A DNA stretch of 64,000 nucleotides from contig CACPOX010000001.1 in assembly GCA_902635665.1 (NCBI GenBank), positions 82,118 through 146,117 on the forward strand. The letters run 5' to 3'. Positions within the stretch are counted from its first letter, which is position 1; each line of letters starts with the position of its first letter. The notes under the pieces were generated by a model, which searched no databases, was not told the origin of the DNA, and saw only the letters and a list, made by a program, of their open reading frames with translations. This document shows, one piece after another, positions 1 to 64,000 of the stretch. A program made the translations under genes and the position numbers. Source of the stretch: an uncultured Pelagibacteraceae bacterium. Lineage in GTDB: Bacteria; Pseudomonadota; Alphaproteobacteria; Pelagibacterales; Pelagibacteraceae.

Positions 1-1564
1 TGTCCCACCAAGGACTTAAAGCTATAAATAATGTTAAACCACAAACAATTAAAGCTGAACGAATTCCACCAATTAAATATCCTGCTCCTACGACTAAAAC
101 TATAGTAGCTATAGCAGGCATTCTTAAATACAAAGCTCTCATAGGCTGAAGGACATCTTGAATTAACCATGTATTAAATGCTTTTATATAAACAAAAAAA
201 GTATCAAATATCCAATCAACTCCTCTATTCCAAAAATCGGCTGTTGAAATACCCTTATTATGTGGAACCTCAAATAAATAATTATGAGTTCCTTTAAATA
301 AATAAGTTCCTATATATGCAAGTACAATACCAATAATTACTGTTCCAACAAAAAATAAAATATTTTTATTTCTTTGTATAAACGTTAGATTACCAAAATA
401 ATCCTCTTGTTTATTGGCCCAAGCCAATGACATTTTATCTAAAAGTATTGCAATTAAACTGATACACAATCCAGCTTCTAAGGCCAAACCTATATCAAGT
501 CTATTTAATGCTAAAAGTAAATTATATCCTAAACCTTTTGCAGCTATAAAAGCTGAAATAACCGCCATAGAAAAACAAACCATTATAACTTGGTTTACAC
601 CAATCAAAATATCTCTTCTAGCTGTTGGAATTAAGACTTTGAACATTAGTTGCCAATTATTACATCCACTCATTTTTCCTGCTTCTATAACCTCTGGAGG
701 AACTGCTCTTAAACCTAATATGGTTAATAATATCATTGGTGGAATTGCAACTACCATCGTTATGATAACTGCAGCGTGATCTCCAACTCCAAACAAAACC
801 ATAGCAGGAACTAAAACTGCATATTGTGGCATAGTTTGCATAACTAAAAGAATTGGATACAATGCTTTCTCAACACGTTTATTTCTAAATGCTGCAATCC
901 CTAAACCTAAACCAAACATAAATGATAAAGGTGCAGCAACTAATATAAAAGAAAGAGTCTGCATTGATGGCTTCCATTGACCAAATATAGAAATATAAAC
1001 CATCGTTAAACCTGCAAATAAAGCAAGACCTCTTCCACTTAAATGATAGCTGAGCAATACTGCTCCTGCAGTAACTATTGTCCAAGGTAAACCAGGCAAT
1101 TCTGCCCAAGGATTATCGCTAATCCAATCCCAACCTGTAAATGTAACTATTGTATTTATGCCTCCGATTAAAATTTCTCTTATCAATTCAATCAAAAACG
1201 TCATAAAAAACGTTAGTTTTCTACTTACTTCTAATAATAAAGGCCGAGTTTTAAACTCTTGAGTATCTTCATTCCAAAATTCCAATGGCATCCACTCATT
1301 CATTAAAAAAAATAATGAATCATTTATCCAAATAGGTAACCATCCTAACAAAGGAGGTAACCTCCAAAAAACATCAAAAGCGTAATATCTTACTTCTTTA
1401 CCAAGAAAAACATACGTACTTTGATTTGGATCCCTAACAAATTCTGCCTGACCTCTTATAAATTTATAAGTTTCTGGAACATCAATTGCAAAACATAAAG
1501 CAAAAAAAGTAATTAACAAGAATAGCCATTGAAATAATTTTGGATATTTTTTTAAAATTTCCAT
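1..1564 (-). CDS. opuAB: Betaine/proline ABC transporter permease, double-length, C-terminus beyond window
   Basis: Inner-membrane permease of a ProU/OpuA-type importer, absent from the ORF track because it runs off the left edge. I translated it from ATG 1562-1564 (MEILKKYPKLFQWLF...); it stays open to base 1. It has a hydrophobic N-terminus, a periplasmic-looking segment, then a ProW-type membrane domain with the coupling-loop stretch ending IPPMILLTILGLRAVPPEVIEAG. After about residue 385 a new hydrophobic region begins, so this looks like the fused two-domain permease form rather than a single ProW. The start lies 3 bases after the ATPase stop, so the two are co-transcribed. Function by family; substrate range (glycine betaine, TMAO, DMSP, proline) is inferred. 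Confidence 0.88.
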   Translation of the reverse strand, partial: MEILKKYPKLFQWLFLLITFFALCFAIDVPETYKFIRGQAEFVRDPNQSTYVFLGKEVRYYAFDVFWRLPPLLGWLPIWINDSLFFLMNEWMPLEFWNEDTQEFKTRPLLLEVSRKLTFFMTFLIELIREILIGGINTIVTFTGWDWISDNPWAELPGLPWTIVTAGAVLLSYHLSGRGLALFAGLTMVYISIFGQWKPSMQTLSFILVAAPLSFMFGLGLGIAAFRNKRVEKALYPILLVMQTMPQYAVLVPAMVLFGVGDHAAVIITMVVAIPPMILLTILGLRAVPPEVIEAGKMSGCNNWQLMFKVLIPTARRDILIGVNQVIMVCFSMAVISAFIAAKGLGYNLLLALNRLDIGLALEAGLCISLIAILLDKMSLAWANKQEDYFGNLTFIQRNKNILFFVGTVIIGIVLAYIGTYLFKGTHNYLFEVPHNKGISTADFWNRGVDWIFDTFFVYIKAFNTWLIQDVLQPMRALYLRMPAIATIVLVVGAGYLIGGIRSALIVCGLTLFIALSPWWD

Positions 1565-1567
1565 AAT

Positions 1568-2596
1568 TTAATCTCCGTTTCTTCTTCCTCCAAAAACTGT
1601 ATTAATTATTTTTGAAGGATTTATTGAGCCAATTAAATTATTTTTATCATCAATAACACCAACTGTTTTTTCCTGAGTAAGAATTTTTTCAGCAACATTT
1701 TCAATCACCTCATCTTTTAAAACCTTTAAATCACCAATGCCATCTGTGGATTTATCCATAACATCTTCTATTAATAAAACTTTTTCTCTTGGCACTTCCT
1801 CAGTAAATTTTCTTACATATTCTGTTGCTGGATTTAAAACAATCTTAGCGGGAGTATCTAATTGTTCGATTAAACCATCTTTCATAATTGCAATACGATC
1901 AGCAAGTTTTAAAGCTTCATCAAAATCATGGGTTATAAACATAATTGTTTTTTTTAATTGCTCTTGAAGTCTTAAAAATTCATCTTGCATTTCTTTTCTA
2001 ATCAAAGGATCTAATGCTGAAAATGGCTCATCTAAAAACCATATATCAGGCTCAACAGCAAGAGATCTCGCTATACCAACCCTTTGTTGCTGTCCTCCAG
2101 ATAGTTCTCTTGGGAAATAATTTTCTCTTCCATCAAGACCAACTAACTTAACCATTTCCATTGCTTTATTAATAGTGTCTTCAGTTTTAATACCTTTAAT
2201 TTGGAGTGGGAAAGCAATATTTTCAACTACAGTTTTGTGTGGTAGTAATGCAAAACTCTGAAAAACCATCCCCATTTTATTTCTTCTAAGATTAATAAGT
2301 TCTTTATTGTTTAATTTTAATAAATCCTGACCTTCAATAAAAATTTTTCCACCTGTTGCCTCTGTTAATCTGGAAATGCATCTTAGCAACGTTGACTTGC
2401 CTGACCCCGATAAACCCATCACAACTAACATTTCCCCTTTTGCAACTTCAAAAGAAGCATTATTCACTCCAACTATACATCCATTTTCTTGAAAAGTTTT
2501 TGCGTCCACATTACCATTTGCTTCTTGAAGCATTTTTTTGGCATTTTCTCCAAAAATTTTATAAACGGACTCACATTTTATTACTGCATCAGACAT
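1568..2596 (-). CDS. opuAA: Betaine/proline ABC transporter ATP-binding protein
   Basis: Cytoplasmic ATPase that energises betaine import. Visible motifs are Walker A GLSGSGKST, Q-loop MVFQSFALLPHKTV, signature LSGGQQQRVG, Walker B IWFLDEP and switch histidine in FITHDFDEA. Like ProV/OpuAA it has an N-terminal extension (YKIFGENAKKML) before the nucleotide-binding fold and a CBS-like C-terminal tail (TVGVIDDKNNLIGSINPSK), a region that senses ionic state in some homologues. At 342 residues it is of usual length for the short form. It precedes the permease by 3 bases. A paralogue of the same type lies at 56374-57399. Confidence 0.93.
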   Translation of the reverse strand: MSDAVIKCESVYKIFGENAKKMLQEANGNVDAKTFQENGCIVGVNNASFEVAKGEMLVVMGLSGSGKSTLLRCISRLTEATGGKIFIEGQDLLKLNNKELINLRRNKMGMVFQSFALLPHKTVVENIAFPLQIKGIKTEDTINKAMEMVKLVGLDGRENYFPRELSGGQQQRVGIARSLAVEPDIWFLDEPFSALDPLIRKEMQDEFLRLQEQLKKTIMFITHDFDEALKLADRIAIMKDGLIEQLDTPAKIVLNPATEYVRKFTEEVPREKVLLIEDVMDKSTDGIGDLKVLKDEVIENVAEKILTQEKTVGVIDDKNNLIGSINPSKIINTVFGGRRNGD

Positions 2597-2661
2597 AAAT
2601 TTTTATAAAGTTATACGAAATTTAATTAAATTAAAATCTTTATAATTCTCTTCTCCCCACA

Positions 2662-3213
2662 TTAAAAATTTTTTATGAAATAAACACGAGTATCAATTCC
2701 AGTACTTAAAAAACTTAACGCCTCACCGCTAACACTTATGCTTTCGTCAACTCCTACATTATTTCCACTAACTGTAAAACCTGCAAAACACTTGCCTTTT
2801 TCCTTGTCCCATTCAACAAAAGTATCATCAATTTTATTGCCATTGATAGTATAAATTTCATGAGCTCTGTGATTTAAAAAATTTGCTCCCATTATCGCAC
2901 GTTGTGGAATAAGTTTTGTAGCATTGCATACTTGCTCATAAACATCATCTGTTAATCTGTGATGATCAGTTCCATCAAAAGTTACCAATATCCCAGATGG
3001 AAGTTTTGATATTAATTCACTAAGTTTCTTTTCTTTTGCAATTCTTTCTTCTTCCAATTTCATTCTTTTTACTAAATCATCTCCCTCTCCAAATATAATA
3101 TTTAAGACACTAAAAGATAAAATTACAATTATTATTATAGAAACTAACCCTAGTAACTGTCGTATAGGCTCTGGTAATTCTTTTATTTTATTTAAATAAT
3201 TTTCCTTTAACAT
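2662..3213 (-). CDS. Hypothetical protein with one membrane anchor
   Basis: Family not recognised. The ORF track begins at 3240, but an internal ATG at 3211-3213 overlaps the stop of the upstream MORN gene as TAATG, a normal coupling arrangement in this genome, so I prefer MLKENYLNK as the start (183 residues). There is one hydrophobic helix near residues 20-41 (LLGLVSIIIIVILSFSVLNIIF), then a charged helix (KRMKLEEERIAKEKKL) and a likely periplasmic domain with two cysteines. Coupling to the MORN protein suggests a shared envelope role. Its position between opuAC and opuAA may be incidental. Confidence 0.7.
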   Translation of the reverse strand: MLKENYLNKIKELPEPIRQLLGLVSIIIIVILSFSVLNIIFGEGDDLVKRMKLEEERIAKEKKLSELISKLPSGILVTFDGTDHHRLTDDVYEQVCNATKLIPQRAIMGANFLNHRAHEIYTINGNKIDDTFVEWDKEKGKCFAGFTVSGNNVGVDESISVSGEALSFLSTGIDTRVYFIKNF

Positions 3214-3590
3214 TATTCTTGAAGCTTTCCGTTTTTCCAAATTCCTGATTTTTGTTTTCCATCTGCCCAGGTAAAAGTTCCTTCACCATTCATAAAACCA
3301 TTTGCCCACTCTCCTTCATAAGTAGAGCCATCTGGAAATGTTAATGTTCCGATTCCGTTCCAGACACTATTTTTAAATTCTCCTTTATAAATATAACCAT
3401 TTGGCCATGTTTCAATTCCTTGACCATTTTTTTTTGTACCAACCCATTCACCCTCATATGTAGTTTTATCTGTATAAATCCATTTGCCATAACCGTTTTC
3501 ACAATTACCCTCTTTACATCCTGTGCTTCTTGCAAAAACTGATGAGCTAAAAAGAAAACTCAAAAGAAAGATAAGAAAAAATTTTTTCAT
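3213..3590 (-). CDS. Exported MORN-repeat protein
   Basis: A 125-residue protein with a cleavable-looking signal peptide (MKKFFLIFLLSFLFSSSVFA) followed by four MORN-type repeats of the pattern YEGEW..G..NGQG or YKGEFKNSVWNGIGTL. MORN repeats are short beta-hairpin modules found in many bacterial envelope proteins; the ligand is unknown. Two cysteines early in the mature protein (GCKEGNCENGYG) could form a disulfide. The 3' end overlaps the next gene. Transcription from opuAC would have to pass the strong terminator upstream, so this gene may start a separate unit with the downstream ATPase and permease. Confidence 0.8.
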   Translation of the reverse strand: MKKFFLIFLLSFLFSSSVFARSTGCKEGNCENGYGKWIYTDKTTYEGEWVGTKKNGQGIETWPNGYIYKGEFKNSVWNGIGTLTFPDGSTYEGEWANGFMNGEGTFTWADGKQKSGIWKNGKLQE

Positions 3591-3615
3591 AAATTTATTT
3601 TACACAAAATTAGCT

Positions 3616-3653
3616 AAAAAAAAATCTCTCCCAACAAAGTCGGGAGAGATTTT
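3616..3653 (-). terminator. Intrinsic terminator after opuAC
   Basis: A perfect 12-bp stem (AAAATCTCTCCC with GGGAGAGATTTT) and a 9-base loop. Read on the minus strand it runs into a T-tract of nine. It lies directly after the opuAC stop and before the MORN gene, so it separates the binding protein from the rest of the transporter. Confidence 0.88.
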
Positions 3654-3670
3654 AAATTTAAACTTTAGCC

Positions 3671-4618
3671 TTATTTAGTAAAAGCTTTCCAAGTTGACTC
3701 ATTGTCAGCTAACCATTTTTTAGCTGCGTCTTGGTGAGTCATGCCATCAACATCAACCAAAGCTGCCATAGCTCCAATTTGACTTGTTGAAAATGACATT
3801 TTTTTGAAAGCTGCCGCTGCATCAGGATGAGTTTTTGGGAAATCCTCATGAACTGCTTTTTTCAAGTATCCATCAGGAGAACCACATTTACCATCTCCAC
3901 CATCAGCTGGTCTACAACCTGCTGTATATGGAGGGAAGTCAATAAATGTAAAACCAGCACCATCTGTAAAGTTTGGAGTCCAGTTGAATATAATTGTTCC
4001 TCTTCCTTCTTTTTCAGCTGCTTTTAACTCTGCCCAAAGTGCATCTGCACCTCCAGCAAACTTAACCCACCAAAGATCACCTAAACCAAGTGCATCAATT
4101 CTCTGTGGTATCAAGTCACCATGCCAAGTTTGTGGACCTTCTAACATTCTTCCTTTTCCATCTGGTGAATCAGGCGTTGTGAAGTTCTTAGCACAGTCTG
4201 GATTTTTTAAAGCTGTCCAGTCAGGTAGACCTGGGCATAAACCTTTTTCAACAACCCAGTTTGGATATCCCATATCCTCTAGTGTTCTTGCTTCATGATC
4301 TCCCCAGTCAAGTAATCCACCTTTATCTCTCGCTGTATCAAAAGATTTACCAAATGCAGACTCCCATACTTCATGAGATATGGTTACATCACCAATTCTA
4401 ATTGATTCATAAACTGCTTGTGAGTCAACACCTTCAGCGTACGTAACATTGTTACCCATACTTTCGAAAATCCCACCAATAACGTAAGCCATTACAATTT
4501 GACTTGACCAGTTATGAGTTGGGATAACGATAGGCTTCTTGCTATCAGCGTTAGAAATTCCTGCAAAACTTACAACAGAAATAACTAGAGCAGATAGTAA
4601 TGATATTATTTTTTTCAT
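3671..4618 (-). CDS. opuAC: Betaine-type ABC transporter substrate-binding protein
   Basis: Periplasmic binding protein of the OpuAC/ProX family, 315 residues. The signal peptide is MKKIISLLSALVISVVSFAGISNA. The mature protein begins with the family's typical KPIVIPTHNWSSQIVMAYVIGGIFESMG, and many tryptophans (HNWSS, HEVWESAFG, DLWWVKFAG) could build the aromatic cage that holds trimethylammonium groups. The SD-like AGAGGGG lies just before ATG. Its neighbours are the methylamine cassette on the divergent side and opuAA/opuAB downstream. SAR11 transporters of this type bind glycine betaine and related compounds broadly; the exact substrate here is inferred. Confidence 0.9.
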   Translation of the reverse strand: MKKIISLLSALVISVVSFAGISNADSKKPIVIPTHNWSSQIVMAYVIGGIFESMGNNVTYAEGVDSQAVYESIRIGDVTISHEVWESAFGKSFDTARDKGGLLDWGDHEARTLEDMGYPNWVVEKGLCPGLPDWTALKNPDCAKNFTTPDSPDGKGRMLEGPQTWHGDLIPQRIDALGLGDLWWVKFAGGADALWAELKAAEKEGRGTIIFNWTPNFTDGAGFTFIDFPPYTAGCRPADGGDGKCGSPDGYLKKAVHEDFPKTHPDAAAAFKKMSFSTSQIGAMAALVDVDGMTHQDAAKKWLADNESTWKAFTK

Positions 4619-4628
4619 GTATACCCCT

Positions 4629-4650
4629 CTATTAATATTAATATTAATAG
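4629..4650. promoter_or_regulatory. 22-bp perfect palindrome upstream of opuAC
   Basis: CTATTAATATTAATATTAATAG reads identically on both strands. It lies 10 bases upstream of the opuAC start codon, next to the SD, in the 142-bp divergent region shared with the DUF1989-GcvT gene. It could be an operator or an RNA hairpin at the ribosome site, or simply an AT-rich triplet repeat. No regulator is assigned. Confidence 0.35.
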
Positions 4651-4760
4651 TCTATGACAAAAAGAACAGTTAGGTAAAGGATTATTAGTTCTAAAAAATA
4701 TATATATATTTAAACAATAAAAATGGTGATAATCTAAGTAACAATAATATATTTTTAAAA

Positions 4761-7100
4761 ATGTTAGGAACAAGTATTGAAATAAAATATCCAGGTTTAA
4801 ATGTTTTGCCACCTGGGGTTGAAAGACACATTGTCAATGGTGGAGGCCTAACCGGTTTTCAAATTTTTCCTGATGATGAGATAGAAATAATCAATAATGA
4901 GGGAAATCAAACATGTGAAATTATTTGTTTTGATAAAGATGGAAACTCAGATGCTGGAATATTAAATCTTAAATCAAACAACGAAAAAAACTTCATAAAA
5001 AATATTCTTAGTGGCAATGATGAAACAATTTTAGCTACCAACTATCAATTAAAAAAAAGAAATTTAAAAATTTCTAATTCAAAATCTTCAATTATATTTG
5101 ATTTAGACACAGAGCCTGGTGAAAAAATTAAATTAAAATCAAAAGATAAATGTTACACGATATTTGCAGCTCCTGGCAAAGATATGGATGTTACAAAACA
5201 AAATCCACCAACTGATTTAACCATATTCGTTAAAAGAGCTAAAATTGTAAATGATAAAGAATTAAATGTAATTCCTGATCCTGTTTTTGAACCTGTTTAC
5301 GAAGAAAATATAAATAAAGAAAGTTGTATATCTTATGAGGTTAAGGAAGGGGATTATATACAAGTGATAAGTCCAACTGGCAGACAATGTTCTGACTTTG
5401 TAGCGTTCGATACAAGAAAATTAGAAAAAGGAATTGAAAAAGGATTGGACTGGCAAACCACAAGAACATTCATGGGTAATACTTTCCCGGGACCAGGTTT
5501 GTTCTCTAAATTTTATGACACAGATCATGAGCCACTTGTTGAGGTAATAAGAGATACTGTTGGAAAACATGATACTTTTAATCTTGCATGCACTTCAAAA
5601 TATTATGAAGACTCAGGGTATTTTGGTCATCCAAATTGTTCAGATAATTTAACTGAAAGTATGTCGAAATACGGTGTTAAGAAACAAAAAGGTTGGCATG
5701 CAATTAATTTGTTTTTTAACACCTCTGCTGGAGGATTAAATTCTGTTATTTCTGATGAATCTTATTCAAGACCTGGTGATTATGTAATGTTTAAGGCTTT
5801 AAAAGATTTAACAATAGGAACAACTGCATGTCCAAGTGATATAGATCCGTGTAATTCATGGAATCCTACTAATATATTTGTTAGAACTTACGACAAAAAT
5901 AAAGAATTTAGAAAGTCATTTGGTTTTAGAATGAAAACAGACTCTGAAAATAAACTTACTAGAAATTCTGGCTTTTATGAAAGAACTTCAAAATTAACTA
6001 GAAACTTTGTTGATGCTAGAGGCTTTTGGCTTCCAAACGATTACACCAAACATGGTTTGGTTAATGAGTACAATGCTTGTAGAAATGATGCTGTATTAAT
6101 TGATCTATCATCGCTAAGAAAATTTGAAATAATTGGTCCCGATGCTGAGGAGTTAATGAACTACACTCTCACAAGAAATATAAAAAAACTTTCTGTTGGA
6201 CAGGTTGTTTATTCTGCAATGTGTTACGAAAATGGAATGATGTTCGATGATGGAACTCTTTTAAGATTAAGCGAAACAGGTTTTAGATGGATATGTGGAG
6301 ATGAATATGGTGGAGAATGGCTTAAAGAAATTGCAAAAAAAAAGAATTTTAATGCTATTGTTAAAAACTCTACTGACCAAATTAGTAATGTATCTTTGCA
6401 AGGTCCTAAAAGTAGAGAAATTTTAAAAAAAATTATCTTTACACCGCCAACACAGCCTTCGATAGATGAGTTGGGCTGGTTCAGATTTACAATTTGTAGA
6501 ATAGAGGAACTTCAAGGTATACCATTAATTGTTTCAAGAACAGGTTATACTGGTGAGTTAGGTTATGAGATTTGGTGTCATCCAAAACATGCTCCGGAAG
6601 TTTGGGATAAATTAATGGAAGCGGGAAAAAATGACGGGCTTATTCCAGCTGGGTTTGCCGCTCTAGATAAACTTAGAATTGAGGCGGGTTTAATTTTATT
6701 TGGTGCTGAGTTTGACGGTGAACAAGATCCCTTTGAAGCTGGCATAGGTTTTGCTGTTCCATTGAAAACAAAAGAGGAAGATTTCATTGGTAAAGAGGAA
6801 TTGGTTAAAAGAAAGTCAAACCCTCAAAAGAAATTAGTAGGATTAGAACTTGCTGGTAAAGAAATAGCTGGTCATGGAGACTGTGTTCATATTGGAAGAT
6901 CTCAAGTTGGTACAGTTACGAGTGGATGCTTGTCCTCTACTTTAAATAAAAATATTGCACTTTGTAGAATAGACATTCAGTACTCTGAGATTGGTACTGA
7001 TGTAGAGATTGGTAAAATTGATGGTCATCAAAAAAGAATTGGTGCAAAAGTAGTTGGTTTTCCTTTTTATGATCCAACTAAATCGAGAGTCAAAGCTTAA
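4761..7100 (+). CDS. DUF1989 (two copies)-GcvT fusion, putative folate-dependent demethylase
   Basis: A 779-residue multidomain protein. Residues about 5-165 look like a divergent DUF1989/urea-carboxylase-associated domain. Residues about 175-385 are a clear DUF1989 domain (GKHDTFNLACTSKYYE, HPNCSDNL, INLFFNTSAGG, ACPSDIDPCN). Residues about 425-775 are a GcvT-type aminomethyltransferase (NGMMFDDGTLLR with the folate-site Asp, SLQGPKSREIL, GYTGELGYEIW). GcvT relatives move methyl or aminomethyl groups to tetrahydrofolate. DUF1989 domains occur in carboxyguanidine deiminase and other urea or guanidine-linked proteins. Divergent from opuAC and 5 bases ahead of a winged-helix protein. The substrate is unknown; a methylated nitrogen compound is a reasonable inference. 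No SD is evident. Confidence 0.8.
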   Translation: MLGTSIEIKYPGLNVLPPGVERHIVNGGGLTGFQIFPDDEIEIINNEGNQTCEIICFDKDGNSDAGILNLKSNNEKNFIKNILSGNDETILATNYQLKKRNLKISNSKSSIIFDLDTEPGEKIKLKSKDKCYTIFAAPGKDMDVTKQNPPTDLTIFVKRAKIVNDKELNVIPDPVFEPVYEENINKESCISYEVKEGDYIQVISPTGRQCSDFVAFDTRKLEKGIEKGLDWQTTRTFMGNTFPGPGLFSKFYDTDHEPLVEVIRDTVGKHDTFNLACTSKYYEDSGYFGHPNCSDNLTESMSKYGVKKQKGWHAINLFFNTSAGGLNSVISDESYSRPGDYVMFKALKDLTIGTTACPSDIDPCNSWNPTNIFVRTYDKNKEFRKSFGFRMKTDSENKLTRNSGFYERTSKLTRNFVDARGFWLPNDYTKHGLVNEYNACRNDAVLIDLSSLRKFEIIGPDAEELMNYTLTRNIKKLSVGQVVYSAMCYENGMMFDDGTLLRLSETGFRWICGDEYGGEWLKEIAKKKNFNAIVKNSTDQISNVSLQGPKSREILKKIIFTPPTQPSIDELGWFRFTICRIEELQGIPLIVSRTGYTGELGYEIWCHPKHAPEVWDKLMEAGKNDGLIPAGFAALDKLRIEAGLILFGAEFDGEQDPFEAGIGFAVPLKTKEEDFIGKEELVKRKSNPQKKLVGLELAGKEIAGHGDCVHIGRSQVGTVTSGCLSSTLNKNIALCRIDIQYSEIGTDVEIGKIDGHQKRIGAKVVGFPFYDPTKSRVKA

Positions 7101-7105
7101 GAGCT

Positions 7106-7456
7106 ATGCCAAAAGAAAAGAAAACGCTCTTAGATTTTTGGGAAGATCAAATGAGGCAATCTCATACATCTAGTAATTATTTTTTTAGAAAATCACCTTC
7201 CCATTATCATATGATGTTGCTAGTAATGTCAGCATATAAAGAAGATAAAAAATTATCAGTAGAAGAATTAAAAACAAAACTATTTAAGACTTCTCGACCT
7301 AAATCAGCTTTGATAATCACCGAGGCTTGTGAAAAAGGATTCTTTAGACTTGAAAAAACTTCAACAGACCAGCGAATAAAAAATATAATACCAAGTGAAT
7401 CATTTATAAATGAGTTTAATGATTATTTAATCACTTTAAAAAACATAAGTTATTAG
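7106..7456 (+). CDS. Small winged-helix (MarR-like) putative regulator
   Basis: A 116-residue protein that reads like a single MarR-type winged helix. It has an N-terminal helix (LLDFWEDQMRQSH), a likely helix-turn-helix (LSVEELKTKLFKTSRPKSALIITEACEKGFF) and a wing (RLEKTSTDQRIKNIIPSESF, close to the D-x-R wing of MarR proteins). It follows the DUF1989-GcvT gene by 5 bases, so it probably belongs to that operon and may control it or the adjacent transporter and amine genes. Transcription factors are few in SAR11, which makes its placement informative. The assignment rests on pattern only. Confidence 0.6.
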   Translation: MPKEKKTLLDFWEDQMRQSHTSSNYFFRKSPSHYHMMLLVMSAYKEDKKLSVEELKTKLFKTSRPKSALIITEACEKGFFRLEKTSTDQRIKNIIPSESFINEFNDYLITLKNISY

Positions 7457-7556
7457 CCATTTTTAAATAAAAATTTAAGTATCTATTTTTTATATATAAT
7501 TTTTAGTTCTATAAATAATTATATTAATTACCTTTTTCAAAAAATAATGTTTTATT

Positions 7557-8885
7557 ATGACGACATTACCTTCAAAAGCTAAAGTAGTTATAATCGGTGG
7601 TGGAATACATGGGCTAAGTACTGCTTGGAAGCTTTCTGAAACTTACAAAAATCCTGGTGACATAATTGTATTAGAAAAAAAAGATACTGCTGCTGGTGCA
7701 AGTGGAATTGCATGTGGTGTCGTAAGAAATAATTATTTTCAACCCGCAATGAGAGAATTGATGGCTCACTCAGTTTCTGTTTGGGAGAGTGATCCTAAAG
7801 CATTTAAATACAATCCAGTTGGTTATTTACAAATATCACCTGAGGTAATGCATGAAGATGTTGCAACTATTTACCAACAACAAAAGGCTATTGGATACGA
7901 GTCCGTATTCATAGAAGGTGAAAAAGATTGTTCAAGTTATATGAAGGGTATTTTTGACGATTGGCAAGCACAGGGTATTACTTCTGTGCTTCATGAAAAA
8001 AAAGGTGGATACGCATTTAACAAAGATTCGATTAAAGCACTAGAGAGTAAATCTACATCTAATGGTGTGCAAGTGATGAAAGGTGTAAAAGTAACAGGAT
8101 TTAAAAAAGGGAGTAACAGTCAAGCTGTTACTGGAGTAGAAACAGATAAAGGTTTAATCGAATGTGAACAAGTTGTAATTGGGGCAGGTCCTTGGGCAAG
8201 AGATTTTTGGAACATGTTAGAACTACCTAAGACAGCAAATATCAAAGGTAAAGATGGTAAAATGCATGAAACTGATATGTGGACATACTGGATGTTACAA
8301 GAAGGTGTTATTGGTGTTGAACCAGATTTTTTGAAAACAAATGATGGAAAACAACCACCTGTAGTTCATGTAGACTCGACTGCTCCGTTATATTCAGACA
8401 AAACTAAAAAATTATTAACAGATAAAATTTGGGGAATTTATTATAAACCTGATATCGAAGGATTAGGTGTTCAAGGTGGCACTTCACCTTACATAGTCAA
8501 AAAACATTTTGATCAAGTTAATGTTGATCCTTATGGAATTGAATCTCCTGAGTATCAAACAACTGATGCATTTAGTGAAATGTGGTGTTCAGCTTTAGCA
8601 CATTGTCAAAAAAGATTTGAAGGCAAATCTGATTTATATAGAAAAGGACCTTCGGGTGGTCTTGGATGCATGACGCCAGACTCTTTTCCAATCTTTGATA
8701 GGTTTTTTGAAAACGTTTACATGATTGCAGATGCAAACCATGGATACAAAATGATTGGTGTTGGTGAACTTGTTGCAAAAGAAATTCTTGGTACTGAAAG
8801 TGATTTATTAAAACCATTTAGATTCAACCGTTACGAGAAGGGAGAACTTCACCCTACTTCGAACAGTCCGTTTCCTTGGAGCTAG
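7557..8885 (+). CDS. FAD-dependent amine oxidoreductase, sarcosine oxidase/SoxB-like
   Basis: A DAO-superfamily flavoprotein of 442 residues. The dinucleotide-binding motif is VVIIGGGIHGLSTAWKL, followed by IIVLEKKDTAAGASGIACGVVRNNY (the flavin-attachment region of this family), EQVVIGAGPWARDFW and a C-terminal MIADANHGYKMIGVGELVAKEI. Relatives oxidise secondary or tertiary amines such as sarcosine, dimethylglycine or N-methylglutamate. It precedes the GS-like gene and mgsABC, so oxidation of N-methylglutamate or another N-methyl amino acid is plausible. No SoxA, SoxD or SoxG-like partners are present. The ATG has little SD and follows a 100-bp AT-rich gap. Confidence 0.82.
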   Translation: MTTLPSKAKVVIIGGGIHGLSTAWKLSETYKNPGDIIVLEKKDTAAGASGIACGVVRNNYFQPAMRELMAHSVSVWESDPKAFKYNPVGYLQISPEVMHEDVATIYQQQKAIGYESVFIEGEKDCSSYMKGIFDDWQAQGITSVLHEKKGGYAFNKDSIKALESKSTSNGVQVMKGVKVTGFKKGSNSQAVTGVETDKGLIECEQVVIGAGPWARDFWNMLELPKTANIKGKDGKMHETDMWTYWMLQEGVIGVEPDFLKTNDGKQPPVVHVDSTAPLYSDKTKKLLTDKIWGIYYKPDIEGLGVQGGTSPYIVKKHFDQVNVDPYGIESPEYQTTDAFSEMWCSALAHCQKRFEGKSDLYRKGPSGGLGCMTPDSFPIFDRFFENVYMIADANHGYKMIGVGELVAKEILGTESDLLKPFRFNRYEKGELHPTSNSPFPWS

Positions 8886-8954
8886 ACTCTAAGCCTAGAC
8901 ACAAATAAATTTTTCAGCTACGTTTGAATAAATTAAATTCATTGAGGGGTGAAA

Positions 8955-10424
8955 ATGACAGATCTAGAAAAACACGTTAACCAACCGGGGCGTGCAAAAT
9001 TAGTAAAAGACGTAAGAGCAAAAATTAAAGAATTAGGAATAACTTATATTTATTTTCAATTCATTTCAGTCACTGGAAGAGTTGTTGGAAAAGGTATCCC
9101 TGCTGACCATTGGGAAAGAACTGCAGAAAAAGGTTTTCAATTAGTTTATGGTTCTACTGCAAATTTATTCTTAGATCGTCATAATAATTACATCGGTTAC
9201 GGACCAGAGGCTATGGAACTTGTGGGAATTCCTGATCCAGAAACTTTCGTTCAATTACCTTGGGATAAAAGAGTTGCAAGAGTATTTTGTACTTGTTTTA
9301 GAAATAGAGAAGAAAGAGAAAATCCAGGCGGTCATTTAACTTCAGACTGTAGAGGAAATTTAAGAATTTTCATGGATGAATTTAAAAAGAAACATGGATT
9401 AGAATTAAGAGTGGGTACAGAGCCTGAAATGATGTGGTTAACTAAAAACGAAGATGGAACACCGTCAGGTAAAGGTTTTTCAAAACCTTTTTGTTACCAC
9501 ATTGATCAATTTGAGTCATTAAGACCAGTATTTATGCAAGTAATAGAATATGCAAATGCTATGGGTCTTGATATGATTCAAGGAGACCATGAGGATGCGC
9601 CAGGTCAATTAGAATTAAACTGGACTTACGATAACGTTTTAAGAAATGCAGATAGATTATCTACTTACAGACAAATTTGCGCTCAAGTTGCAAGAGAACA
9701 TAATTTAATTGCTTGCTTTATGACAAAACCTTTTATGGGTGTTTCTGCAAGTGGTTGCCATACAAACATGTCTTTATGGAAAGGTGGAAAGGTTAAAGTA
9801 AATAAACTTGGCCATAAATCTTTACCAGGTGTTGATGGAGTGTTTAGTTATGTTGAAGGTGGAACAAACACTTTCATGCCTGATACAAAAGATATGCAAA
9901 TGCCAGGTAAAATTGGTTTGCAATCAATTGCAGGTATCATGAAGCACTTGCCAGCATTAACAGCCCTTGGATCTTCAACTGTAAATTCTTACAGAAGATT
10001 ATGGGATCAGGGATTTTGGGCTCCTGTTTACGCTGATTGGGGTTATCAAAATAGAACTTGTGGTTTAAGAGTTTCTGCACCAGGAAGATTTGAATATAGA
10101 TCGGTTGACTCTATGCATAATCCTTATCTATTGGGTGCTGCTTTATTAAAAGCTTGCGATGAAGGTATAACCAAGAAAATGAAACCAGCTGCTCCAGAAT
10201 CTAGAAATATTTACGAAGCTCAAAAAGCTGGTAAAGACGTTAAAAAACTTCCATTAAGTTTAGGTGAAGCTTTGGATAGACTGGCAGAGGATGAAGTAAT
10301 CAAATCTGCAATGCCAGATGAAATGTATAAAGTTTTCCATTGGTACAAAAACGATGAGTGGGAAAGATTTCTTGGTGCAACAACACAATGGGATCTGGAT
10401 ACTTATCTTGATTGTCTACCGTAG
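8955..10424 (+). CDS. Divergent glutamine-synthetase homologue (gamma-glutamyl ligase), substrate uncertain
   Basis: A GS-fold ATP-dependent ligase. The ORF track starts at GTG 8949, but that overlaps the SD GAGGGG (8944-8949), so ATG 8955 is better (489 residues). Catalytic motifs are present: GTEPEMMW, DHEDAPGQLELNW, GCHTNMSLW, NSYRRLWD, and GRFEYRSVDSMHNPYL. In the N-terminal latch region it reads FISVTGRVVGKGIPA, where ordinary GS has the ammonium-binding Asp (FTDTKG...) and GmaS at 16076 has FVDLFG. Ser therefore replaces that Asp, suggesting an acceptor other than ammonium. It lies immediately upstream of mgsABC and is probably co-transcribed with it. It is not the same family as GmaS downstream. 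Confidence 0.8.
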   Translation: MTDLEKHVNQPGRAKLVKDVRAKIKELGITYIYFQFISVTGRVVGKGIPADHWERTAEKGFQLVYGSTANLFLDRHNNYIGYGPEAMELVGIPDPETFVQLPWDKRVARVFCTCFRNREERENPGGHLTSDCRGNLRIFMDEFKKKHGLELRVGTEPEMMWLTKNEDGTPSGKGFSKPFCYHIDQFESLRPVFMQVIEYANAMGLDMIQGDHEDAPGQLELNWTYDNVLRNADRLSTYRQICAQVAREHNLIACFMTKPFMGVSASGCHTNMSLWKGGKVKVNKLGHKSLPGVDGVFSYVEGGTNTFMPDTKDMQMPGKIGLQSIAGIMKHLPALTALGSSTVNSYRRLWDQGFWAPVYADWGYQNRTCGLRVSAPGRFEYRSVDSMHNPYLLGAALLKACDEGITKKMKPAAPESRNIYEAQKAGKDVKKLPLSLGEALDRLAEDEVIKSAMPDEMYKVFHWYKNDEWERFLGATTQWDLDTYLDCLP

Positions 10425-10456
10425 GTCACAAAAATAGATAGAAAGGGTATAAATAT

Positions 10457-11401
10457 ATGTGTGGTATAGCAGGTTTAATTCATAGAGGAAAATCTTCAAA
10501 TGTTGGAAGTGAGTTGCAAGGTATGCTCCAAGCATTAAAACATAGAGGGGAAGACTCAACAGGTTACGCTTTATATGGAGACACAGATGGTAAAAATTTC
10601 ATTATGCGTTTTAAAGTTGGGGAAAACGTAGGTGAAGGAAGTTCGTCAGTTATGGAAGATGTTTCTGTTTACGATGAAAGAAAAAAAATTGTAGACGAAA
10701 CTTTAGCCGAGATGGGAGCTAAAGTGGTTAAAGAAGAAAGAACTCTTCCCTACTCTTTAAGATATGAAATTGACTACAACGTTAAAGACCTTTTAGAATT
10801 TTCGCAACGTATAGAAAGTATCCCTGGTGTAGAAATTCTTTCTATGGGTAAATCTTTAGAAGTGATTAAAGATCTTGGAAACGCTAAAATGGTTTGTGAT
10901 AGATATAACTTAGATAAAGTTGTTGGAACACATGCTATTGGTCATGCTAGAATGGCTACAGAGTCTGGTGTAGATATCAAATCTGCCCACCCTTTCTGGG
11001 GATATCCGTTTAGTGATGTATCTGTTGTTCACAACGGGCAATTAACAAACTACTGGAACAATAGAAGAGTTTTAGAAAATAAAGGTATGAGATTTATGTC
11101 TGAATGTGACTCGGAATTAATCGCAGTTTACATTGCAGAAAAAATGAGGGACGGAGCAACTTTAGAGGAAGGAATGAAAGCATCATTAACAGGTTTAGAT
11201 GGTGTATTTACTTATTTTGTTGCAACTAAAGATTCATTAGGAATGGCAAAAGATACAATGGCTGCAAAACCATTGGTATTATATGAGTCTGATGATTTGG
11301 TTGCTATGGGATCTGAAGAAATTGCAATTAGATCTGTATTACCACAAGAAATTGATACATATGATCCATTTGATGGGGAGGTGAAAGTATGGCAAATTTA
11401 A
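10457..11401 (+). CDS. mgsA: N-methylglutamate synthase subunit A, class II glutamine amidotransferase
   Basis: Starts MCGIAGLIHRG, so after Met removal Cys is the N-terminal nucleophile of a class II amidotransferase. Further family marks are HRGEDSTGYA, GHARMATES, VVHNGQLTNYW and ECDSELIAVYIAE. At 314 residues it matches the amidotransferase-like subunit of N-methylglutamate synthase (also called GlxB). In the pathway, gamma-glutamylmethylamide or methylamine plus glutamate gives N-methylglutamate. The SD AAAGGG is well placed. The gene overlaps mgsB by 13 bases, indicating coupled translation and a stoichiometric complex. Confidence 0.88.
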   Translation: MCGIAGLIHRGKSSNVGSELQGMLQALKHRGEDSTGYALYGDTDGKNFIMRFKVGENVGEGSSSVMEDVSVYDERKKIVDETLAEMGAKVVKEERTLPYSLRYEIDYNVKDLLEFSQRIESIPGVEILSMGKSLEVIKDLGNAKMVCDRYNLDKVVGTHAIGHARMATESGVDIKSAHPFWGYPFSDVSVVHNGQLTNYWNNRRVLENKGMRFMSECDSELIAVYIAEKMRDGATLEEGMKASLTGLDGVFTYFVATKDSLGMAKDTMAAKPLVLYESDDLVAMGSEEIAIRSVLPQEIDTYDPFDGEVKVWQI

Positions 11402-12243
11402 AAACAGTATCGAAAAAATCTAAAGCCCAATCAATGGGTATGCACACTGAGGTATTAACAGGAAGAACTCAACAAAAATTCTTTAATCCTGATGAAGCAG
11501 AAAACTTTTACTACTTTGGTACATACGATGTAGATTTTAATAAAAGAACTGATCTTGATGTTAAAGACATGACAGCACCTGAGGCTAATAAAGAGATCGA
11601 TAACTTAATGAGCCAAGGATATGGAACAATAGTAATAAAAAACCCGCAAGGTAAACACAGTCTTGGAGTTGGTATTTTAAATAAACTGAATTTAATTTTT
11701 GAAGGAAGTTTAGGATACTTTGGAATGGGTTCTTGTGATGGTCCAATAGTTAGAATTAATGGAAGAGTTGGATGGTCATGTGCAGAAAATTTAATGGCTG
11801 GTAAAGTAGTGATCGAAAAGAATGCTGGATCTTGTTTTGGTGCGGCAATTAGAGGTGGAGATTTAATTTGCAAAGGTAGTGTTGGTGCTAGAACTGGTAT
11901 TGATATGAAAGGTGGAACCATAATAATTGGTGGTGACGCTGGTGCCTTTACTGGTTTTATGATGCAAAGAGGAAGAATAATTATTCTTGGAGATGTTGGA
12001 ATTAACCTAGGCGACTCTATGTACGATGGGACAATTTTCGTAGGTGGAGAAATTGGTTCTTATGGTAGTGATGCAGTAGATGCAGAGTTAACATCAAGTG
12101 ATCAAGATTGGCTAAAAAGAAAATTGAAGGTTGCTGAAATTGGTGAAAATTTCGATGTAAGTAAAATGAAAAAAATTGTAGCAGGTAAAAAACTTTGGAA
12201 TTATGACAATTTGGAACCTACAGAGAAGAAGGGAGCAATATAA
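11389..12243 (+). CDS. mgsB: N-methylglutamate synthase subunit B, GXGXG domain
   Basis: A 284-residue protein built of the glutamate-synthase alpha-subunit C-terminal beta-helix. It carries repeated GG/GG turns: NGRVGWSCAENLMAGKVVIEKNAGSCFGAAIRGGDLICKGSVGARTG, then MKGGTIIIGGDAGAFTGFMMQRGRIIILGDVG. In glutamate synthase this domain is structural and helps form the ammonia tunnel; here it is a separate subunit, as in MgsB/GlxC. The start overlaps mgsA by 13 bases and the stop forms TAATG with mgsC. The antisense 136-residue ORF inside it is a shadow. Confidence 0.88.
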   Translation: MANLKTVSKKSKAQSMGMHTEVLTGRTQQKFFNPDEAENFYYFGTYDVDFNKRTDLDVKDMTAPEANKEIDNLMSQGYGTIVIKNPQGKHSLGVGILNKLNLIFEGSLGYFGMGSCDGPIVRINGRVGWSCAENLMAGKVVIEKNAGSCFGAAIRGGDLICKGSVGARTGIDMKGGTIIIGGDAGAFTGFMMQRGRIIILGDVGINLGDSMYDGTIFVGGEIGSYGSDAVDAELTSSDQDWLKRKLKVAEIGENFDVSKMKKIVAGKKLWNYDNLEPTEKKGAI

Positions 12244-13655
12244 TGGCTAAGAAAAAATCTAAAAAAGTTAAAAAAAATGGAAAAGGTGTTGGTGGAAAAG
12301 CGGATGTCCATGCACATGAAGAAGGTAAAAGAAATAAAAGTTTATTAGGTCATAACGCTATCTTCACACCTGAAGTAATAGACGACATTCATATTAAGTC
12401 TCAATTAGGAAGATACAGAATGCGAGGAATGGCATTGATGAAAAAAATTCCTACTTTTGATGATTTAGTTTTCTTACCTGGAACACTAACTAGATTTGTA
12501 ATCGAAGGTTACAGAGAAAAATGTGAAACAAAAACTGTTATTGGACCAAGATGTGAAAATCCAATTGAGTTAGATATTCCAGTTTATATTACAGGAATGA
12601 GTTTCGGTGCGCTTTCTTATGAAGCAAAAACTGCTTTGGCAAGAGGAGCAACTATGGCTGGTAGTGCTACTTGTTCAGGTGAAGGTGGAATGATACCTGA
12701 TGAGAGAAGATATTCAGAAAAATGGTATTACCAATGTATTCAATCAAGATACGGATTTAATCCTCATCATGCACAATTAGCAGATGGTATTGAAGTATTT
12801 ATAGGACAAGGCCAAAAAGTTGGAATGGGTGGACACCTAATGGGTCAGAAGGTTACTGACCAAGTTGCTGAGATGAGATCATTGCCATCTGGAATTGATC
12901 AAAGATCTCCAGCGAGACACCCTGACTGGCTAGGACCAGATGATTTAGCTCTTAAAGTAGAAGAACTAAGACAGTTAACAAAAAATAAAGTACCAATTCA
13001 ATTAAAGTTAGGTGCATCCAAAGTTTATGATGATGTGCGTATGGCTGCAAAATGTGATCCTGACTCTATTTATTTAGATGGTATGGAAGGTTCTACAGGA
13101 GCTGGCCCACATATCGCTGCTGCAAACACTGGTATTCCAGGTATTGCTGCAATTCGAGAAGCTAGAAGAGCAATCGACGATGTTGGTAAAACTGGAAAAG
13201 TAACATTAATTTATGCTGGTGGAGTCAGAGACGGTGCTGACATGGCTAAAGCTTTAGCTCTTGGAGCTGATGCGATAGCTATTGGTACAGGATCTATGAT
13301 TGCATTAAACTGCAACAAAGATATCCCTGAAGCAAACTTTGAAAAAGAAATGGGAGTAAAAGCAGGTGAATGTTATCACTGCCATACTGGACGTTGCCCA
13401 GTTGGTGTTGCAACTCAAGATCCTAAATTAAGAGCAAGACTAAATCCTGATGATGCAGCGCTAAGAGTTTATAATTATCTTCACTCAATGACTTTAGAGG
13501 CTCAGCTTTTAGCAAGAGCTTGTGGTAAAACAAATATACACTCTCTAGAGCCAGAAGATTTAGCTGCTTTAACATCAGAGGCATCAGCTTTAGCAAAAGT
13601 TCCATTAGCTGGAACTAACTACACGGTTGGTGTTGACAACTACCATAAAATATAG
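12243..13655 (+). CDS. mgsC: N-methylglutamate synthase subunit C, FMN/Fe-S glutamate synthase-like
   Basis: The FMN-binding synthase subunit (470 residues), equivalent to GlxD. It has a Lys-rich N-terminal tail (MAKKKSKKVKKNGKGVGGKADVHAH), then the TIM-barrel glutamate-synthase domain: PVYITGMSFGALSYEAKTALARGA, SGEGGMIPDERR, QLKLGASKVYDDVRMAAKCDPDSIYLDGMEGSTGAGP, and LALGADAIAIGTGSM. The Fe-S cluster motif CYHCHTGRCPVGVATQDP lies near residues 376-393. It catalyses the reductive transfer step yielding N-methylglutamate. It is coupled to mgsB and 8 bases ahead of the next gene. Confidence 0.9.
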   Translation: MAKKKSKKVKKNGKGVGGKADVHAHEEGKRNKSLLGHNAIFTPEVIDDIHIKSQLGRYRMRGMALMKKIPTFDDLVFLPGTLTRFVIEGYREKCETKTVIGPRCENPIELDIPVYITGMSFGALSYEAKTALARGATMAGSATCSGEGGMIPDERRYSEKWYYQCIQSRYGFNPHHAQLADGIEVFIGQGQKVGMGGHLMGQKVTDQVAEMRSLPSGIDQRSPARHPDWLGPDDLALKVEELRQLTKNKVPIQLKLGASKVYDDVRMAAKCDPDSIYLDGMEGSTGAGPHIAAANTGIPGIAAIREARRAIDDVGKTGKVTLIYAGGVRDGADMAKALALGADAIAIGTGSMIALNCNKDIPEANFEKEMGVKAGECYHCHTGRCPVGVATQDPKLRARLNPDDAALRVYNYLHSMTLEAQLLARACGKTNIHSLEPEDLAALTSEASALAKVPLAGTNYTVGVDNYHKI

Positions 13656-13663
13656 AGGTAAGT

Positions 13664-14080
13664 ATGCCAAAGAAAAAAAATAAAAAAGCATCAAAAACAA
13701 AAACTAAAGAGATCAAAGGCCAATTAGGTAAAAAGAAAGAGACGGCTAGAGAAAAAATGATTGGCCAGTCTATTGGTTACAGATATGATGTAAATCTTTT
13801 ACCTGATTATTCTAAATTAACTCCGTTTCTTAAGAAATATATAGAAGCGATGGGATGGGATGATTTAAATTGGTTAGAAGATGTTCATATGGGCTATGAA
13901 GAAGATAGACCTGCTGTATTCTGTAGAAATGCTAATGGTTGGGTAACAATTCCAAAATCAATTAAACTACCAAATAATCAACAAGATAGAGATATGATTG
14001 CAAGAGAACTTTTAGTTAAGTTCCAAATGTCTCCGAAGCACCCTCTTGTTGATTTAAAAAAAGCTTACTTAAAATTTTAA
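13664..14080 (+). CDS. Conserved-looking hypothetical protein linked to mgsABC
   Basis: A 138-residue soluble protein of unknown function. Its Lys-rich N-terminus (MPKKKNKKASKTKTKEIKGQLGKKK) resembles the tail of MgsC, which is curious. The rest is a compact acidic/aromatic domain (YRYDVNLLPDYSKLTPFLKKYIEAMGWDDLNWLEDVHMGYEEDRPAVFCRNANGWVTIPKSI). It begins 8 bases after mgsC with a GAGG SD, and a strong terminator follows, so it is the last gene of the mgs operon. An accessory or assembly role for the synthase complex is a guess from position. Confidence 0.75.
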   Translation: MPKKKNKKASKTKTKEIKGQLGKKKETAREKMIGQSIGYRYDVNLLPDYSKLTPFLKKYIEAMGWDDLNWLEDVHMGYEEDRPAVFCRNANGWVTIPKSIKLPNNQQDRDMIARELLVKFQMSPKHPLVDLKKAYLKF

Positions 14081-14107
14081 TTTTACAATCAATAGTTGAT
14101 TATTTTT

Positions 14108-14135
14108 AAAAACCTAGTGTTCATACTAGGTTTTT
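14108..14135 (+). terminator. Intrinsic terminator of the mgs operon
   Basis: An 11-bp perfect stem, AAAAACCTAGT / ACTAGGTTTTT, with loop GTTCAT. It is 28 bases after the stop of the 138-residue gene and separates the mgs operon from amt. Confidence 0.82.
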
Positions 14136-14206
14136 ATCCCTTCTTTATATTTGTATCGAATCATAAAATTTTATAGGGTTTATAAAACTAATATGGAGAG
14201 AGAAAA

Positions 14207-15607
14207 ATGACTGATCAGTTAGGTGCTCTTACAACCATATTTACAGAATTTTACTATTGGATAACAGTAGTACTGATGTTTTTAATTCACGTCGGATTCT
14301 GTATGTATGAAGTTGGAGCTTCTCGATACAAACACCATCAACATACTCTTATGAAAAATACAATGCTGATACCTTTAGTAACAGTAACTTGGTTTTTCTT
14401 TGGTTGGTGGATTTATTGGGCATTCCCAACAGGACCGGGTTTAGCCCCATCAATAATGAATGAAAGTGCTGCATTGATTACCGATGAAAGTACTTTTAGT
14501 GCGAAATGGTATATGCCAAATACAGAATATATGGCGGTCAACTTAGGTGACCACATAAGCGGTGTATTCTGGGCTGCCTTCTTACTATTCTCATGGACAG
14601 CTGCTTCTATTGTTTCAGGAGCAATCATTGAAAGAATAACAACTTTTGCATTTGGAATTTTAGCAATTGCAATCGGATCTGTATTTTGGACAATTGATGC
14701 TGCTTGGGGATGGCACTTCGATGGATGGATGTTAAAGCTTTTAGGATATCATGATGCTTATGCATCAGGTGTAATTCACGCTATTGCGGGTGGATTTGCC
14801 TTAGGTGTTCTTGTGGTTTTAGGACCAAGAATTGGAAAATTTTCATCAAGTGGTGAACCAAGAAATATAGGACCAAGAAATCCTTGGCTAGTTACAGTTG
14901 GATTATTTTTAATTTATACTGGTTTCTGGGGATTCTATGCGGCATGTAATATACCGATATTTGACCTTGGACCTGAATATGGAATGGAGGGTATATCATA
15001 TTGGACAGCAACTAACATATACGTAACCCCTACTACACTTAGTGGTATTACTTTTAACTTCTTGATGTCTTTATCGGGAGGTTTATTAGCCGGTTATTGG
15101 ATTGCTAAAGGTGATCCTTTCTGGACTTACTCAAGTGGACTAGCAGGAGTTATCTGTGCCTCGGCTGGAAATGATTTATATCATCCAATTCAAGCAATGA
15201 TCATAGGTATGATCGGTGTTGTGATTGCATACAAACTACATTACTGGGTTGAGCGTAAGTTCAAAATTGATGATGCAGTTGGAGCAGTTGCAGTACATGG
15301 TTATGCTGGTTTTGTAGGTCTTGTGATTTGTGGATTTGTTTTAAATGGTTATCCTTCATCTGGTTACAGTGTTGGAGCTATGTGGGACGGATCGACTTAC
15401 GCATCAATCAATCCACTGGGACAATTCATAGGAGCGATAATAATGTTTGGAGTTCTTGGAATGTTACCAGGCTATATCTTGGCTAAGATACTAAACGGTA
15501 TGGGTAAATTAAGAATCCCTCGTGAAGTTGAAATAGCTGGATTAGACTATGAAATGATGGAATCTGCTAAAGAAGATGAAAAAGCAGTTTCATCAGCAAC
15601 CAGGTAA
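14207..15607 (+). CDS. amt: Ammonium (possibly methylammonium) transporter
   Basis: An integral membrane Amt/MEP/Rh-family channel of 466 residues with about 11 hydrophobic segments. The pore histidines are recognisable in GVIHAIAGGFALG and AVAVHGYAGFVG, and the conserved Asp of helix 4-5 in HDAYASG. A long extracellular-type loop follows the second helix (FPTGPGLAPSIMNESAALITDE). Family members carry ammonium and often methylammonium. Placed between the N-methylglutamate synthase genes and gmaS, it probably supplies methylamine and ammonium. It has its own leader after a terminator and a good SD (GGAGAGAG). Confidence 0.93.
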   Translation: MTDQLGALTTIFTEFYYWITVVLMFLIHVGFCMYEVGASRYKHHQHTLMKNTMLIPLVTVTWFFFGWWIYWAFPTGPGLAPSIMNESAALITDESTFSAKWYMPNTEYMAVNLGDHISGVFWAAFLLFSWTAASIVSGAIIERITTFAFGILAIAIGSVFWTIDAAWGWHFDGWMLKLLGYHDAYASGVIHAIAGGFALGVLVVLGPRIGKFSSSGEPRNIGPRNPWLVTVGLFLIYTGFWGFYAACNIPIFDLGPEYGMEGISYWTATNIYVTPTTLSGITFNFLMSLSGGLLAGYWIAKGDPFWTYSSGLAGVICASAGNDLYHPIQAMIIGMIGVVIAYKLHYWVERKFKIDDAVGAVAVHGYAGFVGLVICGFVLNGYPSSGYSVGAMWDGSTYASINPLGQFIGAIIMFGVLGMLPGYILAKILNGMGKLRIPREVEIAGLDYEMMESAKEDEKAVSSATR

Positions 15608-15618
15608 AGGAGAAAAAT

Positions 15619-15849
15619 ATGGCTACAGTAACAAACTGGATAGATCATCTAAATAAACCTGCTGAAGAGGTTGCGGGCGCAATTTATCCTGGAGCTGGAT
15701 CTAGCGAAACTCTACTGGTTATTTTAGGTATAGTTATCTGGCTTGGATGGCATGTTTTAACTGCAAGAAATGAAAGTGAAGAACTTTCGAGACTAGCAAG
15801 AAAAAGACATGGTGCCAATGACCATAAAAGCAATATTACCGACTGGTAA
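15619..15849 (+). CDS. Small single-pass membrane protein following amt
   Basis: A 76-residue protein with one hydrophobic segment near residues 29-47 (TLLVILGIVIWLGWHVLTA), an N-terminal soluble stretch and a charged cytoplasmic-looking tail (RNESEELSRLARKRHG). It begins 11 bases after amt with SD AAAGGAG and ends just before a strong terminator, so it is co-transcribed with amt. No family recognised. It is not a GlnK/PII protein, the usual amt partner; the position suggests an Amt accessory or small regulatory subunit. Confidence 0.75.
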   Translation: MATVTNWIDHLNKPAEEVAGAIYPGAGSSETLLVILGIVIWLGWHVLTARNESEELSRLARKRHGANDHKSNITDW

Positions 15850-15865
15850 TTTAAATTAAAAATTT

Positions 15866-15895
15866 GGGCGCTACTTAAATGTAGCGCCCTTTTTT
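15866..15895 (+). terminator. Intrinsic terminator after amt and its small partner
   Basis: A 9-bp GC-rich stem GGGCGCTAC / GTAGCGCCC with loop TTAAAT, followed by TTTTTT. It is one of the most GC-rich hairpins in the window. Confidence 0.92.
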
Positions 15896-15908
15896 ATATT
15901 CTAAATTT

Positions 15909-16058
15909 ATGGAAGATAATAAAGAAGAATTAAGACCCTCGAAAATGAGAGGTGTAGCATTTCCTAAGGCAAAGTATGGTGTAATACTAGCTGTAATTGT
16001 AATCATTGTTGTTAATTTAATTTATTATAAAGAAACAATTTTATCTTTTTTTAAATAA
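15909..16058 (+). CDS. 49-residue putative membrane peptide, missed by ORF track
   Basis: Read directly: an ATG at 15909 opens 49 codons ending TAA at 16056-16058. It starts MEDNKEELRPSKMRGVAFPKAK, then a hydrophobic helix (YGVILAVIVIIVVNLIYY) and a short basic end. The charged N-terminus plus one clean helix is typical of small inner-membrane proteins. It sits between the amt terminator and gmaS, with 17 bases to the gmaS GTG, so it may be co-transcribed with gmaS. There is no good SD, and the start lies only 14 bases after the terminator T-tract, which lowers confidence. Confidence 0.5.
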   Translation: MEDNKEELRPSKMRGVAFPKAKYGVILAVIVIIVVNLIYYKETILSFFK

Positions 16059-16075
16059 TTGTGTTAACTTAAGTT

Positions 16076-17401
16076 GTGTCTAAAAATTTATTTCAAATTG
16101 CGAAGCAAAAAAAAATTAAATATTTTTTAATCAGTTTTGTAGATTTATTTGGTGTATTAAGATCAAAATTAGTCCCTGCTCACGCTATAAAAGAAATGCA
16201 AAATGCAGGAGCTGGTTTTGCTGGTTTTGCTGCTTGGCTAGATATGACACCTGCTGATTCTGATATGTTTGGAATTCCTGATCCAGATAGCTTAATTCAG
16301 CTTCCTTGGAACAAAGAGGTAGGATGGTTAGCATCTGATCTATGGATGAATGGTAAACCAGTAGATGCATCACCCAGAGTGATGTTAAAAAATCAGATAA
16401 AAAAACTTAAAAAACAAAATTTAACAATGAAATCAGGTGTTGAATGTGAATATTTTTTGATTTCACCTGATGGCAACTCAATTGCGGATCCAAGAGATAC
16501 TCAGTCTAAACCTTGTTATGATCAATCTGCATTAATGAGAAGGTATGATTTAATCAAGGAAATTTGTGATTGTATGATTGAAATGGGATGGGGCCCGTAT
16601 CAAAACGATCATGAAGATGCTAACGGACAATTTGAAATGAATTGGGATTATTCAGATTGCCTAAAAACAGCAGACAGACACACTTTTTTTAAATTTATGG
16701 TAAAAACAATCGCTGAAAAGCATGGATTAAGAGCAACATTTATGCCTAAACCATTTGGAAATTTAACCGGCAATGGTTGTCATGCTCACGTATCAGTTTG
16801 GCAAGGTAGTAAAAATAAATTCTTAGATAATAAAGATAAACTTGGTTTAAGTAAAATGGCCTATAATTTTTTAGGTGGGGTGATTAAAAATGCATCATCT
16901 TTATCTGCATTTTTTAATCCAACGATCAATAGTTACAGAAGAATAAATGCACCACCTACAAAATCTGGAGCATCATGGTCACCAAGTAGTATTTCTTATA
17001 CAGGTAATAATCGAACACACATGATTAGAATTCCTGATCCAGGAAGATTTGAATTAAGATTAATGGACGGTTCTGCTAATCCTTATTTATTACAAGCAAG
17101 TGTTTTAGCAGCTGGTCTATATGGTTTAAAAAACAAAGTTGATCCAGGCAAACCATTGGATTGTAACATGTATGAAGATTTTGCAAAATATCCAGACTTA
17201 CCTAAGCTACCTGATGAACTTGAACAATCCTTAAATTTATTAAAAAATAATAAAGATATGAATGATGCTTTTGGCAAAGATGTTATTGAAAGTTATATAA
17301 AGTTAAGAAGTTCAGAAATGAATGAATTCAAATCAAAAGATAGTTTTGATAAAACAAAAGATGTTACAAAGTGGGAAAAAGATAATACTTTAGATTGTTA
17401 G
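16076..17401 (+). CDS. gmaS: Gamma-glutamylmethylamide synthetase
   Basis: A GS-superfamily ligase joining methylamine to glutamate with ATP to give gamma-glutamylmethylamide, the first step of the indirect methylamine pathway. It is 441 residues with a GTG start. The GmaS-like signature is YFLISFVDLFGVLRSKLVPA, GAGFAGFAAWLDMTPADSDMFGIPDP, GVECEYFL, YQNDHEDANGQFEMNWDYSDCLKTADRHTFFKFM, GNGCHAHVSVW and GRFELRLMDGSANPYL. The latch Asp (FVDLFG) is retained, unlike the paralogue at 8955. The neighbouring mgsABC supplies the next enzyme. The diaminopropionate lyase-like gene follows 3 bases later. Confidence 0.9.
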   Translation: MSKNLFQIAKQKKIKYFLISFVDLFGVLRSKLVPAHAIKEMQNAGAGFAGFAAWLDMTPADSDMFGIPDPDSLIQLPWNKEVGWLASDLWMNGKPVDASPRVMLKNQIKKLKKQNLTMKSGVECEYFLISPDGNSIADPRDTQSKPCYDQSALMRRYDLIKEICDCMIEMGWGPYQNDHEDANGQFEMNWDYSDCLKTADRHTFFKFMVKTIAEKHGLRATFMPKPFGNLTGNGCHAHVSVWQGSKNKFLDNKDKLGLSKMAYNFLGGVIKNASSLSAFFNPTINSYRRINAPPTKSGASWSPSSISYTGNNRTHMIRIPDPGRFELRLMDGSANPYLLQASVLAAGLYGLKNKVDPGKPLDCNMYEDFAKYPDLPKLPDELEQSLNLLKNNKDMNDAFGKDVIESYIKLRSSEMNEFKSKDSFDKTKDVTKWEKDNTLDC

Positions 17402-17404
17402 TAC

Positions 17405-18535
17405 ATGACTATATTATCTAACGGTCATCAATGGAAATACACAGAATTTACAGACAATAAAAATTACTCTTTTAACAAAAAAGAAATTCTAAGTTCTCTA
17501 ACTTCAGAAGAAATTAATGATGCTTATAAGAGTATTTCTAAGTGGAAAGGTTATTCTCCTACTCCCCTGCATTCTTTAAATAAACTTTCAAAAGAATTAA
17601 ATTTAAACAAAATTTTTTATAAAGATGAAAATAAAAGATTTGATTTAAAATCTTTTAAAGCTTTAGGTGGAGCTTATGCGGTAGAAAAAATAACCAAAGG
17701 AAATAAAGATATAGTAGTAGCAACAGCTACCGCAGGTAATCATGGAAGATCTGTTGCCTGGGGGGCTAAAAGATTAGGTCTAAGCTGTAAAATATTTATT
17801 AGTGAATTTGTAAGTAATGCAAGAGGCAAAGCTATGGCCGCACTTGGAGCTGAGGTAGTAAAAGTAAAAGGTAATTATGAAAAATCATTGATGGAATGCA
17901 TAAAGCAGTCTACTGAAAATAATTGGCAAATAGTTCAGGATGTTGCTTGGAAAGATTATATGATTGTACCCAAGTATACGATGGCAGGTTATACAGTCAT
18001 GATGAAAGAAATAGCTGATCAAATCCAAGAGGAGAAAATAACTCACATCATTTTACAGGCAGGTGTTGGTGGCATGGCTGCTGCCATGGTTGCAGGTATT
18101 GCAAGATATTTAAATCATATTCCAGTGGTTATAGTTGTTGAACCTGATAGTGCAGCATGTGTTATGGAAAGCATTAAAACTGGAAAAATAGAAAAAATAG
18201 ATATTAAAAGAGAAAGCTTAATGGGTGGTATGTCTTGTGGTGAAGTATCATTAGTCCCATGGGAAATACTCAAAAATTCAGTTAAACATTGTATTAGTTT
18301 ACCAGATGATGATATTGCAAAAACTATGAAACTACTTGGAAATTCAAGCTTTAGTGATGAAAAAATAATTGCAGGAGAAAATTCAGCTCCTGGTGTAATC
18401 AGTTTGATAACAAGTTGTGAGGATCAAGCAATTAAAGAAAAATTAGATTTAAATAAAAAATCTAATATTTTAGTTTTTGGTTGTGAAGGAGATACTGACC
18501 AAGAAATGTATCAAAAGTTAATTAACCAAAATTAA
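17405..18535 (+). CDS. dpaL: Diaminopropionate ammonia-lyase-like PLP enzyme
   Basis: A fold type II PLP enzyme (376 residues). FYKDENKRFDLKSFKALGGAYAVEKI matches the diaminopropionate ammonia-lyase signature around the PLP lysine. TATAGNHGRSVAWGAKRLG and LQAGVGGMAAAMVAGIARY are cofactor-phosphate and Gly-rich segments. The usual reaction is 2,3-diaminopropionate to pyruvate and two ammonia. EutB of ectoine catabolism and threonine dehydratases are related alternatives. It sits 3 bases after gmaS, so it shares the nitrogen-scavenging operon, releasing ammonia from another substrate. Family assignment is firm, substrate less so. Confidence 0.78.
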   Translation: MTILSNGHQWKYTEFTDNKNYSFNKKEILSSLTSEEINDAYKSISKWKGYSPTPLHSLNKLSKELNLNKIFYKDENKRFDLKSFKALGGAYAVEKITKGNKDIVVATATAGNHGRSVAWGAKRLGLSCKIFISEFVSNARGKAMAALGAEVVKVKGNYEKSLMECIKQSTENNWQIVQDVAWKDYMIVPKYTMAGYTVMMKEIADQIQEEKITHIILQAGVGGMAAAMVAGIARYLNHIPVVIVVEPDSAACVMESIKTGKIEKIDIKRESLMGGMSCGEVSLVPWEILKNSVKHCISLPDDDIAKTMKLLGNSSFSDEKIIAGENSAPGVISLITSCEDQAIKEKLDLNKKSNILVFGCEGDTDQEMYQKLINQN

Positions 18536-18539
18536 ATTA

Positions 18540-19961
18540 ATGAATAGAACTGGTATATTTTGGATAAGAGAAGATTTTAGAATTGAGAATAATCCCGCTT
18601 TATCTTTTGCAACACAAAATCATGATAGTGTAATTGCATTATATATTTATAATAATAATGATTTTGACGACAAAAGAGAGGCTCAAAAATGGTGGGTTTT
18701 TAAATCTCTAGAATCTTTAAAAAAAGATTTATCAAATTATAAAATTAATCTTGAAATAGTAAAAGGTGATGAATTAGAGATTTTTTCTAAGTTAAATAAA
18801 TCAGATAACATTTCAATTTATTGGAATAAAATTTATGAACCAGATGTTATTACTAAAGGAAAAAAAATACGTGATTTATTTATTAAAAATGAAATTAATT
18901 TTAAATATTTCAAAGGTAATATTTTAAATGAATTTCAAGAGGTAACAAAAAATGATGGAACTCCCTTTAAGGTGTTTACTCCTTTTTGGAGAAATGCTGA
19001 ACAAGTATATCTAAATCAGCCGCCAAGTAAAAATTATATCGTTAAAAAAAAAACAAAAAAGATTTTATGGTTTAAGAAATGTATTGAAGCAAAGGATATT
19101 TTACCAAAAAAAAATTGGTATGAAAAATTTGAAAAATATTGGAAAGTTTCAGAAAATGACTCAAAAAAAATACTTAAAAACCTAATTGAAAATAAAATTA
19201 AGGATTATGGAACTGCTAGGGACATACCTTCTGTGGAGGGAACTTCTAAATTATCCCCGTTTATTAAACATGGCCAAATTCATGTGGGAAGTATTTGGAA
19301 AAAATGTTCTGAAATTAAATCAAAAGGAACAGGTTATAGAAAATATATTAATGAACTTGGTTGGAGAGAGTTTTCACATAGTTTAATTAATTATTTTCCC
19401 AAATTCTTAAAGGGTAACTTTAGGAAAGAGTTTGATAAATTTCCTTGGGTTAAAAATGAAAAATTCTTAAAAGCTTGGAAAAAAGGTATGACTGGTTATC
19501 CTATTGTAGATGCAGGTATGAGAGAATTATATGAAACTGGTTGGATGCACAACAGAATAAGAATGGTTGTTGGTTCATTTTTAGTCAAACATTTGAGAAT
19601 TAATTGGACTGAAGGTGAGAAACATTTTAGAAATTGCCTACTAGATTTTAATAAAGCAAATAATGTTGCTCAGTGGCAATGGGTTGCTGGTTGTGGTGCA
19701 GATGCGGCGCCCTATTTCAGAATATTTAATCCAATTCTTCAGGGTGAAAAATTTGATAAAGAAGGCACTTATGTAAAAAAATGGGTACCTGAACTCAAAA
19801 ATGTTCCAAAAAAATTTATCCACAAACCGTGGGAAATGGAATCGAAATATCAAGAAGCAATAAAAACAACTATTGGTAAGGATTATCCAAGTCCAATTGT
19901 AGTTCACGAAAAAGCCAGAGTTGCGGCTCTTGAAGCATTTCAATCTTTAAAGAAAAAATAG
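18540..19961 (+). CDS. phrB: Deoxyribodipyrimidine photolyase (cryptochrome/photolyase family)
   Basis: A light-driven DNA repair flavoprotein of 473 residues. The N-terminal antenna domain starts TGIFWIREDFRIENNPAL. The C-terminal FAD domain shows LGWREFSHSLINYFP, MTGYPIVDAGMRELYETGWMHNRIRMVVGSFLVKHL and NNVAQWQWVAGCGADAAPYFRIFNP, which match class I CPD photolyases, including residues of the electron-transfer tryptophan chain. It follows the lyase by 4 bases. The link is probably operon packing rather than function, though photolyase suits a surface-ocean cell. It is convergent with yjbQ, 8 bases apart. Confidence 0.92.
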   Translation: MNRTGIFWIREDFRIENNPALSFATQNHDSVIALYIYNNNDFDDKREAQKWWVFKSLESLKKDLSNYKINLEIVKGDELEIFSKLNKSDNISIYWNKIYEPDVITKGKKIRDLFIKNEINFKYFKGNILNEFQEVTKNDGTPFKVFTPFWRNAEQVYLNQPPSKNYIVKKKTKKILWFKKCIEAKDILPKKNWYEKFEKYWKVSENDSKKILKNLIENKIKDYGTARDIPSVEGTSKLSPFIKHGQIHVGSIWKKCSEIKSKGTGYRKYINELGWREFSHSLINYFPKFLKGNFRKEFDKFPWVKNEKFLKAWKKGMTGYPIVDAGMRELYETGWMHNRIRMVVGSFLVKHLRINWTEGEKHFRNCLLDFNKANNVAQWQWVAGCGADAAPYFRIFNPILQGEKFDKEGTYVKKWVPELKNVPKKFIHKPWEMESKYQEAIKTTIGKDYPSPIVVHEKARVAALEAFQSLKKK

Positions 19962-19969
19962 GTTTAATT

Positions 19970-20389
19970 TTATTCACCTATAAAATGATGAATTATAGTC
20001 CTTTTTTGAACTTCTAATCTATGTTCAAACAAATATATACCCTGCCAAGTCCCAAGCAACAATTCACTTTCTTTCACGCTTAGAGAGATTTGATTATTTG
20101 TTAATGCAGATTTTATATGTGCAGGCATATCGTCTTTTCCCTCTGTAGTATGGACATACAATTTTTTATCCATTGGAACTAGTTTATCAAAATAATTTAA
20201 CAAATCTCTTTGAACATCAGGGTCAGCATTTTCTTGAATAATTAATGACGCACTAGTGTGTTGAATACTTAAATTAAGCATTCCATTTTTAAAATTATTA
20301 TTACTTATCCATTGAATCGTTTGGTCAGTAAATTCATAGAGCTTTTGTCCATTAGTGTTAACTTGGAGATTGTAAAATTTCTGTATCAT
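19970..20389 (-). CDS. yjbQ: YjbQ/UPF0047 family protein
   Basis: A 139-residue protein of the widespread UPF0047 family, some members of which have secondary thiamine-phosphate synthase activity in vitro. Hallmarks are GMLNLSIQHTSASLIIQENADPDVQRDLLNYFDKLVP, MPAHIKSALTNNQISLSV and GTWQGIYLFEHR; the conserved His and acidic residues are those proposed to bind metal. The physiological role is unclear. The start overlaps the zapE stop by 4 bases. Confidence 0.88.
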   Translation of the reverse strand: MIQKFYNLQVNTNGQKLYEFTDQTIQWISNNNFKNGMLNLSIQHTSASLIIQENADPDVQRDLLNYFDKLVPMDKKLYVHTTEGKDDMPAHIKSALTNNQISLSVKESELLLGTWQGIYLFEHRLEVQKRTIIHHFIGE

Positions 20390-21444
20390 AAATTAGTTTC
20401 CATAGAAGTTAATTCATACAAACGACTAATAGTACGTTTAAATGGGTTCTCTAATAACCTTGACGAGGTAAATTCATTTATATTTTGGTTGGCTGTAATA
20501 GCTAGTGGTATTCCCTTATCATAAATAACATCTAAAAGAGTTATAAAGCGTTTTTGTTGATTAGAATTAATGTCAGTAAATTGTGGAATTTTCTCTATAA
20601 CAATAAATTTACAATTCTTAATTATCTCTAAATAATCTTCAGCACCTAAATTTTGATCACATAACTCATTAAAATTAAGTCTTACTATACCATCATAAAA
20701 GTTTTCTATTTTGAAATCTCTTCCTTTAACATTAATCAAAATTATTGATTTTTTTTTATTTTTAGTAATTGTTCTAAAAAATTTATTAATTTTGAAATTT
20801 ATTTCTTGGTTCAGAGGGTAAAAATATCTTTGTTGTTGTTTGTCGTTTGATTTTCTATAATCGTCTTCAATTTTTAGTTCATGTTCCACAGATTGGTCCT
20901 GCATTATTTTAATGAAGGGCTTAAATTGATCCCTTTGAAGTCCATCTTTATAAAGTTCTGAAATTTTAGTATTAGAAGTTACAATTATTTTAATGTCCTC
21001 TTTAAATATTTGATCAAATAATTTCCCTAAAATCATAGCATCAACTATATTGGTTACTTGGAATTCATCAAAATAAATTAAAGAGGCCTTAGATTTTAAA
21101 TCTTTAACAAATAAATTGATTATATTTTCTTCACCACTTTCTTTCCTTTCATGAGCAAAATCATGAAAATTTAACATAAATTCGTTAAAGTGTTTTCTTA
21201 ATTTTTTTTTATCTAATCTATCAAAAAAAAAATTTAAAATCATAGTTTTTCCAACCCCAACATCTCCATATAAGTAAAACCCTTTTTGAGATAATTTTTT
21301 TGAAAATAATTTTGAAAAAAAAGATTTGAAATTAATTTGGTAATATTTATCTATTTTTTTTAGAACAGAAATTTGATTTTTATTTATTTCTAGATCTTGA
21401 TTTTCACAAAAAGATCTAAATGCATTTTCAAATGATTTTAACAT
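20386..21444 (-). CDS. zapE: AFG1-family ATPase, ZapE-like cell division protein
   Basis: A P-loop AAA-type ATPase, 352 residues. Walker A is GDVGVGKTMILNFFFDRL, Walker B SLIYFDEFQVTNIVDAMILGKLF, sensor TSNT and Arg-containing LQRDQFKPFIKIM; KGFYLYGDVGVGKT is typical of AFG1/ZapE. Bacterial ZapE associates with FtsZ and helps constriction; mitochondrial AFG1 acts in respiratory protein quality control. It is coupled to the upstream cupin gene by a one-base overlap and to yjbQ by four. Confidence 0.88.
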   Translation of the reverse strand: MLKSFENAFRSFCENQDLEINKNQISVLKKIDKYYQINFKSFFSKLFSKKLSQKGFYLYGDVGVGKTMILNFFFDRLDKKKLRKHFNEFMLNFHDFAHERKESGEENIINLFVKDLKSKASLIYFDEFQVTNIVDAMILGKLFDQIFKEDIKIIVTSNTKISELYKDGLQRDQFKPFIKIMQDQSVEHELKIEDDYRKSNDKQQQRYFYPLNQEINFKINKFFRTITKNKKKSIILINVKGRDFKIENFYDGIVRLNFNELCDQNLGAEDYLEIIKNCKFIVIEKIPQFTDINSNQQKRFITLLDVIYDKGIPLAITANQNINEFTSSRLLENPFKRTISRLYELTSMETNL

Positions 21445-21875
21445 TAATTTCTTTTAGTTTTAAAATCGATACCATATTCTGACCGTGGGCCTTTTCTTAA
21501 TCCAAATGGACCAGGAATAAATATGGTCATTGGATTTGTTCCTGGTTCAAGATCGACTCTGTGAAAAGTATTTGCAGACCTAAACCCAACGTAACCTGGT
21601 TTTCTCCAAAACTTACCAATCTTTGTGGTCTCCCAATATCCTCCTCTTAAAATAATCGTAATATATGGGCATAAATGATTATGAACGCCATCGCCATGAT
21701 CATCATCTAACATCTCATGAATCAATATATTAAATGGAAACCACTTAGGTCTATTTCTAAACAAGACATAGTACCTATTCATCCAAGGTTTTGCCTCATG
21801 GAATTTAGGGTGTGATGGTCCTCTATCTAATACAACTTTTTTTCTTCCGATCCTTTCCAAAAATTTTAAGATCAT
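21444..21875 (-). CDS. Cupin-fold hypothetical protein
   Basis: A 143-residue protein that looks like a single cupin barrel. HGDGVHNHLCPYITIILRGGYWET corresponds to metal-binding cupin motif 1 and PGYVGFRSANTFHRVDLEPG to motif 2 with its histidine. PSHPKFHEAKPWMNRYYVLFR precedes the barrel. Function not known; metal-dependent small-molecule chemistry or sensing is possible. It lies between bamB and zapE in a tightly packed minus-strand run. Confidence 0.75.
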   Translation of the reverse strand: MILKFLERIGRKKVVLDRGPSHPKFHEAKPWMNRYYVLFRNRPKWFPFNILIHEMLDDDHGDGVHNHLCPYITIILRGGYWETTKIGKFWRKPGYVGFRSANTFHRVDLEPGTNPMTIFIPGPFGLRKGPRSEYGIDFKTKRN

Positions 21876-21877
21876 AT

Positions 21878-23176
21878 TTAGTTGTACTTAACAATAGATC
21901 CATTTCTTACTACAAACAAACTATTATTATATATAAATGGTTTTGAAATTAAACTATTTCCAATTTTTTTTGTATCTTCTACAGATCCAAAATTAAGATC
22001 AACAACAACAATATCACCGTTAGAATTTGTTAAATACAATTTATAGTTACCTATTACAAATCCAATAGGTTTTAAATTTTTTCTGATTTTTTCTTTATAA
22101 TTAATCAAAAGATCATTAATACGAATGATATTTCCTTTATTTTTTTCTATTACATATAAATAACCCTCATCAGATACAGTAAAAATCAGATTAGCAATTA
22201 TTAAAGGAGTAATGGTAGAATTAATTTTATTTATCCAGTTAATTGTGCCTGTTTTTAAATCGACTGAATAAAATTCATTTCTATTATTTGAAAAAAAAAT
22301 TGAATTACCATCTAAAACTATTTCTGAATTTTTAAAATTATATGTTTCATAAATAATATTGGTGCTTTGTGTGGGCAATTGCCAAATAATTAAGCCTGTT
22401 TCTGTATTTACAGCTGTTATATCACCAATAGAATTATTAAAGACAACCATTTTGTTACTTACAATTAAAGAGTATTTCTTATCAGATAAAGTAAATGAAT
22501 CCTCAGTTTGTACATTCCAACACTCTGAACCATCAATTATTTCAAAACAACGAAGAATATTTTTATAATCAATAACGTAAATTTTATCTTTATTTTTTTT
22601 AACTTCTGAATTGAATGGATAGGTGTTATTTTTCATCCAATTCAATTCTCCAGAATTTAAGTTAATTGAATAATACTTTGAAATATCATCTGTTATTAAT
22701 AAATTTTCTTTATCCAAAACAAAACTTAACTTTGGTTGTAATTTTTTTTCAGCTTTCGTGTAATGATTTTTTTTCCATAAAATTTTACCTTTAGTATTGT
22801 ATCTGATTATTGATCCCTTTTTATCAAAAAAAATAATTCCATCCTCTAAAAAAATTGGTTTAAAATTGAAGTTACTAATTTGTTTTAACTTCGAAAATTT
22901 ATAACTATTAAGTTTACTTAATTCTCCACTATATTCTTGAAAACCATAATTGTTATTATTATTTATTACTCTCTTATTAATTTGAATATTATTTAAACCT
23001 AAATTTAAATCTTTATTAAACTCACTTATTATTTTTTTTTCTTCTGAATATATTTTTTTAATATTTTGTTTTGACTCAAGTTCTGTTTTATTATTTTTCC
23101 ACAATATAGACTTGTCTTTTAGTAAACAACTATTTAAGAAAAATAATAAAATTAATGTATAAATTAATTTATTCAC
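21878..23176 (-). CDS. bamB: BamB-like outer-membrane assembly lipoprotein
   Basis: A 432-residue lipoprotein: signal MNKLIYTLILLFFLNSC with the lipobox cysteine at position 17. The body is a series of PQQ-type beta-propeller blades, each with a segment like GEL(N)WM, GLIIWQLPTQS or GTINWINKI. BamB is the propeller subunit of the BAM complex that inserts beta-barrel proteins into the outer membrane. It overlaps the YfgM-like gene by 8 bases; yfgM-bamB is a common bacterial order and supports both calls. Confidence 0.85.
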   Translation of the reverse strand: MNKLIYTLILLFFLNSCLLKDKSILWKNNKTELESKQNIKKIYSEEKKIISEFNKDLNLGLNNIQINKRVINNNNNYGFQEYSGELSKLNSYKFSKLKQISNFNFKPIFLEDGIIFFDKKGSIIRYNTKGKILWKKNHYTKAEKKLQPKLSFVLDKENLLITDDISKYYSINLNSGELNWMKNNTYPFNSEVKKNKDKIYVIDYKNILRCFEIIDGSECWNVQTEDSFTLSDKKYSLIVSNKMVVFNNSIGDITAVNTETGLIIWQLPTQSTNIIYETYNFKNSEIVLDGNSIFFSNNRNEFYSVDLKTGTINWINKINSTITPLIIANLIFTVSDEGYLYVIEKNKGNIIRINDLLINYKEKIRKNLKPIGFVIGNYKLYLTNSNGDIVVVDLNFGSVEDTKKIGNSLISKPFIYNNSLFVVRNGSIVKYN

Positions 23177-23813
23177 TTAAATCTCTATTTAATCTTTTCT
23201 CTGACTGTAGCCTTATATCTGGGTTTGAAATTTCTAAATTAATTATCTTATTAAAAAATTCTTTAGATTTTTGTTTTTGATTTTGAGCATAAAAGTATTC
23301 TGCCATTAAATACAAAGCATGTGATTTCCAAACACTTTGAGAGTTTATAAGTGGATTTAACATATTTAATAAGTCACTTTCTTCAACAGAATCTGCGTTA
23401 TATAGAGCCTTCTTGTATATAATTAAATTTTTAATTTCATCATCGAGAGATGTTTCATTAATCGTTAAATCAAATAATTTATTAATGGTCTCTTGATTGT
23501 TAACTAGATTATTATCAATAATAAAATAAAGTGATAAAGGTGAATAAGTAGGATCTTTCATCTTAATTATTTCTATTAAATTATTTATTGTATTTTCTTT
23601 ATTACTATCTTTGTATTCTATAGTAATTGAATTAAATTTATCTGATATTTCTTTTTTCTCATTTGAGACATGATTATCATAAATGTAAAAGCCTATAGCC
23701 AAGATTATTATAGTTATTAGTACAGCAAAAATTTTGTTTTTATTGTTTGTAAAAAAGTTCCTAATTTTTTCGTTTCTATTATTTATGCTTACAATTGATA
23801 TATCTTCTTCCAT
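23169..23813 (-). CDS. YfgM-like membrane-anchored TPR protein
   Basis: A 214-residue protein with a cytoplasmic N-terminus, one membrane helix near residues 30-48 (IFAVLITIIILAIGFYIY) and an extracytoplasmic helical domain ending in a TPR-like segment (ALYLMAEYFYAQNQKQKSKEFFNKII). This matches the YfgM/Tol-Pal-like TPR group that works with periplasmic chaperones and the translocon. Gene order next to bamB is the best support. It starts 2 bases after the aconitase stop. Confidence 0.78.
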   Translation of the reverse strand: MEEDISIVSINNRNEKIRNFFTNNKNKIFAVLITIIILAIGFYIYDNHVSNEKKEISDKFNSITIEYKDSNKENTINNLIEIIKMKDPTYSPLSLYFIIDNNLVNNQETINKLFDLTINETSLDDEIKNLIIYKKALYNADSVEESDLLNMLNPLINSQSVWKSHALYLMAEYFYAQNQKQKSKEFFNKIINLEISNPDIRLQSEKRLNRDLSE

Positions 23814-23815
23814 AA

Positions 23816-26485
23816 CTAAATCATATTCCTTAAAACGTATTGTAAAATTCCCCCATTTTTATAATATTCTAATTCATTTTTAGTATCAATTCTGCATAAA
23901 GTTTTAATTTTTTTTATATCGCCTAATTTATATTTAATTTCAATAATTACCTCATCTGAAGGATTTAATCCCTTCTCTATATCTAAAATACTTATTAATT
24001 CAGATCCAATTAATTTTAAGTTTTTTCTATTAACATTATTAATAAATTGTAAAGGCAATATTCCCATTCCAATTAAATTTGACCTATGAATTCTTTCAAA
24101 ACTTTCAGCTATAACTGCTTTAATCCCTAATAATTTTGTTCCTTTAGCTGCCCAATCTCTCGATGATCCAGTTCCGTACTCTTTTCCTCCAATTACAACT
24201 AAATCTGTTCCTCTTTTTTTATATTCAACTACAGCATCGTAAATGGGTAATACTTTTTCTTCAGGATGTAACTTAGTAAAACCACCTTCGGTACTTGGAA
24301 CCATTTCATTTCTGATTCTTATATTTGCAAAAGTACCTCTCATCATAACTTCATGATTTCCTCTTCGTGAACCATAAGAGTTATAATCTTTTGGCAAAAT
24401 CTGATGTTCCATAAAATATTCACCAGTTGGGCTATCTTTTTGAATACTGCCTGCTGGTGATATATGATCTGTAGTAACCATATCACCTAAAATTAATAAT
24501 GGTCTTGCGTCCTTAATTTCTTTAAATCCTTCAGGTTTATCTGGTAACGAATCAAAAAATGGAGGTTTTTTTACATAAGTTGAGCTTTCATCCCAATTAT
24601 AGATACTGCTTTTATCAGTTTTAATTTTTTGCCATTGACTTGGGCCCTCAGAAACATTTGAGTATCTTTGTATAAACATCTCTGCATTAAGAGACTCTTT
24701 TAAAGTATCTTCTATCTCTTTATTAGAAGGCCAAATATCTTTTAAAAATACATCTTTTCCTTCTTTATCTTTTCCTAATGGATCTTTGTATAAATCAACT
24801 TCCATATGTCCTGCTAATGCATATGCAACAACTAGAGGAGGTGAAGCTAGGTAGTTAGCTTTTATATGTGGAGAAATTCTTCCCTCAAAATTTCTATTTC
24901 CAGATAAAACTGAAACAGCATAAATATTTTCTTTTTGGATTGCTTCTACAATATTTTCTGGAAGTGGTCCTGAATTTCCAATACAAGTCGTGCAGCCATA
25001 CCCAACTAAATTAAAGCCAAGCTGATCTAAATAAGTGTTTAATCCAGCTTTTGCCAAATAGTCTGTAACTACTTGAGATCCAGGTGCTAATGAGGTTTTT
25101 ACCCAAGGTTTAACCTGTAAACCTTTTTCAATAGCTTTTTTAGCTAAAAGTCCAGCCCCAATTAGAACATTTGGATTAGAGGTGTTTGTGCAAGAAGTTA
25201 TTGCTGCAATTAATATTGAGCCATCTTTAATTTCATAATCTGTGTTTGTTACTTTTGAAATTGATTTTTCATTTTTATTTGTAGCTTCCTGCAATACTTT
25301 TTGAAACGAAATAGGTGCATCTGTTAAAAGAACTTTATCTTGGGGTCTTTTAGGTCCTGAAATAGTTGGTACAACTGTGGACATATCTAAAGATATAATG
25401 TCAGTAAATTCTAATTCGTTACTCGTCCACAAACCTTGTTCCTTGGCATATTTTTCAACAATATCGACTGTCTGTTGATCTCTGCCAGAAAATTTTAAAT
25501 ACTTTAATGTTTCTTGATCGATAGGAAAAAAGCCACAAGTAGCACCATATTCTGGAGCCATGTTCGCAATTGTTGCTCTATCCGCAAGAGTTAAATTTTT
25601 TAAACCTTCTCCATAAAACTCAACAAACTTACCAACCACTCCTTTATCTCTTAACATTTTAACAACAGTTAAAACTAAATCAGTTGCAGTAGTTCCTTCT
25701 GGCAATTTGTTCTTCATTTCAAAACCAATGACCTCTGGTATTAACATAGAAATTGGTTGACCTAGCATTCCAGCTTCAGCTTCAATTCCACCAACACCCC
25801 ATCCTAAAACAGATAAACCATTTACCATTGTTGTATGACTATCTGTTCCAACTAAAGTATCTGGAAAAAGATATTGTTCTCCTTTAAATTCTTCTGACCA
25901 AACAACTTTTGACAGATATTCTAGATTTACTTGGTGACAAATTCCTGTTCCTGGTGGAACTATCCTAAAATTATCAAATGCCTGCTGTCCCCATTTTAAA
26001 AAAGAATATCTTTCACCATTTCTCTCAAATTCTATATCGACATTTTTTTCAAAAGAATCTGATTTTGCGGATTGGTCAACTTGTACTGAGTGATCAATTA
26101 CAAGATCAACTGCAGATAATGGATTGATTGTATTTGGATCTTTATTTTTTTCTTTAACAGCTTCTCTCATTGCGGCTAAATCTGCAACTGCAGGTATTCC
26201 GGTATAATCTTGAAGCAATACTCTTGCTGGCCTATAAGCAATTTCAGTTTTAGATTTTTTTGTATTTAGCCAATTTTTAATCGCTTCTATTTGAGATTTT
26301 GTGACACTTAAGTCATCTTCGTGTCTTAATAAATTTTCTAGTAAAACTTTTAGAGATTTTGGAAGTTTGTTTATTCCTTCAAGTCCATTTTTTTCTGCTT
26401 CATTTAATGAGTAATAATTATAATCTTTGTCATTAACTGTGATTTTTTTAAGTGAATTATAAGAATTTTTATTTCCTGGGGTCAT
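23816..26485 (-). CDS. acnA: Aconitate hydratase A
   Basis: An 889-residue TCA-cycle enzyme interconverting citrate and isocitrate through a [4Fe-4S] cluster. The cluster cysteines are in AAITSCTNTSNP and VGYGCTTCIGNSGPLP. Substrate-site segments include LVGTDSHTTMVNGLSVLGWGVGGIEAEAGMLG, DMVTTDHISPAGSI and GGKEYGTGSSRDWAAKG. Length and domain order (1-2-3-linker-4) are those of the AcnA/IRP1 type. It heads a minus-strand run with the YfgM-like gene, bamB, the cupin and zapE. Confidence 0.97.
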   Translation of the reverse strand: MTPGNKNSYNSLKKITVNDKDYNYYSLNEAEKNGLEGINKLPKSLKVLLENLLRHEDDLSVTKSQIEAIKNWLNTKKSKTEIAYRPARVLLQDYTGIPAVADLAAMREAVKEKNKDPNTINPLSAVDLVIDHSVQVDQSAKSDSFEKNVDIEFERNGERYSFLKWGQQAFDNFRIVPPGTGICHQVNLEYLSKVVWSEEFKGEQYLFPDTLVGTDSHTTMVNGLSVLGWGVGGIEAEAGMLGQPISMLIPEVIGFEMKNKLPEGTTATDLVLTVVKMLRDKGVVGKFVEFYGEGLKNLTLADRATIANMAPEYGATCGFFPIDQETLKYLKFSGRDQQTVDIVEKYAKEQGLWTSNELEFTDIISLDMSTVVPTISGPKRPQDKVLLTDAPISFQKVLQEATNKNEKSISKVTNTDYEIKDGSILIAAITSCTNTSNPNVLIGAGLLAKKAIEKGLQVKPWVKTSLAPGSQVVTDYLAKAGLNTYLDQLGFNLVGYGCTTCIGNSGPLPENIVEAIQKENIYAVSVLSGNRNFEGRISPHIKANYLASPPLVVAYALAGHMEVDLYKDPLGKDKEGKDVFLKDIWPSNKEIEDTLKESLNAEMFIQRYSNVSEGPSQWQKIKTDKSSIYNWDESSTYVKKPPFFDSLPDKPEGFKEIKDARPLLILGDMVTTDHISPAGSIQKDSPTGEYFMEHQILPKDYNSYGSRRGNHEVMMRGTFANIRIRNEMVPSTEGGFTKLHPEEKVLPIYDAVVEYKKRGTDLVVIGGKEYGTGSSRDWAAKGTKLLGIKAVIAESFERIHRSNLIGMGILPLQFINNVNRKNLKLIGSELISILDIEKGLNPSDEVIIEIKYKLGDIKKIKTLCRIDTKNELEYYKNGGILQYVLRNMI

Positions 26486-26486
26486 A

Positions 26487-27080
26487 TTATAAATAAAAAG
26501 TTACTATGCTTGTTAAAAGAAGCAGTGACATAGCATAATTAAAGTAATTAATAAATTTCTGATTTGTCGCGAATTTCCTGAAAAATTTACCTAAAAAGGT
26601 CCATAGAGTTATGCTCGTCACTGAAACAATTAAAGCCATTATGATAATTTGAGTCGTGTAACTTACAAAAGACTCTCCTGGACTAATGTAAGTAGAAACG
26701 ACAATTATCGATGCAATTACTGCTTTTGGGTTTAGAAATTGAAAAACAAATGTTTCTATAAATTTAACAGGATTAGAATTTTTGTTTTCTTCATTTGTAG
26801 ATCCTGAAAAAGAAATTTTATAAGCCAGGTAAATTAAAAATAAAGTACCTAAATACTTTAAGATTTCTTGAATTATTGGGTAAAGTTTAAATATATTTAT
26901 TAATCCTAAAGCTACACATAATAAAAGAAATGGGAAACCAAATGTTACCCCGAAGATGTGTGGAAGTGTCTTTTTTATTCCAAAATTAAATCCAGAATAG
27001 AATGCCACAAAATTATTTGGTCCTGGGGTAAAGGCTGCAACTATTCCAAACAAAGTGATTGATAAAATTTCAGGGTGCAT
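26487..27080 (-). CDS. LysE/RhtB-family amino-acid exporter
   Basis: A 197-residue inner-membrane protein with about six hydrophobic helices. The N-terminal signature FGIVAAFTPGPNNFVAFYSGFNFGIKKTLPHIFGVTFGFPFLL contains the conserved TPGPN motif of LysE-family exporters; FQFLNPKAVIASI is also typical. Members export amino acids or derivatives, and the substrate cannot be assigned. It lies 1 base upstream of acnA and 2 bases downstream of the tRNA-binding protein gene. Confidence 0.88.
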   Translation of the reverse strand: MHPEILSITLFGIVAAFTPGPNNFVAFYSGFNFGIKKTLPHIFGVTFGFPFLLLCVALGLINIFKLYPIIQEILKYLGTLFLIYLAYKISFSGSTNEENKNSNPVKFIETFVFQFLNPKAVIASIIVVSTYISPGESFVSYTTQIIIMALIVSVTSITLWTFLGKFFRKFATNQKFINYFNYAMSLLLLTSIVTFYL

Positions 27081-27082
27081 TG

Positions 27083-27424
27083 TTAAGCAATAGGTAAACC
27101 ATTCTCCGATTTTTGAGAAGGATGAACTAATATTACTTTTCCTTCTTTATCAATCGATCCAAGAATAAGAACTTGTGAAACTACTCCAGCAATATTTTTT
27201 TCTGGAAAATTACAAACACCTATTACCTGTTTGCCCTTGAGGTTTTCCTCATTATAATAATGTGTAATTTGAGCAGACGATTGCTTAATTCCTATTTCAT
27301 CACCAAAATCTACTTCAACAACTAAAGAAGGTTTTCTAGCTTTTTCATTTTTTTTTACTGAAATAACCGTCCCAACTCTAATATCAACTTTATCAAAAAT
27401 ATCGTAGGTAATTTGTTCTTTCAT
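27083..27424 (-). CDS. csaA: CsaA-like tRNA-binding domain protein
   Basis: A 113-residue stand-alone EMAP/OB-fold domain of the kind at the methionyl-tRNA synthetase C-terminus. Signatures are FDKVDIRVGTVISVKKNEKARKPSLVVEVDFG and KGKQVIGVCNFPEKNIAGVVSQVLILG. CsaA proteins form homodimers that bind tRNA and have chaperone-like behaviour. Divergent from the M20 peptidase gene with 18 bases between starts, and 2 bases before the LysE gene. Confidence 0.88.
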   Translation of the reverse strand: MKEQITYDIFDKVDIRVGTVISVKKNEKARKPSLVVEVDFGDEIGIKQSSAQITHYYNEENLKGKQVIGVCNFPEKNIAGVVSQVLILGSIDKEGKVILVHPSQKSENGLPIA

Positions 27425-27442
27425 ATAATTAATATATAATGG

Positions 27443-28642
27443 ATGAAAAATATGAGTACAGAAAATAATTTAGATCATTTATTTAATAATTCTGTAAAAA
27501 TTTTAACAGACCTTATTGGTTTTAAAACAATATCTGGAGAGGATAATACTGCTTTAATTGATTACTGTGATGATATCTTAAAAAAAATAGGTGCTACTTC
27601 TTTTAGAACTTATGATGATGAAAAAAAAAGAGTAAATCTATTCGCAACTCTTAAAGCTAAAAGTTCAAGAAATAAAAAACCAATAATTTTATCAGGTCAT
27701 ACAGATGTTGTCCCAGTTTCAAAGGGTTGGAGCTCAGACCCTTTTACTGCAACAATTAGGGAGGATAAATTGTATGGAAGAGGTTCTTGTGACATGAAGG
27801 GTTTTATTGCATGTACTTTGGCATATGCTCCAATTTATTCAAAATCTAATTTAGATAGAGATATTCATTTTTCTTTTACATTTGATGAAGAAACAGCATG
27901 CATAGGGGCCCCAATATTAATCGAAGAGTTAAAAAGAAGAAATATTAAAGATGGCATTTGTATCGTTGGCGAACCTACCAACATGAAGATTATTGATGCG
28001 CACAAAGGATGTTATGAATACACAACACATTTTAGAGGTCTAGCAGGACATAGTTCAGCACCTCATAAAGGTGTAAGTGCTGTTGAATATGCATCAAGAT
28101 ATGTAAATAAATTAATCGAATTAAGAGAAAAACTTAAAGTGAGAGAACCAAAAGATTCTATTTTTGATCCACCTCACTCTACTCTATCAATTGGTGGGGT
28201 ATTTGGCGGTATAGCCCACAATGTAATCGCAGACAAATGTTATGTTAATTGGGAAACAAGACCTGTTGTAAAAGAAGATGGTGTGTTTTTAAATCAGGAA
28301 ATAGATAAATATGCAAATGAAGTTTTGCTTCCAGATATGAAAAAAGTTTTTCCAAATGCTTCAATTGAAAAAAATATTATAGGTGAAATAATTGGATTTG
28401 AAAGAAAGAGCAAATCAGATGCATGTGAATTAATTTCTAGCTTAACAGGTGATAATTCAAGGCAAGTTGTTTCCTTTGGAACTGAAGCAGGTTTATTTCA
28501 GGAAATAGGTATTAGTACTGTTGTATGTGGTCCTGGTTCAATTGAACAAGCTCATAAAATTGATGAATTTATAGTTTTAGATGAATTAAAAAAATGTTTA
28601 AAACTTCTCGAAGGTATAAAAACAAAATCTATTTTGAACTAA
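27443..28642 (+). CDS. argE: M20-family deacylase, acetylornithine deacetylase-like
   Basis: A dinuclear-metal amidohydrolase of 399 residues. Metal and catalytic motifs: LSGHTDVVPVSKGWSSDPF, GRGSCDMKGFIACTLA, FDEETACIGAPILI, VGEPTNMKII and a C-terminal FGTEAGLFQ...GPGSIEQAHKIDEFI. The closest pattern is ArgE (N-acetylornithine to ornithine), but M20 enzymes vary in substrate. Starts at 27443 and 27452 are both possible. It is the only plus-strand gene in this stretch and converges on the NCS1 gene through a terminator hairpin. Confidence 0.85.
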   Translation: MKNMSTENNLDHLFNNSVKILTDLIGFKTISGEDNTALIDYCDDILKKIGATSFRTYDDEKKRVNLFATLKAKSSRNKKPIILSGHTDVVPVSKGWSSDPFTATIREDKLYGRGSCDMKGFIACTLAYAPIYSKSNLDRDIHFSFTFDEETACIGAPILIEELKRRNIKDGICIVGEPTNMKIIDAHKGCYEYTTHFRGLAGHSSAPHKGVSAVEYASRYVNKLIELREKLKVREPKDSIFDPPHSTLSIGGVFGGIAHNVIADKCYVNWETRPVVKEDGVFLNQEIDKYANEVLLPDMKKVFPNASIEKNIIGEIIGFERKSKSDACELISSLTGDNSRQVVSFGTEAGLFQEIGISTVVCGPGSIEQAHKIDEFIVLDELKKCLKLLEGIKTKSILN

Positions 28643-28647
28643 TTAAA

Positions 28648-28677
28648 AAAGCCCATCACATTAAAGTAATGGGCTTT
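28648..28677 (-). terminator. Intrinsic terminator between converging argE and NCS1 genes
   Basis: A 9-bp stem AAAGCCCAT / ATGGGCTTT with a 12-base loop. On the minus strand it is followed by TTTTTTAATT, so it best serves the NCS1 gene. On the plus strand the U-run is only three long, so use by argE is weaker. Confidence 0.8.
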
Positions 28678-28704
28678 AGTTATAACTAACTTTAAGGTTT
28701 GTTG

Positions 28705-30153
28705 TTATCTCTTAGATATAGCCAGATGAACAATAGCACCTAATGATGCTCCTATTATCCAAGCATATCCTCCACCGCCACCTAAATTAGCAAAGAAATC
28801 ACCTAAACCTAAAACCAAGATGTTTGGCCAAACCGTTCCAACTGCAATATATCCTGATAGAATCCATGCTAAAATTGCTTTACGGTTAAAACCTCCATTA
28901 TAATGATATTTTGCACTTGCACTATCATCAAATAAATCATCAACATCTAATTTTTCTTTTTTGATAATGTAATAATCTACAATCATAATACCAAAAACTG
29001 GAGCTAAAATAGCACCAAGTGTATTCACAAATGGAAATAATCCCATTTGAGTAATAACAGCTACCCACATACCACCTATTACAAAACCAAAACCAGCAGT
29101 TATCAGTCCACCAATTTTAAAATTGATTTTACTTGGTATTAAATTAGCCAAGTCATATGCAGGAGGGATAAAGTTTGCAACCATATTAATACCAACTGTT
29201 GCTGCAAAGAATGCAAATGCTGCAATAATTGTTAATCCTAAGTTATCAACTTTAGCAACCATATCTGTTGGGCTTGCAACGTACTCACCAAAAATCGCGA
29301 TCGTTCCACCAGTTATCATTAAAGTAATAAAAGAAAATAAAATTACATTTCCTACTAATCCCCATAGGTTACCTTTTTTCATTTCATCTTCGTTTTTAAC
29401 AAATCTAGCAAAGTCACCAAAATTGATTACCACAGCGGCAAAATATCCAACCATAATTGAAAATACTGCTAGGAAAGCTCCAAATGATCCTAAACCTTCA
29501 AAACCACCTGATCTTTCTCCACCAGAAAATATATTTCCAACTTCTGAAAATAATCCACCACCAGCTTTAACCCATATGACAATCATTAACAGAATCATAA
29601 CAGCATAAACTGCTGGTCCAGCGAAGTTTAAAAATTTTTTAACAAGATCTACACCTTGCCAAAATAAATAAACTTGGAACAATGAAACAAATATAAATGA
29701 AATCCACATTACACCTGTCATACCTAGAAGCATTACTTCACCTTCAATTCCAGTAATACCTGTTATTAAAAGTGCCACAGCTGTCGAAGCAGCATACGTT
29801 TGTGCTCCATACCAAAACATAGCAACAAGTCCTCTAGCCATTGCTGGAAAGTTTGCACCAAAGACACCCATGCTTACTCGAGCGAATACTGGATATGGAA
29901 TTCCATGTTTCACACTTGGTTTACCTGAAAGATTTACGAGCCACATAATAAAAAATCCTGCAAGAATTAATGCAGCAAATACAGCCCAGCCATTTAATCC
30001 TGACGCTAAAAACAAAGACGCTGCCAAAGTATAACCAAATAAACTTTGAACATCATTCGCCCAAACGTTAAAGATTTCAAACCACCCCCAATTCTTTTTA
30101 TTAGCAGGAGTCGGCGCTAAATCTGAATTGTAGAGTTTTGACGATCTACTCAT
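28705..30153 (-). CDS. NCS1-family nucleobase/hydantoin/allantoin-type transporter
   Basis: A 482-residue cation symporter with about 12 hydrophobic helices. The N-terminal SSKLYNSDLAPTPANKKNWGWFEIFNVWANDVQSLFGYTLAASLF is the NCS1 signature (LYNxDLAP, the W/N-rich first helix), and GIPYPVFARVSMGVFGANFPAMARGLVAMFWYGAQ forms the substrate-site region. Family substrates include cytosine, uracil, allantoin and hydantoins. It has a strong SD (AAAGGAGATC) and its own leader. Near the agmatinase-like and aldehyde dehydrogenase genes, a nitrogen-rich substrate is likely. Confidence 0.9.
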   Translation of the reverse strand: MSRSSKLYNSDLAPTPANKKNWGWFEIFNVWANDVQSLFGYTLAASLFLASGLNGWAVFAALILAGFFIMWLVNLSGKPSVKHGIPYPVFARVSMGVFGANFPAMARGLVAMFWYGAQTYAASTAVALLITGITGIEGEVMLLGMTGVMWISFIFVSLFQVYLFWQGVDLVKKFLNFAGPAVYAVMILLMIVIWVKAGGGLFSEVGNIFSGGERSGGFEGLGSFGAFLAVFSIMVGYFAAVVINFGDFARFVKNEDEMKKGNLWGLVGNVILFSFITLMITGGTIAIFGEYVASPTDMVAKVDNLGLTIIAAFAFFAATVGINMVANFIPPAYDLANLIPSKINFKIGGLITAGFGFVIGGMWVAVITQMGLFPFVNTLGAILAPVFGIMIVDYYIIKKEKLDVDDLFDDSASAKYHYNGGFNRKAILAWILSGYIAVGTVWPNILVLGLGDFFANLGGGGGYAWIIGASLGAIVHLAISKR

Positions 30154-30172
30154 ACTGATCTCCTTTTGTTAT

Positions 30173-30191
30173 GGTTTAAATAAATTAAACC
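30173..30191. promoter_or_regulatory. Inverted repeat upstream of the NCS1 gene
   Basis: GGTTTAA-ATAAA-TTAAACC, two perfect 7-base arms separated by 5 bases, centred about 29 bases upstream of the NCS1 start codon and just before the SD. It could be an operator or an mRNA hairpin. The rest of the 215-bp gap (30154-30368) is AT-rich with nothing else recognised. Confidence 0.35.
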
Positions 30192-30368
30192 TGTTATCTC
30201 ATCCAATATCTAGACACTAATACTTTTAAATTTTGTGTAAATAAAATAACGCTCAACTAAAAATAGAAATTTAATTTTTTATAAGCTTTATCTGAGAAAA
30301 ATAAACTATTTATAATTGACCTAAAATGAACATAAAAAAAAATTAATTTTTTTTAAATTAAATTAAAA

Positions 30369-31805
30369 TTAATTGCTCCAACCGCCTACTGCTTTTACCT
30401 CTAAAAACTCCTCAAGACCGTGTTCACCTGCTTCTCGACCTATCCCAGAATGTTTAAAACCACCGAATGGTGCGTCTACAGCAATTCCCGCTCCATTTAC
30501 ATCAACCATTCCAGATCTCAATCTTCTTGCAACTCTTTGTACTTTTTCAGAATCTTGGGTTTGTATATAGTTTGTTAATCCATAAGTAGTATCATTTGCA
30601 ATTTTTATTGCGTCTTCTTCTGTTTCAAATGGAATAACAGATAAAACAGGTCCAAAAATTTCTGTTCTTGCAACTTCCATATTATTGTTAACATTTGCAA
30701 ATACTGTTGGTTTAACAAAGTAACCTTTATCTAATCCATCTGGTTTGCCAGTACCTCCTGCAACTAATTTTGCACCTTCATCAATACCTTTTTGTATTAA
30801 AGTTTGTATTTTATTGTATTGAGTCTCTGAAATAACTGGGCCAATATGTTCACCCTCTTTTTTGGGGTCACCAACTTCAAAACTTTCTGTATATTTTTTT
30901 AATCTCTCAACTGCCTCATTATACATCGACTTTTCAACAAGCATTCTTGTTGGTGCATTACACGATTGACCTGAATTTCTAAAACATCTGAGAGCACCTC
31001 TCTCAATAGCTTCTGGATCAGCATCTTTAAAAATTATATTTGCTCCTTTTCCACCTAACTCTAAACTTACTCTTTTAAAATCCTTTGCTGCATTTTGTGA
31101 AATTAATGCTCCCGCTCTAGTTGATCCTGTGAAAGAAATCATATTAATATCAGGGTGACTTGTTAGTGCATCACCTGTAGTTGCTCCGTCTCCATTTACT
31201 AAATTAAATACTCCTTTAGGAAATTTAATCTCATCAATAATTTCTGCAAGAATCATTGAGGATAATGGTGCTAACTCTGAAGGTTTTAAAACCATAGTGC
31301 ATCCTGATGCAATTGCTGGCATTACTTTTAAACAAACTTGATTCATTGGCCAATTCCAAGGAGTAATTAATGCACAAACACCTTTTGGCTCATAAATTAG
31401 TCTTTGGTTAGGAGCATGTTCACCTAATGGTTTTTCGAATTCAAAATTTTTTAAATATCTTATAAAAGATTTAATATGACTTGCTCCTGTACCTGCTTGT
31501 AATTTTGTTGCAAAATCTTTTGGAGCACCCATTTCTAGAGTTATGGCTTCTGCAATGTCAGCCCATCTTTTCTTATAATTTTCATATAATTTTTCTAATA
31601 ATCCAATTCTCTCTTGTTTAGATGAAAAAGCCCATGATTCATAAGCATCTTTAGCTGCATTAACAGCAAGATCAACGTCAGATTTATTTCCTAAGGTAAT
31701 TACTGCACAATTTTCTTCTGTTGCAGGATCAATTACTTTAATTTCCTCTGAGCTATTCGGTTTAACCCATTGCCCATTTATAAAAAAATTTTTTTTATCT
31801 AACAT
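30369..31805 (-). CDS. NAD(P)-dependent aldehyde dehydrogenase
   Basis: A 478-residue ALDH-superfamily enzyme. LITPWNWPMNQVCLKVMPAIASGCTMVLKPSE, SFTGSTRAGALIS, catalytic Glu in SLELGGKGANIIF and catalytic Cys in FRNSGQSCNAPTRMLVEK are all in place. It follows the agmatinase-like gene by 20 bases, so oxidation of an amino- or guanidino-aldehyde in arginine or polyamine breakdown is a fair inference. It is a close paralogue of the enzyme at 44846-46279 (shared LRSGxVxxNG and C-terminal EFLEVKAVGGW / EYLEVKTVTGW). Confidence 0.9.
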   Translation of the reverse strand: MLDKKNFFINGQWVKPNSSEEIKVIDPATEENCAVITLGNKSDVDLAVNAAKDAYESWAFSSKQERIGLLEKLYENYKKRWADIAEAITLEMGAPKDFATKLQAGTGASHIKSFIRYLKNFEFEKPLGEHAPNQRLIYEPKGVCALITPWNWPMNQVCLKVMPAIASGCTMVLKPSELAPLSSMILAEIIDEIKFPKGVFNLVNGDGATTGDALTSHPDINMISFTGSTRAGALISQNAAKDFKRVSLELGGKGANIIFKDADPEAIERGALRCFRNSGQSCNAPTRMLVEKSMYNEAVERLKKYTESFEVGDPKKEGEHIGPVISETQYNKIQTLIQKGIDEGAKLVAGGTGKPDGLDKGYFVKPTVFANVNNNMEVARTEIFGPVLSVIPFETEEDAIKIANDTTYGLTNYIQTQDSEKVQRVARRLRSGMVDVNGAGIAVDAPFGGFKHSGIGREAGEHGLEEFLEVKAVGGWSN

Positions 31806-31825
31806 TTCTTGAAACTACCCTTTCT

Positions 31826-32785
31826 TTATGATTTTGCAAATAGATTTGTAAGTTCGTAAACAATTGTTGCTGCTGCCAATGAAGTTACCTCTGCATGATC
31901 ATACGCAGGTGAGACCTCAACCACATCTGCAGAAACTAAATTTAAACCTGAAAGTCCTCTTAAGACATTCACCATTTCTCTTGTAGTCATACCTGCAATC
32001 TCTGGAGTACCTGTGCCTGGTGCAAAAGCAGGGTCAAGCACATCAATATCTATTGATAGATATAATGCGTTATCTCCCACTCTATTTTTAATTCTTTCAG
32101 CAATTTTATCAGTGCCTTCTGTTTGAAATTCATCACAGTGAATTATCTTAAATCCAAAACTTTCATCATTTTTAATGTCATCTTTACTATAAAGTGGGCC
32201 TCTAATGCCTACATGCATAGATGCATCATCTAAAAACAAACCCTCTTCTCTAGCTCTTCTAAATGGAGTTCCATGAGTATATGGTGCTCCAAAATAAGTA
32301 TCCCATGTATCAAGATGAGCATCAAAATGGACTAATGAAACTGGTCCATTATTTTTTTTGTTAATAGCTCTAAGGAGTGGTACAGCAATTGTGTGATCAC
32401 CGCCCAAACTAATTATACCACCTACTTTTTTTAACAGATCTGTTGCTCCAGCTTCGATTTGTTTTATTGCTTCATCAATACTAAATGGATTACATGTAAT
32501 ATCTCCAGCATCAGCCACTTGCTGAACTTTAAATGGTTCTACGTCATAACTGGGATGATAATTAGTTCTTAAATGTCTAGAAGCTTGACGAATACTTTGT
32601 GGGCCAAATCTTGCACCTGGCCTGTAACTTGTACCAGCATCAAATGGCACTCCTACAATTGCAACATCACAACTTTCAACATCTCTTAACTCTGGTAATC
32701 TTGCAAATGTTGACGGCCCTGCAAATCTTGGAACTTTTGTTCCACTTACTGGTTGGATTGGATTTTTATTACGTTCTTTTTTCAT
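31826..32785 (-). CDS. speB: Agmatinase/guanidino-acid ureohydrolase
   Basis: A 319-residue manganese ureohydrolase. The metal-binding motifs are GGDHTIAVP, VHFDAHLDTWD and SIDIDVLDPAFAPGTGTPE; ADVVEVSPAYDHAEVTSLAAATIVYEL is also characteristic. Agmatinases release urea from agmatine; close relatives act on guanidinobutyrate or guanidinopropionate, and sequence alone does not separate them. The operon with an aldehyde dehydrogenase and the nearby polyamine-type ABC transporter fit import and breakdown of guanidino or polyamine compounds. Divergent from the metallopeptidase gene. Confidence 0.85.
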   Translation of the reverse strand: MKKERNKNPIQPVSGTKVPRFAGPSTFARLPELRDVESCDVAIVGVPFDAGTSYRPGARFGPQSIRQASRHLRTNYHPSYDVEPFKVQQVADAGDITCNPFSIDEAIKQIEAGATDLLKKVGGIISLGGDHTIAVPLLRAINKKNNGPVSLVHFDAHLDTWDTYFGAPYTHGTPFRRAREEGLFLDDASMHVGIRGPLYSKDDIKNDESFGFKIIHCDEFQTEGTDKIAERIKNRVGDNALYLSIDIDVLDPAFAPGTGTPEIAGMTTREMVNVLRGLSGLNLVSADVVEVSPAYDHAEVTSLAAATIVYELTNLFAKS

Positions 32786-32835
32786 TTATTAACAAAATGT
32801 ACCACATTCTTTTTAAATCGAATATCATCTAAATT

Positions 32836-33564
32836 ATGTTTATGAAGATTTTTAAGCTGATTTTAATATCATTTTTTTTTATAACATCAGCAAATTCAAA
32901 TTCTATTTATAATCTTATCAAAATACCAAATTTAGAAATCTATAAATTAAAAACTCCCAATAAACTGAAATATTTTTATGCAACTAAGCCCTTTAGACTT
33001 GGTGTTCATAAAAATATTTCGTGCATTAATTCAGACACAAAAACTTATAACGAAAAATATCAAATTATATCTAAAAATTTGAGCCGATATTCAAAAAAAT
33101 TTTTAAGAAAAATTAATCTTAAATATATTGTGATGTGTGAAAACCTATCTATTTCAGGAATAAACACGGCTGGAATTCCTGATCACTTGATGAAAACATT
33201 AATTATAGATTTAAAATTTAATGAAAAATATTTTGAGAGAGTAATTCACCACGAATTATTTCATATTATTAATGATAGTTTTAAAGATTTGTTTGATGAA
33301 AATGAATGGAAAAAATTTAATAAGCCAAGTTTTAAATATGCTGATTGCTCTACTTGCTCAAAAAAATTAGGATTAGATACTTATACAAATACTAATGGTT
33401 TTTTTACAGAATATTCAATGACAATTCCATCCGAAGACATGGCAGAAGTATATTCTCATTTAATAACCGGAAATTATAAAATTTCAGATGATGAAATTCT
33501 CAATAAAAAAATTAAATTTATAAAAGATAAATTAAAAGAAATTGATAATACTTTTGTATTTTAG
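32836..33564 (+). CDS. Exported putative zinc metallopeptidase
   Basis: A 242-residue protein with an N-terminal signal (FKLILISFFFITSANS). The core motif is ERVIHHELFHIINDSF, a HExxH zinc site, followed about 55 residues later by PSEDMAEVYSHLITG, where a Glu could be the third ligand. The insert YADCSTCSKKLG contains a CxxC that may bind metal or form a disulfide. It resembles small putative zinc metallopeptidases of unknown substrate. It is 2 bases upstream of a membrane-anchored cyclophilin, suggesting an envelope protein-maintenance pair. Confidence 0.7.
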   Translation: MFMKIFKLILISFFFITSANSNSIYNLIKIPNLEIYKLKTPNKLKYFYATKPFRLGVHKNISCINSDTKTYNEKYQIISKNLSRYSKKFLRKINLKYIVMCENLSISGINTAGIPDHLMKTLIIDLKFNEKYFERVIHHELFHIINDSFKDLFDENEWKKFNKPSFKYADCSTCSKKLGLDTYTNTNGFFTEYSMTIPSEDMAEVYSHLITGNYKISDDEILNKKIKFIKDKLKEIDNTFVF

Positions 33565-33566
33565 AC

Positions 33567-34211
33567 ATGATAAAAAAAGTTAAAGCCTCCCTACATGAAA
33601 AATTAATTTTTATTTTTTTAATAATTCTTGGAGTTTTTGCATTAGGTTTTACTACTGTTATAAAAAATAAATGTTTATTTGTAAAAAACTTTGACCCACA
33701 AAAAATTAATTTTAAAAAACCAAATAATATTGTTGTGCTTAATGCTGAATGCGGGAATGTCATAATTGAACTCTATCCTGAGATATCCCCAAATGGAGTA
33801 GAGAGATTTAAAAAATTAATCAATTTAAAAGCATATGACAATGTAGCTTTTCATAGAGTGATTAAAGATAAACTAGTTCAGGCGGGTGATCTTGAGTTTG
33901 GTAAAAAAGATCAATTAGATTATGGAAAAATTGGAACTGGGGAATCAGGTCTAGGTACTATAAAATCAGAGGTTGATGTCGAGTTTTATTTTGAAAGAGG
34001 TTCAGTTGGTTTAGCGAGAACTTTAAAATATAATACTGAAGATAGTCAGTTTTTTATTATTCTTGATGATGAGCCACTATTTGAAGGTGAATATACTCCT
34101 ATAGGAAAAGTGATTTATGGAATTAAAGTATTAGAAAAAATTAAATATTCTCATAGATCCGAATATGTGCTTAGACCCGATTTTATAAATACAGTAAAAA
34201 TGTTTGAGTAA
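33567..34211 (+). CDS. Membrane-anchored cyclophilin-type peptidyl-prolyl isomerase
   Basis: A 214-residue protein with one N-terminal membrane helix (LIFIFLIILGVFALGFTTVI) and an extracytoplasmic cyclophilin domain: VLNAECGNVIIELYPEISPNGVERFKKLI, AFHRVIKDKLVQAGD, GSVGLARTLKYNTEDSQFFIILDDEP and YTPIGKVIYGIKVLEKI. The usual catalytic Arg (FHRVI) and the SQFFI stretch are kept. It should speed proline isomerisation in exported proteins. It forms a two-gene unit with the metallopeptidase and converges on the FadN-like gene with a 4-base gap. Confidence 0.88.
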   Translation: MIKKVKASLHEKLIFIFLIILGVFALGFTTVIKNKCLFVKNFDPQKINFKKPNNIVVLNAECGNVIIELYPEISPNGVERFKKLINLKAYDNVAFHRVIKDKLVQAGDLEFGKKDQLDYGKIGTGESGLGTIKSEVDVEFYFERGSVGLARTLKYNTEDSQFFIILDDEPLFEGEYTPIGKVIYGIKVLEKIKYSHRSEYVLRPDFINTVKMFE

Positions 34212-34215
34212 AAAA

Positions 34216-36438
34216 TTAATTAACTAGTGGCTTACCAGTTGAGAGTGTGTGCCTAATTCTATCTTGAGTTTCTTTGGTTTCAATTAACCTCATAAAAGCA
34301 TCCAATTCCAATTTGTATAAATCATCTTCTGATAATGTTTTATCAATTGAAGTATCACCACCACTCAATACATGCGCTAGTTCTTGTGCTACTTTTAAAC
34401 CATGATCCAGTATAACTTTATCATTATATAATTTATCTAAAATTTTATTCATTTCAGGAAGAACTGATTTACCTGGAAGATTAAATTTTAATTCTGATGG
34501 GGCTTTGAAGTCTTTATTGTTATTCAAAATTTCTATTGAAGCTTCTAATAAACTATTTCTATTCATAATTTTTTTATCTTGAGGTTTTAGATATTTCATA
34601 GGCTCTGCCTCAACTGGTGAAGTGGCGGTTTTACCGTAACCGATTATATCAAATACTTTAAGAGGTCCGTAATTGGGGTCTTTTTTAGCTGCATCTGTAT
34701 CAAGCCATCTTGCAAGCATTTCTTTACATCCACCACCTGCAGGAATTAAACCAACAATAGTTTCTACTAAACCAACAACAATATTTGTGTGTGAAGCTAC
34801 AAAATTACTTTGCACCATTACCTCAAATCCTCCTCCGAGTGTTAAACCTGAAGGTGCTGAAATTACAGGATGTTCAGAATACTTTAAGTGCTTACATGTT
34901 TCTTGAAAATATTTAATGAATTTTTCAATAGATTTAAAATCACCTTTTTTAGCAAAATCCATAGTATACGTTAAATTTACTCCAGCAGAAAATTGCATGC
35001 TCTCATTTATAATAATTAAAGGTTTGTCGGTTGCTTTTTTAAGTGCATCCATTGAGTCATAATCAAGTGCATTGGCTTTGGTGGTAAACTCAACAATATT
35101 ATAATCTTTAAAACGATAAACTTGAGCAGAATTATTTCCATCAACTCTAATTGCTTTTTTCTTAACTTTTCCTAAAGTTTCAATCTCAGTATATTTTTGT
35201 CTAGAACCATAAAAATCTTGATTCTTATTTTTAAATAAATTTTCTAAAAACTCATTTCCTTCAAATTCATCAATTTTATTAAAAAAGTTTTCAACACCAA
35301 TTTCTTCTAGCATTTCAAATGGGCCTTTTGCCCAATTAAAACCTAATCTCATTGCCTCATCAATATCATTAAAATTTTTAGTAATTCCAGGTACTAAAGA
35401 CGAAGAATATTTTATAATCTTCGAAATAACAGACCAAGCATACTTACCAAATTTATCATCTCTTGTGATTAAAGATTTTAAATCAACTTTATCAGTTCCA
35501 ATATTAATTTTTTGACTCGCAGAATACTCACCCGTTTCAAGATTAATTGCCTCCATCACTTTAGTTACACCAATTTTATTCATTCGGTAAAAACCACCTT
35601 TACCTTTTCTACCAGTGTAACCCGTTTCAATTAATTTTTTTACAAGAGGAATTTCTTTAGCAACTTCTTGGAAAGGGTCATTGTCAGATAGCTCTTTAAT
35701 AAAACTTTTTAAAACATCAGCCATTAAATCAATTCCAATTAAATCATAAAGGCCAAAAACTCCTGTTTTTGGAATACCCATTGGTCTTCCAAATATTGCA
35801 TCTGCTTCTTCAATGCTAAGTTTCATTTTAAAAGCTTCTGTCATTGCAACTTGCATTGCAAAAACACCTATTCTGTTACCTAGAAATCCAGGAGTGTCGT
35901 TACAAATAATTGCACCTTTACCCAATTCAATTTCACAGAATTTTTTAAGTGAATTAATTTTCTCTAAATCATTATTTTCATTTTTAACTATCTCTAACAA
36001 TCCCATGTATCGAACTGGATTAAAAAAATGAGTAATACAAAAATCTTTTTTTTCTTCTGAAGTTAATTTTTCAGATAAAACTTTTATAGGAATAGACGAT
36101 GTATTTGATGAAACAATTGCTCCATCTTTTCTATTTTTAAAAATTTTTTCATATATATTGTGTTTTATATCAATTCTCTCTACTACTGCTTCAACCACCC
36201 AATCAGCATCTTTAACAACACCAAAGTTATCATTAATATTACCAACTTTAATATTGTCTATTTTTGATTTATCCAACAATAATGGTGGTTTTGACTTGAA
36301 TATTCTTTCTCTAGCTTTTTCAGAAATATCAGTTGTTAAATCTAATAGAGTTACTGGAATTTTTGCATTACATAAATGTGCTGCTATTCCGCTTCCCATT
36401 GTTCCTGATCCAATAACTACAACTTTTTTAATATCCAT
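34216..36438 (-). CDS. fadN: 3-hydroxyacyl-CoA dehydrogenase/enoyl-CoA hydratase, FadN-type
   Basis: A bifunctional beta-oxidation enzyme of 740 residues. The dehydrogenase is N-terminal (KKVVVIGSGTMGSGIAAHLC; catalytic-His region CITHFFNPVRYMGLLEIV; PGFLGNRIGVFAMQ), followed by a second HAD C-terminal repeat (KGPFEMLEEIGVENFF) and a crotonase domain (MQFSAGVNLTY; SGLTLGGGFEVMVQS; GLVETIVGLIPAGGGCKEML). This order is reversed relative to FadB/FadJ and matches the FadN type. It probably oxidises fatty or other acyl-CoAs. No thiolase or acyl-CoA dehydrogenase lies beside it here. Confidence 0.88.
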   Translation of the reverse strand: MDIKKVVVIGSGTMGSGIAAHLCNAKIPVTLLDLTTDISEKARERIFKSKPPLLLDKSKIDNIKVGNINDNFGVVKDADWVVEAVVERIDIKHNIYEKIFKNRKDGAIVSSNTSSIPIKVLSEKLTSEEKKDFCITHFFNPVRYMGLLEIVKNENNDLEKINSLKKFCEIELGKGAIICNDTPGFLGNRIGVFAMQVAMTEAFKMKLSIEEADAIFGRPMGIPKTGVFGLYDLIGIDLMADVLKSFIKELSDNDPFQEVAKEIPLVKKLIETGYTGRKGKGGFYRMNKIGVTKVMEAINLETGEYSASQKINIGTDKVDLKSLITRDDKFGKYAWSVISKIIKYSSSLVPGITKNFNDIDEAMRLGFNWAKGPFEMLEEIGVENFFNKIDEFEGNEFLENLFKNKNQDFYGSRQKYTEIETLGKVKKKAIRVDGNNSAQVYRFKDYNIVEFTTKANALDYDSMDALKKATDKPLIIINESMQFSAGVNLTYTMDFAKKGDFKSIEKFIKYFQETCKHLKYSEHPVISAPSGLTLGGGFEVMVQSNFVASHTNIVVGLVETIVGLIPAGGGCKEMLARWLDTDAAKKDPNYGPLKVFDIIGYGKTATSPVEAEPMKYLKPQDKKIMNRNSLLEASIEILNNNKDFKAPSELKFNLPGKSVLPEMNKILDKLYNDKVILDHGLKVAQELAHVLSGGDTSIDKTLSEDDLYKLELDAFMRLIETKETQDRIRHTLSTGKPLVN

Positions 36439-36482
36439 AATTACAAATATTCTATATTGAAAAAATTAATTAAGTAAAATAA

Positions 36483-37337
36483 TTATCTATTAATTCCTCT
36501 TAATCTCTCAGATCTTCTTCTTAGTAATTCTGCAGTTACTAAAATTAGAGTAGACATAACTATCAAACATGTTGCCACAGCCATTATGGTTGGACTTAAT
36601 TGTTCTCTTAAACCAACCCACATTTGAATTGGGATAGTGGTATTTTCTAATCCAGCTAAGAATAGTACTACTACTACTTCATCAAATGATGTAACAAATG
36701 CAAATAAAGCACCAGAAATTACACCAGGCATAATAAGTGGTAATGTGATTTTCATAAATGTATTTACTGGATTACTACCTAAGCTTGCAGCTGCTCTAGT
36801 TACACTGTGATCAAAGCCTGACAATGTTGCCGTAACTGTAATTACTACAAATGGAGTTCCTAAGATTATATGAGATAGAACAATTCCTGTATGAGTAGCA
36901 GCTAAGCCAACTTTTGCCATAAAAAAGAAGATTGCCGTACCAGATATAATAAGAGGTACAATCATTGGTGAAATTAATAACGCCATAAAAGCAGCTTTAT
37001 ATGGCATATGCCTACTGCTTAAACCTAGGGCTGCTACTGTTCCAAGAATTGTAGAACCGATTGTTGCAAAGAATGCAATGATTAAACTATTTTTAGTTGC
37101 CAGCCCCCAAGGATTTTTAGTACCGTAGATCATATCTTCATACCATCTTAAAGAGAAACCTTCAGGATCAAGTGCAAGCATCTTAGATGAAAAGTGAATG
37201 TATTGTTCTGCATTAAAAGAAAGTGGCAAGATTACAAACAATGGTGCAATCAAAAAGAAGAACACTAAAAAACAAAAAGTTAAATATGTGTAATGCCATA
37301 TTCTATAGTTTAATGGTGTGTGGTTTGGTAATGCCAT
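36483..37337 (-). CDS. potC: Spermidine/putrescine-type ABC transporter permease 2
   Basis: A 284-residue inner-membrane permease with six hydrophobic helices. The coupling motif is VTRAAASLGSNPVNTFMKITLPLIMPGVISG, the EAA loop of the PotC group, and VTSFDEVVVVLFLAG is also family-typical. It forms the translocation pore with PotB. It starts 2 bases after potB stops and ends the potADBC cluster. Substrate is inferred from the binding protein and neighbouring guanidino/polyamine genes. Confidence 0.88.
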   Translation of the reverse strand: MALPNHTPLNYRIWHYTYLTFCFLVFFFLIAPLFVILPLSFNAEQYIHFSSKMLALDPEGFSLRWYEDMIYGTKNPWGLATKNSLIIAFFATIGSTILGTVAALGLSSRHMPYKAAFMALLISPMIVPLIISGTAIFFFMAKVGLAATHTGIVLSHIILGTPFVVITVTATLSGFDHSVTRAAASLGSNPVNTFMKITLPLIMPGVISGALFAFVTSFDEVVVVLFLAGLENTTIPIQMWVGLREQLSPTIMAVATCLIVMSTLILVTAELLRRRSERLRGINR

Positions 37338-37339
37338 AA

Positions 37340-38587
37340 TTATCCTAATTTAATATTATCTATGCCAACTAATTTATTATAAACCCAGTATATAGCCAAC
37401 ACTCCTACTAATAGCATTGTTCCAAGAGCAGATGCAAAAGCCCAGTCTAGTGAACTTTTCATGTGATAAGCTATATTATTACTAATTAAAGATCCGCTTG
37501 CTCCACCCACTAAAGCTGGGGTGATATAGTAACCAATTGCCAAAATAAATACTAGCAAACTTCCTGCACCAATTCCTGGGATTGTTAAAGGAAAATAAAT
37601 TTTAATAAATGAAACCAATGGGGTTCCTCCCAATGATTTTCCAGCTCTCATTAAACTTGGAGAGATTGTTTTCATAACGCTGTAGAGTGGTAGAACCATA
37701 AATGGGAGTAGAATTTGTGTCATTGCAACAAATGTACCAATTACATTATACATTAATTCTGGCCTGTTATCGTCTGCGGCCCAACCCAACCAAACAATTA
37801 AATCATTAATTGGTCCTTGTTGTTGAAGTAATACCATCCAACTTGATGTTCTAACCAAAAGTGAAGTCCAAAAAGGTAGCAGTACACAAATCATCAGCAA
37901 ATTGCTGTATTTCATTGGTAAAGTTGCTAACAAATGTGCAATTGGATAAGCAAGAATAAAACAGAAAATTGTAACCCAAAAAGCTACATTTATTGTTCTC
38001 AGCCAAAGTGTTTTATAAATACGTCTATCTTCATCTTGCTGAATAATATTTCTTTGTTCATCAAATTTTAAATCTACCCCTTTTAAATATTTAGCATAAG
38101 ACCATTTGGGAGCAGTATTTTTTAAAGCAACCAAATATTCAGATTGGCCCCATCTTTTGTGAATTTTAATAAACTGTTCTTTGTAATTACCCTCTTCAAG
38201 TTTATCTATTTTTCTTATTGTTTTTTTTATTAAGCTACTGAAGCCTGATTTTTCATAATTTAATCGTGCTATGATTTTTCCAAAGGTTTTATTCTTTTTC
38301 AATAAACTCAGGTCTTCATAAAGTCCTTCGTATACAGGCTCATCTGGCAAGTCTTTTCCGTCCCATTTTTCCATTGCAACAAATGTTTTAGGTAGCATTT
38401 TGGTGATCATTCGATCATCAACACTTCTAAATAACATATCGCCAATTGGAAATATGTAGATAATTAAAATAAATAAAAATAATGGAGCTACAAGCAAAAC
38501 TGCTTTTAATTTATTTTTACGCTCAGCCTTTTTAAGACTTTCCTCTAAGGGTATTCCGTCTGATGATAAAATTTTTTCTTGGCTCAT
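37340..38587 (-). CDS. potB: Spermidine/putrescine-type ABC transporter permease 1 with long inserted loop
   Basis: A permease of 415 residues, over 100 longer than usual for PotB. The first helix (LKAVLLVAPLFLFILIIYIFPIGDML) is followed by a hydrophilic stretch from about residue 57 to 200 rich in charged residues (KKNKTFGKIIARLNYEKSGF..., GDKKIDKLEEGNYKEQF-type segments) before the second helix (NVAFWVTIFCFILAYPIAHLLATLP). The coupling loop is LMRAGKSLGGTPLVSFIKIYFPLTIPGIGAG. The insert would lie in the periplasm, where it might contact the binding protein. Similar long forms occur in polyamine/opine-type transporters of alphaproteobacteria. Confidence 0.87.
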   Translation of the reverse strand: MSQEKILSSDGIPLEESLKKAERKNKLKAVLLVAPLFLFILIIYIFPIGDMLFRSVDDRMITKMLPKTFVAMEKWDGKDLPDEPVYEGLYEDLSLLKKNKTFGKIIARLNYEKSGFSSLIKKTIRKIDKLEEGNYKEQFIKIHKRWGQSEYLVALKNTAPKWSYAKYLKGVDLKFDEQRNIIQQDEDRRIYKTLWLRTINVAFWVTIFCFILAYPIAHLLATLPMKYSNLLMICVLLPFWTSLLVRTSSWMVLLQQQGPINDLIVWLGWAADDNRPELMYNVIGTFVAMTQILLPFMVLPLYSVMKTISPSLMRAGKSLGGTPLVSFIKIYFPLTIPGIGAGSLLVFILAIGYYITPALVGGASGSLISNNIAYHMKSSLDWAFASALGTMLLVGVLAIYWVYNKLVGIDNIKLG

Positions 38588-38592
38588 AATAA

Positions 38593-38622
38593 AAAAGGGC
38601 AGTTAAACATAACTGCCCTTTT
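38593..38622 (-). terminator. Intrinsic terminator between potD and potB
   Basis: A 12-bp stem AAAAGGGCAGTT / AACTGCCCTTTT with loop AAACAT. Read on the minus strand it ends in TTTTTT. It lies downstream of the binding-protein stop and just upstream of potB, so it should limit permease transcription relative to potD. Confidence 0.88.
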
Positions 38623-38656
38623 AATATATTATAAAATACTATTCTATAAAACTAAA

Positions 38657-39784
38657 TTATAGACTAGCTTTCATTGCTTCCCACTTCTCATTAATCTCAT
38701 CCTGGTTGTCTGCCCAGTAATCAGGGTTCATAAGAATGTGGCTTTTTAAGTTAGCTGGTGCTGTTGGCATATGTGGTACCATGTTTGTTTTACCATCTTT
38801 AAACCAAGGCTCTCCTGCTTCCATAATTGCAATTGAAGATTTTCTCCAAGGAGCGTAAGCAATGTATTTAGCACTTCCTGCTAAACCTTCTGTACTTGTC
38901 ATTTCTGCAAGTACTTTCATTGCATCACCACTAGCATAATTTGGACCATCTTTAACTAAAGCAAAATATTCATAGTCTAGAATTTGTGCATCCCAAACTT
39001 GAACAAGTGGAGTTCCTTCCATTTGCGCGTTAAAGAATCTACCATTCCAACCAGTAGCCATTACTACTTCACCATTAGCTAATAGTTCTGGCGGTTGAGC
39101 TCCAGCATTCCAGAATACACATCCACCATTTGGATCTGTGCATAGTGCTTTGATTTTATTTAATGCTCTATCAATACCAGCACCTTCCATTTTTCTGTAA
39201 AGTAAGTCTCCACCAGCTTGCGAACCACTAGCTTTTACTCCATCAGCAACCAATGCGATCTCTAAGTTAGACATAGCACCTTTGTAGATTGCTCTTTTTC
39301 CTGGAAATTTTTTAGTATTAAAGAAGTCTTTGATTGTTTTTGGTTTTGTATCACCAATTGTTGAATCATTATAAGCAAAGTTCCAAGAGTACAGAATGTT
39401 TCCAACTGCACATTTAGAGGGCATGCCAGTAAAGAAGTCTTGGCTTGCAGGTGTTCCATCTGGAGCCGGCAAGAAATCTTTATCAAAATCAAATTCGTGG
39501 AAAATACCTTCGTCACATCCAATAATTGTATCTTTTGCATACACATCCATGATGTCCCAAGTAATTTTTCCAGCTTCTTTTTGAGCTTTAATTTCTGATA
39601 ATCCACCAGTGTAGTCTACCCAATTAACCGGTATACCTAACTTTTTAGCAGTTGGATCACCATAACCCAATTTTTGTGACTCTGTGTAAGCTCCACCCCA
39701 AGACACTACAGTTACTGCAAATGCTGAAGTTGTTACAGAAAGTACAAAAGAAAGAGCAAGTAATAATTTACTTAATTTTTTCAT
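38657..39784 (-). CDS. potD: Polyamine-type ABC transporter substrate-binding protein
   Basis: A 375-residue periplasmic binding protein. The signal peptide is MKKLSKLLLALSFVLSVTTSAFA, and the mature protein starts VTVVSWGGAYTESQKLGYGDPTAKKLG, the PotD/PotF-like cluster pattern. Other segments: GKITWDIMDVYAKDTIIGCDEG and GEVVMATGWNGRFFNAQ. The group covers putrescine, spermidine, opines and similar cations, and this sequence lacks an obvious substrate signature. SD AGGAG precedes ATG. The 134-bp leader after potA contains a palindrome, so the gene may be transcribed separately and strongly. Confidence 0.87.
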   Translation of the reverse strand: MKKLSKLLLALSFVLSVTTSAFAVTVVSWGGAYTESQKLGYGDPTAKKLGIPVNWVDYTGGLSEIKAQKEAGKITWDIMDVYAKDTIIGCDEGIFHEFDFDKDFLPAPDGTPASQDFFTGMPSKCAVGNILYSWNFAYNDSTIGDTKPKTIKDFFNTKKFPGKRAIYKGAMSNLEIALVADGVKASGSQAGGDLLYRKMEGAGIDRALNKIKALCTDPNGGCVFWNAGAQPPELLANGEVVMATGWNGRFFNAQMEGTPLVQVWDAQILDYEYFALVKDGPNYASGDAMKVLAEMTSTEGLAGSAKYIAYAPWRKSSIAIMEAGEPWFKDGKTNMVPHMPTAPANLKSHILMNPDYWADNQDEINEKWEAMKASL

Positions 39785-39798
39785 TTATTCTCCTATAT

Positions 39799-39810
39799 AA
39801 CGTTAACGTT
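39799..39810. promoter_or_regulatory. 12-bp palindrome upstream of potD
   Basis: AACGTTAACGTT is a perfect palindrome about 15 bases upstream of the potD start. An overlapping 10-mer, ATAACGTTAA, recurs upstream of ugpB at 52938-52947. It could be a regulatory site; chance is not excluded. Confidence 0.3.
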
Positions 39811-39918
39811 TTTTTTTTATAAAATGAAAGTAAAACAATATAGCAAAGCTTAGTCAACAGCTGATTCCAGGCAATTTAGCTTGTTGTTTATTCAGTTTTT
39901 TATTAAAATTATTGATTA

Positions 39919-41004
39919 CTATTTTGGATCTAAAGCTCTACAGTCAACACTATTCCAGCCAATTTTAATTTCTTTTCCCTCTTTAATATCCATTCTGTTT
40001 GAACTATTTGGGACTTTAAGAATGAAATCCTTATTGCCTAATAAATCTACTCTTAATCTAGTATGATCACCGTGGTATATTACTTCTTCAATTTTTCCCT
40101 TATGATTGTTGTCCATATCTCTTTCTGGATCAATAATTGCTCTCTCTGGTCTTAAAGATACTGTAGTTTTGTCTCCTTTAGATTTTGCAACAATTGGATT
40201 AGCCATAATGTCTATCCCTGAATTTAATTTCACTTTACATTTATCTCCTGAAACATCTATTACTTCTCCACCAAATGTATTATTTTCTCCAATAAATTCT
40301 GCTACAAATGAATTTACAGGTCTTTCATATAATTCATCAGGGCTTGAAAGTTGTTGAACTTTTCCATCATTAAAGACTGCAATTCTATTTGACATTGTTA
40401 AAGCTTCGGTTTGATCATGAGTTACATATACCACTGTAACGCCAATATTCTCATGAATATGTTTAATTTCATACTGCATACTTTCTCTTAAATTTTTATC
40501 CAAGGCTCCCAGAGGCTCGTCCATAAGTACAAGTTTCGGATCGAATACAAGAGATCTTGCAACAGCTACTCTTTGTTGTTGACCACCAGATAATTGCATA
40601 GGCATTCTAGCTTCAAAACCTTGTAATGAAACCATAGACAAAGCTTTATCAACTTTCTTATCAGCTTCATCTTTCGGAATTTTTCTTACTCTTAAAGGAA
40701 ATGCTAAATTTTCATAAACAGTCATATGAGGAAACAGAGCATAATTTTGAAAGACCATACCAATACCTCTTTTATGAGGTGGAATATCTGAAATAACATT
40801 ATTATCTAAATATATTTGTCCATTAGTTGGTGTCTCGAAACCAGCCAACATCATTAAACAAGTTGTTTTACCAGAACCAGATGGTCCAAGCATTGTAACA
40901 AATTCACCCTCTTCAATATCTAAATTTAGTCCTTTGACGACCAGCTGCTTACCATCATAACTTTTATCAACATTTTCAAATCTTACAAAGTGATCATTAG
41001 ACAT
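39919..41004 (-). CDS. potA: Polyamine-type ABC transporter ATP-binding protein
   Basis: A 361-residue ATPase. Walker A GPSGSGKTT, Q-loop MVFQNYALFPHMTV, signature MQLSGGQQQRVAVARSLV, Walker B LVLMDEPLGALDKNLRES and switch VTHDQTEALTMSNRIAVF. The C-terminal TOBE-type domain (FIGENNTFGGEVIDV, SLRPERAIIDPE) is as expected for PotA. It is the first gene of the potA-potD-potB-potC cluster and lies 39 bases downstream of the doeA stop on the same strand, so it could be read with the ectoine-like genes. Confidence 0.92.
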   Translation of the reverse strand: MSNDHFVRFENVDKSYDGKQLVVKGLNLDIEEGEFVTMLGPSGSGKTTCLMMLAGFETPTNGQIYLDNNVISDIPPHKRGIGMVFQNYALFPHMTVYENLAFPLRVRKIPKDEADKKVDKALSMVSLQGFEARMPMQLSGGQQQRVAVARSLVFDPKLVLMDEPLGALDKNLRESMQYEIKHIHENIGVTVVYVTHDQTEALTMSNRIAVFNDGKVQQLSSPDELYERPVNSFVAEFIGENNTFGGEVIDVSGDKCKVKLNSGIDIMANPIVAKSKGDKTTVSLRPERAIIDPERDMDNNHKGKIEEVIYHGDHTRLRVDLLGNKDFILKVPNSSNRMDIKEGKEIKIGWNSVDCRALDPK

Positions 41005-41043
41005 ACGACTTTAAAACATTTGTTAGATTGATAATCAAGCAAT

Positions 41044-42210
41044 TTATTTAATGTATAATTCTTTACTCATATTGCAAAATAACTCACTACCATTTTCAGT
41101 TACTCTTATTGCTTCAGAAGCTTCAACACCCCAATCTCCAAATTGCATAACAGCAATCATATGAAAACATACGTTGGGCTCTAAAATTGTCATATCTCCT
41201 TTGTATATATTAAGTGTATGTTCACCCCAATCAGGTGGATAGCCAATTCCAATTGAGTAACCTGTTCTAGACCTTTTTTCTATTCTATATTTATCTAAAA
41301 TTTTCCAAAATGCTTGAGCAACATCATCTGCAGTATTCCCTGGTTTGATAGCACTTATACCTGCATTTAAAGCTTCGATAGTTTTATTCATGGTATCAAT
41401 TTTTAACTGATTTGGTTTACCAAGAAGCACTGTTCTTGCCATTGGAGCATGATATCTCTTATATACTCCAGAAAGTTCTATAATTGTAGCTTCTCCTTCA
41501 ACAAATTTTTCTTGAGTTGCAGTTAAATGAGAAGCTGAAGTACCTTTACCAGTAGGAAGAAGTGTAGCAATACTCGAATATTCTCCTCCAAATTCCTCTG
41601 TTCCATAAAATAAAGTTTTTTGAATTTCTCCTACAGCATCGCATTGTCTAACACCTGGTTTGATAACATCTATTGCCGTTTTCATTCCTCGTTCTGAAAT
41701 TTTAGCTGCAGATTTCATAAATCCTATTTCAGCATCAGATTTTACTAATCTTGCCCAATTAACTAAACGATCACTGTCTTTAATTTTTGCATTTGGTAGA
41801 CCTTGCTTAATTTTTTCATAACAGTATGCTGTAAAATAATGAGCATCCATTTCTAAACCAATAGTTAATCTATCCCACTTTCTCTCCTTAATAATTTCAA
41901 CGAGGTTGTCGTAGGGATGTTTTGGCCATGTATGAATATATTCTTCATCGTAAACTAATATATTCTCGTGCTTTAAATATGTTTTAATGTAAGCTCCACC
42001 AGCATCTTGAGCTCTCACAAAACATAATGGTTCTTCAGCATTGACATGAACAATAGCGCATTGAGCGTAATAAAAAGACCAGGCATCATAACCAGTTAAG
42101 TAATTCATATTGTTTGTATCATGTGAAATTAAGAGTTCGATGCCTTTTTCTTGCATCATTTTTTGAACTTTTTTTAATCTTTGTTTGTATTCTTCTTTAG
42201 TGAACAGCAT
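41044..42210 (-). CDS. doeA: Ectoine hydrolase (M24 peptidase fold)
   Basis: A 388-residue creatinase/aminopeptidase-P-like protein. It closely follows the DoeA/EutD pattern: DTNNMNYLTGYDAWSFYYAQ near the N-terminus, GLEMDAHYFTAYCYEKI, and the C-terminal RTGYSIGIGYPPDWGEHTLNIYKGDMTILEPNVCFHMIAVMQFGDWGVEASEAIRVTENG. DoeA opens the ectoine ring to N-acetyl-diaminobutyrates. It is coupled by a one-base overlap with the EutA-like gene, a pairing known from ectoine-utilisation operons. A generic Xaa-Pro peptidase is the alternative. The deacetylase DoeB was not found in this window. Confidence 0.78.
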   Translation of the reverse strand: MLFTKEEYKQRLKKVQKMMQEKGIELLISHDTNNMNYLTGYDAWSFYYAQCAIVHVNAEEPLCFVRAQDAGGAYIKTYLKHENILVYDEEYIHTWPKHPYDNLVEIIKERKWDRLTIGLEMDAHYFTAYCYEKIKQGLPNAKIKDSDRLVNWARLVKSDAEIGFMKSAAKISERGMKTAIDVIKPGVRQCDAVGEIQKTLFYGTEEFGGEYSSIATLLPTGKGTSASHLTATQEKFVEGEATIIELSGVYKRYHAPMARTVLLGKPNQLKIDTMNKTIEALNAGISAIKPGNTADDVAQAFWKILDKYRIEKRSRTGYSIGIGYPPDWGEHTLNIYKGDMTILEPNVCFHMIAVMQFGDWGVEASEAIRVTENGSELFCNMSKELYIK

Positions 42211-42956
42211 TAATTTACCTGAAATAACTTTCCAAACCCTTGAACCGAATTATTTTTTTTAATTTTAGTAAGTGTATCCCAGATTAAAGCCTGATTGCTT
42301 GATAAGACAACTGTATTTAATTTTTTTTCTAGTTTATCAATAATTTCTAAAACTGGTAAAGCTGTGCAAGATACAAATAGAGCATCAGCACCATTTAAAT
42401 CTATTTTAGATAAAACATCGAATAAATAATCTTGATCTACTTTGCCAATATCGTAATCATCTTGAATATCAAAGTATGAATTTGAAGAAACTTCAAAACC
42501 TTCACTTTTAAAGTAATCTAAAACATCATCATTTAATTTTTTGATATACGGCGTAAAAATTGAAACTTTATTAATATTTAATTTTTTTAATGCTTTAATT
42601 GCTGCAGTGCTTGGAGTTGAAACTTCTGCCATTGGTTTTGCAACTTTAACTTTTTGCTCTATTGAGTCATGTCCAGCAGCAATAGTTCCAGAGGTACATC
42701 CGTAAACAACACAATCCAAATCTTGATCAGGCAAGATATCTTTTGTTACATCGGTTACTTTATTAGACATTTTAATAAGATTTTCTTTCGTTAGAGGGTT
42801 GTAGCACTCAATTCGATTTACAAAAAAATCTATTTTTTTATCCTTGATTACATTAATAAAATCTTTTTCAATCATAAAATCACTAGCTAAAGCAATTAAG
42901 CCTACTCTTGGATTTGATCTGCCTATAAATTTAGGATCTATTTTTGTTGAAATCAT
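42210..42956 (-). CDS. eutA: EutA-like Asp/Glu racemase-superfamily protein
   Basis: A 248-residue protein of the Asp/Glu/hydantoin racemase-maleate isomerase superfamily. It has both catalytic-type cysteine loops: VVYGCTSGTIAAGHDSIEQ and ALFVSCTALPVLEII. EutA proteins accompany ectoine hydrolase in several proteobacterial operons, with an unclear, possibly isomerising, role. Maleate cis-trans isomerase or arylmalonate decarboxylase are family alternatives. The coupling with doeA favours the ectoine reading. Divergent from a DMT transporter, 57 bases apart. Confidence 0.72.
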   Translation of the reverse strand: MISTKIDPKFIGRSNPRVGLIALASDFMIEKDFINVIKDKKIDFFVNRIECYNPLTKENLIKMSNKVTDVTKDILPDQDLDCVVYGCTSGTIAAGHDSIEQKVKVAKPMAEVSTPSTAAIKALKKLNINKVSIFTPYIKKLNDDVLDYFKSEGFEVSSNSYFDIQDDYDIGKVDQDYLFDVLSKIDLNGADALFVSCTALPVLEIIDKLEKKLNTVVLSSNQALIWDTLTKIKKNNSVQGFGKLFQVN

Positions 42957-43013
42957 AATTTAAAAAGTGAATATATCACAAGTTCTTTAATAATCATTAA
43001 TATTAAAATAGGC

Positions 43014-43886
43014 ATGAATATAAAAGATACTTTCGTAGCATCCCTTGTGCCTATTTTTTTAGGCTTCGGTTTTGTAATTGCTAAACCTGCATTTGAGTCT
43101 TTTCCTCCTATTCTTTTAATGGGTATAAGATTTATGTTTGCTGCATCAATATTAATTTGGTGGTTTCCAATTCCAAAAGGATATTTAAAAAGAATATTTA
43201 CTGCATCATTAGTAGCGAATACCCTGCAATATAGCATTACGTATTCTGGCTTAGATTTAATTGATGCGTCTGCAGCTGTTCTTTTGGTTCAAACAGAAGT
43301 TCCGTTTGGAGTTATTTTCGCCTACTTTATTCTTAAAGAAAAACCAACTATTAGAGCTTTGATTGGTATAGCTATAGCGTTTATTGGTGTTTATATTTTA
43401 ACTGGATCTCCTAACTTGGATGGAAAATTTATTGGAATTGGTCTTACAATTTTAGGATCTGCTATATGGGCTCTTGGACAAGTTATGGTTAAACCTTTAA
43501 GTAAAGAAATAAATCCTTTAGCTTTAGTTGCTTGGTTGGCGTTATTCTCTGGACCAATTCTAGTAATGCTATCTGCAATAATTGATGGAGATACAATTAA
43601 TTATTTAACAAATGCAAAAAAAGATCATTGGATTATTGCAATTTATATTGGTTTCATAATGCAACCAATTACTTATGGCTGTTTCTATTATGTTTTAAAA
43701 AACAATCCACTTTATAAAGTTCTTCCAGTTGTCACTATGGGTATCCCACCAACAGGATTATTAGCTGCAATTTTTCTTTTAGGAGAAAAACCAACTCCAG
43801 AATTGTTTATAGGTGGAGCGATAATAATAATAGGTGTTATTTTAATTGTATTTAAAATAAATAAAAAAGAAGAGGAAATAAAATGA
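43014..43886 (+). CDS. EamA/DMT-family transporter
   Basis: A 290-residue inner-membrane protein with about ten hydrophobic helices in two EamA repeats (FVIAKPAFESFPPILLMGIRFMFAA...; LTILGSAIWALGQVMVKPL...). Members move metabolites, often outward, in the drug/metabolite superfamily. It overlaps the next gene by 4 bases (ATGA) and is divergent from eutA. Transport of an ectoine-related intermediate is only a positional guess. Confidence 0.87.
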   Translation: MNIKDTFVASLVPIFLGFGFVIAKPAFESFPPILLMGIRFMFAASILIWWFPIPKGYLKRIFTASLVANTLQYSITYSGLDLIDASAAVLLVQTEVPFGVIFAYFILKEKPTIRALIGIAIAFIGVYILTGSPNLDGKFIGIGLTILGSAIWALGQVMVKPLSKEINPLALVAWLALFSGPILVMLSAIIDGDTINYLTNAKKDHWIIAIYIGFIMQPITYGCFYYVLKNNPLYKVLPVVTMGIPPTGLLAAIFLLGEKPTPELFIGGAIIIIGVILIVFKINKKEEEIK

Positions 43887-44824
43887 AAATAGGTTTTATT
43901 GGATTGGGCAATGTAGGAGGTAAACTAGCTGGGAGCTTAATAAGAAATAATTTTGACGTTACTGTTAGAGATATAGATGAAAATTTAACAAATTCATTTA
44001 AAATGCTTGGAGCTAAAGTTGCAATATCACCAAAACAATTAGCAGAACAATCAGATCTAATTATTACTTCTCTTCCTTCACCAGAAGTTTCCACAGAAGT
44101 TATGGAAAGTGAAGATGGAGTTTTAAATGGTTTGTCAGAAAATAAAATATGGTTAGAAATGAGTACAACAGATGAAAACGAAGTTAAAAGACTTGGAAGT
44201 AAGGTAATATCTAAAAAAGCTATCCCACTAGATGGGCCTGTAAGTGGTGGTTGTCATAGAGCTGCTACAGGTAATATTGCTATATTTGTAGGTGGAGAAA
44301 GAAAAGCTTTTGAAAAAATATTACCTGCATTAGCTGTAATGGGCAGAAAAGTATTACATACTGGTGAATTAGGTAGCGCTTCGGTTCTTAAAGTCATAAC
44401 AAATTATTTGGCATCAGTTCATTTAGTAGCTTTAGGTGAAGCATGGACTGTTGCGAAAAAATCAAATTTAGATCTAACTAAAGCATTTAAAGGTATAGCA
44501 GTTTCATCTGGGAATTCTTTTGTGCATGAAACAGAAAGTCAGGTTATTTTGAATGGCTCTTATAATATTAATTTTACAATGGATCTTGTTTTAAAAGATA
44601 CTAGTTTGTTTGATAATCTGGCTAAGAAATTAAATGCTCATTTAGAGATTTCTCCAAAGATAGTTGAGATATTTAAAGACGGTCAAAAAAAATATGGTTC
44701 AAGAGCATGGTCTTCGATGATTGTAAAAAGAATGGAAGATTTAAATAAAATTGATTTTAGGGCTGAAGGTTTTCCTGATGAGCTTGTGGATAATGAACCA
44801 GAAGAAAAAGGCTATGAAATTTAA
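43883..44824 (+). CDS. 3-hydroxyisobutyrate dehydrogenase-family oxidoreductase
   Basis: A beta-hydroxyacid dehydrogenase of 313 residues. N-terminal NAD(P) motif IGFIGLGNVGGKLAGSLIRN, substrate motif PLDGPVSGGCHRAATGN and the catalytic-Lys segment GSASVLKVITNYLASVHLVALGEAW. Substrates in the family include 3-hydroxyisobutyrate, tartronate semialdehyde and glyoxylate. It sits between a DMT transporter and an aldehyde dehydrogenase, so a hydroxy acid/semialdehyde pair (for example hydroxyisobutyrate to methylmalonate semialdehyde) is plausible. Confidence 0.85.
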   Translation: MKIGFIGLGNVGGKLAGSLIRNNFDVTVRDIDENLTNSFKMLGAKVAISPKQLAEQSDLIITSLPSPEVSTEVMESEDGVLNGLSENKIWLEMSTTDENEVKRLGSKVISKKAIPLDGPVSGGCHRAATGNIAIFVGGERKAFEKILPALAVMGRKVLHTGELGSASVLKVITNYLASVHLVALGEAWTVAKKSNLDLTKAFKGIAVSSGNSFVHETESQVILNGSYNINFTMDLVLKDTSLFDNLAKKLNAHLEISPKIVEIFKDGQKKYGSRAWSSMIVKRMEDLNKIDFRAEGFPDELVDNEPEEKGYEI

Positions 44825-44845
44825 TAAATATGCTAAGATTATTAA

Positions 44846-46279
44846 ATGTTAGATAAAAGAAAATTTTACATAAACGGTAAATGGGTTGACCCAAATGAAA
44901 AAAATGATTTTGAGGTAATCAACCCTTGTAATGAAGATCCTTGTGCAATTATTTCATTAGGTTCAAAAAAAGACACAGATAATGCTGTTAAAGCTGCGAA
45001 AACTGCATTTGAAACCTGGAAAGAAACTAGCAAAAAAGAAAGGTTAGATTTGCTCGAAAAATTACTAGTAGTATATAAAAAAAGATTTGGAGAAATGGCA
45101 GAGGCTATTTCACTAGAAATGGGTGCACCAATGGATTGGGCAACAGATGTTCAAACTGGATCTGGGCAAACACACTTGGAAGATTTTATTTTAAGACTTA
45201 AAGATTTTGATTTTGATGAACATTTTGATCAAAAATCTAATAACCACATTTATTATGAACCAATCGGAGTTTGTGGACTAATTACCCCATGGAATTGGCC
45301 AATCAACCAAATAGCTCTCAAGGTAGTTCCAGCATTTGCAACTGGATGCGCAATGATACTCAAGCCTTCAGAAATAGCACCTATTTCAGGAATGCTATTT
45401 GCAGAAATGATTGATGAAGTTGGATTTCCAAAAGGAGTATTTAATCTGGTAAATGGAGATGGTGTAGGAGTTGGAACTCAAATATCTAGTCATCCCGATA
45501 TTGATATGGTTTCTTTTACAGGCTCAACACGTGCAGGAAGATTAATTTCAAAAAATGCAGCTGAAACTATAAAAAGAGTTTGCTTAGAACTTGGTGGCAA
45601 AGGTGGAAATATAGTTTTTGCTGATAGTTATAAAAATGCAGTTAGAGATGGAATAAGAAATGTAATGAGTAATTCAGGCCAATCATGTGATGCTCCAACA
45701 AGAATGTTGGTTGAAAAATCTATTTATGAAAGAGCAGTAAATGAAGCAGTTGATGAGGCAAATAAAATAAAAGTAGATCAAGCATCGAAAAAAGGAGATC
45801 ATATTGGTCCTGTAATTTCGAAAACCCAATACGATAAAATTATAAATTTAATTGAAAGTGGAATATCTGAGGGAGCAACATTAGCAGCAGGAGGACCTGA
45901 ATTACCCAATGGCTTAAATAAAGGTTATTTTATTAAACCAACTATTTTCACAAATGTAACAAATGAAATGAGAATTGCAAAAGAGGAAATTTTTGGTCCA
46001 GTGCTTTCCATAATACCTTTTGAAAGTGAAGATGAAGCAGTAAATATTGTAAATGATACATCTTACGGTTTAGGAAATTATTTACAAACTGAAGATAGAG
46101 AGAAAGCTCATAGAGTTGCAAAAAAACTAAGATCAGGATGTGTTTATATCAATGGAAATGCAGCTGACGCTGGCACACCATTTGGGGGATATAGACAATC
46201 AGGAAATGGAAGAGAAGGTGGAGTTTGGGGGCTTGAAGAATATTTAGAAGTAAAAACTGTTACAGGCTGGAAGGATTAA
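44846..46279 (+). CDS. NAD(P)-dependent aldehyde dehydrogenase
   Basis: A 477-residue ALDH-superfamily enzyme. Conserved parts are LITPWNWPINQIALKVVPAFATGCAMILKPSE, SFTGSTRAGRLIS, catalytic Glu in CLELGGKGGNIVF and catalytic Cys in MSNSGQSCDAPTRMLVEK. It follows the hydroxyacid dehydrogenase by 21 bases and likely oxidises its aldehyde product or another semialdehyde, possibly from ectoine breakdown. It is a close paralogue of 30369-31805. Its last 20 bases overlap the convergent 2H phosphoesterase gene. Confidence 0.9.
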   Translation: MLDKRKFYINGKWVDPNEKNDFEVINPCNEDPCAIISLGSKKDTDNAVKAAKTAFETWKETSKKERLDLLEKLLVVYKKRFGEMAEAISLEMGAPMDWATDVQTGSGQTHLEDFILRLKDFDFDEHFDQKSNNHIYYEPIGVCGLITPWNWPINQIALKVVPAFATGCAMILKPSEIAPISGMLFAEMIDEVGFPKGVFNLVNGDGVGVGTQISSHPDIDMVSFTGSTRAGRLISKNAAETIKRVCLELGGKGGNIVFADSYKNAVRDGIRNVMSNSGQSCDAPTRMLVEKSIYERAVNEAVDEANKIKVDQASKKGDHIGPVISKTQYDKIINLIESGISEGATLAAGGPELPNGLNKGYFIKPTIFTNVTNEMRIAKEEIFGPVLSIIPFESEDEAVNIVNDTSYGLGNYLQTEDREKAHRVAKKLRSGCVYINGNAADAGTPFGGYRQSGNGREGGVWGLEEYLEVKTVTGWKD

Positions 46280-46979
46280 TAGTTTTAAACTCCAACATAT
46301 CTTCAAAAGTACACATTTCAGGTTTTGTAAAAGTAATTTTTGGAAATTTTTTACTAAAGTCTAAAGATAGTTTTTTATTAAATTCAATTAAATTTTTTAT
46401 TTCGATTTGATTAAGTTCTCTCAGGATATATGCCAAAGTAATATGAAAAGAATATCTTTGATGATTTTCAAATTTTATTTTTAATAAACTACTTAGCTCA
46501 TCTCTACAATTTCTTAAAATTTTTTCATCTTTCTCAGAAAATGGTTCTAAAATAATACTGTAACCACCAAAAAACATTTTTAGTTTAAGATTCAATTCTT
46601 CTGGAAATATATAATTTTGAATTCTTTTATTTAATTCAATAGCTATATCTTTGTAATCCATATCAGGGTCTATATCTGATGGCCAATTATTGGTGTTTTT
46701 TGTATTAAAATTGCAACAATCAAATAATGTCATATGAAAACTAGATGGAGGCAGATAGAAATAAGTTTTTTCAGGATTAAAATTTTCTATTTTTTTTTGA
46801 AATCTAGTTATCTGGTTAGATAAATCAGTGTTAAGAGGGATATTAGAAATTATTGTACATCCTGGAAATGGTAAAACATTTCCTTTGTCATCAAATTTAT
46901 TTTCTGCACCTTTTAAAGTATACCCTTCAAGTTTCCCTGCTAAAAATTTTTCCTCATTATTAACTATGTTTAAATCCAT
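46260..46979 (-). CDS. 2H phosphoesterase-like protein (DUF1868-type)
   Basis: A 239-residue soluble protein with two HxTL-type motifs, SSFHMTLFDCCNF and YSFHITLAYILREL, spaced as in the 2H phosphoesterase superfamily (RNA ligase/cyclic phosphodiesterase fold). The N-terminus, VNNEEKFLAGKLEGYTLKG...GCTIISNIP, resembles the DUF1868 group. Such proteins hydrolyse 2',3'-cyclic phosphates or related phosphodiesters; the substrate here is unknown. It lies 9 bases downstream of ugpQ, so it may be the tail gene of the ugp operon. Confidence 0.72.
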   Translation of the reverse strand: MDLNIVNNEEKFLAGKLEGYTLKGAENKFDDKGNVLPFPGCTIISNIPLNTDLSNQITRFQKKIENFNPEKTYFYLPPSSFHMTLFDCCNFNTKNTNNWPSDIDPDMDYKDIAIELNKRIQNYIFPEELNLKLKMFFGGYSIILEPFSEKDEKILRNCRDELSSLLKIKFENHQRYSFHITLAYILRELNQIEIKNLIEFNKKLSLDFSKKFPKITFTKPEMCTFEDMLEFKTINPSSL

Positions 46980-46988
46980 TAAAATAAA

Positions 46989-47912
46989 CTAGAACCAGTT
47001 TATATTTTCCTTTTCACAAAGTTCCTTCAACCTTAGTGGATAATCTGTCATGATGCCATCTACACCGAACTCAATCATTTTTAACATTTCATACTCTTCA
47101 TTTACAGTCCATACGTTTACTGGCAAATCTTCTTGATGAGAAATATCGACTAGTTTTTTTGTAACGTCTTTTCGATACGGATGCCAAGCTTTTCCACCTT
47201 GGGACTTTATAATTTTTGGTAATTCATGATCTTCATAAAAAGGTAAAAAACTCATCCATGGGGATCTATTGTATATAGTTTTTTTAATTTTCATTCCCCT
47301 CACCTGTTGATAAGTTAAGTATGCTCTTGATATTTCAGGATATTGGTTTTTTATTTCTGTCAAAGTTCTCCAATCAAACGAAGAAACAATTATTTTGTCT
47401 TTTAAATTTGATGCATTTATCTCATCAACAACTAATTTTATGGTATCTTCGGGAGCTGGAGTTAAATTTTCTTCATCTGGCGTAGATTTAATTTCTAAAT
47501 TTATTAATAAGTTTTCAGATATATTTTTTGAGGACAGGTCCAATAATTCAGAAAGTTTTGGTATTCTCTGATTTTCTAAAGTTTTTTGATTAACAAATCT
47601 TCTTCCATATCTGGATAATTTATTTAGAGACCCTACATCAAACTTTACAAGTTCTTCATAAGTTAAATCAAAAATTTTTATATTTTCATCCTTTATCCAA
47701 TTTCCCTCATTATCTTTTGTAAAACTTGGATCTAATCTAAAGTCGTGAGTAATCACAGGAATAAGATCTTTTGAAATCAAAATATCTGTTTCGTATGCAT
47801 TAATATTGTTTTCAAATAAATATTTAAAACTTTCTAGAGTGTTTTCAGGAAGATCTCCTCTAGCTCCACGGTGACCATAAATTTTTATGTGATTTGGTTT
47901 CCTTAAAATCAA
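46989..47912 (-). CDS. ugpQ: Glycerophosphodiester phosphodiesterase
   Basis: A 307-residue GDPD-family TIM barrel without signal peptide. IYGHRGARGDLPENTLESFKYLFENNINAYETDILISKDLIPVITHDF carries the catalytic HRG...PENT and E-x-D and H residues; INLEIKS and VNVWTVNEEYEMLKMIEFGVDGIMTDYPLRL close the barrel. It splits glycerophosphodiesters into glycerol-3-phosphate and an alcohol such as choline. Being last in the ugp operon fits import of glycerophosphodiesters, and released choline could feed the nearby betaine genes. Confidence 0.92.
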   Translation of the reverse strand: MILRKPNHIKIYGHRGARGDLPENTLESFKYLFENNINAYETDILISKDLIPVITHDFRLDPSFTKDNEGNWIKDENIKIFDLTYEELVKFDVGSLNKLSRYGRRFVNQKTLENQRIPKLSELLDLSSKNISENLLINLEIKSTPDEENLTPAPEDTIKLVVDEINASNLKDKIIVSSFDWRTLTEIKNQYPEISRAYLTYQQVRGMKIKKTIYNRSPWMSFLPFYEDHELPKIIKSQGGKAWHPYRKDVTKKLVDISHQEDLPVNVWTVNEEYEMLKMIEFGVDGIMTDYPLRLKELCEKENINWF

Positions 47913-47914
47913 AT

Positions 47915-48967
47915 TTAATTAACTCTTTTGCCAGTACTTTTGTCAAAAATATAATATTTATTATTCTCAATATTTAGACTTAGATTAGCACCTGTTTTAA
48001 TAGTTTGATTTCCTGGACACCTATAACAAAAGTCTTTTTTATCTTTCAATTGACCATAAACAAGATTATCCGAACCAAGTTGTTCCACTAAGTCTACTTT
48101 TAAATTAATTAAACCATTTTCAGTTTGACTTAAATGCTCAGGTCTTATTCCTAATGTAACATCTCCCTCATAGTCACTATTAATATCTTTAATTTCAAAA
48201 CCTTCTGCAGATAATGTTTTATTTTTTAAATTACCATCTAAAAAATTCATTTGCGGTGATCCAATAAAACCAGCAACAAATAAGGATTTTGGATTATCAT
48301 ATATCTCGATAGGAGTTCCAAGCTGTTCAATAATTCCATTGTTAATTACTGCTAATCTATCAGCAAGTGTCATGGCCTCAACTTGATCATGTGTAACAAA
48401 TATACTGGTTACTCCTACTTTCTGCTGAAGTTTTTTAATTTCAAGTCTCATCTGAATTCTTAATTTTGCATCTAAGTTTGAAAGAGGCTCGTCAAATAAG
48501 AATATTTTTGGATTTCTTACAATTGCTCTGCCCATTGCAACTCTTTGTCTTTGACCTCCAGATAACATTGAAGGTTTTCTCTGTAAATAATCTGAAATTT
48601 GTAACAGCTTAGCTGCATCATTTACTTTTTGCTCAATTGTTTCTTTGTCAATTCCTCTGTTTTTTAGACCATAAGCCAAATTATTATAAACATTCATATG
48701 TGGGTATAATGCATAGTTCTGAAACACCATTGCTACATCTCTTTCAGATGGATCAACTTCATTCATTAATTTTCCATCAAGATTGATATCGCCCTCTGTA
48801 ATATCCTCTAAACCTGCAACCATCCTTAATAAAGTTGATTTTCCACATCCGCTAGGTCCTACAAAAACCATAAATTCTCCTTCATCAATACTTAATGAGG
48901 TTTCATGAACAGCCTTAGTTCCGTTTGGGTAAATCTTAGTCACATTTTTTAAATCTAAAAAACTCAT
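47915..48967 (-). CDS. ugpC: sn-Glycerol-3-phosphate-type ABC transporter ATPase
   Basis: A 350-residue MalK/UgpC-type ATPase. Walker A GPSGCGKST, Q-loop MVFQNYALYPHMNV, signature MLSGGQRQRVAMGRAIV, Walker B IFLFDEPLSNLDAKLR, switch VTHDQVEAMTLADRLAV, and a TOBE domain (GFIGSPQMNFLDG, LGIRPEHL). It begins immediately after the second ugpE and lies 2 bases from ugpQ. Membrane-associated on the cytoplasmic side. Confidence 0.92.
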   Translation of the reverse strand: MSFLDLKNVTKIYPNGTKAVHETSLSIDEGEFMVFVGPSGCGKSTLLRMVAGLEDITEGDINLDGKLMNEVDPSERDVAMVFQNYALYPHMNVYNNLAYGLKNRGIDKETIEQKVNDAAKLLQISDYLQRKPSMLSGGQRQRVAMGRAIVRNPKIFLFDEPLSNLDAKLRIQMRLEIKKLQQKVGVTSIFVTHDQVEAMTLADRLAVINNGIIEQLGTPIEIYDNPKSLFVAGFIGSPQMNFLDGNLKNKTLSAEGFEIKDINSDYEGDVTLGIRPEHLSQTENGLINLKVDLVEQLGSDNLVYGQLKDKKDFCYRCPGNQTIKTGANLSLNIENNKYYIFDKSTGKRVN

Positions 48968-49819
48968 TTATTTCTCCGTTTGAATTAATCCTTTTATGAA
49001 CCATTTTTGTAAAATTACTACCACTAAAACTGGTGGGATCATTGACAAAATGATATATGCAAATCTTTCTGCCGTTCTTGGCAGAGCAACTCCTTCGTAG
49101 CTTTCTGTGTAAATAATTTTCATTCCCATTACAACAGTCCAGTATTCTTCTGCGGTTGTCATTATTAGCGGCCATAAATATTGGCTGTATCCATATACAA
49201 ACATAAAGATAAACATTGCTGCTATCATAGTTTTAGATAATGGCACTAAGAAATCTATGAAAAAACTCCAAGCATTTGCTCCATCTAATTTTGCTGACTC
49301 CAGAAGTTCATCTGGAATTGTTTTGTAAAATTGTCTGAAGAAAAAAGTTGCTGTTGCTGAAGCAACTAACGGAAGAATAAGGCCTGTATACGAATTTGTT
49401 AAACCTAAATCAGATACAATTTTATAGCTTGGAAAAATTCTTACCTCTAAAGGAACAAGTAGAGTAATAAAGATCAACCAAAAAATTGGTACAGCTAATT
49501 TAAATCTATAATAAACCAAAGCATATGCTGACATTGCAGAAATAACTACTTTAAGTGTTGCAATTCCTAATGCCATTATAAAACTATTAATAAACATTTT
49601 TGCGGCAGTCACTTCTTCTGACCAACCACCTTTCTCATTTAAAACTTCATTATAGTTTCTTGCTAGCTGATCACCTATATGAAACTTCATACCTTCTGTC
49701 AGTATAGTTACAGAGTCATGTGAAGAACTTGCAAAAGAAATCCAAATCGGAACTACCATTAACAAGACTCCTAATATTAAAATAATATGAGCAATTATTT
49801 GAAGTGGTTTAATTTTCAT
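48968..49819 (-). CDS. ugpE: Glycerol-phosphate-type ABC permease, UgpE copy 1
   Basis: A 283-residue MalG/UgpE-type permease. PDELLESAKLDGANAWSFFIDFLVPLSKTMIAAMFIFMFVYGYSQYLWPLIMTTAEEYWTVVMGMK contains the EAA coupling loop. Close in sequence to the neighbouring permease (49816-50637), it looks like a tandem duplicate. It overlaps that gene by 4 bases and adjoins ugpC. One extra stretch near the C-terminus (TESYEGVALPRTAERFAYII) distinguishes it from copy 2. Confidence 0.87.
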   Translation of the reverse strand: MKIKPLQIIAHIILILGVLLMVVPIWISFASSSHDSVTILTEGMKFHIGDQLARNYNEVLNEKGGWSEEVTAAKMFINSFIMALGIATLKVVISAMSAYALVYYRFKLAVPIFWLIFITLLVPLEVRIFPSYKIVSDLGLTNSYTGLILPLVASATATFFFRQFYKTIPDELLESAKLDGANAWSFFIDFLVPLSKTMIAAMFIFMFVYGYSQYLWPLIMTTAEEYWTVVMGMKIIYTESYEGVALPRTAERFAYIILSMIPPVLVVVILQKWFIKGLIQTEK

Positions 49820-50637
49820 TTATCTTGAAAAACTCCCTTAATAAAATGTTTCTGCAAAACAATTATAATTAAAATTGGTGGAACCATAGACATCATCACA
49901 AAAGCAAAACGATGCACAATAGAACCTGACATCATTTTTAGTCCCATAACCACTGTCCAATATTGTTCTGAAGTCGTTACCAATAGTGGCCATAGGTACT
50001 GGTTGTAACCAAAAACAAACATAAATATTAACATTGCTACAATCATTGTTTTTGATAAAGGAATTAAAAAATCAACAAAAAATCTCCAAGTATTTGCCCC
50101 ATCAAGTTTTGCAGACTCAAGTAATTCATCTGGTACAGTTTTATAAAATTGTCGGAAAAATAATGTTGCTATAGCTGAGGCTGAAATAGGCACTATTAAT
50201 CCAAAATAAGAATTTACTAAATTAAGTTCAGCCATCACTGAATAAGTAGGAAAAATTCTTAATTCTAATGGAACTAAAATTGTAATGAATATTATCCAAA
50301 ACAAGAATGTTGCATGTTTTATTCTGTAATAAACCAAAGCATATGCAGCCATTAAAGATGTAACAACAGATAATATTGCAACACCTGTAGCCATTATAAA
50401 GCTATTAAAAAACATTTTTAATGCGGTTATCTCTTTAAAAAAACCACCCTGATATAATAAAACCCGTAAGTAATTTTCATAAAAGCTATCTCCTAAAAAC
50501 ATTTGAAGACCACTCATATTAATCATTGAACTTGTATGAGTTGAGCTAGCAAAAATCATCCATACAGGAAATACCATGATAAGTATTCCAATGAGTAAAA
50601 TTAAATGTGAAAAACTTGATGTGATAAATCTAGTCAT
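49816..50637 (-). CDS. ugpE: Glycerol-phosphate-type ABC permease, UgpE copy 2
   Basis: A 273-residue MalG/UgpE-type permease. PDELLESAKLDGANTWRFFVDFLIPLSKTMIVAMLIFMFVFGYNQYLWPLLVTTSEQYWTVVMGLK matches copy 1 almost throughout this region. N-terminal parts are also alike (LILLIGILIMVFPVWMIFASSTHTSSM versus ILGVLLMVVPIWISFASSSHDSV). Both copies are intact, with overlapping start and stop codons, so both seem functional. They might form alternative heterodimers with UgpA or a three-permease arrangement. Confidence 0.87.
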   Translation of the reverse strand: MTRFITSSFSHLILLIGILIMVFPVWMIFASSTHTSSMINMSGLQMFLGDSFYENYLRVLLYQGGFFKEITALKMFFNSFIMATGVAILSVVTSLMAAYALVYYRIKHATFLFWIIFITILVPLELRIFPTYSVMAELNLVNSYFGLIVPISASAIATLFFRQFYKTVPDELLESAKLDGANTWRFFVDFLIPLSKTMIVAMLIFMFVFGYNQYLWPLLVTTSEQYWTVVMGLKMMSGSIVHRFAFVMMSMVPPILIIIVLQKHFIKGVFQDK

Positions 50638-51515
50638 TAATTATAATGTATTTTCCCTTCGATATATCTAAATTGAAAAATTGTAATTACTAATACAATC
50701 AGCATCATCATTATTGATTGAGCTCCTGCACTTCCTAAATCTAGTCCTCTAAATCCATCCATGTAGGCTTTATAAACTAGAGTTCTTGTTTCACCTGAAG
50801 GAGCACCTATTGTTGTGGTATCGATAATTCCAAATGTATCAAAGAAAGCATAGGTTATATTAATGATTATTAAAAAGAACGTAGTTGGCATTAATAATGG
50901 GAATGTAATTGTCCAAAATCTTCTAAAACTATTTTTACAGTCAATCATTGATGCTTCAATTACAGATTTTTGTATAGCTTGAAGACCTGCCAAGAAGAAA
51001 ATAAAATTAGCACTGATTTGCTTCCAAGAACCAGCTATTATTACGTAAATATAAGAGTCAAAAACACTCTCATACCAGTTAAATCCCCAAAGTTCGTGAA
51101 ATAAATGATAAAGAAGTCCAAATCTTTCACTAAAAAAATAATTTGCCATTACACCGACTACCGCAGGCGCGATTGCATAAGGCCAAATTAAAAGTGTTTT
51201 GTAAGTGCTTTTACCATGCATTACATTATTAGCCTGAACTGCAAGCAATAATCCAATTGAGCCTGTAATTAATGTAATCACAAAACTATAAATAATAGTA
51301 AATTTGAAAGCTATGAAATAAGCTGGATCATCAAAAATAAATAAAAAATTATCAAACCATACAAACGTCGCTCCAAATCCAAAAGCATCTTGCATTGTAA
51401 ATGCATCTCTAAAAGTTTGTATGATTGGCCAATATAAAAAAATTAATAAAATTCCTAACTGAGGAGCTAAGAATAAATATTGTGAATAGCTAGATTTAAA
51501 TTGGACTTTTTTCAT
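50637..51515 (-). CDS. ugpA: Glycerol-phosphate-type ABC permease UgpA
   Basis: A MalF/UgpA-type permease of 292 residues. The track extends the ORF to 51548, but that extension begins at a TTG and runs through the terminator hairpin behind ugpB; the ATG at 51513-51515 (MKKVQFKSSYSQYLFLAPQ) is the sensible start. Helices include YLFLAPQLGILLIFLYWPIIQTF, and the coupling loop is QKSVIEASMIDCKNSFRRFWTITFPLLMPTTFF. It touches ugpE copy 2 at one base. Confidence 0.87.
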   Translation of the reverse strand: MKKVQFKSSYSQYLFLAPQLGILLIFLYWPIIQTFRDAFTMQDAFGFGATFVWFDNFLFIFDDPAYFIAFKFTIIYSFVITLITGSIGLLLAVQANNVMHGKSTYKTLLIWPYAIAPAVVGVMANYFFSERFGLLYHLFHELWGFNWYESVFDSYIYVIIAGSWKQISANFIFFLAGLQAIQKSVIEASMIDCKNSFRRFWTITFPLLMPTTFFLIIINITYAFFDTFGIIDTTTIGAPSGETRTLVYKAYMDGFRGLDLGSAGAQSIMMMLIVLVITIFQFRYIEGKIHYN

Positions 51516-51528
51516 ATAAGTAAAATAA

Positions 51529-51562
51529 AAATAAGGAGGGTAAATCAATACCCTCCTTATTT
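51529..51562 (-). terminator. Intrinsic terminator between ugpB and ugpA
   Basis: A perfect 14-bp stem AAATAAGGAGGGTA / TACCCTCCTTATTT with a 6-base loop. The minus strand continues TTATTTTTATTTT. It starts about 10 bases after the ugpB stop and ends just upstream of ugpA. The GGAGGG on the minus strand inside the stem is SD-like but is too far upstream of the ugpA ATG and paired. Confidence 0.88.
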
Positions 51563-51572
51563 AAATTATTAA

Positions 51573-52880
51573 TTATAAAGTTTTAGCAAATTGTTTTAAC
51601 AATTTAGCTGCACCTTTATCCATGTTCTTCAATCCTTTTTCGATTGATATTTTGCCGTTTAACATTGGCTCAACATTTTCGTAAATTACTTCACGAATTT
51701 GTGGCCAGTTACCAGCTCTATATCCACCAGGAATAGTCGAACCTTCTAAGCTTAATTGTTCACCAACTGCTTTATGATATGGAGAAGCTCTATAGAAGTT
51801 TATAGTTTCAGCTAACTCTATACCACCTTTAGTCACTGCAGAATAACCAGTCATGTTATGATAATACAGATCCATTTCTGGAGAACCCATAAATTCTATA
51901 AATTTAGCAAGTCCTTTGTACTCTTCTTCTGTATGACCATTTAATATCCAGTTAGCAGCACCACCGATAAATGTTGGATACTCTTTACCACCTGTTACAG
52001 AATCCCAGTAAGGAATATGATTTACTGTAAAGTTAGGTACAACACCTTTCATTCCACCGAAAGATGCAGCTGAACCAAACCAAAACGCAGCTTCACCAGC
52101 TATAAATGGAGCTTGGTTATCTCCCCATGCTCTTCCTTTATAACCATAAAAGCCTTTTTCATACCACTCCTTAACTTTTTTCCAATGCATTACAAATGCA
52201 TCTGTTTCAGCAAATAAAGTTTTTGTTGGAACAGCATCGTAACCATTGTTTCCATCAGTCATAAGTAGATTGTGTCTTGAAAAGAAATTTTCTGTCCAGA
52301 TCCAAGGAAAGTGACTTTGAACTAAAGGAATATATCCAGCAGCTTTAATTTTTGGAGCCATAGCCTCAAACTCTTCATAAGTTTTTGGAACTGATTCAAT
52401 TCCTACTTTTTTCAATATGTCCATGTTTGCATACATTAAACAAGTTGAACTATTAAAAGGAACACCAATCATTTTTCCATCAGAGTCAGCATAGAAATTT
52501 TTAATTCCTGGAATATAATTGTCTGCATCGACTTTAATTCCATATTTCTCTGCCATTTCTTCAAAACCAATGACAACACCATTTTTAACTTGCGCTACCA
52601 TTATCGCAGCACCAGCATCGTAAACCTGTGAATAGTGTGGTTGGTCTCCTGCTCTAAATGCAGCAATAGTTGCTGCCATGTTATCCTCATAACTTCCTTT
52701 ACCTGTAGGAATAACCGTATATTGATCTTGTGAAGCATTAAATCTATTTGCAATTTCAATAATTACATCACCAAGAAAACCACTGTTTCCATACCACCAA
52801 TGAATTTCTGTCTTTGAGTAACTGTGTGATGTAAAAGAGAATGTAAATAGGATTGTTAAAATACTAAGTATTTTTTTCAT
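51573..52880 (-). CDS. ugpB: Glycerol-phosphate-type ABC substrate-binding protein
   Basis: A 435-residue periplasmic binding protein. The signal is MKKILSILTILFTFSFTSHSYS, and the mature start KTEIHWWYGNSGFLGDVIIEIANRFNASQDQYTVIPTGKGSYEDNMAATIAAFRAGDQPHYSQVYDAG is the UgpB pattern. FWFGSAASFGGM and FIGGAANWILNGHTEEEYKG are further family marks. It captures sn-glycerol-3-phosphate, glycerophosphodiesters or a similar phosphorylated compound. First gene of the ugp operon, with a 122-bp AT-rich leader after the GBBH-like gene and SD AGAGAGG. Confidence 0.88.
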   Translation of the reverse strand: MKKILSILTILFTFSFTSHSYSKTEIHWWYGNSGFLGDVIIEIANRFNASQDQYTVIPTGKGSYEDNMAATIAAFRAGDQPHYSQVYDAGAAIMVAQVKNGVVIGFEEMAEKYGIKVDADNYIPGIKNFYADSDGKMIGVPFNSSTCLMYANMDILKKVGIESVPKTYEEFEAMAPKIKAAGYIPLVQSHFPWIWTENFFSRHNLLMTDGNNGYDAVPTKTLFAETDAFVMHWKKVKEWYEKGFYGYKGRAWGDNQAPFIAGEAAFWFGSAASFGGMKGVVPNFTVNHIPYWDSVTGGKEYPTFIGGAANWILNGHTEEEYKGLAKFIEFMGSPEMDLYYHNMTGYSAVTKGGIELAETINFYRASPYHKAVGEQLSLEGSTIPGGYRAGNWPQIREVIYENVEPMLNGKISIEKGLKNMDKGAAKLLKQFAKTL

Positions 52881-53002
52881 TTTTTTCCTCTCTTATTAAT
52901 TTATGTATTTACAATTAAGTAAAATATAAATGTTAAGATAACGTTAAATTTAAATTACTTAAATATTAAAATATATAATTTTTCTAAATCAGGTTGTATC
53001 TG

Positions 53003-54130
53003 TTAATAACTTTTAAGATATTTTAATCTTCCAATTATTTCATCTCTATCCATGTAATAGCCTTGGAGATGTCTATGACCAGAATTAGGATCAAACTCTG
53101 TTCTTCCATGAAGTAATCTTCTATTGTTAAATGAAAAAATATCACCTGGCTCAAGTCTAAAATTAATTTGAAATTTAGCGTCATGTAATAGATTTCCAAA
53201 ACGATGATGAGCTTTATAAACTGAGTCCATTATATCTGGATGACAATCAAGAGCATCTAGTGTTGCAATACTATAACGAATATCATTGTAATCTCCGTCT
53301 TTAGTCAGTGATATTGCTGTTCCATAAACACTTCGGACTGCTTCTTGGGTGTAGTCTTTATCTCTAAATTTAAGTGGAGTATTTACCAATATATCAAAAG
53401 TATCTTTTTCGTTATTTTTTAAATAATCTGCTACAGCAAATGCATCTACAGCTGATGAGTCGCCACCCTTTGCTGAATTTATTAAACAGTGTAAAAATTG
53501 GTAACCAGGTGGATTTTCAAACCAAGGCAAATCCATATGGTTTCTTAAAGCATGAGCTGTATATGCAGAATTATTTGGTTTTGGAATATTAATTACTTCA
53601 AAAGGTGTTTTAAAAAAAGTTTCTCGAGTATGACTTATACGGTTTAAAACTTTTAATGCAGAATTTTTTTCTACTGGAGCGTTTTTAACAATAGCTATTC
53701 CAGTATAATGTAAAAGCTCTAACCATTTAATTAAACCATCATCAGAGTTTATAATTTCATTATGATCAATATGAATAGATTTTAAGTTATTTTCTAAAGA
53801 ACTATCCCAAAGTTTATAAGGTGAGACATACTTTTGTTTATTTTTTAAAGTATAACAGTTTTCTCTTAACCATTTTGGATCGTAATAACTTGTGTGATCC
53901 CCTTCGCTCCATTCAATTTCTAATTTTCCATCTGAACTTATAGAGTATTTTGTAGGGTTAATGTTTTGTGAGACTTCCAAGATATTAAACATTCTATGTC
54001 TTGAGTCTTTGTCATGAGCAGTTGGACAATTATCTCTTAGCCAAAGGTAATTAAACTTGCTTTCTTCACCATCATTCCAAATAACTTTTAAATATGTTGA
54101 ATTTTTTTCTAGTTTAGAAATTGAGCTCAC
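53003..54130 (-). CDS. Gamma-butyrobetaine hydroxylase-like Fe(II)/2-oxoglutarate dioxygenase
   Basis: A 375-residue GBBH-family oxygenase: a DUF971-like N-terminal domain (about 10-95) and a TauD-type catalytic domain. Iron ligands appear as H198-x-D200 (RNHMDLPW) and H341 (NRRLLHGRTEFD), with the 2-oxoglutarate Arg near R353. In human GBBH, C38, C40, C43 and H82 bind zinc; here the region reads RDNCPTAHDKD, keeping one Cys, and GDHTSYYDPKWL keeps the His, so the zinc site is partly lost. Likely reactions are gamma-butyrobetaine to carnitine, which the neighbours could process, or hydroxylation of a trimethylammonio-phosphonate as in TmpA. Divergent from the betaine transporter. Confidence 0.8.
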   Translation of the reverse strand: MSSISKLEKNSTYLKVIWNDGEESKFNYLWLRDNCPTAHDKDSRHRMFNILEVSQNINPTKYSISSDGKLEIEWSEGDHTSYYDPKWLRENCYTLKNKQKYVSPYKLWDSSLENNLKSIHIDHNEIINSDDGLIKWLELLHYTGIAIVKNAPVEKNSALKVLNRISHTRETFFKTPFEVINIPKPNNSAYTAHALRNHMDLPWFENPPGYQFLHCLINSAKGGDSSAVDAFAVADYLKNNEKDTFDILVNTPLKFRDKDYTQEAVRSVYGTAISLTKDGDYNDIRYSIATLDALDCHPDIMDSVYKAHHRFGNLLHDAKFQINFRLEPGDIFSFNNRRLLHGRTEFDPNSGHRHLQGYYMDRDEIIGRLKYLKSY

Positions 54131-54261
54131 ACTTAATTTTTATATAAAAGAGTAATCAAATCAACTCAATTAATAGTTGTATTCATAATTCAAAGCTTGT
54201 TTTTTATCTACATTCATTATTAAATCTCTGAATTAAAACTTAACCTTAAGGAGATAATTTA

Positions 54262-55278
54262 ATGAAGTTTTTAAAGAGATTAACAATCTCAATTTTCCTA
54301 CTATCATCTTTGATTGTAAGTAATGCAAACGCTGGTGATTGTAAGGCAAGATTGGGAGATTTTGACTGGAGTAGTGCAAACATCCATACAGCTATCACTA
54401 CCTTCATCCTTGAAAAAGGATACGGGTGTGAAGTTTCTGTAACTAAAGGAAGTACTACCCCAATAATGGCTGCTCATTACGACGGTCAATTAGATGTTAT
54501 TACTGAAGTTTGGTATGACAACATTATTGCTAATTACGAGCCACATGAAAAGGCTGGTACTATTATTAATATTGGAGTTAACACACCAGACTCTCAACAA
54601 GCATTCTATGTAGATAAAACAACAGCTGATAAATACAATTTGAAATCAGTTGATGATATGAAAGATCCAAAAATTGCAGCTTTATTTAAAGATCCAGAAG
54701 ATCCTTCAAAAGGAAGAATGACTAGCTGTATATCTGGTTGGACTTGTTATACTGTAAACTTGGTTAAGCAAATAGAATATGGTTTAGACAAATACTATAC
54801 TAACTTTGACCCAGGTTCAGGTGGAGCATTAGATGCTGCTATTGCAGGAGCTTTTGCCAAGAAAAAACCAATCTTTACATATTACTGGGCACCAACTGGT
54901 TTAATGGGTAAAGTTGACCTTGTTAGACTTACAGAACCAAAATTTGATTCTGATTGTTGGAACTCTATGTCCGCAGTTGTTGAAGATATTAAAGCAAACG
55001 GACCAGATGCTTACAAGAAAAGCTGTGCATGTGAATATAGAGATATGGCTTTGACAAAATCTGTTTTAACTGATTGGGCGAAAGCTAATCCTAAAGAAAC
55101 TGATTTCTTAAAGAAATATACTATTCCAACAGCTACAGTTAACAAAATGTTAGCTTTTTACGAAGATGAGTCAGATGGTGATATGGAACTTACCGCGATG
55201 CACTTCTTAAAAAATGAAAGCATGTGGAAAGATTGGGTACCTGCAGACGTTGCTAAAAAAGTTAGCGCCGCTCTATAA
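54262..55278 (+). CDS. proX: Quaternary-amine ABC transporter substrate-binding protein
   Basis: A 338-residue OpuAC-domain protein. The signal peptide is MKFLKRLTISIFLLSSLIVSNANA; the mature protein begins GDCKARLGDFDWSSANIHTAITTFILEKGYGCEVSVTKGSTTPIMAAHYDGQLDVITEVWYDN. Trp/Tyr-rich spots (GDFDWSS, EVWYDNI, SGWTCYT, YYWAPTGLMG, SDCWNSM) could hold a trimethylammonium group, and several Cys pairs suggest disulfides. Given the carnitine and butyrobetaine genes around it, carnitine, gamma-butyrobetaine, choline or glycine betaine are candidates. Good SD (AAGGAG). A UUCG-loop terminator follows. Confidence 0.88.
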   Translation: MKFLKRLTISIFLLSSLIVSNANAGDCKARLGDFDWSSANIHTAITTFILEKGYGCEVSVTKGSTTPIMAAHYDGQLDVITEVWYDNIIANYEPHEKAGTIINIGVNTPDSQQAFYVDKTTADKYNLKSVDDMKDPKIAALFKDPEDPSKGRMTSCISGWTCYTVNLVKQIEYGLDKYYTNFDPGSGGALDAAIAGAFAKKKPIFTYYWAPTGLMGKVDLVRLTEPKFDSDCWNSMSAVVEDIKANGPDAYKKSCACEYRDMALTKSVLTDWAKANPKETDFLKKYTIPTATVNKMLAFYEDESDGDMELTAMHFLKNESMWKDWVPADVAKKVSAAL

Positions 55279-55301
55279 TCCAATATCTTAAATAATTTAT
55301 G

Positions 55302-55323
55302 AAAGAGCCCTTCGGGGCTCTTT
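55302..55323 (+). terminator. Intrinsic terminator with UUCG tetraloop after proX
   Basis: A 9-bp stem AAAGAGCCC / GGGCTCTTT closed by TTCG, an extra-stable tetraloop, then CTTT. It lies 23 bases after the proX stop and 19 bases before the permease start. Confidence 0.9.
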
Positions 55324-55342
55324 CTTTAACTAAATTTAAATT

Positions 55343-56374
55343 ATGGAAGCATTAAAGAAAAATAAAAAAATAATTTTTAATATTGGTTTGCTCGTTGTCT
55401 TTGTGTGGTTATTAATAACTAGCTATTCTCAATCAAAAAGAAAACCAGATAATATTGGAGAATTATTAAACGATTTTTCTTGGTTAGGAGGTAAATGGCC
55501 AAAGTGGTTAGATTTACCATTAATGAATTGGATCAACGTTGGTTTTAAAACACTTAATGAAAAATATGGATACATATTTGAAGCTATTAATAATGTTCTT
55601 TTGTATATGTTGATGTTAGTAAAAAACTTTTTAATTCAAGCTCCATGGCCATTAGTCATACTTGGTGTGGTAGTTCTAACCTATTTTGCAAGTGGTAGAA
55701 AAGTTGGAACAACAGTATTTGTAGGATTTTGTACTTTTTTTATAGGTTTTCTTCACCCAATATTTTGGCAAAAAGCAATTGAAACAACTGCGATAATGTT
55801 AATTGGAATATTTCTTTGTGTTATTGCGGGCATTCCATTGGGGATAGCAATGGCAAGAAGCGTAAGAACAAGAAATATAATTTTGCCAGTTTTAGATTTA
55901 ATGCAAACTATTCCAAGTTTCTGTTACCTAATTCCAGGTATTATGTTGTTTGGCTTAGGTGCGGTTCCAGCAATTATAGCCACATTTATTTATGCGGTTC
56001 CTCCTCTAGTTAGACTAACAGATTTAGGAATTAGGCTTGTTGATACTGAGGTTATTGAAGCTGCAGATGCATTTGGTGCAAGTAAAAAACAAAAACTATG
56101 GGGGGTGCAAATGCCATTAGCATTACCAAATATAATGCAAGGTATTAATCAGTGTACAATGATGGCATTAGCTATGGTAGTTATTGCATCGATGATAGGT
56201 ACTAGAGGTTTAGGGGATGAGGTTTTGCTTGGTCTTCAACAATTAAATGTAGGAAGGGCTGCGGAGGCAGGAATTGCAATTGTACTTTTGGCAATAGTTC
56301 TTGATAGGATAACCCAATCTTATGGAGAAACACTACAAGAGAGAACAGCACCAAATACAAAGAAAGGTAAATAA
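55343..56374 (+). CDS. proW: Quaternary-amine ABC transporter permease
   Basis: A 343-residue ProW-type permease. It has an N-terminal helix (IIFNIGLLVVFVWLLITSYS), a soluble segment, then the membrane domain with VLDLMQTIPSFCYLIPGIMLFGLGAVPAIIATFIYAVPPLVRLTDLGIRLVDTEVIEAADAFGASKKQKLWGVQMPLALPNIMQGINQ, which holds the coupling loop. Unlike the partial permease at the left edge, it has a single permease domain. It overlaps the ATPase by one base. Confidence 0.92.
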   Translation: MEALKKNKKIIFNIGLLVVFVWLLITSYSQSKRKPDNIGELLNDFSWLGGKWPKWLDLPLMNWINVGFKTLNEKYGYIFEAINNVLLYMLMLVKNFLIQAPWPLVILGVVVLTYFASGRKVGTTVFVGFCTFFIGFLHPIFWQKAIETTAIMLIGIFLCVIAGIPLGIAMARSVRTRNIILPVLDLMQTIPSFCYLIPGIMLFGLGAVPAIIATFIYAVPPLVRLTDLGIRLVDTEVIEAADAFGASKKQKLWGVQMPLALPNIMQGINQCTMMALAMVVIASMIGTRGLGDEVLLGLQQLNVGRAAEAGIAIVLLAIVLDRITQSYGETLQERTAPNTKKGK

Positions 56375-57399
56375 TGTCTAAAATTGAGATTAATAATGTT
56401 TATAAAATCTTTGGTAACAACCCTCAATCAGTTATGCCAATGGTAAAGAATGGTGCAAATAAAGAAGAAGTGTTAGAACAAACTGGTCATACAGTTGGTC
56501 TTGATAATGTTTCATTAAAAATAGAAGAAGGTGAAACTTTTGTTTGTATGGGTTTGTCTGGCTCAGGAAAATCAACTCTAATTAGACATTTAAATAGATT
56601 AATCGATCCTACAGACGGTGAAATAATCGTAGAAGGAAATAATGTTATGTCTTTCAACAAAGAACAATTGATAGATTTTAGAAGACATAAGATGAGTATG
56701 GTTTTTCAAAGGTTTGGTTTGTTTCCACATAAAACAGTTATTCAAAATGTAGGGTATGGATTAGAAATGCAAGGAAAACCATTGGAACAAATAAACAAAA
56801 CCGCTATGGAAAAAATTGAAGCAGTTGGTTTAAATGGTTTTGAAAATCAATTTCCAAATCAATTATCAGGTGGTATGCAACAGCGCGTTGGTCTTGCAAG
56901 AGCTTTAGCAACTGATAGTGATATAATGTTAATGGATGAGGCTTTTAGTGCATTAGACCCATTAATAAGAAGTGATATGCAAAAACAGTTACTAGATCTT
57001 CAATCAGAATTAAAAAAAACTATTGTATTTATTACTCATGACTTAGATGAATCTTTGAGACTAGGAGACCATATTGGTATATTGAATGCTGGAAAATTAG
57101 TTCAAGTTGGAACCCCGGTTGATATCATTATGAACCCAGCAGACGATTATGTTAAAGCTTTTGTTAAAGATGTTAACAGGGCAAAAGTAATTAAAGCTAA
57201 AATTATAATGAAAAGTGTTAATGAAGCTAACGATATAGATAAATCTAACTTAATTAAAGTTAATGAAGATCAATTTATTGAAGAGTTTTTACCTCAAATT
57301 GTATGCTCTAATTCTAATTGTGAAGTGGTTGACAAAAGTGGAAATGTTAAAGGTTATATATCTAATAAAGAATTACAGACATCATTAACAAAATCATAA
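56374..57399 (+). CDS. proV: Quaternary-amine ABC transporter ATP-binding protein
   Basis: A 341-residue ProV-type ATPase with the N-terminal extension YKIFGNNPQSVMPMVKNGANKEEVLEQTGHTVGLDNVSL. Walker A GLSGSGKST, Q-loop MVFQRFGLFPHKTV, signature QLSGGMQQRVGLARALA, Walker B IMLMDEAFSALDPL and switch FITHDLDESLRLGD. A CBS-like tail (CEVVDKSGNVKGYISNKELQ) may sense ionic conditions. It is 3 bases from the SDR gene, tying transport to catabolism. Confidence 0.93.
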   Translation: MSKIEINNVYKIFGNNPQSVMPMVKNGANKEEVLEQTGHTVGLDNVSLKIEEGETFVCMGLSGSGKSTLIRHLNRLIDPTDGEIIVEGNNVMSFNKEQLIDFRRHKMSMVFQRFGLFPHKTVIQNVGYGLEMQGKPLEQINKTAMEKIEAVGLNGFENQFPNQLSGGMQQRVGLARALATDSDIMLMDEAFSALDPLIRSDMQKQLLDLQSELKKTIVFITHDLDESLRLGDHIGILNAGKLVQVGTPVDIIMNPADDYVKAFVKDVNRAKVIKAKIIMKSVNEANDIDKSNLIKVNEDQFIEEFLPQIVCSNSNCEVVDKSGNVKGYISNKELQTSLTKS

Positions 57400-57402
57400 T
57401 TA

Positions 57403-58191
57403 ATGGTTAACAAATCATTAAAAAATAAAAAAATTATAATTTCTGCAGGTGCATCTGGAATAGGTTTAGCAACAGCTAAGGTTTGTCTTTCTCGTGGAGC
57501 ATACGTTTATCTTTGTGATATTGATAATAAATCTCTAAATAAATTAAATAAACATCCTCTTATAAATAAGAGGCTGTTTAAATATAATTGCGATGCATCT
57601 GACGAAAGCCAGGTGTTGGATTTATTTAAAAAAATAATTAAAAAAACGAAAAAAATTGATGCTTTGATAAATAATGTTGGAGTTGCTGGACCAACTGGAT
57701 CACTAGAAAAACTAAAGTCTAAAGATTGGGAAAGAACTATTCAGATAGATGTTAATAGTCATTTTTATTTTACTAAGAAAGCTATACCTTTAATTAAAAA
57801 GTCTAGAAATGGATCAATAATAAATATTTCATCAACTGCTGGAATACTTGGATTTCCTTTAAGATCACCTTACGCAGCAAGTAAATGGGCAATTATTGGA
57901 ATTACTAAAACTCTCGCAATGGAACTCGGAAAATACAATATAAGAGTTAATGCAATCTGCCCTGGTTCAATTAAAGGTGAAAGAATGAAAAGAGTGATAA
58001 GAGATAAAGCAAAATTTACAAAAGTTTCATCAAAAAAAATTGAAAAAGATTTTATTTCAATGAGTTCTATGAAAAAATGGATTCTTGAAGAAGATATAGG
58101 AAAGATGTGTGCATTTTTGATTTCAGAAGATTCAAGTAAGGTTTCAGGACAAGTAATTTCTGTAGATGGTCACACAGAAAGAAATGATTAG
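57403..58191 (+). CDS. Short-chain dehydrogenase/reductase
   Basis: A 262-residue classical SDR. Cofactor motif is KKIIISAGASGIGLATAKV (SAGASGIG in place of the usual TGGxxGIG), then LINNVGVAGPTG, catalytic Ser in IINISSTAGILG and YAASK. The C-terminus SKVSGQVISVDGHTERND is typical. It may act on a hydroxyacyl or hydroxybetaine substrate, or as a 3-hydroxybutyrate dehydrogenase handling acetoacetate from dehydrocarnitine cleavage; none can be settled. It lies 3 bases after proV and converges on the carnitine dehydrogenase gene with a 1-base gap. Confidence 0.85.
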   Translation: MVNKSLKNKKIIISAGASGIGLATAKVCLSRGAYVYLCDIDNKSLNKLNKHPLINKRLFKYNCDASDESQVLDLFKKIIKKTKKIDALINNVGVAGPTGSLEKLKSKDWERTIQIDVNSHFYFTKKAIPLIKKSRNGSIINISSTAGILGFPLRSPYAASKWAIIGITKTLAMELGKYNIRVNAICPGSIKGERMKRVIRDKAKFTKVSSKKIEKDFISMSSMKKWILEEDIGKMCAFLISEDSSKVSGQVISVDGHTERND

Positions 58192-58192
58192 T

Positions 58193-59134
58193 TTACCTAA
58201 GTTTTTTTTCGTATTTCTTTCTTAACTTTTGAATATCAACCAAATACTGGTCTCTTATATTAGATATCATTGCAACCGATTTACCTTTAGCCTGTTTTGC
58301 TGTTCCTGAAATCAGTCTAGAAGATAATTTTTTTGATAGCTTAGGGGCCTTTAGTTTGGTCCATGGTAATTTTAAAGCAGGTCCAAATTGTTCTAACATA
58401 TGTTTCATTCCGGTTTTTCCTCCAGCAAGATGAAAGGTTAAAAATGTGCCCATCAAAGACCATCTTAATCCTGGGCCATCTTCAATTGCTCTATCCAATT
58501 CCTCTGTCGTTGCATAACCTTCATTGATAATATGTAGCCCCTCTCTCCATAAAGCCTCTTGTAATCTGTCAGACAAATATCCAGGTAATTCATTTTTAAC
58601 CATAATTGGATTCATAGAAATTGATTTGTAAAATTTTTTAGCTAAATTTAAATTTTTTTTTGAAGTTATCTTACCTGGAACAATTTCTACAGCAGGCAAT
58701 AAATATACAGGATTGAATGGATGTCCAATTATTCCCCTCTCTGGATTTTTACATTTTGAATAAATTCTAGTTGGCAACAAACCCGATGAGCTTGAAGCAA
58801 TTATTGAATTAGATTTTGCATATTTTCCAATAGTGCTAATCAATTTAGTTTTTAAAGAATAATTTTCAGTTGCACACTCCTGAATAAAATCTGCGTCTTT
58901 TAATGTTTGTTCTATTGAGGTAAAAAAATGAAAATTCTTTATATTTAATTTTTTTTTATTAAATAGTTTTTTTACAAATGGCCAAGTTCTTTTTATTTCA
59001 GATAATAATTTTTTTTTTAAGTTAATATCTTTATCAAATGCATAAACAATTTTGTTATGACTCAAACAACGTATAATCCATCCTGCTCCGATTACACCTG
59101 TTCCAATCACAGCAACTTTTTTAATATTTTGCAT
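58193..59134 (-). CDS. lcdH: L-carnitine 3-dehydrogenase-like (HAD family)
   Basis: A 313-residue NAD-dependent dehydrogenase. The Rossmann motif is KKVAVIGTGVIGAGWIIRCLSHNKIVYAFDKD; catalytic-His region IIGHPFNPVYLLPAVEIVPGKIT; then NELPGYLSDRLQEALWREGLHIINEGYATTEELDRAIEDGPGLRWSLMGTFLTFHLAGGKTGMKHMLEQFGPALKLPW, very like carnitine dehydrogenases. It oxidises carnitine to 3-dehydrocarnitine. Its coupling with the BKACE gene (one-base overlap) is the strongest support for carnitine rather than fatty hydroxyacyl-CoA substrates. Confidence 0.85.
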   Translation of the reverse strand: MQNIKKVAVIGTGVIGAGWIIRCLSHNKIVYAFDKDINLKKKLLSEIKRTWPFVKKLFNKKKLNIKNFHFFTSIEQTLKDADFIQECATENYSLKTKLISTIGKYAKSNSIIASSSSGLLPTRIYSKCKNPERGIIGHPFNPVYLLPAVEIVPGKITSKKNLNLAKKFYKSISMNPIMVKNELPGYLSDRLQEALWREGLHIINEGYATTEELDRAIEDGPGLRWSLMGTFLTFHLAGGKTGMKHMLEQFGPALKLPWTKLKAPKLSKKLSSRLISGTAKQAKGKSVAMISNIRDQYLVDIQKLRKKYEKKLR

Positions 59135-60021
59135 TACTTGTGTTTAACAAGTTTTAACTTCTCTCTTGTTTCTGAGGGTGTCATTGTTGATACACCTAGA
59201 TCTTCAACAATTCTAATTGCCTTATCAACTAATTGGGCATTTGTTGCCAGTTTTCCTTTAGATAAATATAAATTATCTTCTAAACCTACTCTAGGATTAC
59301 CGCCCATAATTACTGTTTGTGCTACAAATGGCATCTCATTTTTTGAAATTGCAAAGCCTGACCACACGCCTTCTTTTGGCATAATATCTTTCATAGCTTG
59401 CATTGCTAATGGAGTAGCTGGTGCTCCCCAAGGAATTCCTAAACACATTTGAAACATAGGCGGATCATCCAATAATCCTTCTTTATATAGTTGTGCACCA
59501 AACCACATATTGCCTAAATCAAACGCCTCGATTTCAGGTTTTACTTTAATTTCTTTCAATCTTTTTGCAGCTTTTCTTAAATCGTTTGGAGTATTAACGG
59601 TTATAACTGAACTATCACCAAAGTTTAAAGTTCCACAATCTAAAGTGCAAATCTCTGGTAAAAATTGCTCAGCATTTGCAATTCTTTCCATAACATTTGC
59701 CATATCAGTCATTGGTCCAAACTCTAATGGGTCTTTGCCTTGACCAATATCTAAATCTCCACCCATACCAGTTGTTAGATTCAAAATCACATCTGTATCA
59801 CTTGAACGAACTCTATCTACAACCTCTTTATATAATTCTAGCCTTCTACTTGGTGTTCCGTCCTCTTCTCTAACGTGAATATGTGCTATTGCAGCTCCAG
59901 CCTTCGCAGCTTCAATCGCTGCTGTTGCAATTTGTTCTGGTGTTTTTGGTAAATCTGGATGTTTACTTGCTGTATCTCCCGACCCAGTCACAGCACACGA
60001 TATGAATACCTTGTTGTTCAT
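59134..60021 (-). CDS. BKACE-family beta-keto acid cleavage enzyme, probable dehydrocarnitine cleavage
   Basis: A 295-residue DUF849/BKACE TIM barrel. Zinc-site and catalytic parts are ISCAVTGSGDTASKHPDLPKTPEQIA, AAIAHIHVREEDGTPSRR, ILNLTTGMGG, IEAFDLGNMWFGAQLYKEGLL and GGNPRVGLEDNLYLSKGKLA. BKACE enzymes condense a beta-keto acid with acetyl-CoA and split off acetoacetate; with 3-dehydrocarnitine the other product is betainyl-CoA. Pairing with carnitine dehydrogenase and a hotdog thioesterase on the other side of a 47-bp divergent promoter supports this substrate. Confidence 0.88.
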   Translation of the reverse strand: MNNKVFISCAVTGSGDTASKHPDLPKTPEQIATAAIEAAKAGAAIAHIHVREEDGTPSRRLELYKEVVDRVRSSDTDVILNLTTGMGGDLDIGQGKDPLEFGPMTDMANVMERIANAEQFLPEICTLDCGTLNFGDSSVITVNTPNDLRKAAKRLKEIKVKPEIEAFDLGNMWFGAQLYKEGLLDDPPMFQMCLGIPWGAPATPLAMQAMKDIMPKEGVWSGFAISKNEMPFVAQTVIMGGNPRVGLEDNLYLSKGKLATNAQLVDKAIRIVEDLGVSTMTPSETREKLKLVKHK

Positions 60022-60068
60022 TTTAAGTAAGATTTATACTATTATAAAAAGGACGAGGGAATAAAAAA

Positions 60069-60536
60069 ATGTCTTTTCATATAACAAACCAAAGAATCAA
60101 AAAAGAATGGACCGATTACAATAATCACATGAACATGGCTTACTATGTCCTAGTTTTTGATCAGACTTGGGAGATAATTCTTGAAAAATTTAAGATGGGT
60201 GAAAAATCTGCAAAGAATACTCAAAGGAGTACTATGGTTGTTGAAACCCATACTACATATGATGGTGAAGTTAAAGAGGGAGATGAAGTTGAAATCGTTT
60301 TAACTTTTTTTGATCATGATAGAAAGAGATTACATTTCAAGATGGAAATGATTGAAAAATCATCAAAAAAATTATCAGCAACTATTGAAATGTTGGCGCT
60401 TTATATTGACCTTAGTAAAAGAAAAGTTACAGAATTTGAAGATGAAAAAATTAAAATTATGGATGATTTTATAAATGAAAATAAAAATGAATTTAATTCT
60501 GATAATTTATACATTATTGGAAAACTTAAAAAATGA
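60069..60536 (+). CDS. Hotdog thioesterase, probable betainyl-CoA thioesterase
   Basis: A 155-residue hotdog-fold protein. The N-terminal TDYNNHMNMAYYVLVFDQTWEIILEKF fits the 4-hydroxybenzoyl-CoA thioesterase pattern (D-x-N-x-H-x-N-x-x-Y), then TMVVETHTTYDGEVKEGDEVEIVLTFFDHDRKRLHFKMEM. In Sinorhizobium a betainyl-CoA thioesterase is fused to carnitine dehydrogenase; here they are separate but adjacent, and this would release glycine betaine. SD GGACGAGGG. The 3' end overlaps the TauD-type gene by 4 bases. Confidence 0.8.
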   Translation: MSFHITNQRIKKEWTDYNNHMNMAYYVLVFDQTWEIILEKFKMGEKSAKNTQRSTMVVETHTTYDGEVKEGDEVEIVLTFFDHDRKRLHFKMEMIEKSSKKLSATIEMLALYIDLSKRKVTEFEDEKIKIMDDFINENKNEFNSDNLYIIGKLKK

Positions 60537-61363
60537 TTGATGTAAAATTATTATCAGGAGCATTAGGTGCTGAAATAAGTGGAATTGACTTGACTGACGT
60601 TTCAGATGAAAATTTTAAAACAATTAATAACCTCTTATTAGAACACAAAGTTATATTTTTTCGAAATCAACCTTTGACTTCAGAACAACATGTTGCTCTA
60701 GCTTCAAAATTTGGACCATTAGAAACACATGCTTATGTTAGAGGTCTAAGTGATTTCCCTGAAATAATAAGAATAATAAAAAAACCTGAAGAAAAAACAC
60801 AATGGGGTGAAGGTTGGCATTCAGATGTTAGCTATAACGAAAAACCAACTAAAGCTGTAATTTTAAAATCAATTAAAATTCCACCAGTTGGAGGAGATAC
60901 AGTTTTCTCGAACATGGAACTTGCATGGGAGACCCTAGAAGAAGAGATAAAAAATAAAATCAAAAATAAAAAAGCAGTTCATTCCTCGCTAGGAGGCGGG
61001 TTTTTCCTTGATAAATATAAAGCAATGCAAAGTAATGGAAATATGGATGAATACTCAAACACTCACCCAATTTTAAGAACTCATCCAGAAACAGGTAAAA
61101 AAATTCTTTTTGTAAATTGGACTTACACAAAAGAAATTGTTGGTATGGAAAAAGAAGAAAGTAAAGAGATATTAAATTATTTATTTGAACATCAGGCAAG
61201 ATTAGATCTTACTTGTAGATTTAAATGGACCGAAAATGCAATAGCTATTTGGGATAATAGAAGTGTTCAGCATTATGCAATTGCTGATTTTTATCCAAAT
61301 AAAGGGCTTGGTTTTGAAAGAGTAATGGATCGTATAGCTGTTGAAGGAGATCATCCGCAATAA
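60533..61363 (+). CDS. TauD/TfdA-family Fe(II)/2-oxoglutarate dioxygenase
   Basis: A 276-residue single-domain dioxygenase. Iron ligands H96-x-D98 (GEGWHSDVSYNEKPTKAVIL) and H247 (IWDNRSVQHYAIADF), with the 2-oxoglutarate Arg near R263 (FERVMDRI). The usual family substrates are taurine, 2,4-D and other small acids; substrate cannot be read from sequence. It overlaps the thioesterase gene by 4 bases and sits 3 bases before a PhnZ-like oxygenase. In known phosphonate pathways such a dioxygenase hydroxylates the alpha carbon before the PhnZ partner cleaves the C-P bond. Confidence 0.87.
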   Translation: MIDVKLLSGALGAEISGIDLTDVSDENFKTINNLLLEHKVIFFRNQPLTSEQHVALASKFGPLETHAYVRGLSDFPEIIRIIKKPEEKTQWGEGWHSDVSYNEKPTKAVILKSIKIPPVGGDTVFSNMELAWETLEEEIKNKIKNKKAVHSSLGGGFFLDKYKAMQSNGNMDEYSNTHPILRTHPETGKKILFVNWTYTKEIVGMEKEESKEILNYLFEHQARLDLTCRFKWTENAIAIWDNRSVQHYAIADFYPNKGLGFERVMDRIAVEGDHPQ

Positions 61364-61366
61364 TAA

Positions 61367-61903
61367 ATGAAGATAATTTATAAAATCATTTCAAATTTTA
61401 TAAATAATAAATCTTTGTACATTGGTGAGAAAGTAACTATGTCAGAGCATATGATACAGTCTGCCATGCTAGCTGAAAAAGCTAAATGTAATGATGATTT
61501 AATTTGCGCATGTTTGCTTCATGACTATGGTCATTTTCTTTTGGAAGATCCTGATGAATTAGTTAAAAATAAATTAGATGGAGAGCATGAAAATATTGGA
61601 TATCAGTATCTAAAAAAATTTTTTGGACAAAAAGTTGTTGAGCCAATTAAATACCATGTTTTAGCTAAACGTTATTTAGCTAGAGATAAAAAATATTTTA
61701 ATTTTTTATCAGATGCGTCAAAAATAAGCCTGAAGTTACAAGGAGGAATTTTAAATGATAAAGAAAGTAAAAAGTTTGAGAATAAATCTTACTTTAAGCC
61801 ATCAATTCTACTCCGAAAATTTGACGAAGCCGCTAAAAGAACTGATATTAAAATGAAATCTATTCATGACTATGAAAAGTTGTTAAGTTCAAAACTTATA
61901 TGA
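61367..61903 (+). CDS. PhnZ/TmpB-like HD-domain diiron oxygenase
   Basis: A 178-residue HD-domain protein. Key residues line up with PhnZ: Y18 and E21 (LYIGEKVTMSEH), H28, H52-D53 (CLLHDYGHFL), H74 (DGEHENIG), H97 and K101 (KYHVLAKRYL), R150 and D153 (LLRKFDEAAKR). The Y-x-x-E element is the mark of mixed-valence diiron oxygenases rather than phosphohydrolases. Such enzymes cleave alpha-hydroxyphosphonates to a carboxylate plus phosphate. It is coupled to the TauD-type gene upstream and overlaps the GMC gene by 4 bases. A trimethylammonio-phosphonate giving glycine betaine is inferred from context. Confidence 0.8.
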   Translation: MKIIYKIISNFINNKSLYIGEKVTMSEHMIQSAMLAEKAKCNDDLICACLLHDYGHFLLEDPDELVKNKLDGEHENIGYQYLKKFFGQKVVEPIKYHVLAKRYLARDKKYFNFLSDASKISLKLQGGILNDKESKKFENKSYFKPSILLRKFDEAAKRTDIKMKSIHDYEKLLSSKLI

Positions 61904-63480
61904 ATTTTGATTATTTAATAATTGGCGCTGGAAGTGCGGGTTGTGTACTTGCAAATCGATTAACAGAAAATAATCAAAACAATGTAGCAATATTTGAAGC
62001 TGGAAAAGCTAGCGATATCTGGAAAGTTAACATGCCACTTGCGATTTTATACACAATGCATGATCCAAAATATAACTACAAATATTATTCAGAACCAGAA
62101 CCTCATCTACATAACAGAAGATTATTTTGTCCAAGAGGAAAAATGATTGGCGGATGTTCTGCTCATAATGGAATGGTTTTTGTCAGAGGAAATCCAAATG
62201 ATTATCAAAGATGGGCATCTTTTGGTTTGGAAGATTGGTCTTATGACAAAGTTCTTCCCTATTTCAAAAAAATTGAAACATGGTCGGAAGGAGAAAATGA
62301 ATATCGAGGTGGCAATGGAATACTACCAGTAAACCAATCTAAAAATAAAAATCCTTTATTCAAAGCCTTTGTGGATTCCGCTGGTGAGGCTGGTTACAAA
62401 ATAAACAATGATATGAATGGTAAGGAACAAGAAGGTTTTGGAATGTATGACGTTACTATTCATAAAGGTGAACGAGCTAGCGTATCAAAATATTATTTAA
62501 ATCCTGCTAAAAAAAGAAAGAACCTAAAAGTATTTACACAAGCTTTTGTTGAGAGAATTATTTTTGATGGAAAAAAAGCAATTGGAATTGAAGTAAAAAT
62601 TAAAAATAAAGTTGAAAAAATATATGCTAATAAAGAAGTAATTTTAAGTGGAGGTGCAATTAATTCACCACAATTACTAATGCTTTCCGGAATTGGTCCA
62701 AGCCAACACTTAAAAGACAAGGGAATTGATGTCGTTCATAACTTACAGGGTGTTGGAAAAAACTTACAAGATCACTTGGAAACTTATGTTCAGCAAGAAT
62801 GCAAAACTAAAGACACCTTATACTCATACGTTAATAAGTTAAATATGGTTAGAATTGGAATTCAGTGGTTTTTGAATAGGAGTGGTCCTTGTTCTACTTC
62901 TTTCTTAGAAGCTGGAGGATTTTGTAAATCATCTCCAGAAAGAGAATATCCAAATATTCAATTTCATTTTTTTCCTGCCTTTGTAATCGATCACGGATTA
63001 GTTGATCCAGATAGACATGGATATCAATTGCACGCAAGCCCAAACCACCCAAAAAGTAGAGGTCATATAACTTTAAACAGCTCAAACCCATATGATTATC
63101 CAAAAATTCAATTTAATTATCTAGAACATGAGGATGATTTAAAACAAACAATAGAATGTATTCATGTGGCTAGAAAAATTTTGGGACAAGACTCCTTAAA
63201 ACCATATGCGGGAAAAGAAATTGGACCAGGAGAGTATGCCAAAACTAATGAGGTATTCGAAGAATACATCAGGTCTAAAGCTGAAACTGCTTATCACCCA
63301 TCTTGTACATTAAAAATGGGAGTAGATAATATGGCTGTAGTTGATCAAAAGCTAAAAGTTCATGGTGTAGAAAATTTAAGGGTAGTTGATGCTTCTGTAA
63401 TGCCAGAAATTACAAGTGGAAACCTAAATGCTCCAACATTAATGATTGCGGAAAGAGCATCTGAATTTATTTTAAATTAA
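61900..63480 (+). CDS. betA: GMC-family choline dehydrogenase-like flavoprotein
   Basis: A 526-residue FAD oxidoreductase. N-terminal MNFDYLIIGAGSAGCVLANRLTE, GMC signature 1 PRGKMIGGCSAHNGMVFVRGNPNDYQRWA, signature 2 LSGGAINSPQLLMLSGIGP, and the active-site His in AYHPSCTLKMG, with the C-terminal ASVMPEITSGNLNAPTLMIAERA. The closest general pattern is BetA, which oxidises choline toward betaine aldehyde, but GMC substrates vary widely among alcohols. Being last in the thioesterase-dioxygenase-HD operon fits glycine betaine production. No betB-type partner is adjacent. Confidence 0.85.
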   Translation: MNFDYLIIGAGSAGCVLANRLTENNQNNVAIFEAGKASDIWKVNMPLAILYTMHDPKYNYKYYSEPEPHLHNRRLFCPRGKMIGGCSAHNGMVFVRGNPNDYQRWASFGLEDWSYDKVLPYFKKIETWSEGENEYRGGNGILPVNQSKNKNPLFKAFVDSAGEAGYKINNDMNGKEQEGFGMYDVTIHKGERASVSKYYLNPAKKRKNLKVFTQAFVERIIFDGKKAIGIEVKIKNKVEKIYANKEVILSGGAINSPQLLMLSGIGPSQHLKDKGIDVVHNLQGVGKNLQDHLETYVQQECKTKDTLYSYVNKLNMVRIGIQWFLNRSGPCSTSFLEAGGFCKSSPEREYPNIQFHFFPAFVIDHGLVDPDRHGYQLHASPNHPKSRGHITLNSSNPYDYPKIQFNYLEHEDDLKQTIECIHVARKILGQDSLKPYAGKEIGPGEYAKTNEVFEEYIRSKAETAYHPSCTLKMGVDNMAVVDQKLKVHGVENLRVVDASVMPEITSGNLNAPTLMIAERASEFILN

Positions 63481-63482
63481 AA

Positions 63483-64000
63483 TTATTTGTTACGATAAAC
63501 TGAAATTAAACAAATGATTTCAAACATTATAGAAGCTGCAACCATTGCTGTAATTTGATTTGGACTATCTTTTGTTGGCATTAAGCAAGCAACATCTCCT
63601 CCAATTACATTTTTTCCTTTTAAGCATTGAATTAGTTTACGTGCTTCATCCATATTAAATCCTTTATACGCAGGTTCTATGTTTGCTACTCCTGGAGCGA
63701 CTGTTGGATCTAGACAATCTAAATCGAAGGTAACATAAATTGGATTATCACCTAGTCTATCTAAAATCATTTTCACACATTTTTCATGACCCAATTCTCT
63801 ATATTCATCCATTGTAATTACTTGATAACCAATATCATAACTCGCTTGTAACCAATCTAATGTTCTTGGATTTCCTCTAATGCCTATCTGAGTACTTGTA
63901 TGAGGATCAACATTTCCTTGTTTAACTAAATAGGAAGCCCAATGTGCTGCTGATTTTTTTGCGCCTAAAAAATGATCTAATTTTTCAAAACAATCTGTAT
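63483..64000 (-). CDS. Arginase/agmatinase-family ureohydrolase, N-terminus beyond window
   Basis: The C-terminal part of a ureohydrolase. The track's 109-residue ORF begins at an internal Met; I read the frame open to base 64000 (TDCFEKLDHFLGAKKSAAHWASYLVKQGNVDPHTSTQIGIRGNP...). The metal-binding motif is VTFDLDCLDPTVAPGVANIEPAYKGF, followed by GGDVACLMPTKDSPNQITAMVAASIMFEII. The loop after DPxxAP reads GVANIEP instead of GTGTPE as in the agmatinase-like protein at 31826, so the substrate probably differs. The gene ends 2 bases from the convergent betA stop. Confidence 0.8.
   Translation of the reverse strand, partial: TDCFEKLDHFLGAKKSAAHWASYLVKQGNVDPHTSTQIGIRGNPRTLDWLQASYDIGYQVITMDEYRELGHEKCVKMILDRLGDNPIYVTFDLDCLDPTVAPGVANIEPAYKGFNMDEARKLIQCLKGKNVIGGDVACLMPTKDSPNQITAMVAASIMFEIICLISVYRNK

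Follow-up and report, generated by a model that had tools for sequence, protein, structure and literature searches.

A three-domain DUF1989-GcvT protein of SAR11 assigned to the trimethylamine N-oxide demethylases

Introduction

What does a single protein do that carries two DUF1989-like units fused to a domain resembling the glycine cleavage T-protein (GcvT)? The question is raised by a gene in a SAR11 (Pelagibacterales) genome of about 1.1 Mb, whose nearest relatives are Pelagibacteraceae genomes with 90-98% protein identity. The window, i.e., the whole stretch of DNA analysed, spans 64,000 nucleotides of contig CACPOX010000001.1. Here, we describe the family, domain layout, metal-site residues and gene context of this protein, which is almost certainly the SAR11 trimethylamine N-oxide (TMAO) demethylase, Tdm, an already known enzyme. 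TMAO is a common marine osmolyte, and because SAR11 bacteria are extremely numerous in ocean surface waters, their breakdown of TMAO matters for marine carbon and nitrogen. The domain fusion of Tdm is instructive; it is not a new find, because the literature already covers the enzyme and its three-domain build, together with its presence in SAR11 and its induction by TMAO. What this locus adds is one more Tdm orthologue and two sequence details useful for mutagenesis, a serine at position 345 and a leucine/phenylalanine pair at the folate site.

Identity of the protein

The reading frame is unbroken, running from an ATG start to a single terminal stop and encoding 779 amino acids (Table 1). 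The protein aligned over its whole length with the solved TMAO demethylase structures 9q59, 9q5a and 9q5l, its best PDB matches (E 3e-238 for 9q59 over residues 17-777, and similar values for the other two). Identity to the 9q59 chain was 45% overall, ranging from 24% in the N-terminal domain to 44% in the DUF1989 domain and 54% in the GcvT part. The numbering of these structures agrees with that of the Tdm of Methylocella silvestris BL2 after a 22-residue offset. The NCBIfam equivalog model for TMAO demethylase, NF053776, matched residues 16-779 with 1085.6 bits (E 0), which is 1.3% short of the curated cutoff of 1100 bits, and also matched 30/30 members of a SAR11 alignment. Both GcvT models stayed under their cutoffs (TIGR00528, 231.4 of 235.85 bits; NF001567, 268.4 of 300 bits), and compared with the glycine cleavage T-protein the chain has an additional N-terminal half of 400 residues. 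Relatives in other genomes retain the three-part chain. Among studied strains, a close counterpart in the same clade occurs in Candidatus Pelagibacter ubique HTCC1062, whose tdm (PMC8918994) is probably SAR11_1303 of PMC3160333.

Table 1 Features of the tdm locus (positions in the window). Neighbour counts come from 80 SAR11 loci, with denominators that differ gene by gene.
Feature	Position	Strand	Evidence
tmoW, ABC transporter permease, extends past the window edge	2..1564	-	BPD_transp_1 E 4.6e-21; near tdm in 63/69 loci
tmoV, ABC transporter ATPase	1568..2596	-	TIGR01186 proV 339.5 bits, above cutoff; near tdm in 66/72 loci
tmoX, periplasmic TMAO-binding protein	3671..4618	-	Divergent from tdm, 142-bp gap; OpuAC Pfam; adjoins tdm in 71/77 loci
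tdm, trimethylamine N-oxide demethylase (assigned)	4761..7100	+	NF053776 and PDB 9q59 matches
Divergent DUF1989-like N-terminal domain, without metal ligands, residues 14-172	4800..5276	+	hhalign, model matches
Canonical DUF1989 domain, residues 183-350	5307..5810	+	Pfam PF09347 E 4.8e-40
Codon span of metal-site residues D212, C277, H290, C293, C357, D360	5394..5840	+	Alignment to 9q59, 82 SAR11 and 22 other rows
GcvT-like folate-binding domain and C-terminal barrel, residues 406-771	5976..7073	+	Pfam PF01571, PF08669
116-aa protein	7106..7456	+	5-bp gap 3' of tdm; kept in 77/77 loci
FAD-dependent oxidoreductase (DAO family)	7557..8885	+	DAO Pfam E 2.8e-32; 74/76 loci
gmaS-like glutamine synthetase III family, putative gamma-glutamylmethylamide synthetase	8949..10424	+	TIGR03105 300 bits, under the 469.6 cutoff; 69/71 loci
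mgsA, mgsB, mgsC, putative N-methylglutamate synthase subunits	10457..13655	+	Amidotransferase, FwdC/GltB-like and glutamate synthase-like matches; gene order conserved

Domain architecture

Within the chain, a Pfam DUF1989 domain is followed by GCV_T (residues 406-665, E 2.5e-66) and GCV_T_C (residues 690-771, E 7.3e-19). The initial annotation had described a DUF1989-like region, a canonical DUF1989 domain and a T-protein-like domain in one protein; given the intact 779-codon frame and the Pfam placement of the domains, that description is accurate, including its view of the C-terminal part as resembling a folate enzyme.

Since Pfam returned no match in residues 1-170, the first region was examined by profile-profile comparison. 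A profile of residues 14-172, built from diverse relatives, aligned nearly end to end with a second profile, made from the DUF1989 domain of the same protein (residues 174-395), with an hhalign probability of 94-96% and E values of 1.3e-7 to 2.2e-9. By comparison, the probability never exceeded 0.5% in 20 controls (19 with shuffled columns, one reversed), and it was 0.2% for a section of the GcvT domain. When residues 1-172 were modelled on their own with AlphaFold (pLDDT 71, pTM 0.72), the best Foldseek matches of the model included the DUF1989 structures 3oru, 3siy and 3di4 (probability 0.97, 0.97 and 0.77), with E values of 0.01-0.04 and modest TM-scores of 0.42-0.47. Because the controlled profile comparison and the structural matches agree, the term DUF1989-like is correct for this region, which by sequence profile and predicted fold is a divergent member of that group. 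The DUF1989 fold that had been proposed for the first 170 residues is thus borne out by the profile check.

The two DUF1989 units differ in their ligands. In the profile alignment, nothing in the first domain corresponds to the stretch of the second that bears the Cys/His ligands, and of the three cysteines in the N-terminal region, none is conserved outside SAR11. The Tdm of M. silvestris has its three domains in the identical order, and its N-terminal domain is likewise DUF1989-like, has none of the zinc cysteines and goes undetected by InterPro (PMC12560246). A role in folding and oligomer packing is most likely for this metal-free domain. The single-domain protein TM1040_0329 (3oru/3siy) has the DUF1989 domain in common with Tdm and lacks the GcvT half.

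Metal-site residues

In the canonical domain, D212, C277, H290, C293, C357 and D360 correspond to D198, C263, H276, C279, C343 and D346 in the Tdm of M. silvestris, where these residues have been shown or proposed to make up the Zn and Fe sites. All six are invariant across 82 SAR11 rows, and in 22 non-SAR11 rows the sole position to vary is D346 (Ala in two). The DUF1989 metal ligands, whose absence had been named as grounds for abandoning the initial annotation, are therefore present in the canonical domain and lacking in the first.

The position next to the last of these residues, Asp345 in M. silvestris, is Ser359 in 82/82 SAR11 rows (codon 5835-5837) and Cys in 4 of the 22 non-SAR11 rows. 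As judged from the alignment, the SAR11-wide serine is a small real difference from the M. silvestris enzyme. In the construct of structure 9q5a, Asp345 was changed to Ala together with D198, and D345 is not an established defining feature of Tdm.

Reaction and substrate

From the literature on orthologues, we infer the reaction, metals and oligomeric assembly expected for SAR11 Tdm. TMAO would be imported by TmoXWV or produced from trimethylamine by trimethylamine monooxygenase, and Tdm would cleave it to dimethylamine and formaldehyde, with O2 not needed. Cleavage would take place in the second, canonical DUF1989 domain, where three cysteines would hold Zn2+ and Fe2+ would lie close by. The GcvT-like domain may then hand formaldehyde to tetrahydrofolate (THF). 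In M. silvestris, Tdm splits TMAO at its Zn/Fe site into dimethylamine and formaldehyde in a 1:1 ratio, whether O2 is present or not, and each half of the protein is inactive by itself, the GcvT-like domain being required for activity (PMC12560246). The literature searched contained no report of activity from a purified SAR11 Tdm. Pelagibacter HTCC1062 grows with TMAO as sole nitrogen source, and TMAO induces its tdm, tmoX and gmaS (PMC8918994); the strain also oxidises TMAO methyl groups (PMC3160333).

The initial annotation was right to expect removal of a methyl group from a methylated nitrogen compound. Its particular candidates fare differently. An enzyme that demethylates or deiminates a methylated urea, guanidine or creatine and passes the C1 unit to folate is suggested by the DUF1989 domain that the protein has in common with urea-amidolyase-associated proteins (UAAP1 and UAAP2), but the respective models scored far under their cutoffs (TIGR03424, 72.5 of 284.7 bits; TIGR03425, 36.8 of 205.95 bits) against a whole-chain match to TMAO demethylase. 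Moreover, the neighbours examined comprise TMAO import and methylamine genes, with no urea or guanidine genes among them. We consider this reading virtually excluded, and methylguanidine, methylurea, creatine and betaines are unsupported as substrates. A glycine-betaine-linked aminomethyltransferase was postulated in 2011 for SAR11_1303 from its adjoining betaine-type (opuAC-type) transporter genes (PMC3160333), and the binding protein next to tdm here does contain an OpuAC domain. However, subsequent work on HTCC1062 demonstrated that this transporter takes up TMAO, the compound that induces tdm (PMC8918994), and the closest solved chain to the binding protein is 4xz6 (E 4.5e-79), its likeness to ProX being only weak. 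A link to betaine is thus very improbable, and TMAO demethylation is the preferred assignment.

Within that assignment, the role of the GcvT half can be read in more than one way. The initial annotation had proposed channelled C1 transfer to folate; in its TMAO form, the GcvT domain would capture formaldehyde from the DUF1989 half as 5,10-methylene-THF, making SAR11 Tdm a channelled bifunctional enzyme. The domain is intact, its DDG segment (D496, D497) is unchanged in every row, methyl-group oxidation in SAR11 is predicted to proceed by a THF route (PMC3160333), and with THF present M. silvestris Tdm releases slightly less formaldehyde (PMC12560246). Against this, the M. silvestris enzyme releases equimolar formaldehyde and turns over TMAO with no requirement for THF, the use of which was judged vestigial, and it has Phe and Leu in place of Y101 and R223, two residues that contact THF in E. 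coli GcvT (PMC12560246). Both positions differ here as well, being Leu501 and Phe632 in our alignment, i.e., Leu/Phe where M. silvestris has Phe/Leu. We regard such capture in SAR11 as possible, although somewhat doubtful. It is unlikely that Ser at the Asp345 position and the distinct folate-site pair make SAR11 Tdm mechanistically unlike the Methylocella enzyme, for instance through other metal coordination or true formaldehyde transfer to THF.

Gene neighbourhood

The neighbour set of tdm (Table 1) is kept in most of the 80 SAR11 loci, and likewise in the locus L141 of a congeneric genome. An ammonium transporter gene lies downstream of mgsABC. A flavin monooxygenase gene (G000:C1:77744-78892, contig coordinates), about 8 kb upstream of tdm (start 86878), is a candidate trimethylamine monooxygenase, with matches to the trimethylamine monooxygenase 6kbw (E 4.4e-172) and the FMO 7d4k (E 3e-302). 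Together, the monooxygenase, tmoXWV, tdm, gmaS and mgsABC form the published SAR11 route for trimethylamine, TMAO and methylamine (PMC8918994, PMC5520151, PMC3160333).

The neighbours of tdm in HTCC1062 are the same as here, namely opuAC/tmoXWV, a monomeric sarcosine oxidase-like gene, gmaS and mgsABC; by gene numbers, extra genes lie between the oxidoreductase and mgs/gmaS in that strain, whereas they are contiguous here. In Ruegeria pomeroyi DSS-3, Tdm (Spo1562) likewise belongs to a route for TMAO that includes tmoXWV, gmaS and mgs. That species additionally carries dmmDABC for handling dimethylamine, genes that are reportedly missing from every SAR11 genome examined (PMC5520151).

The FAD-dependent oxidoreductase is probably the counterpart of SAR11_1304. 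The HTCC1062 gene is named monomeric sarcosine oxidase, and the protein here scored 73.6 of 529 bits, far under the cutoff of the soxB model. It is kept beside gmaS/mgsABC in SAR11, and in a distant alphaproteobacterium a protein of 64% identity is encoded near gmaS. The oxidoreductase was considered for the missing dimethylamine-to-methylamine step, against which speaks its occurrence near gmaS/mgs in the distant genome and in class members without a tdm match. Against a role as the MgdA subunit speaks a complete soxBDAG-like operon elsewhere in its own genome. No match to it was found in the plasmid records scanned.

Pfam and NCBIfam searches returned no match for the 116-aa protein encoded directly 3' of tdm. 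It might be a regulator of the cluster, and a winged-helix fold is only a guess; if a regulator, it would be of another kind than TmaR, because that Roseobacter master regulator is of the AraC type (PMC13390433).

Two further features of the window were observed. Between tmoX and tmoV, two mutually overlapping reading frames (2662-3590, minus strand), one of them with MORN repeats, split the transporter genes. Downstream of the ammonium transporter, at 16076-18535, a second glutamine synthetase III (620 bits, above cutoff) lies beside a diaminopropionate ammonia-lyase-like gene.
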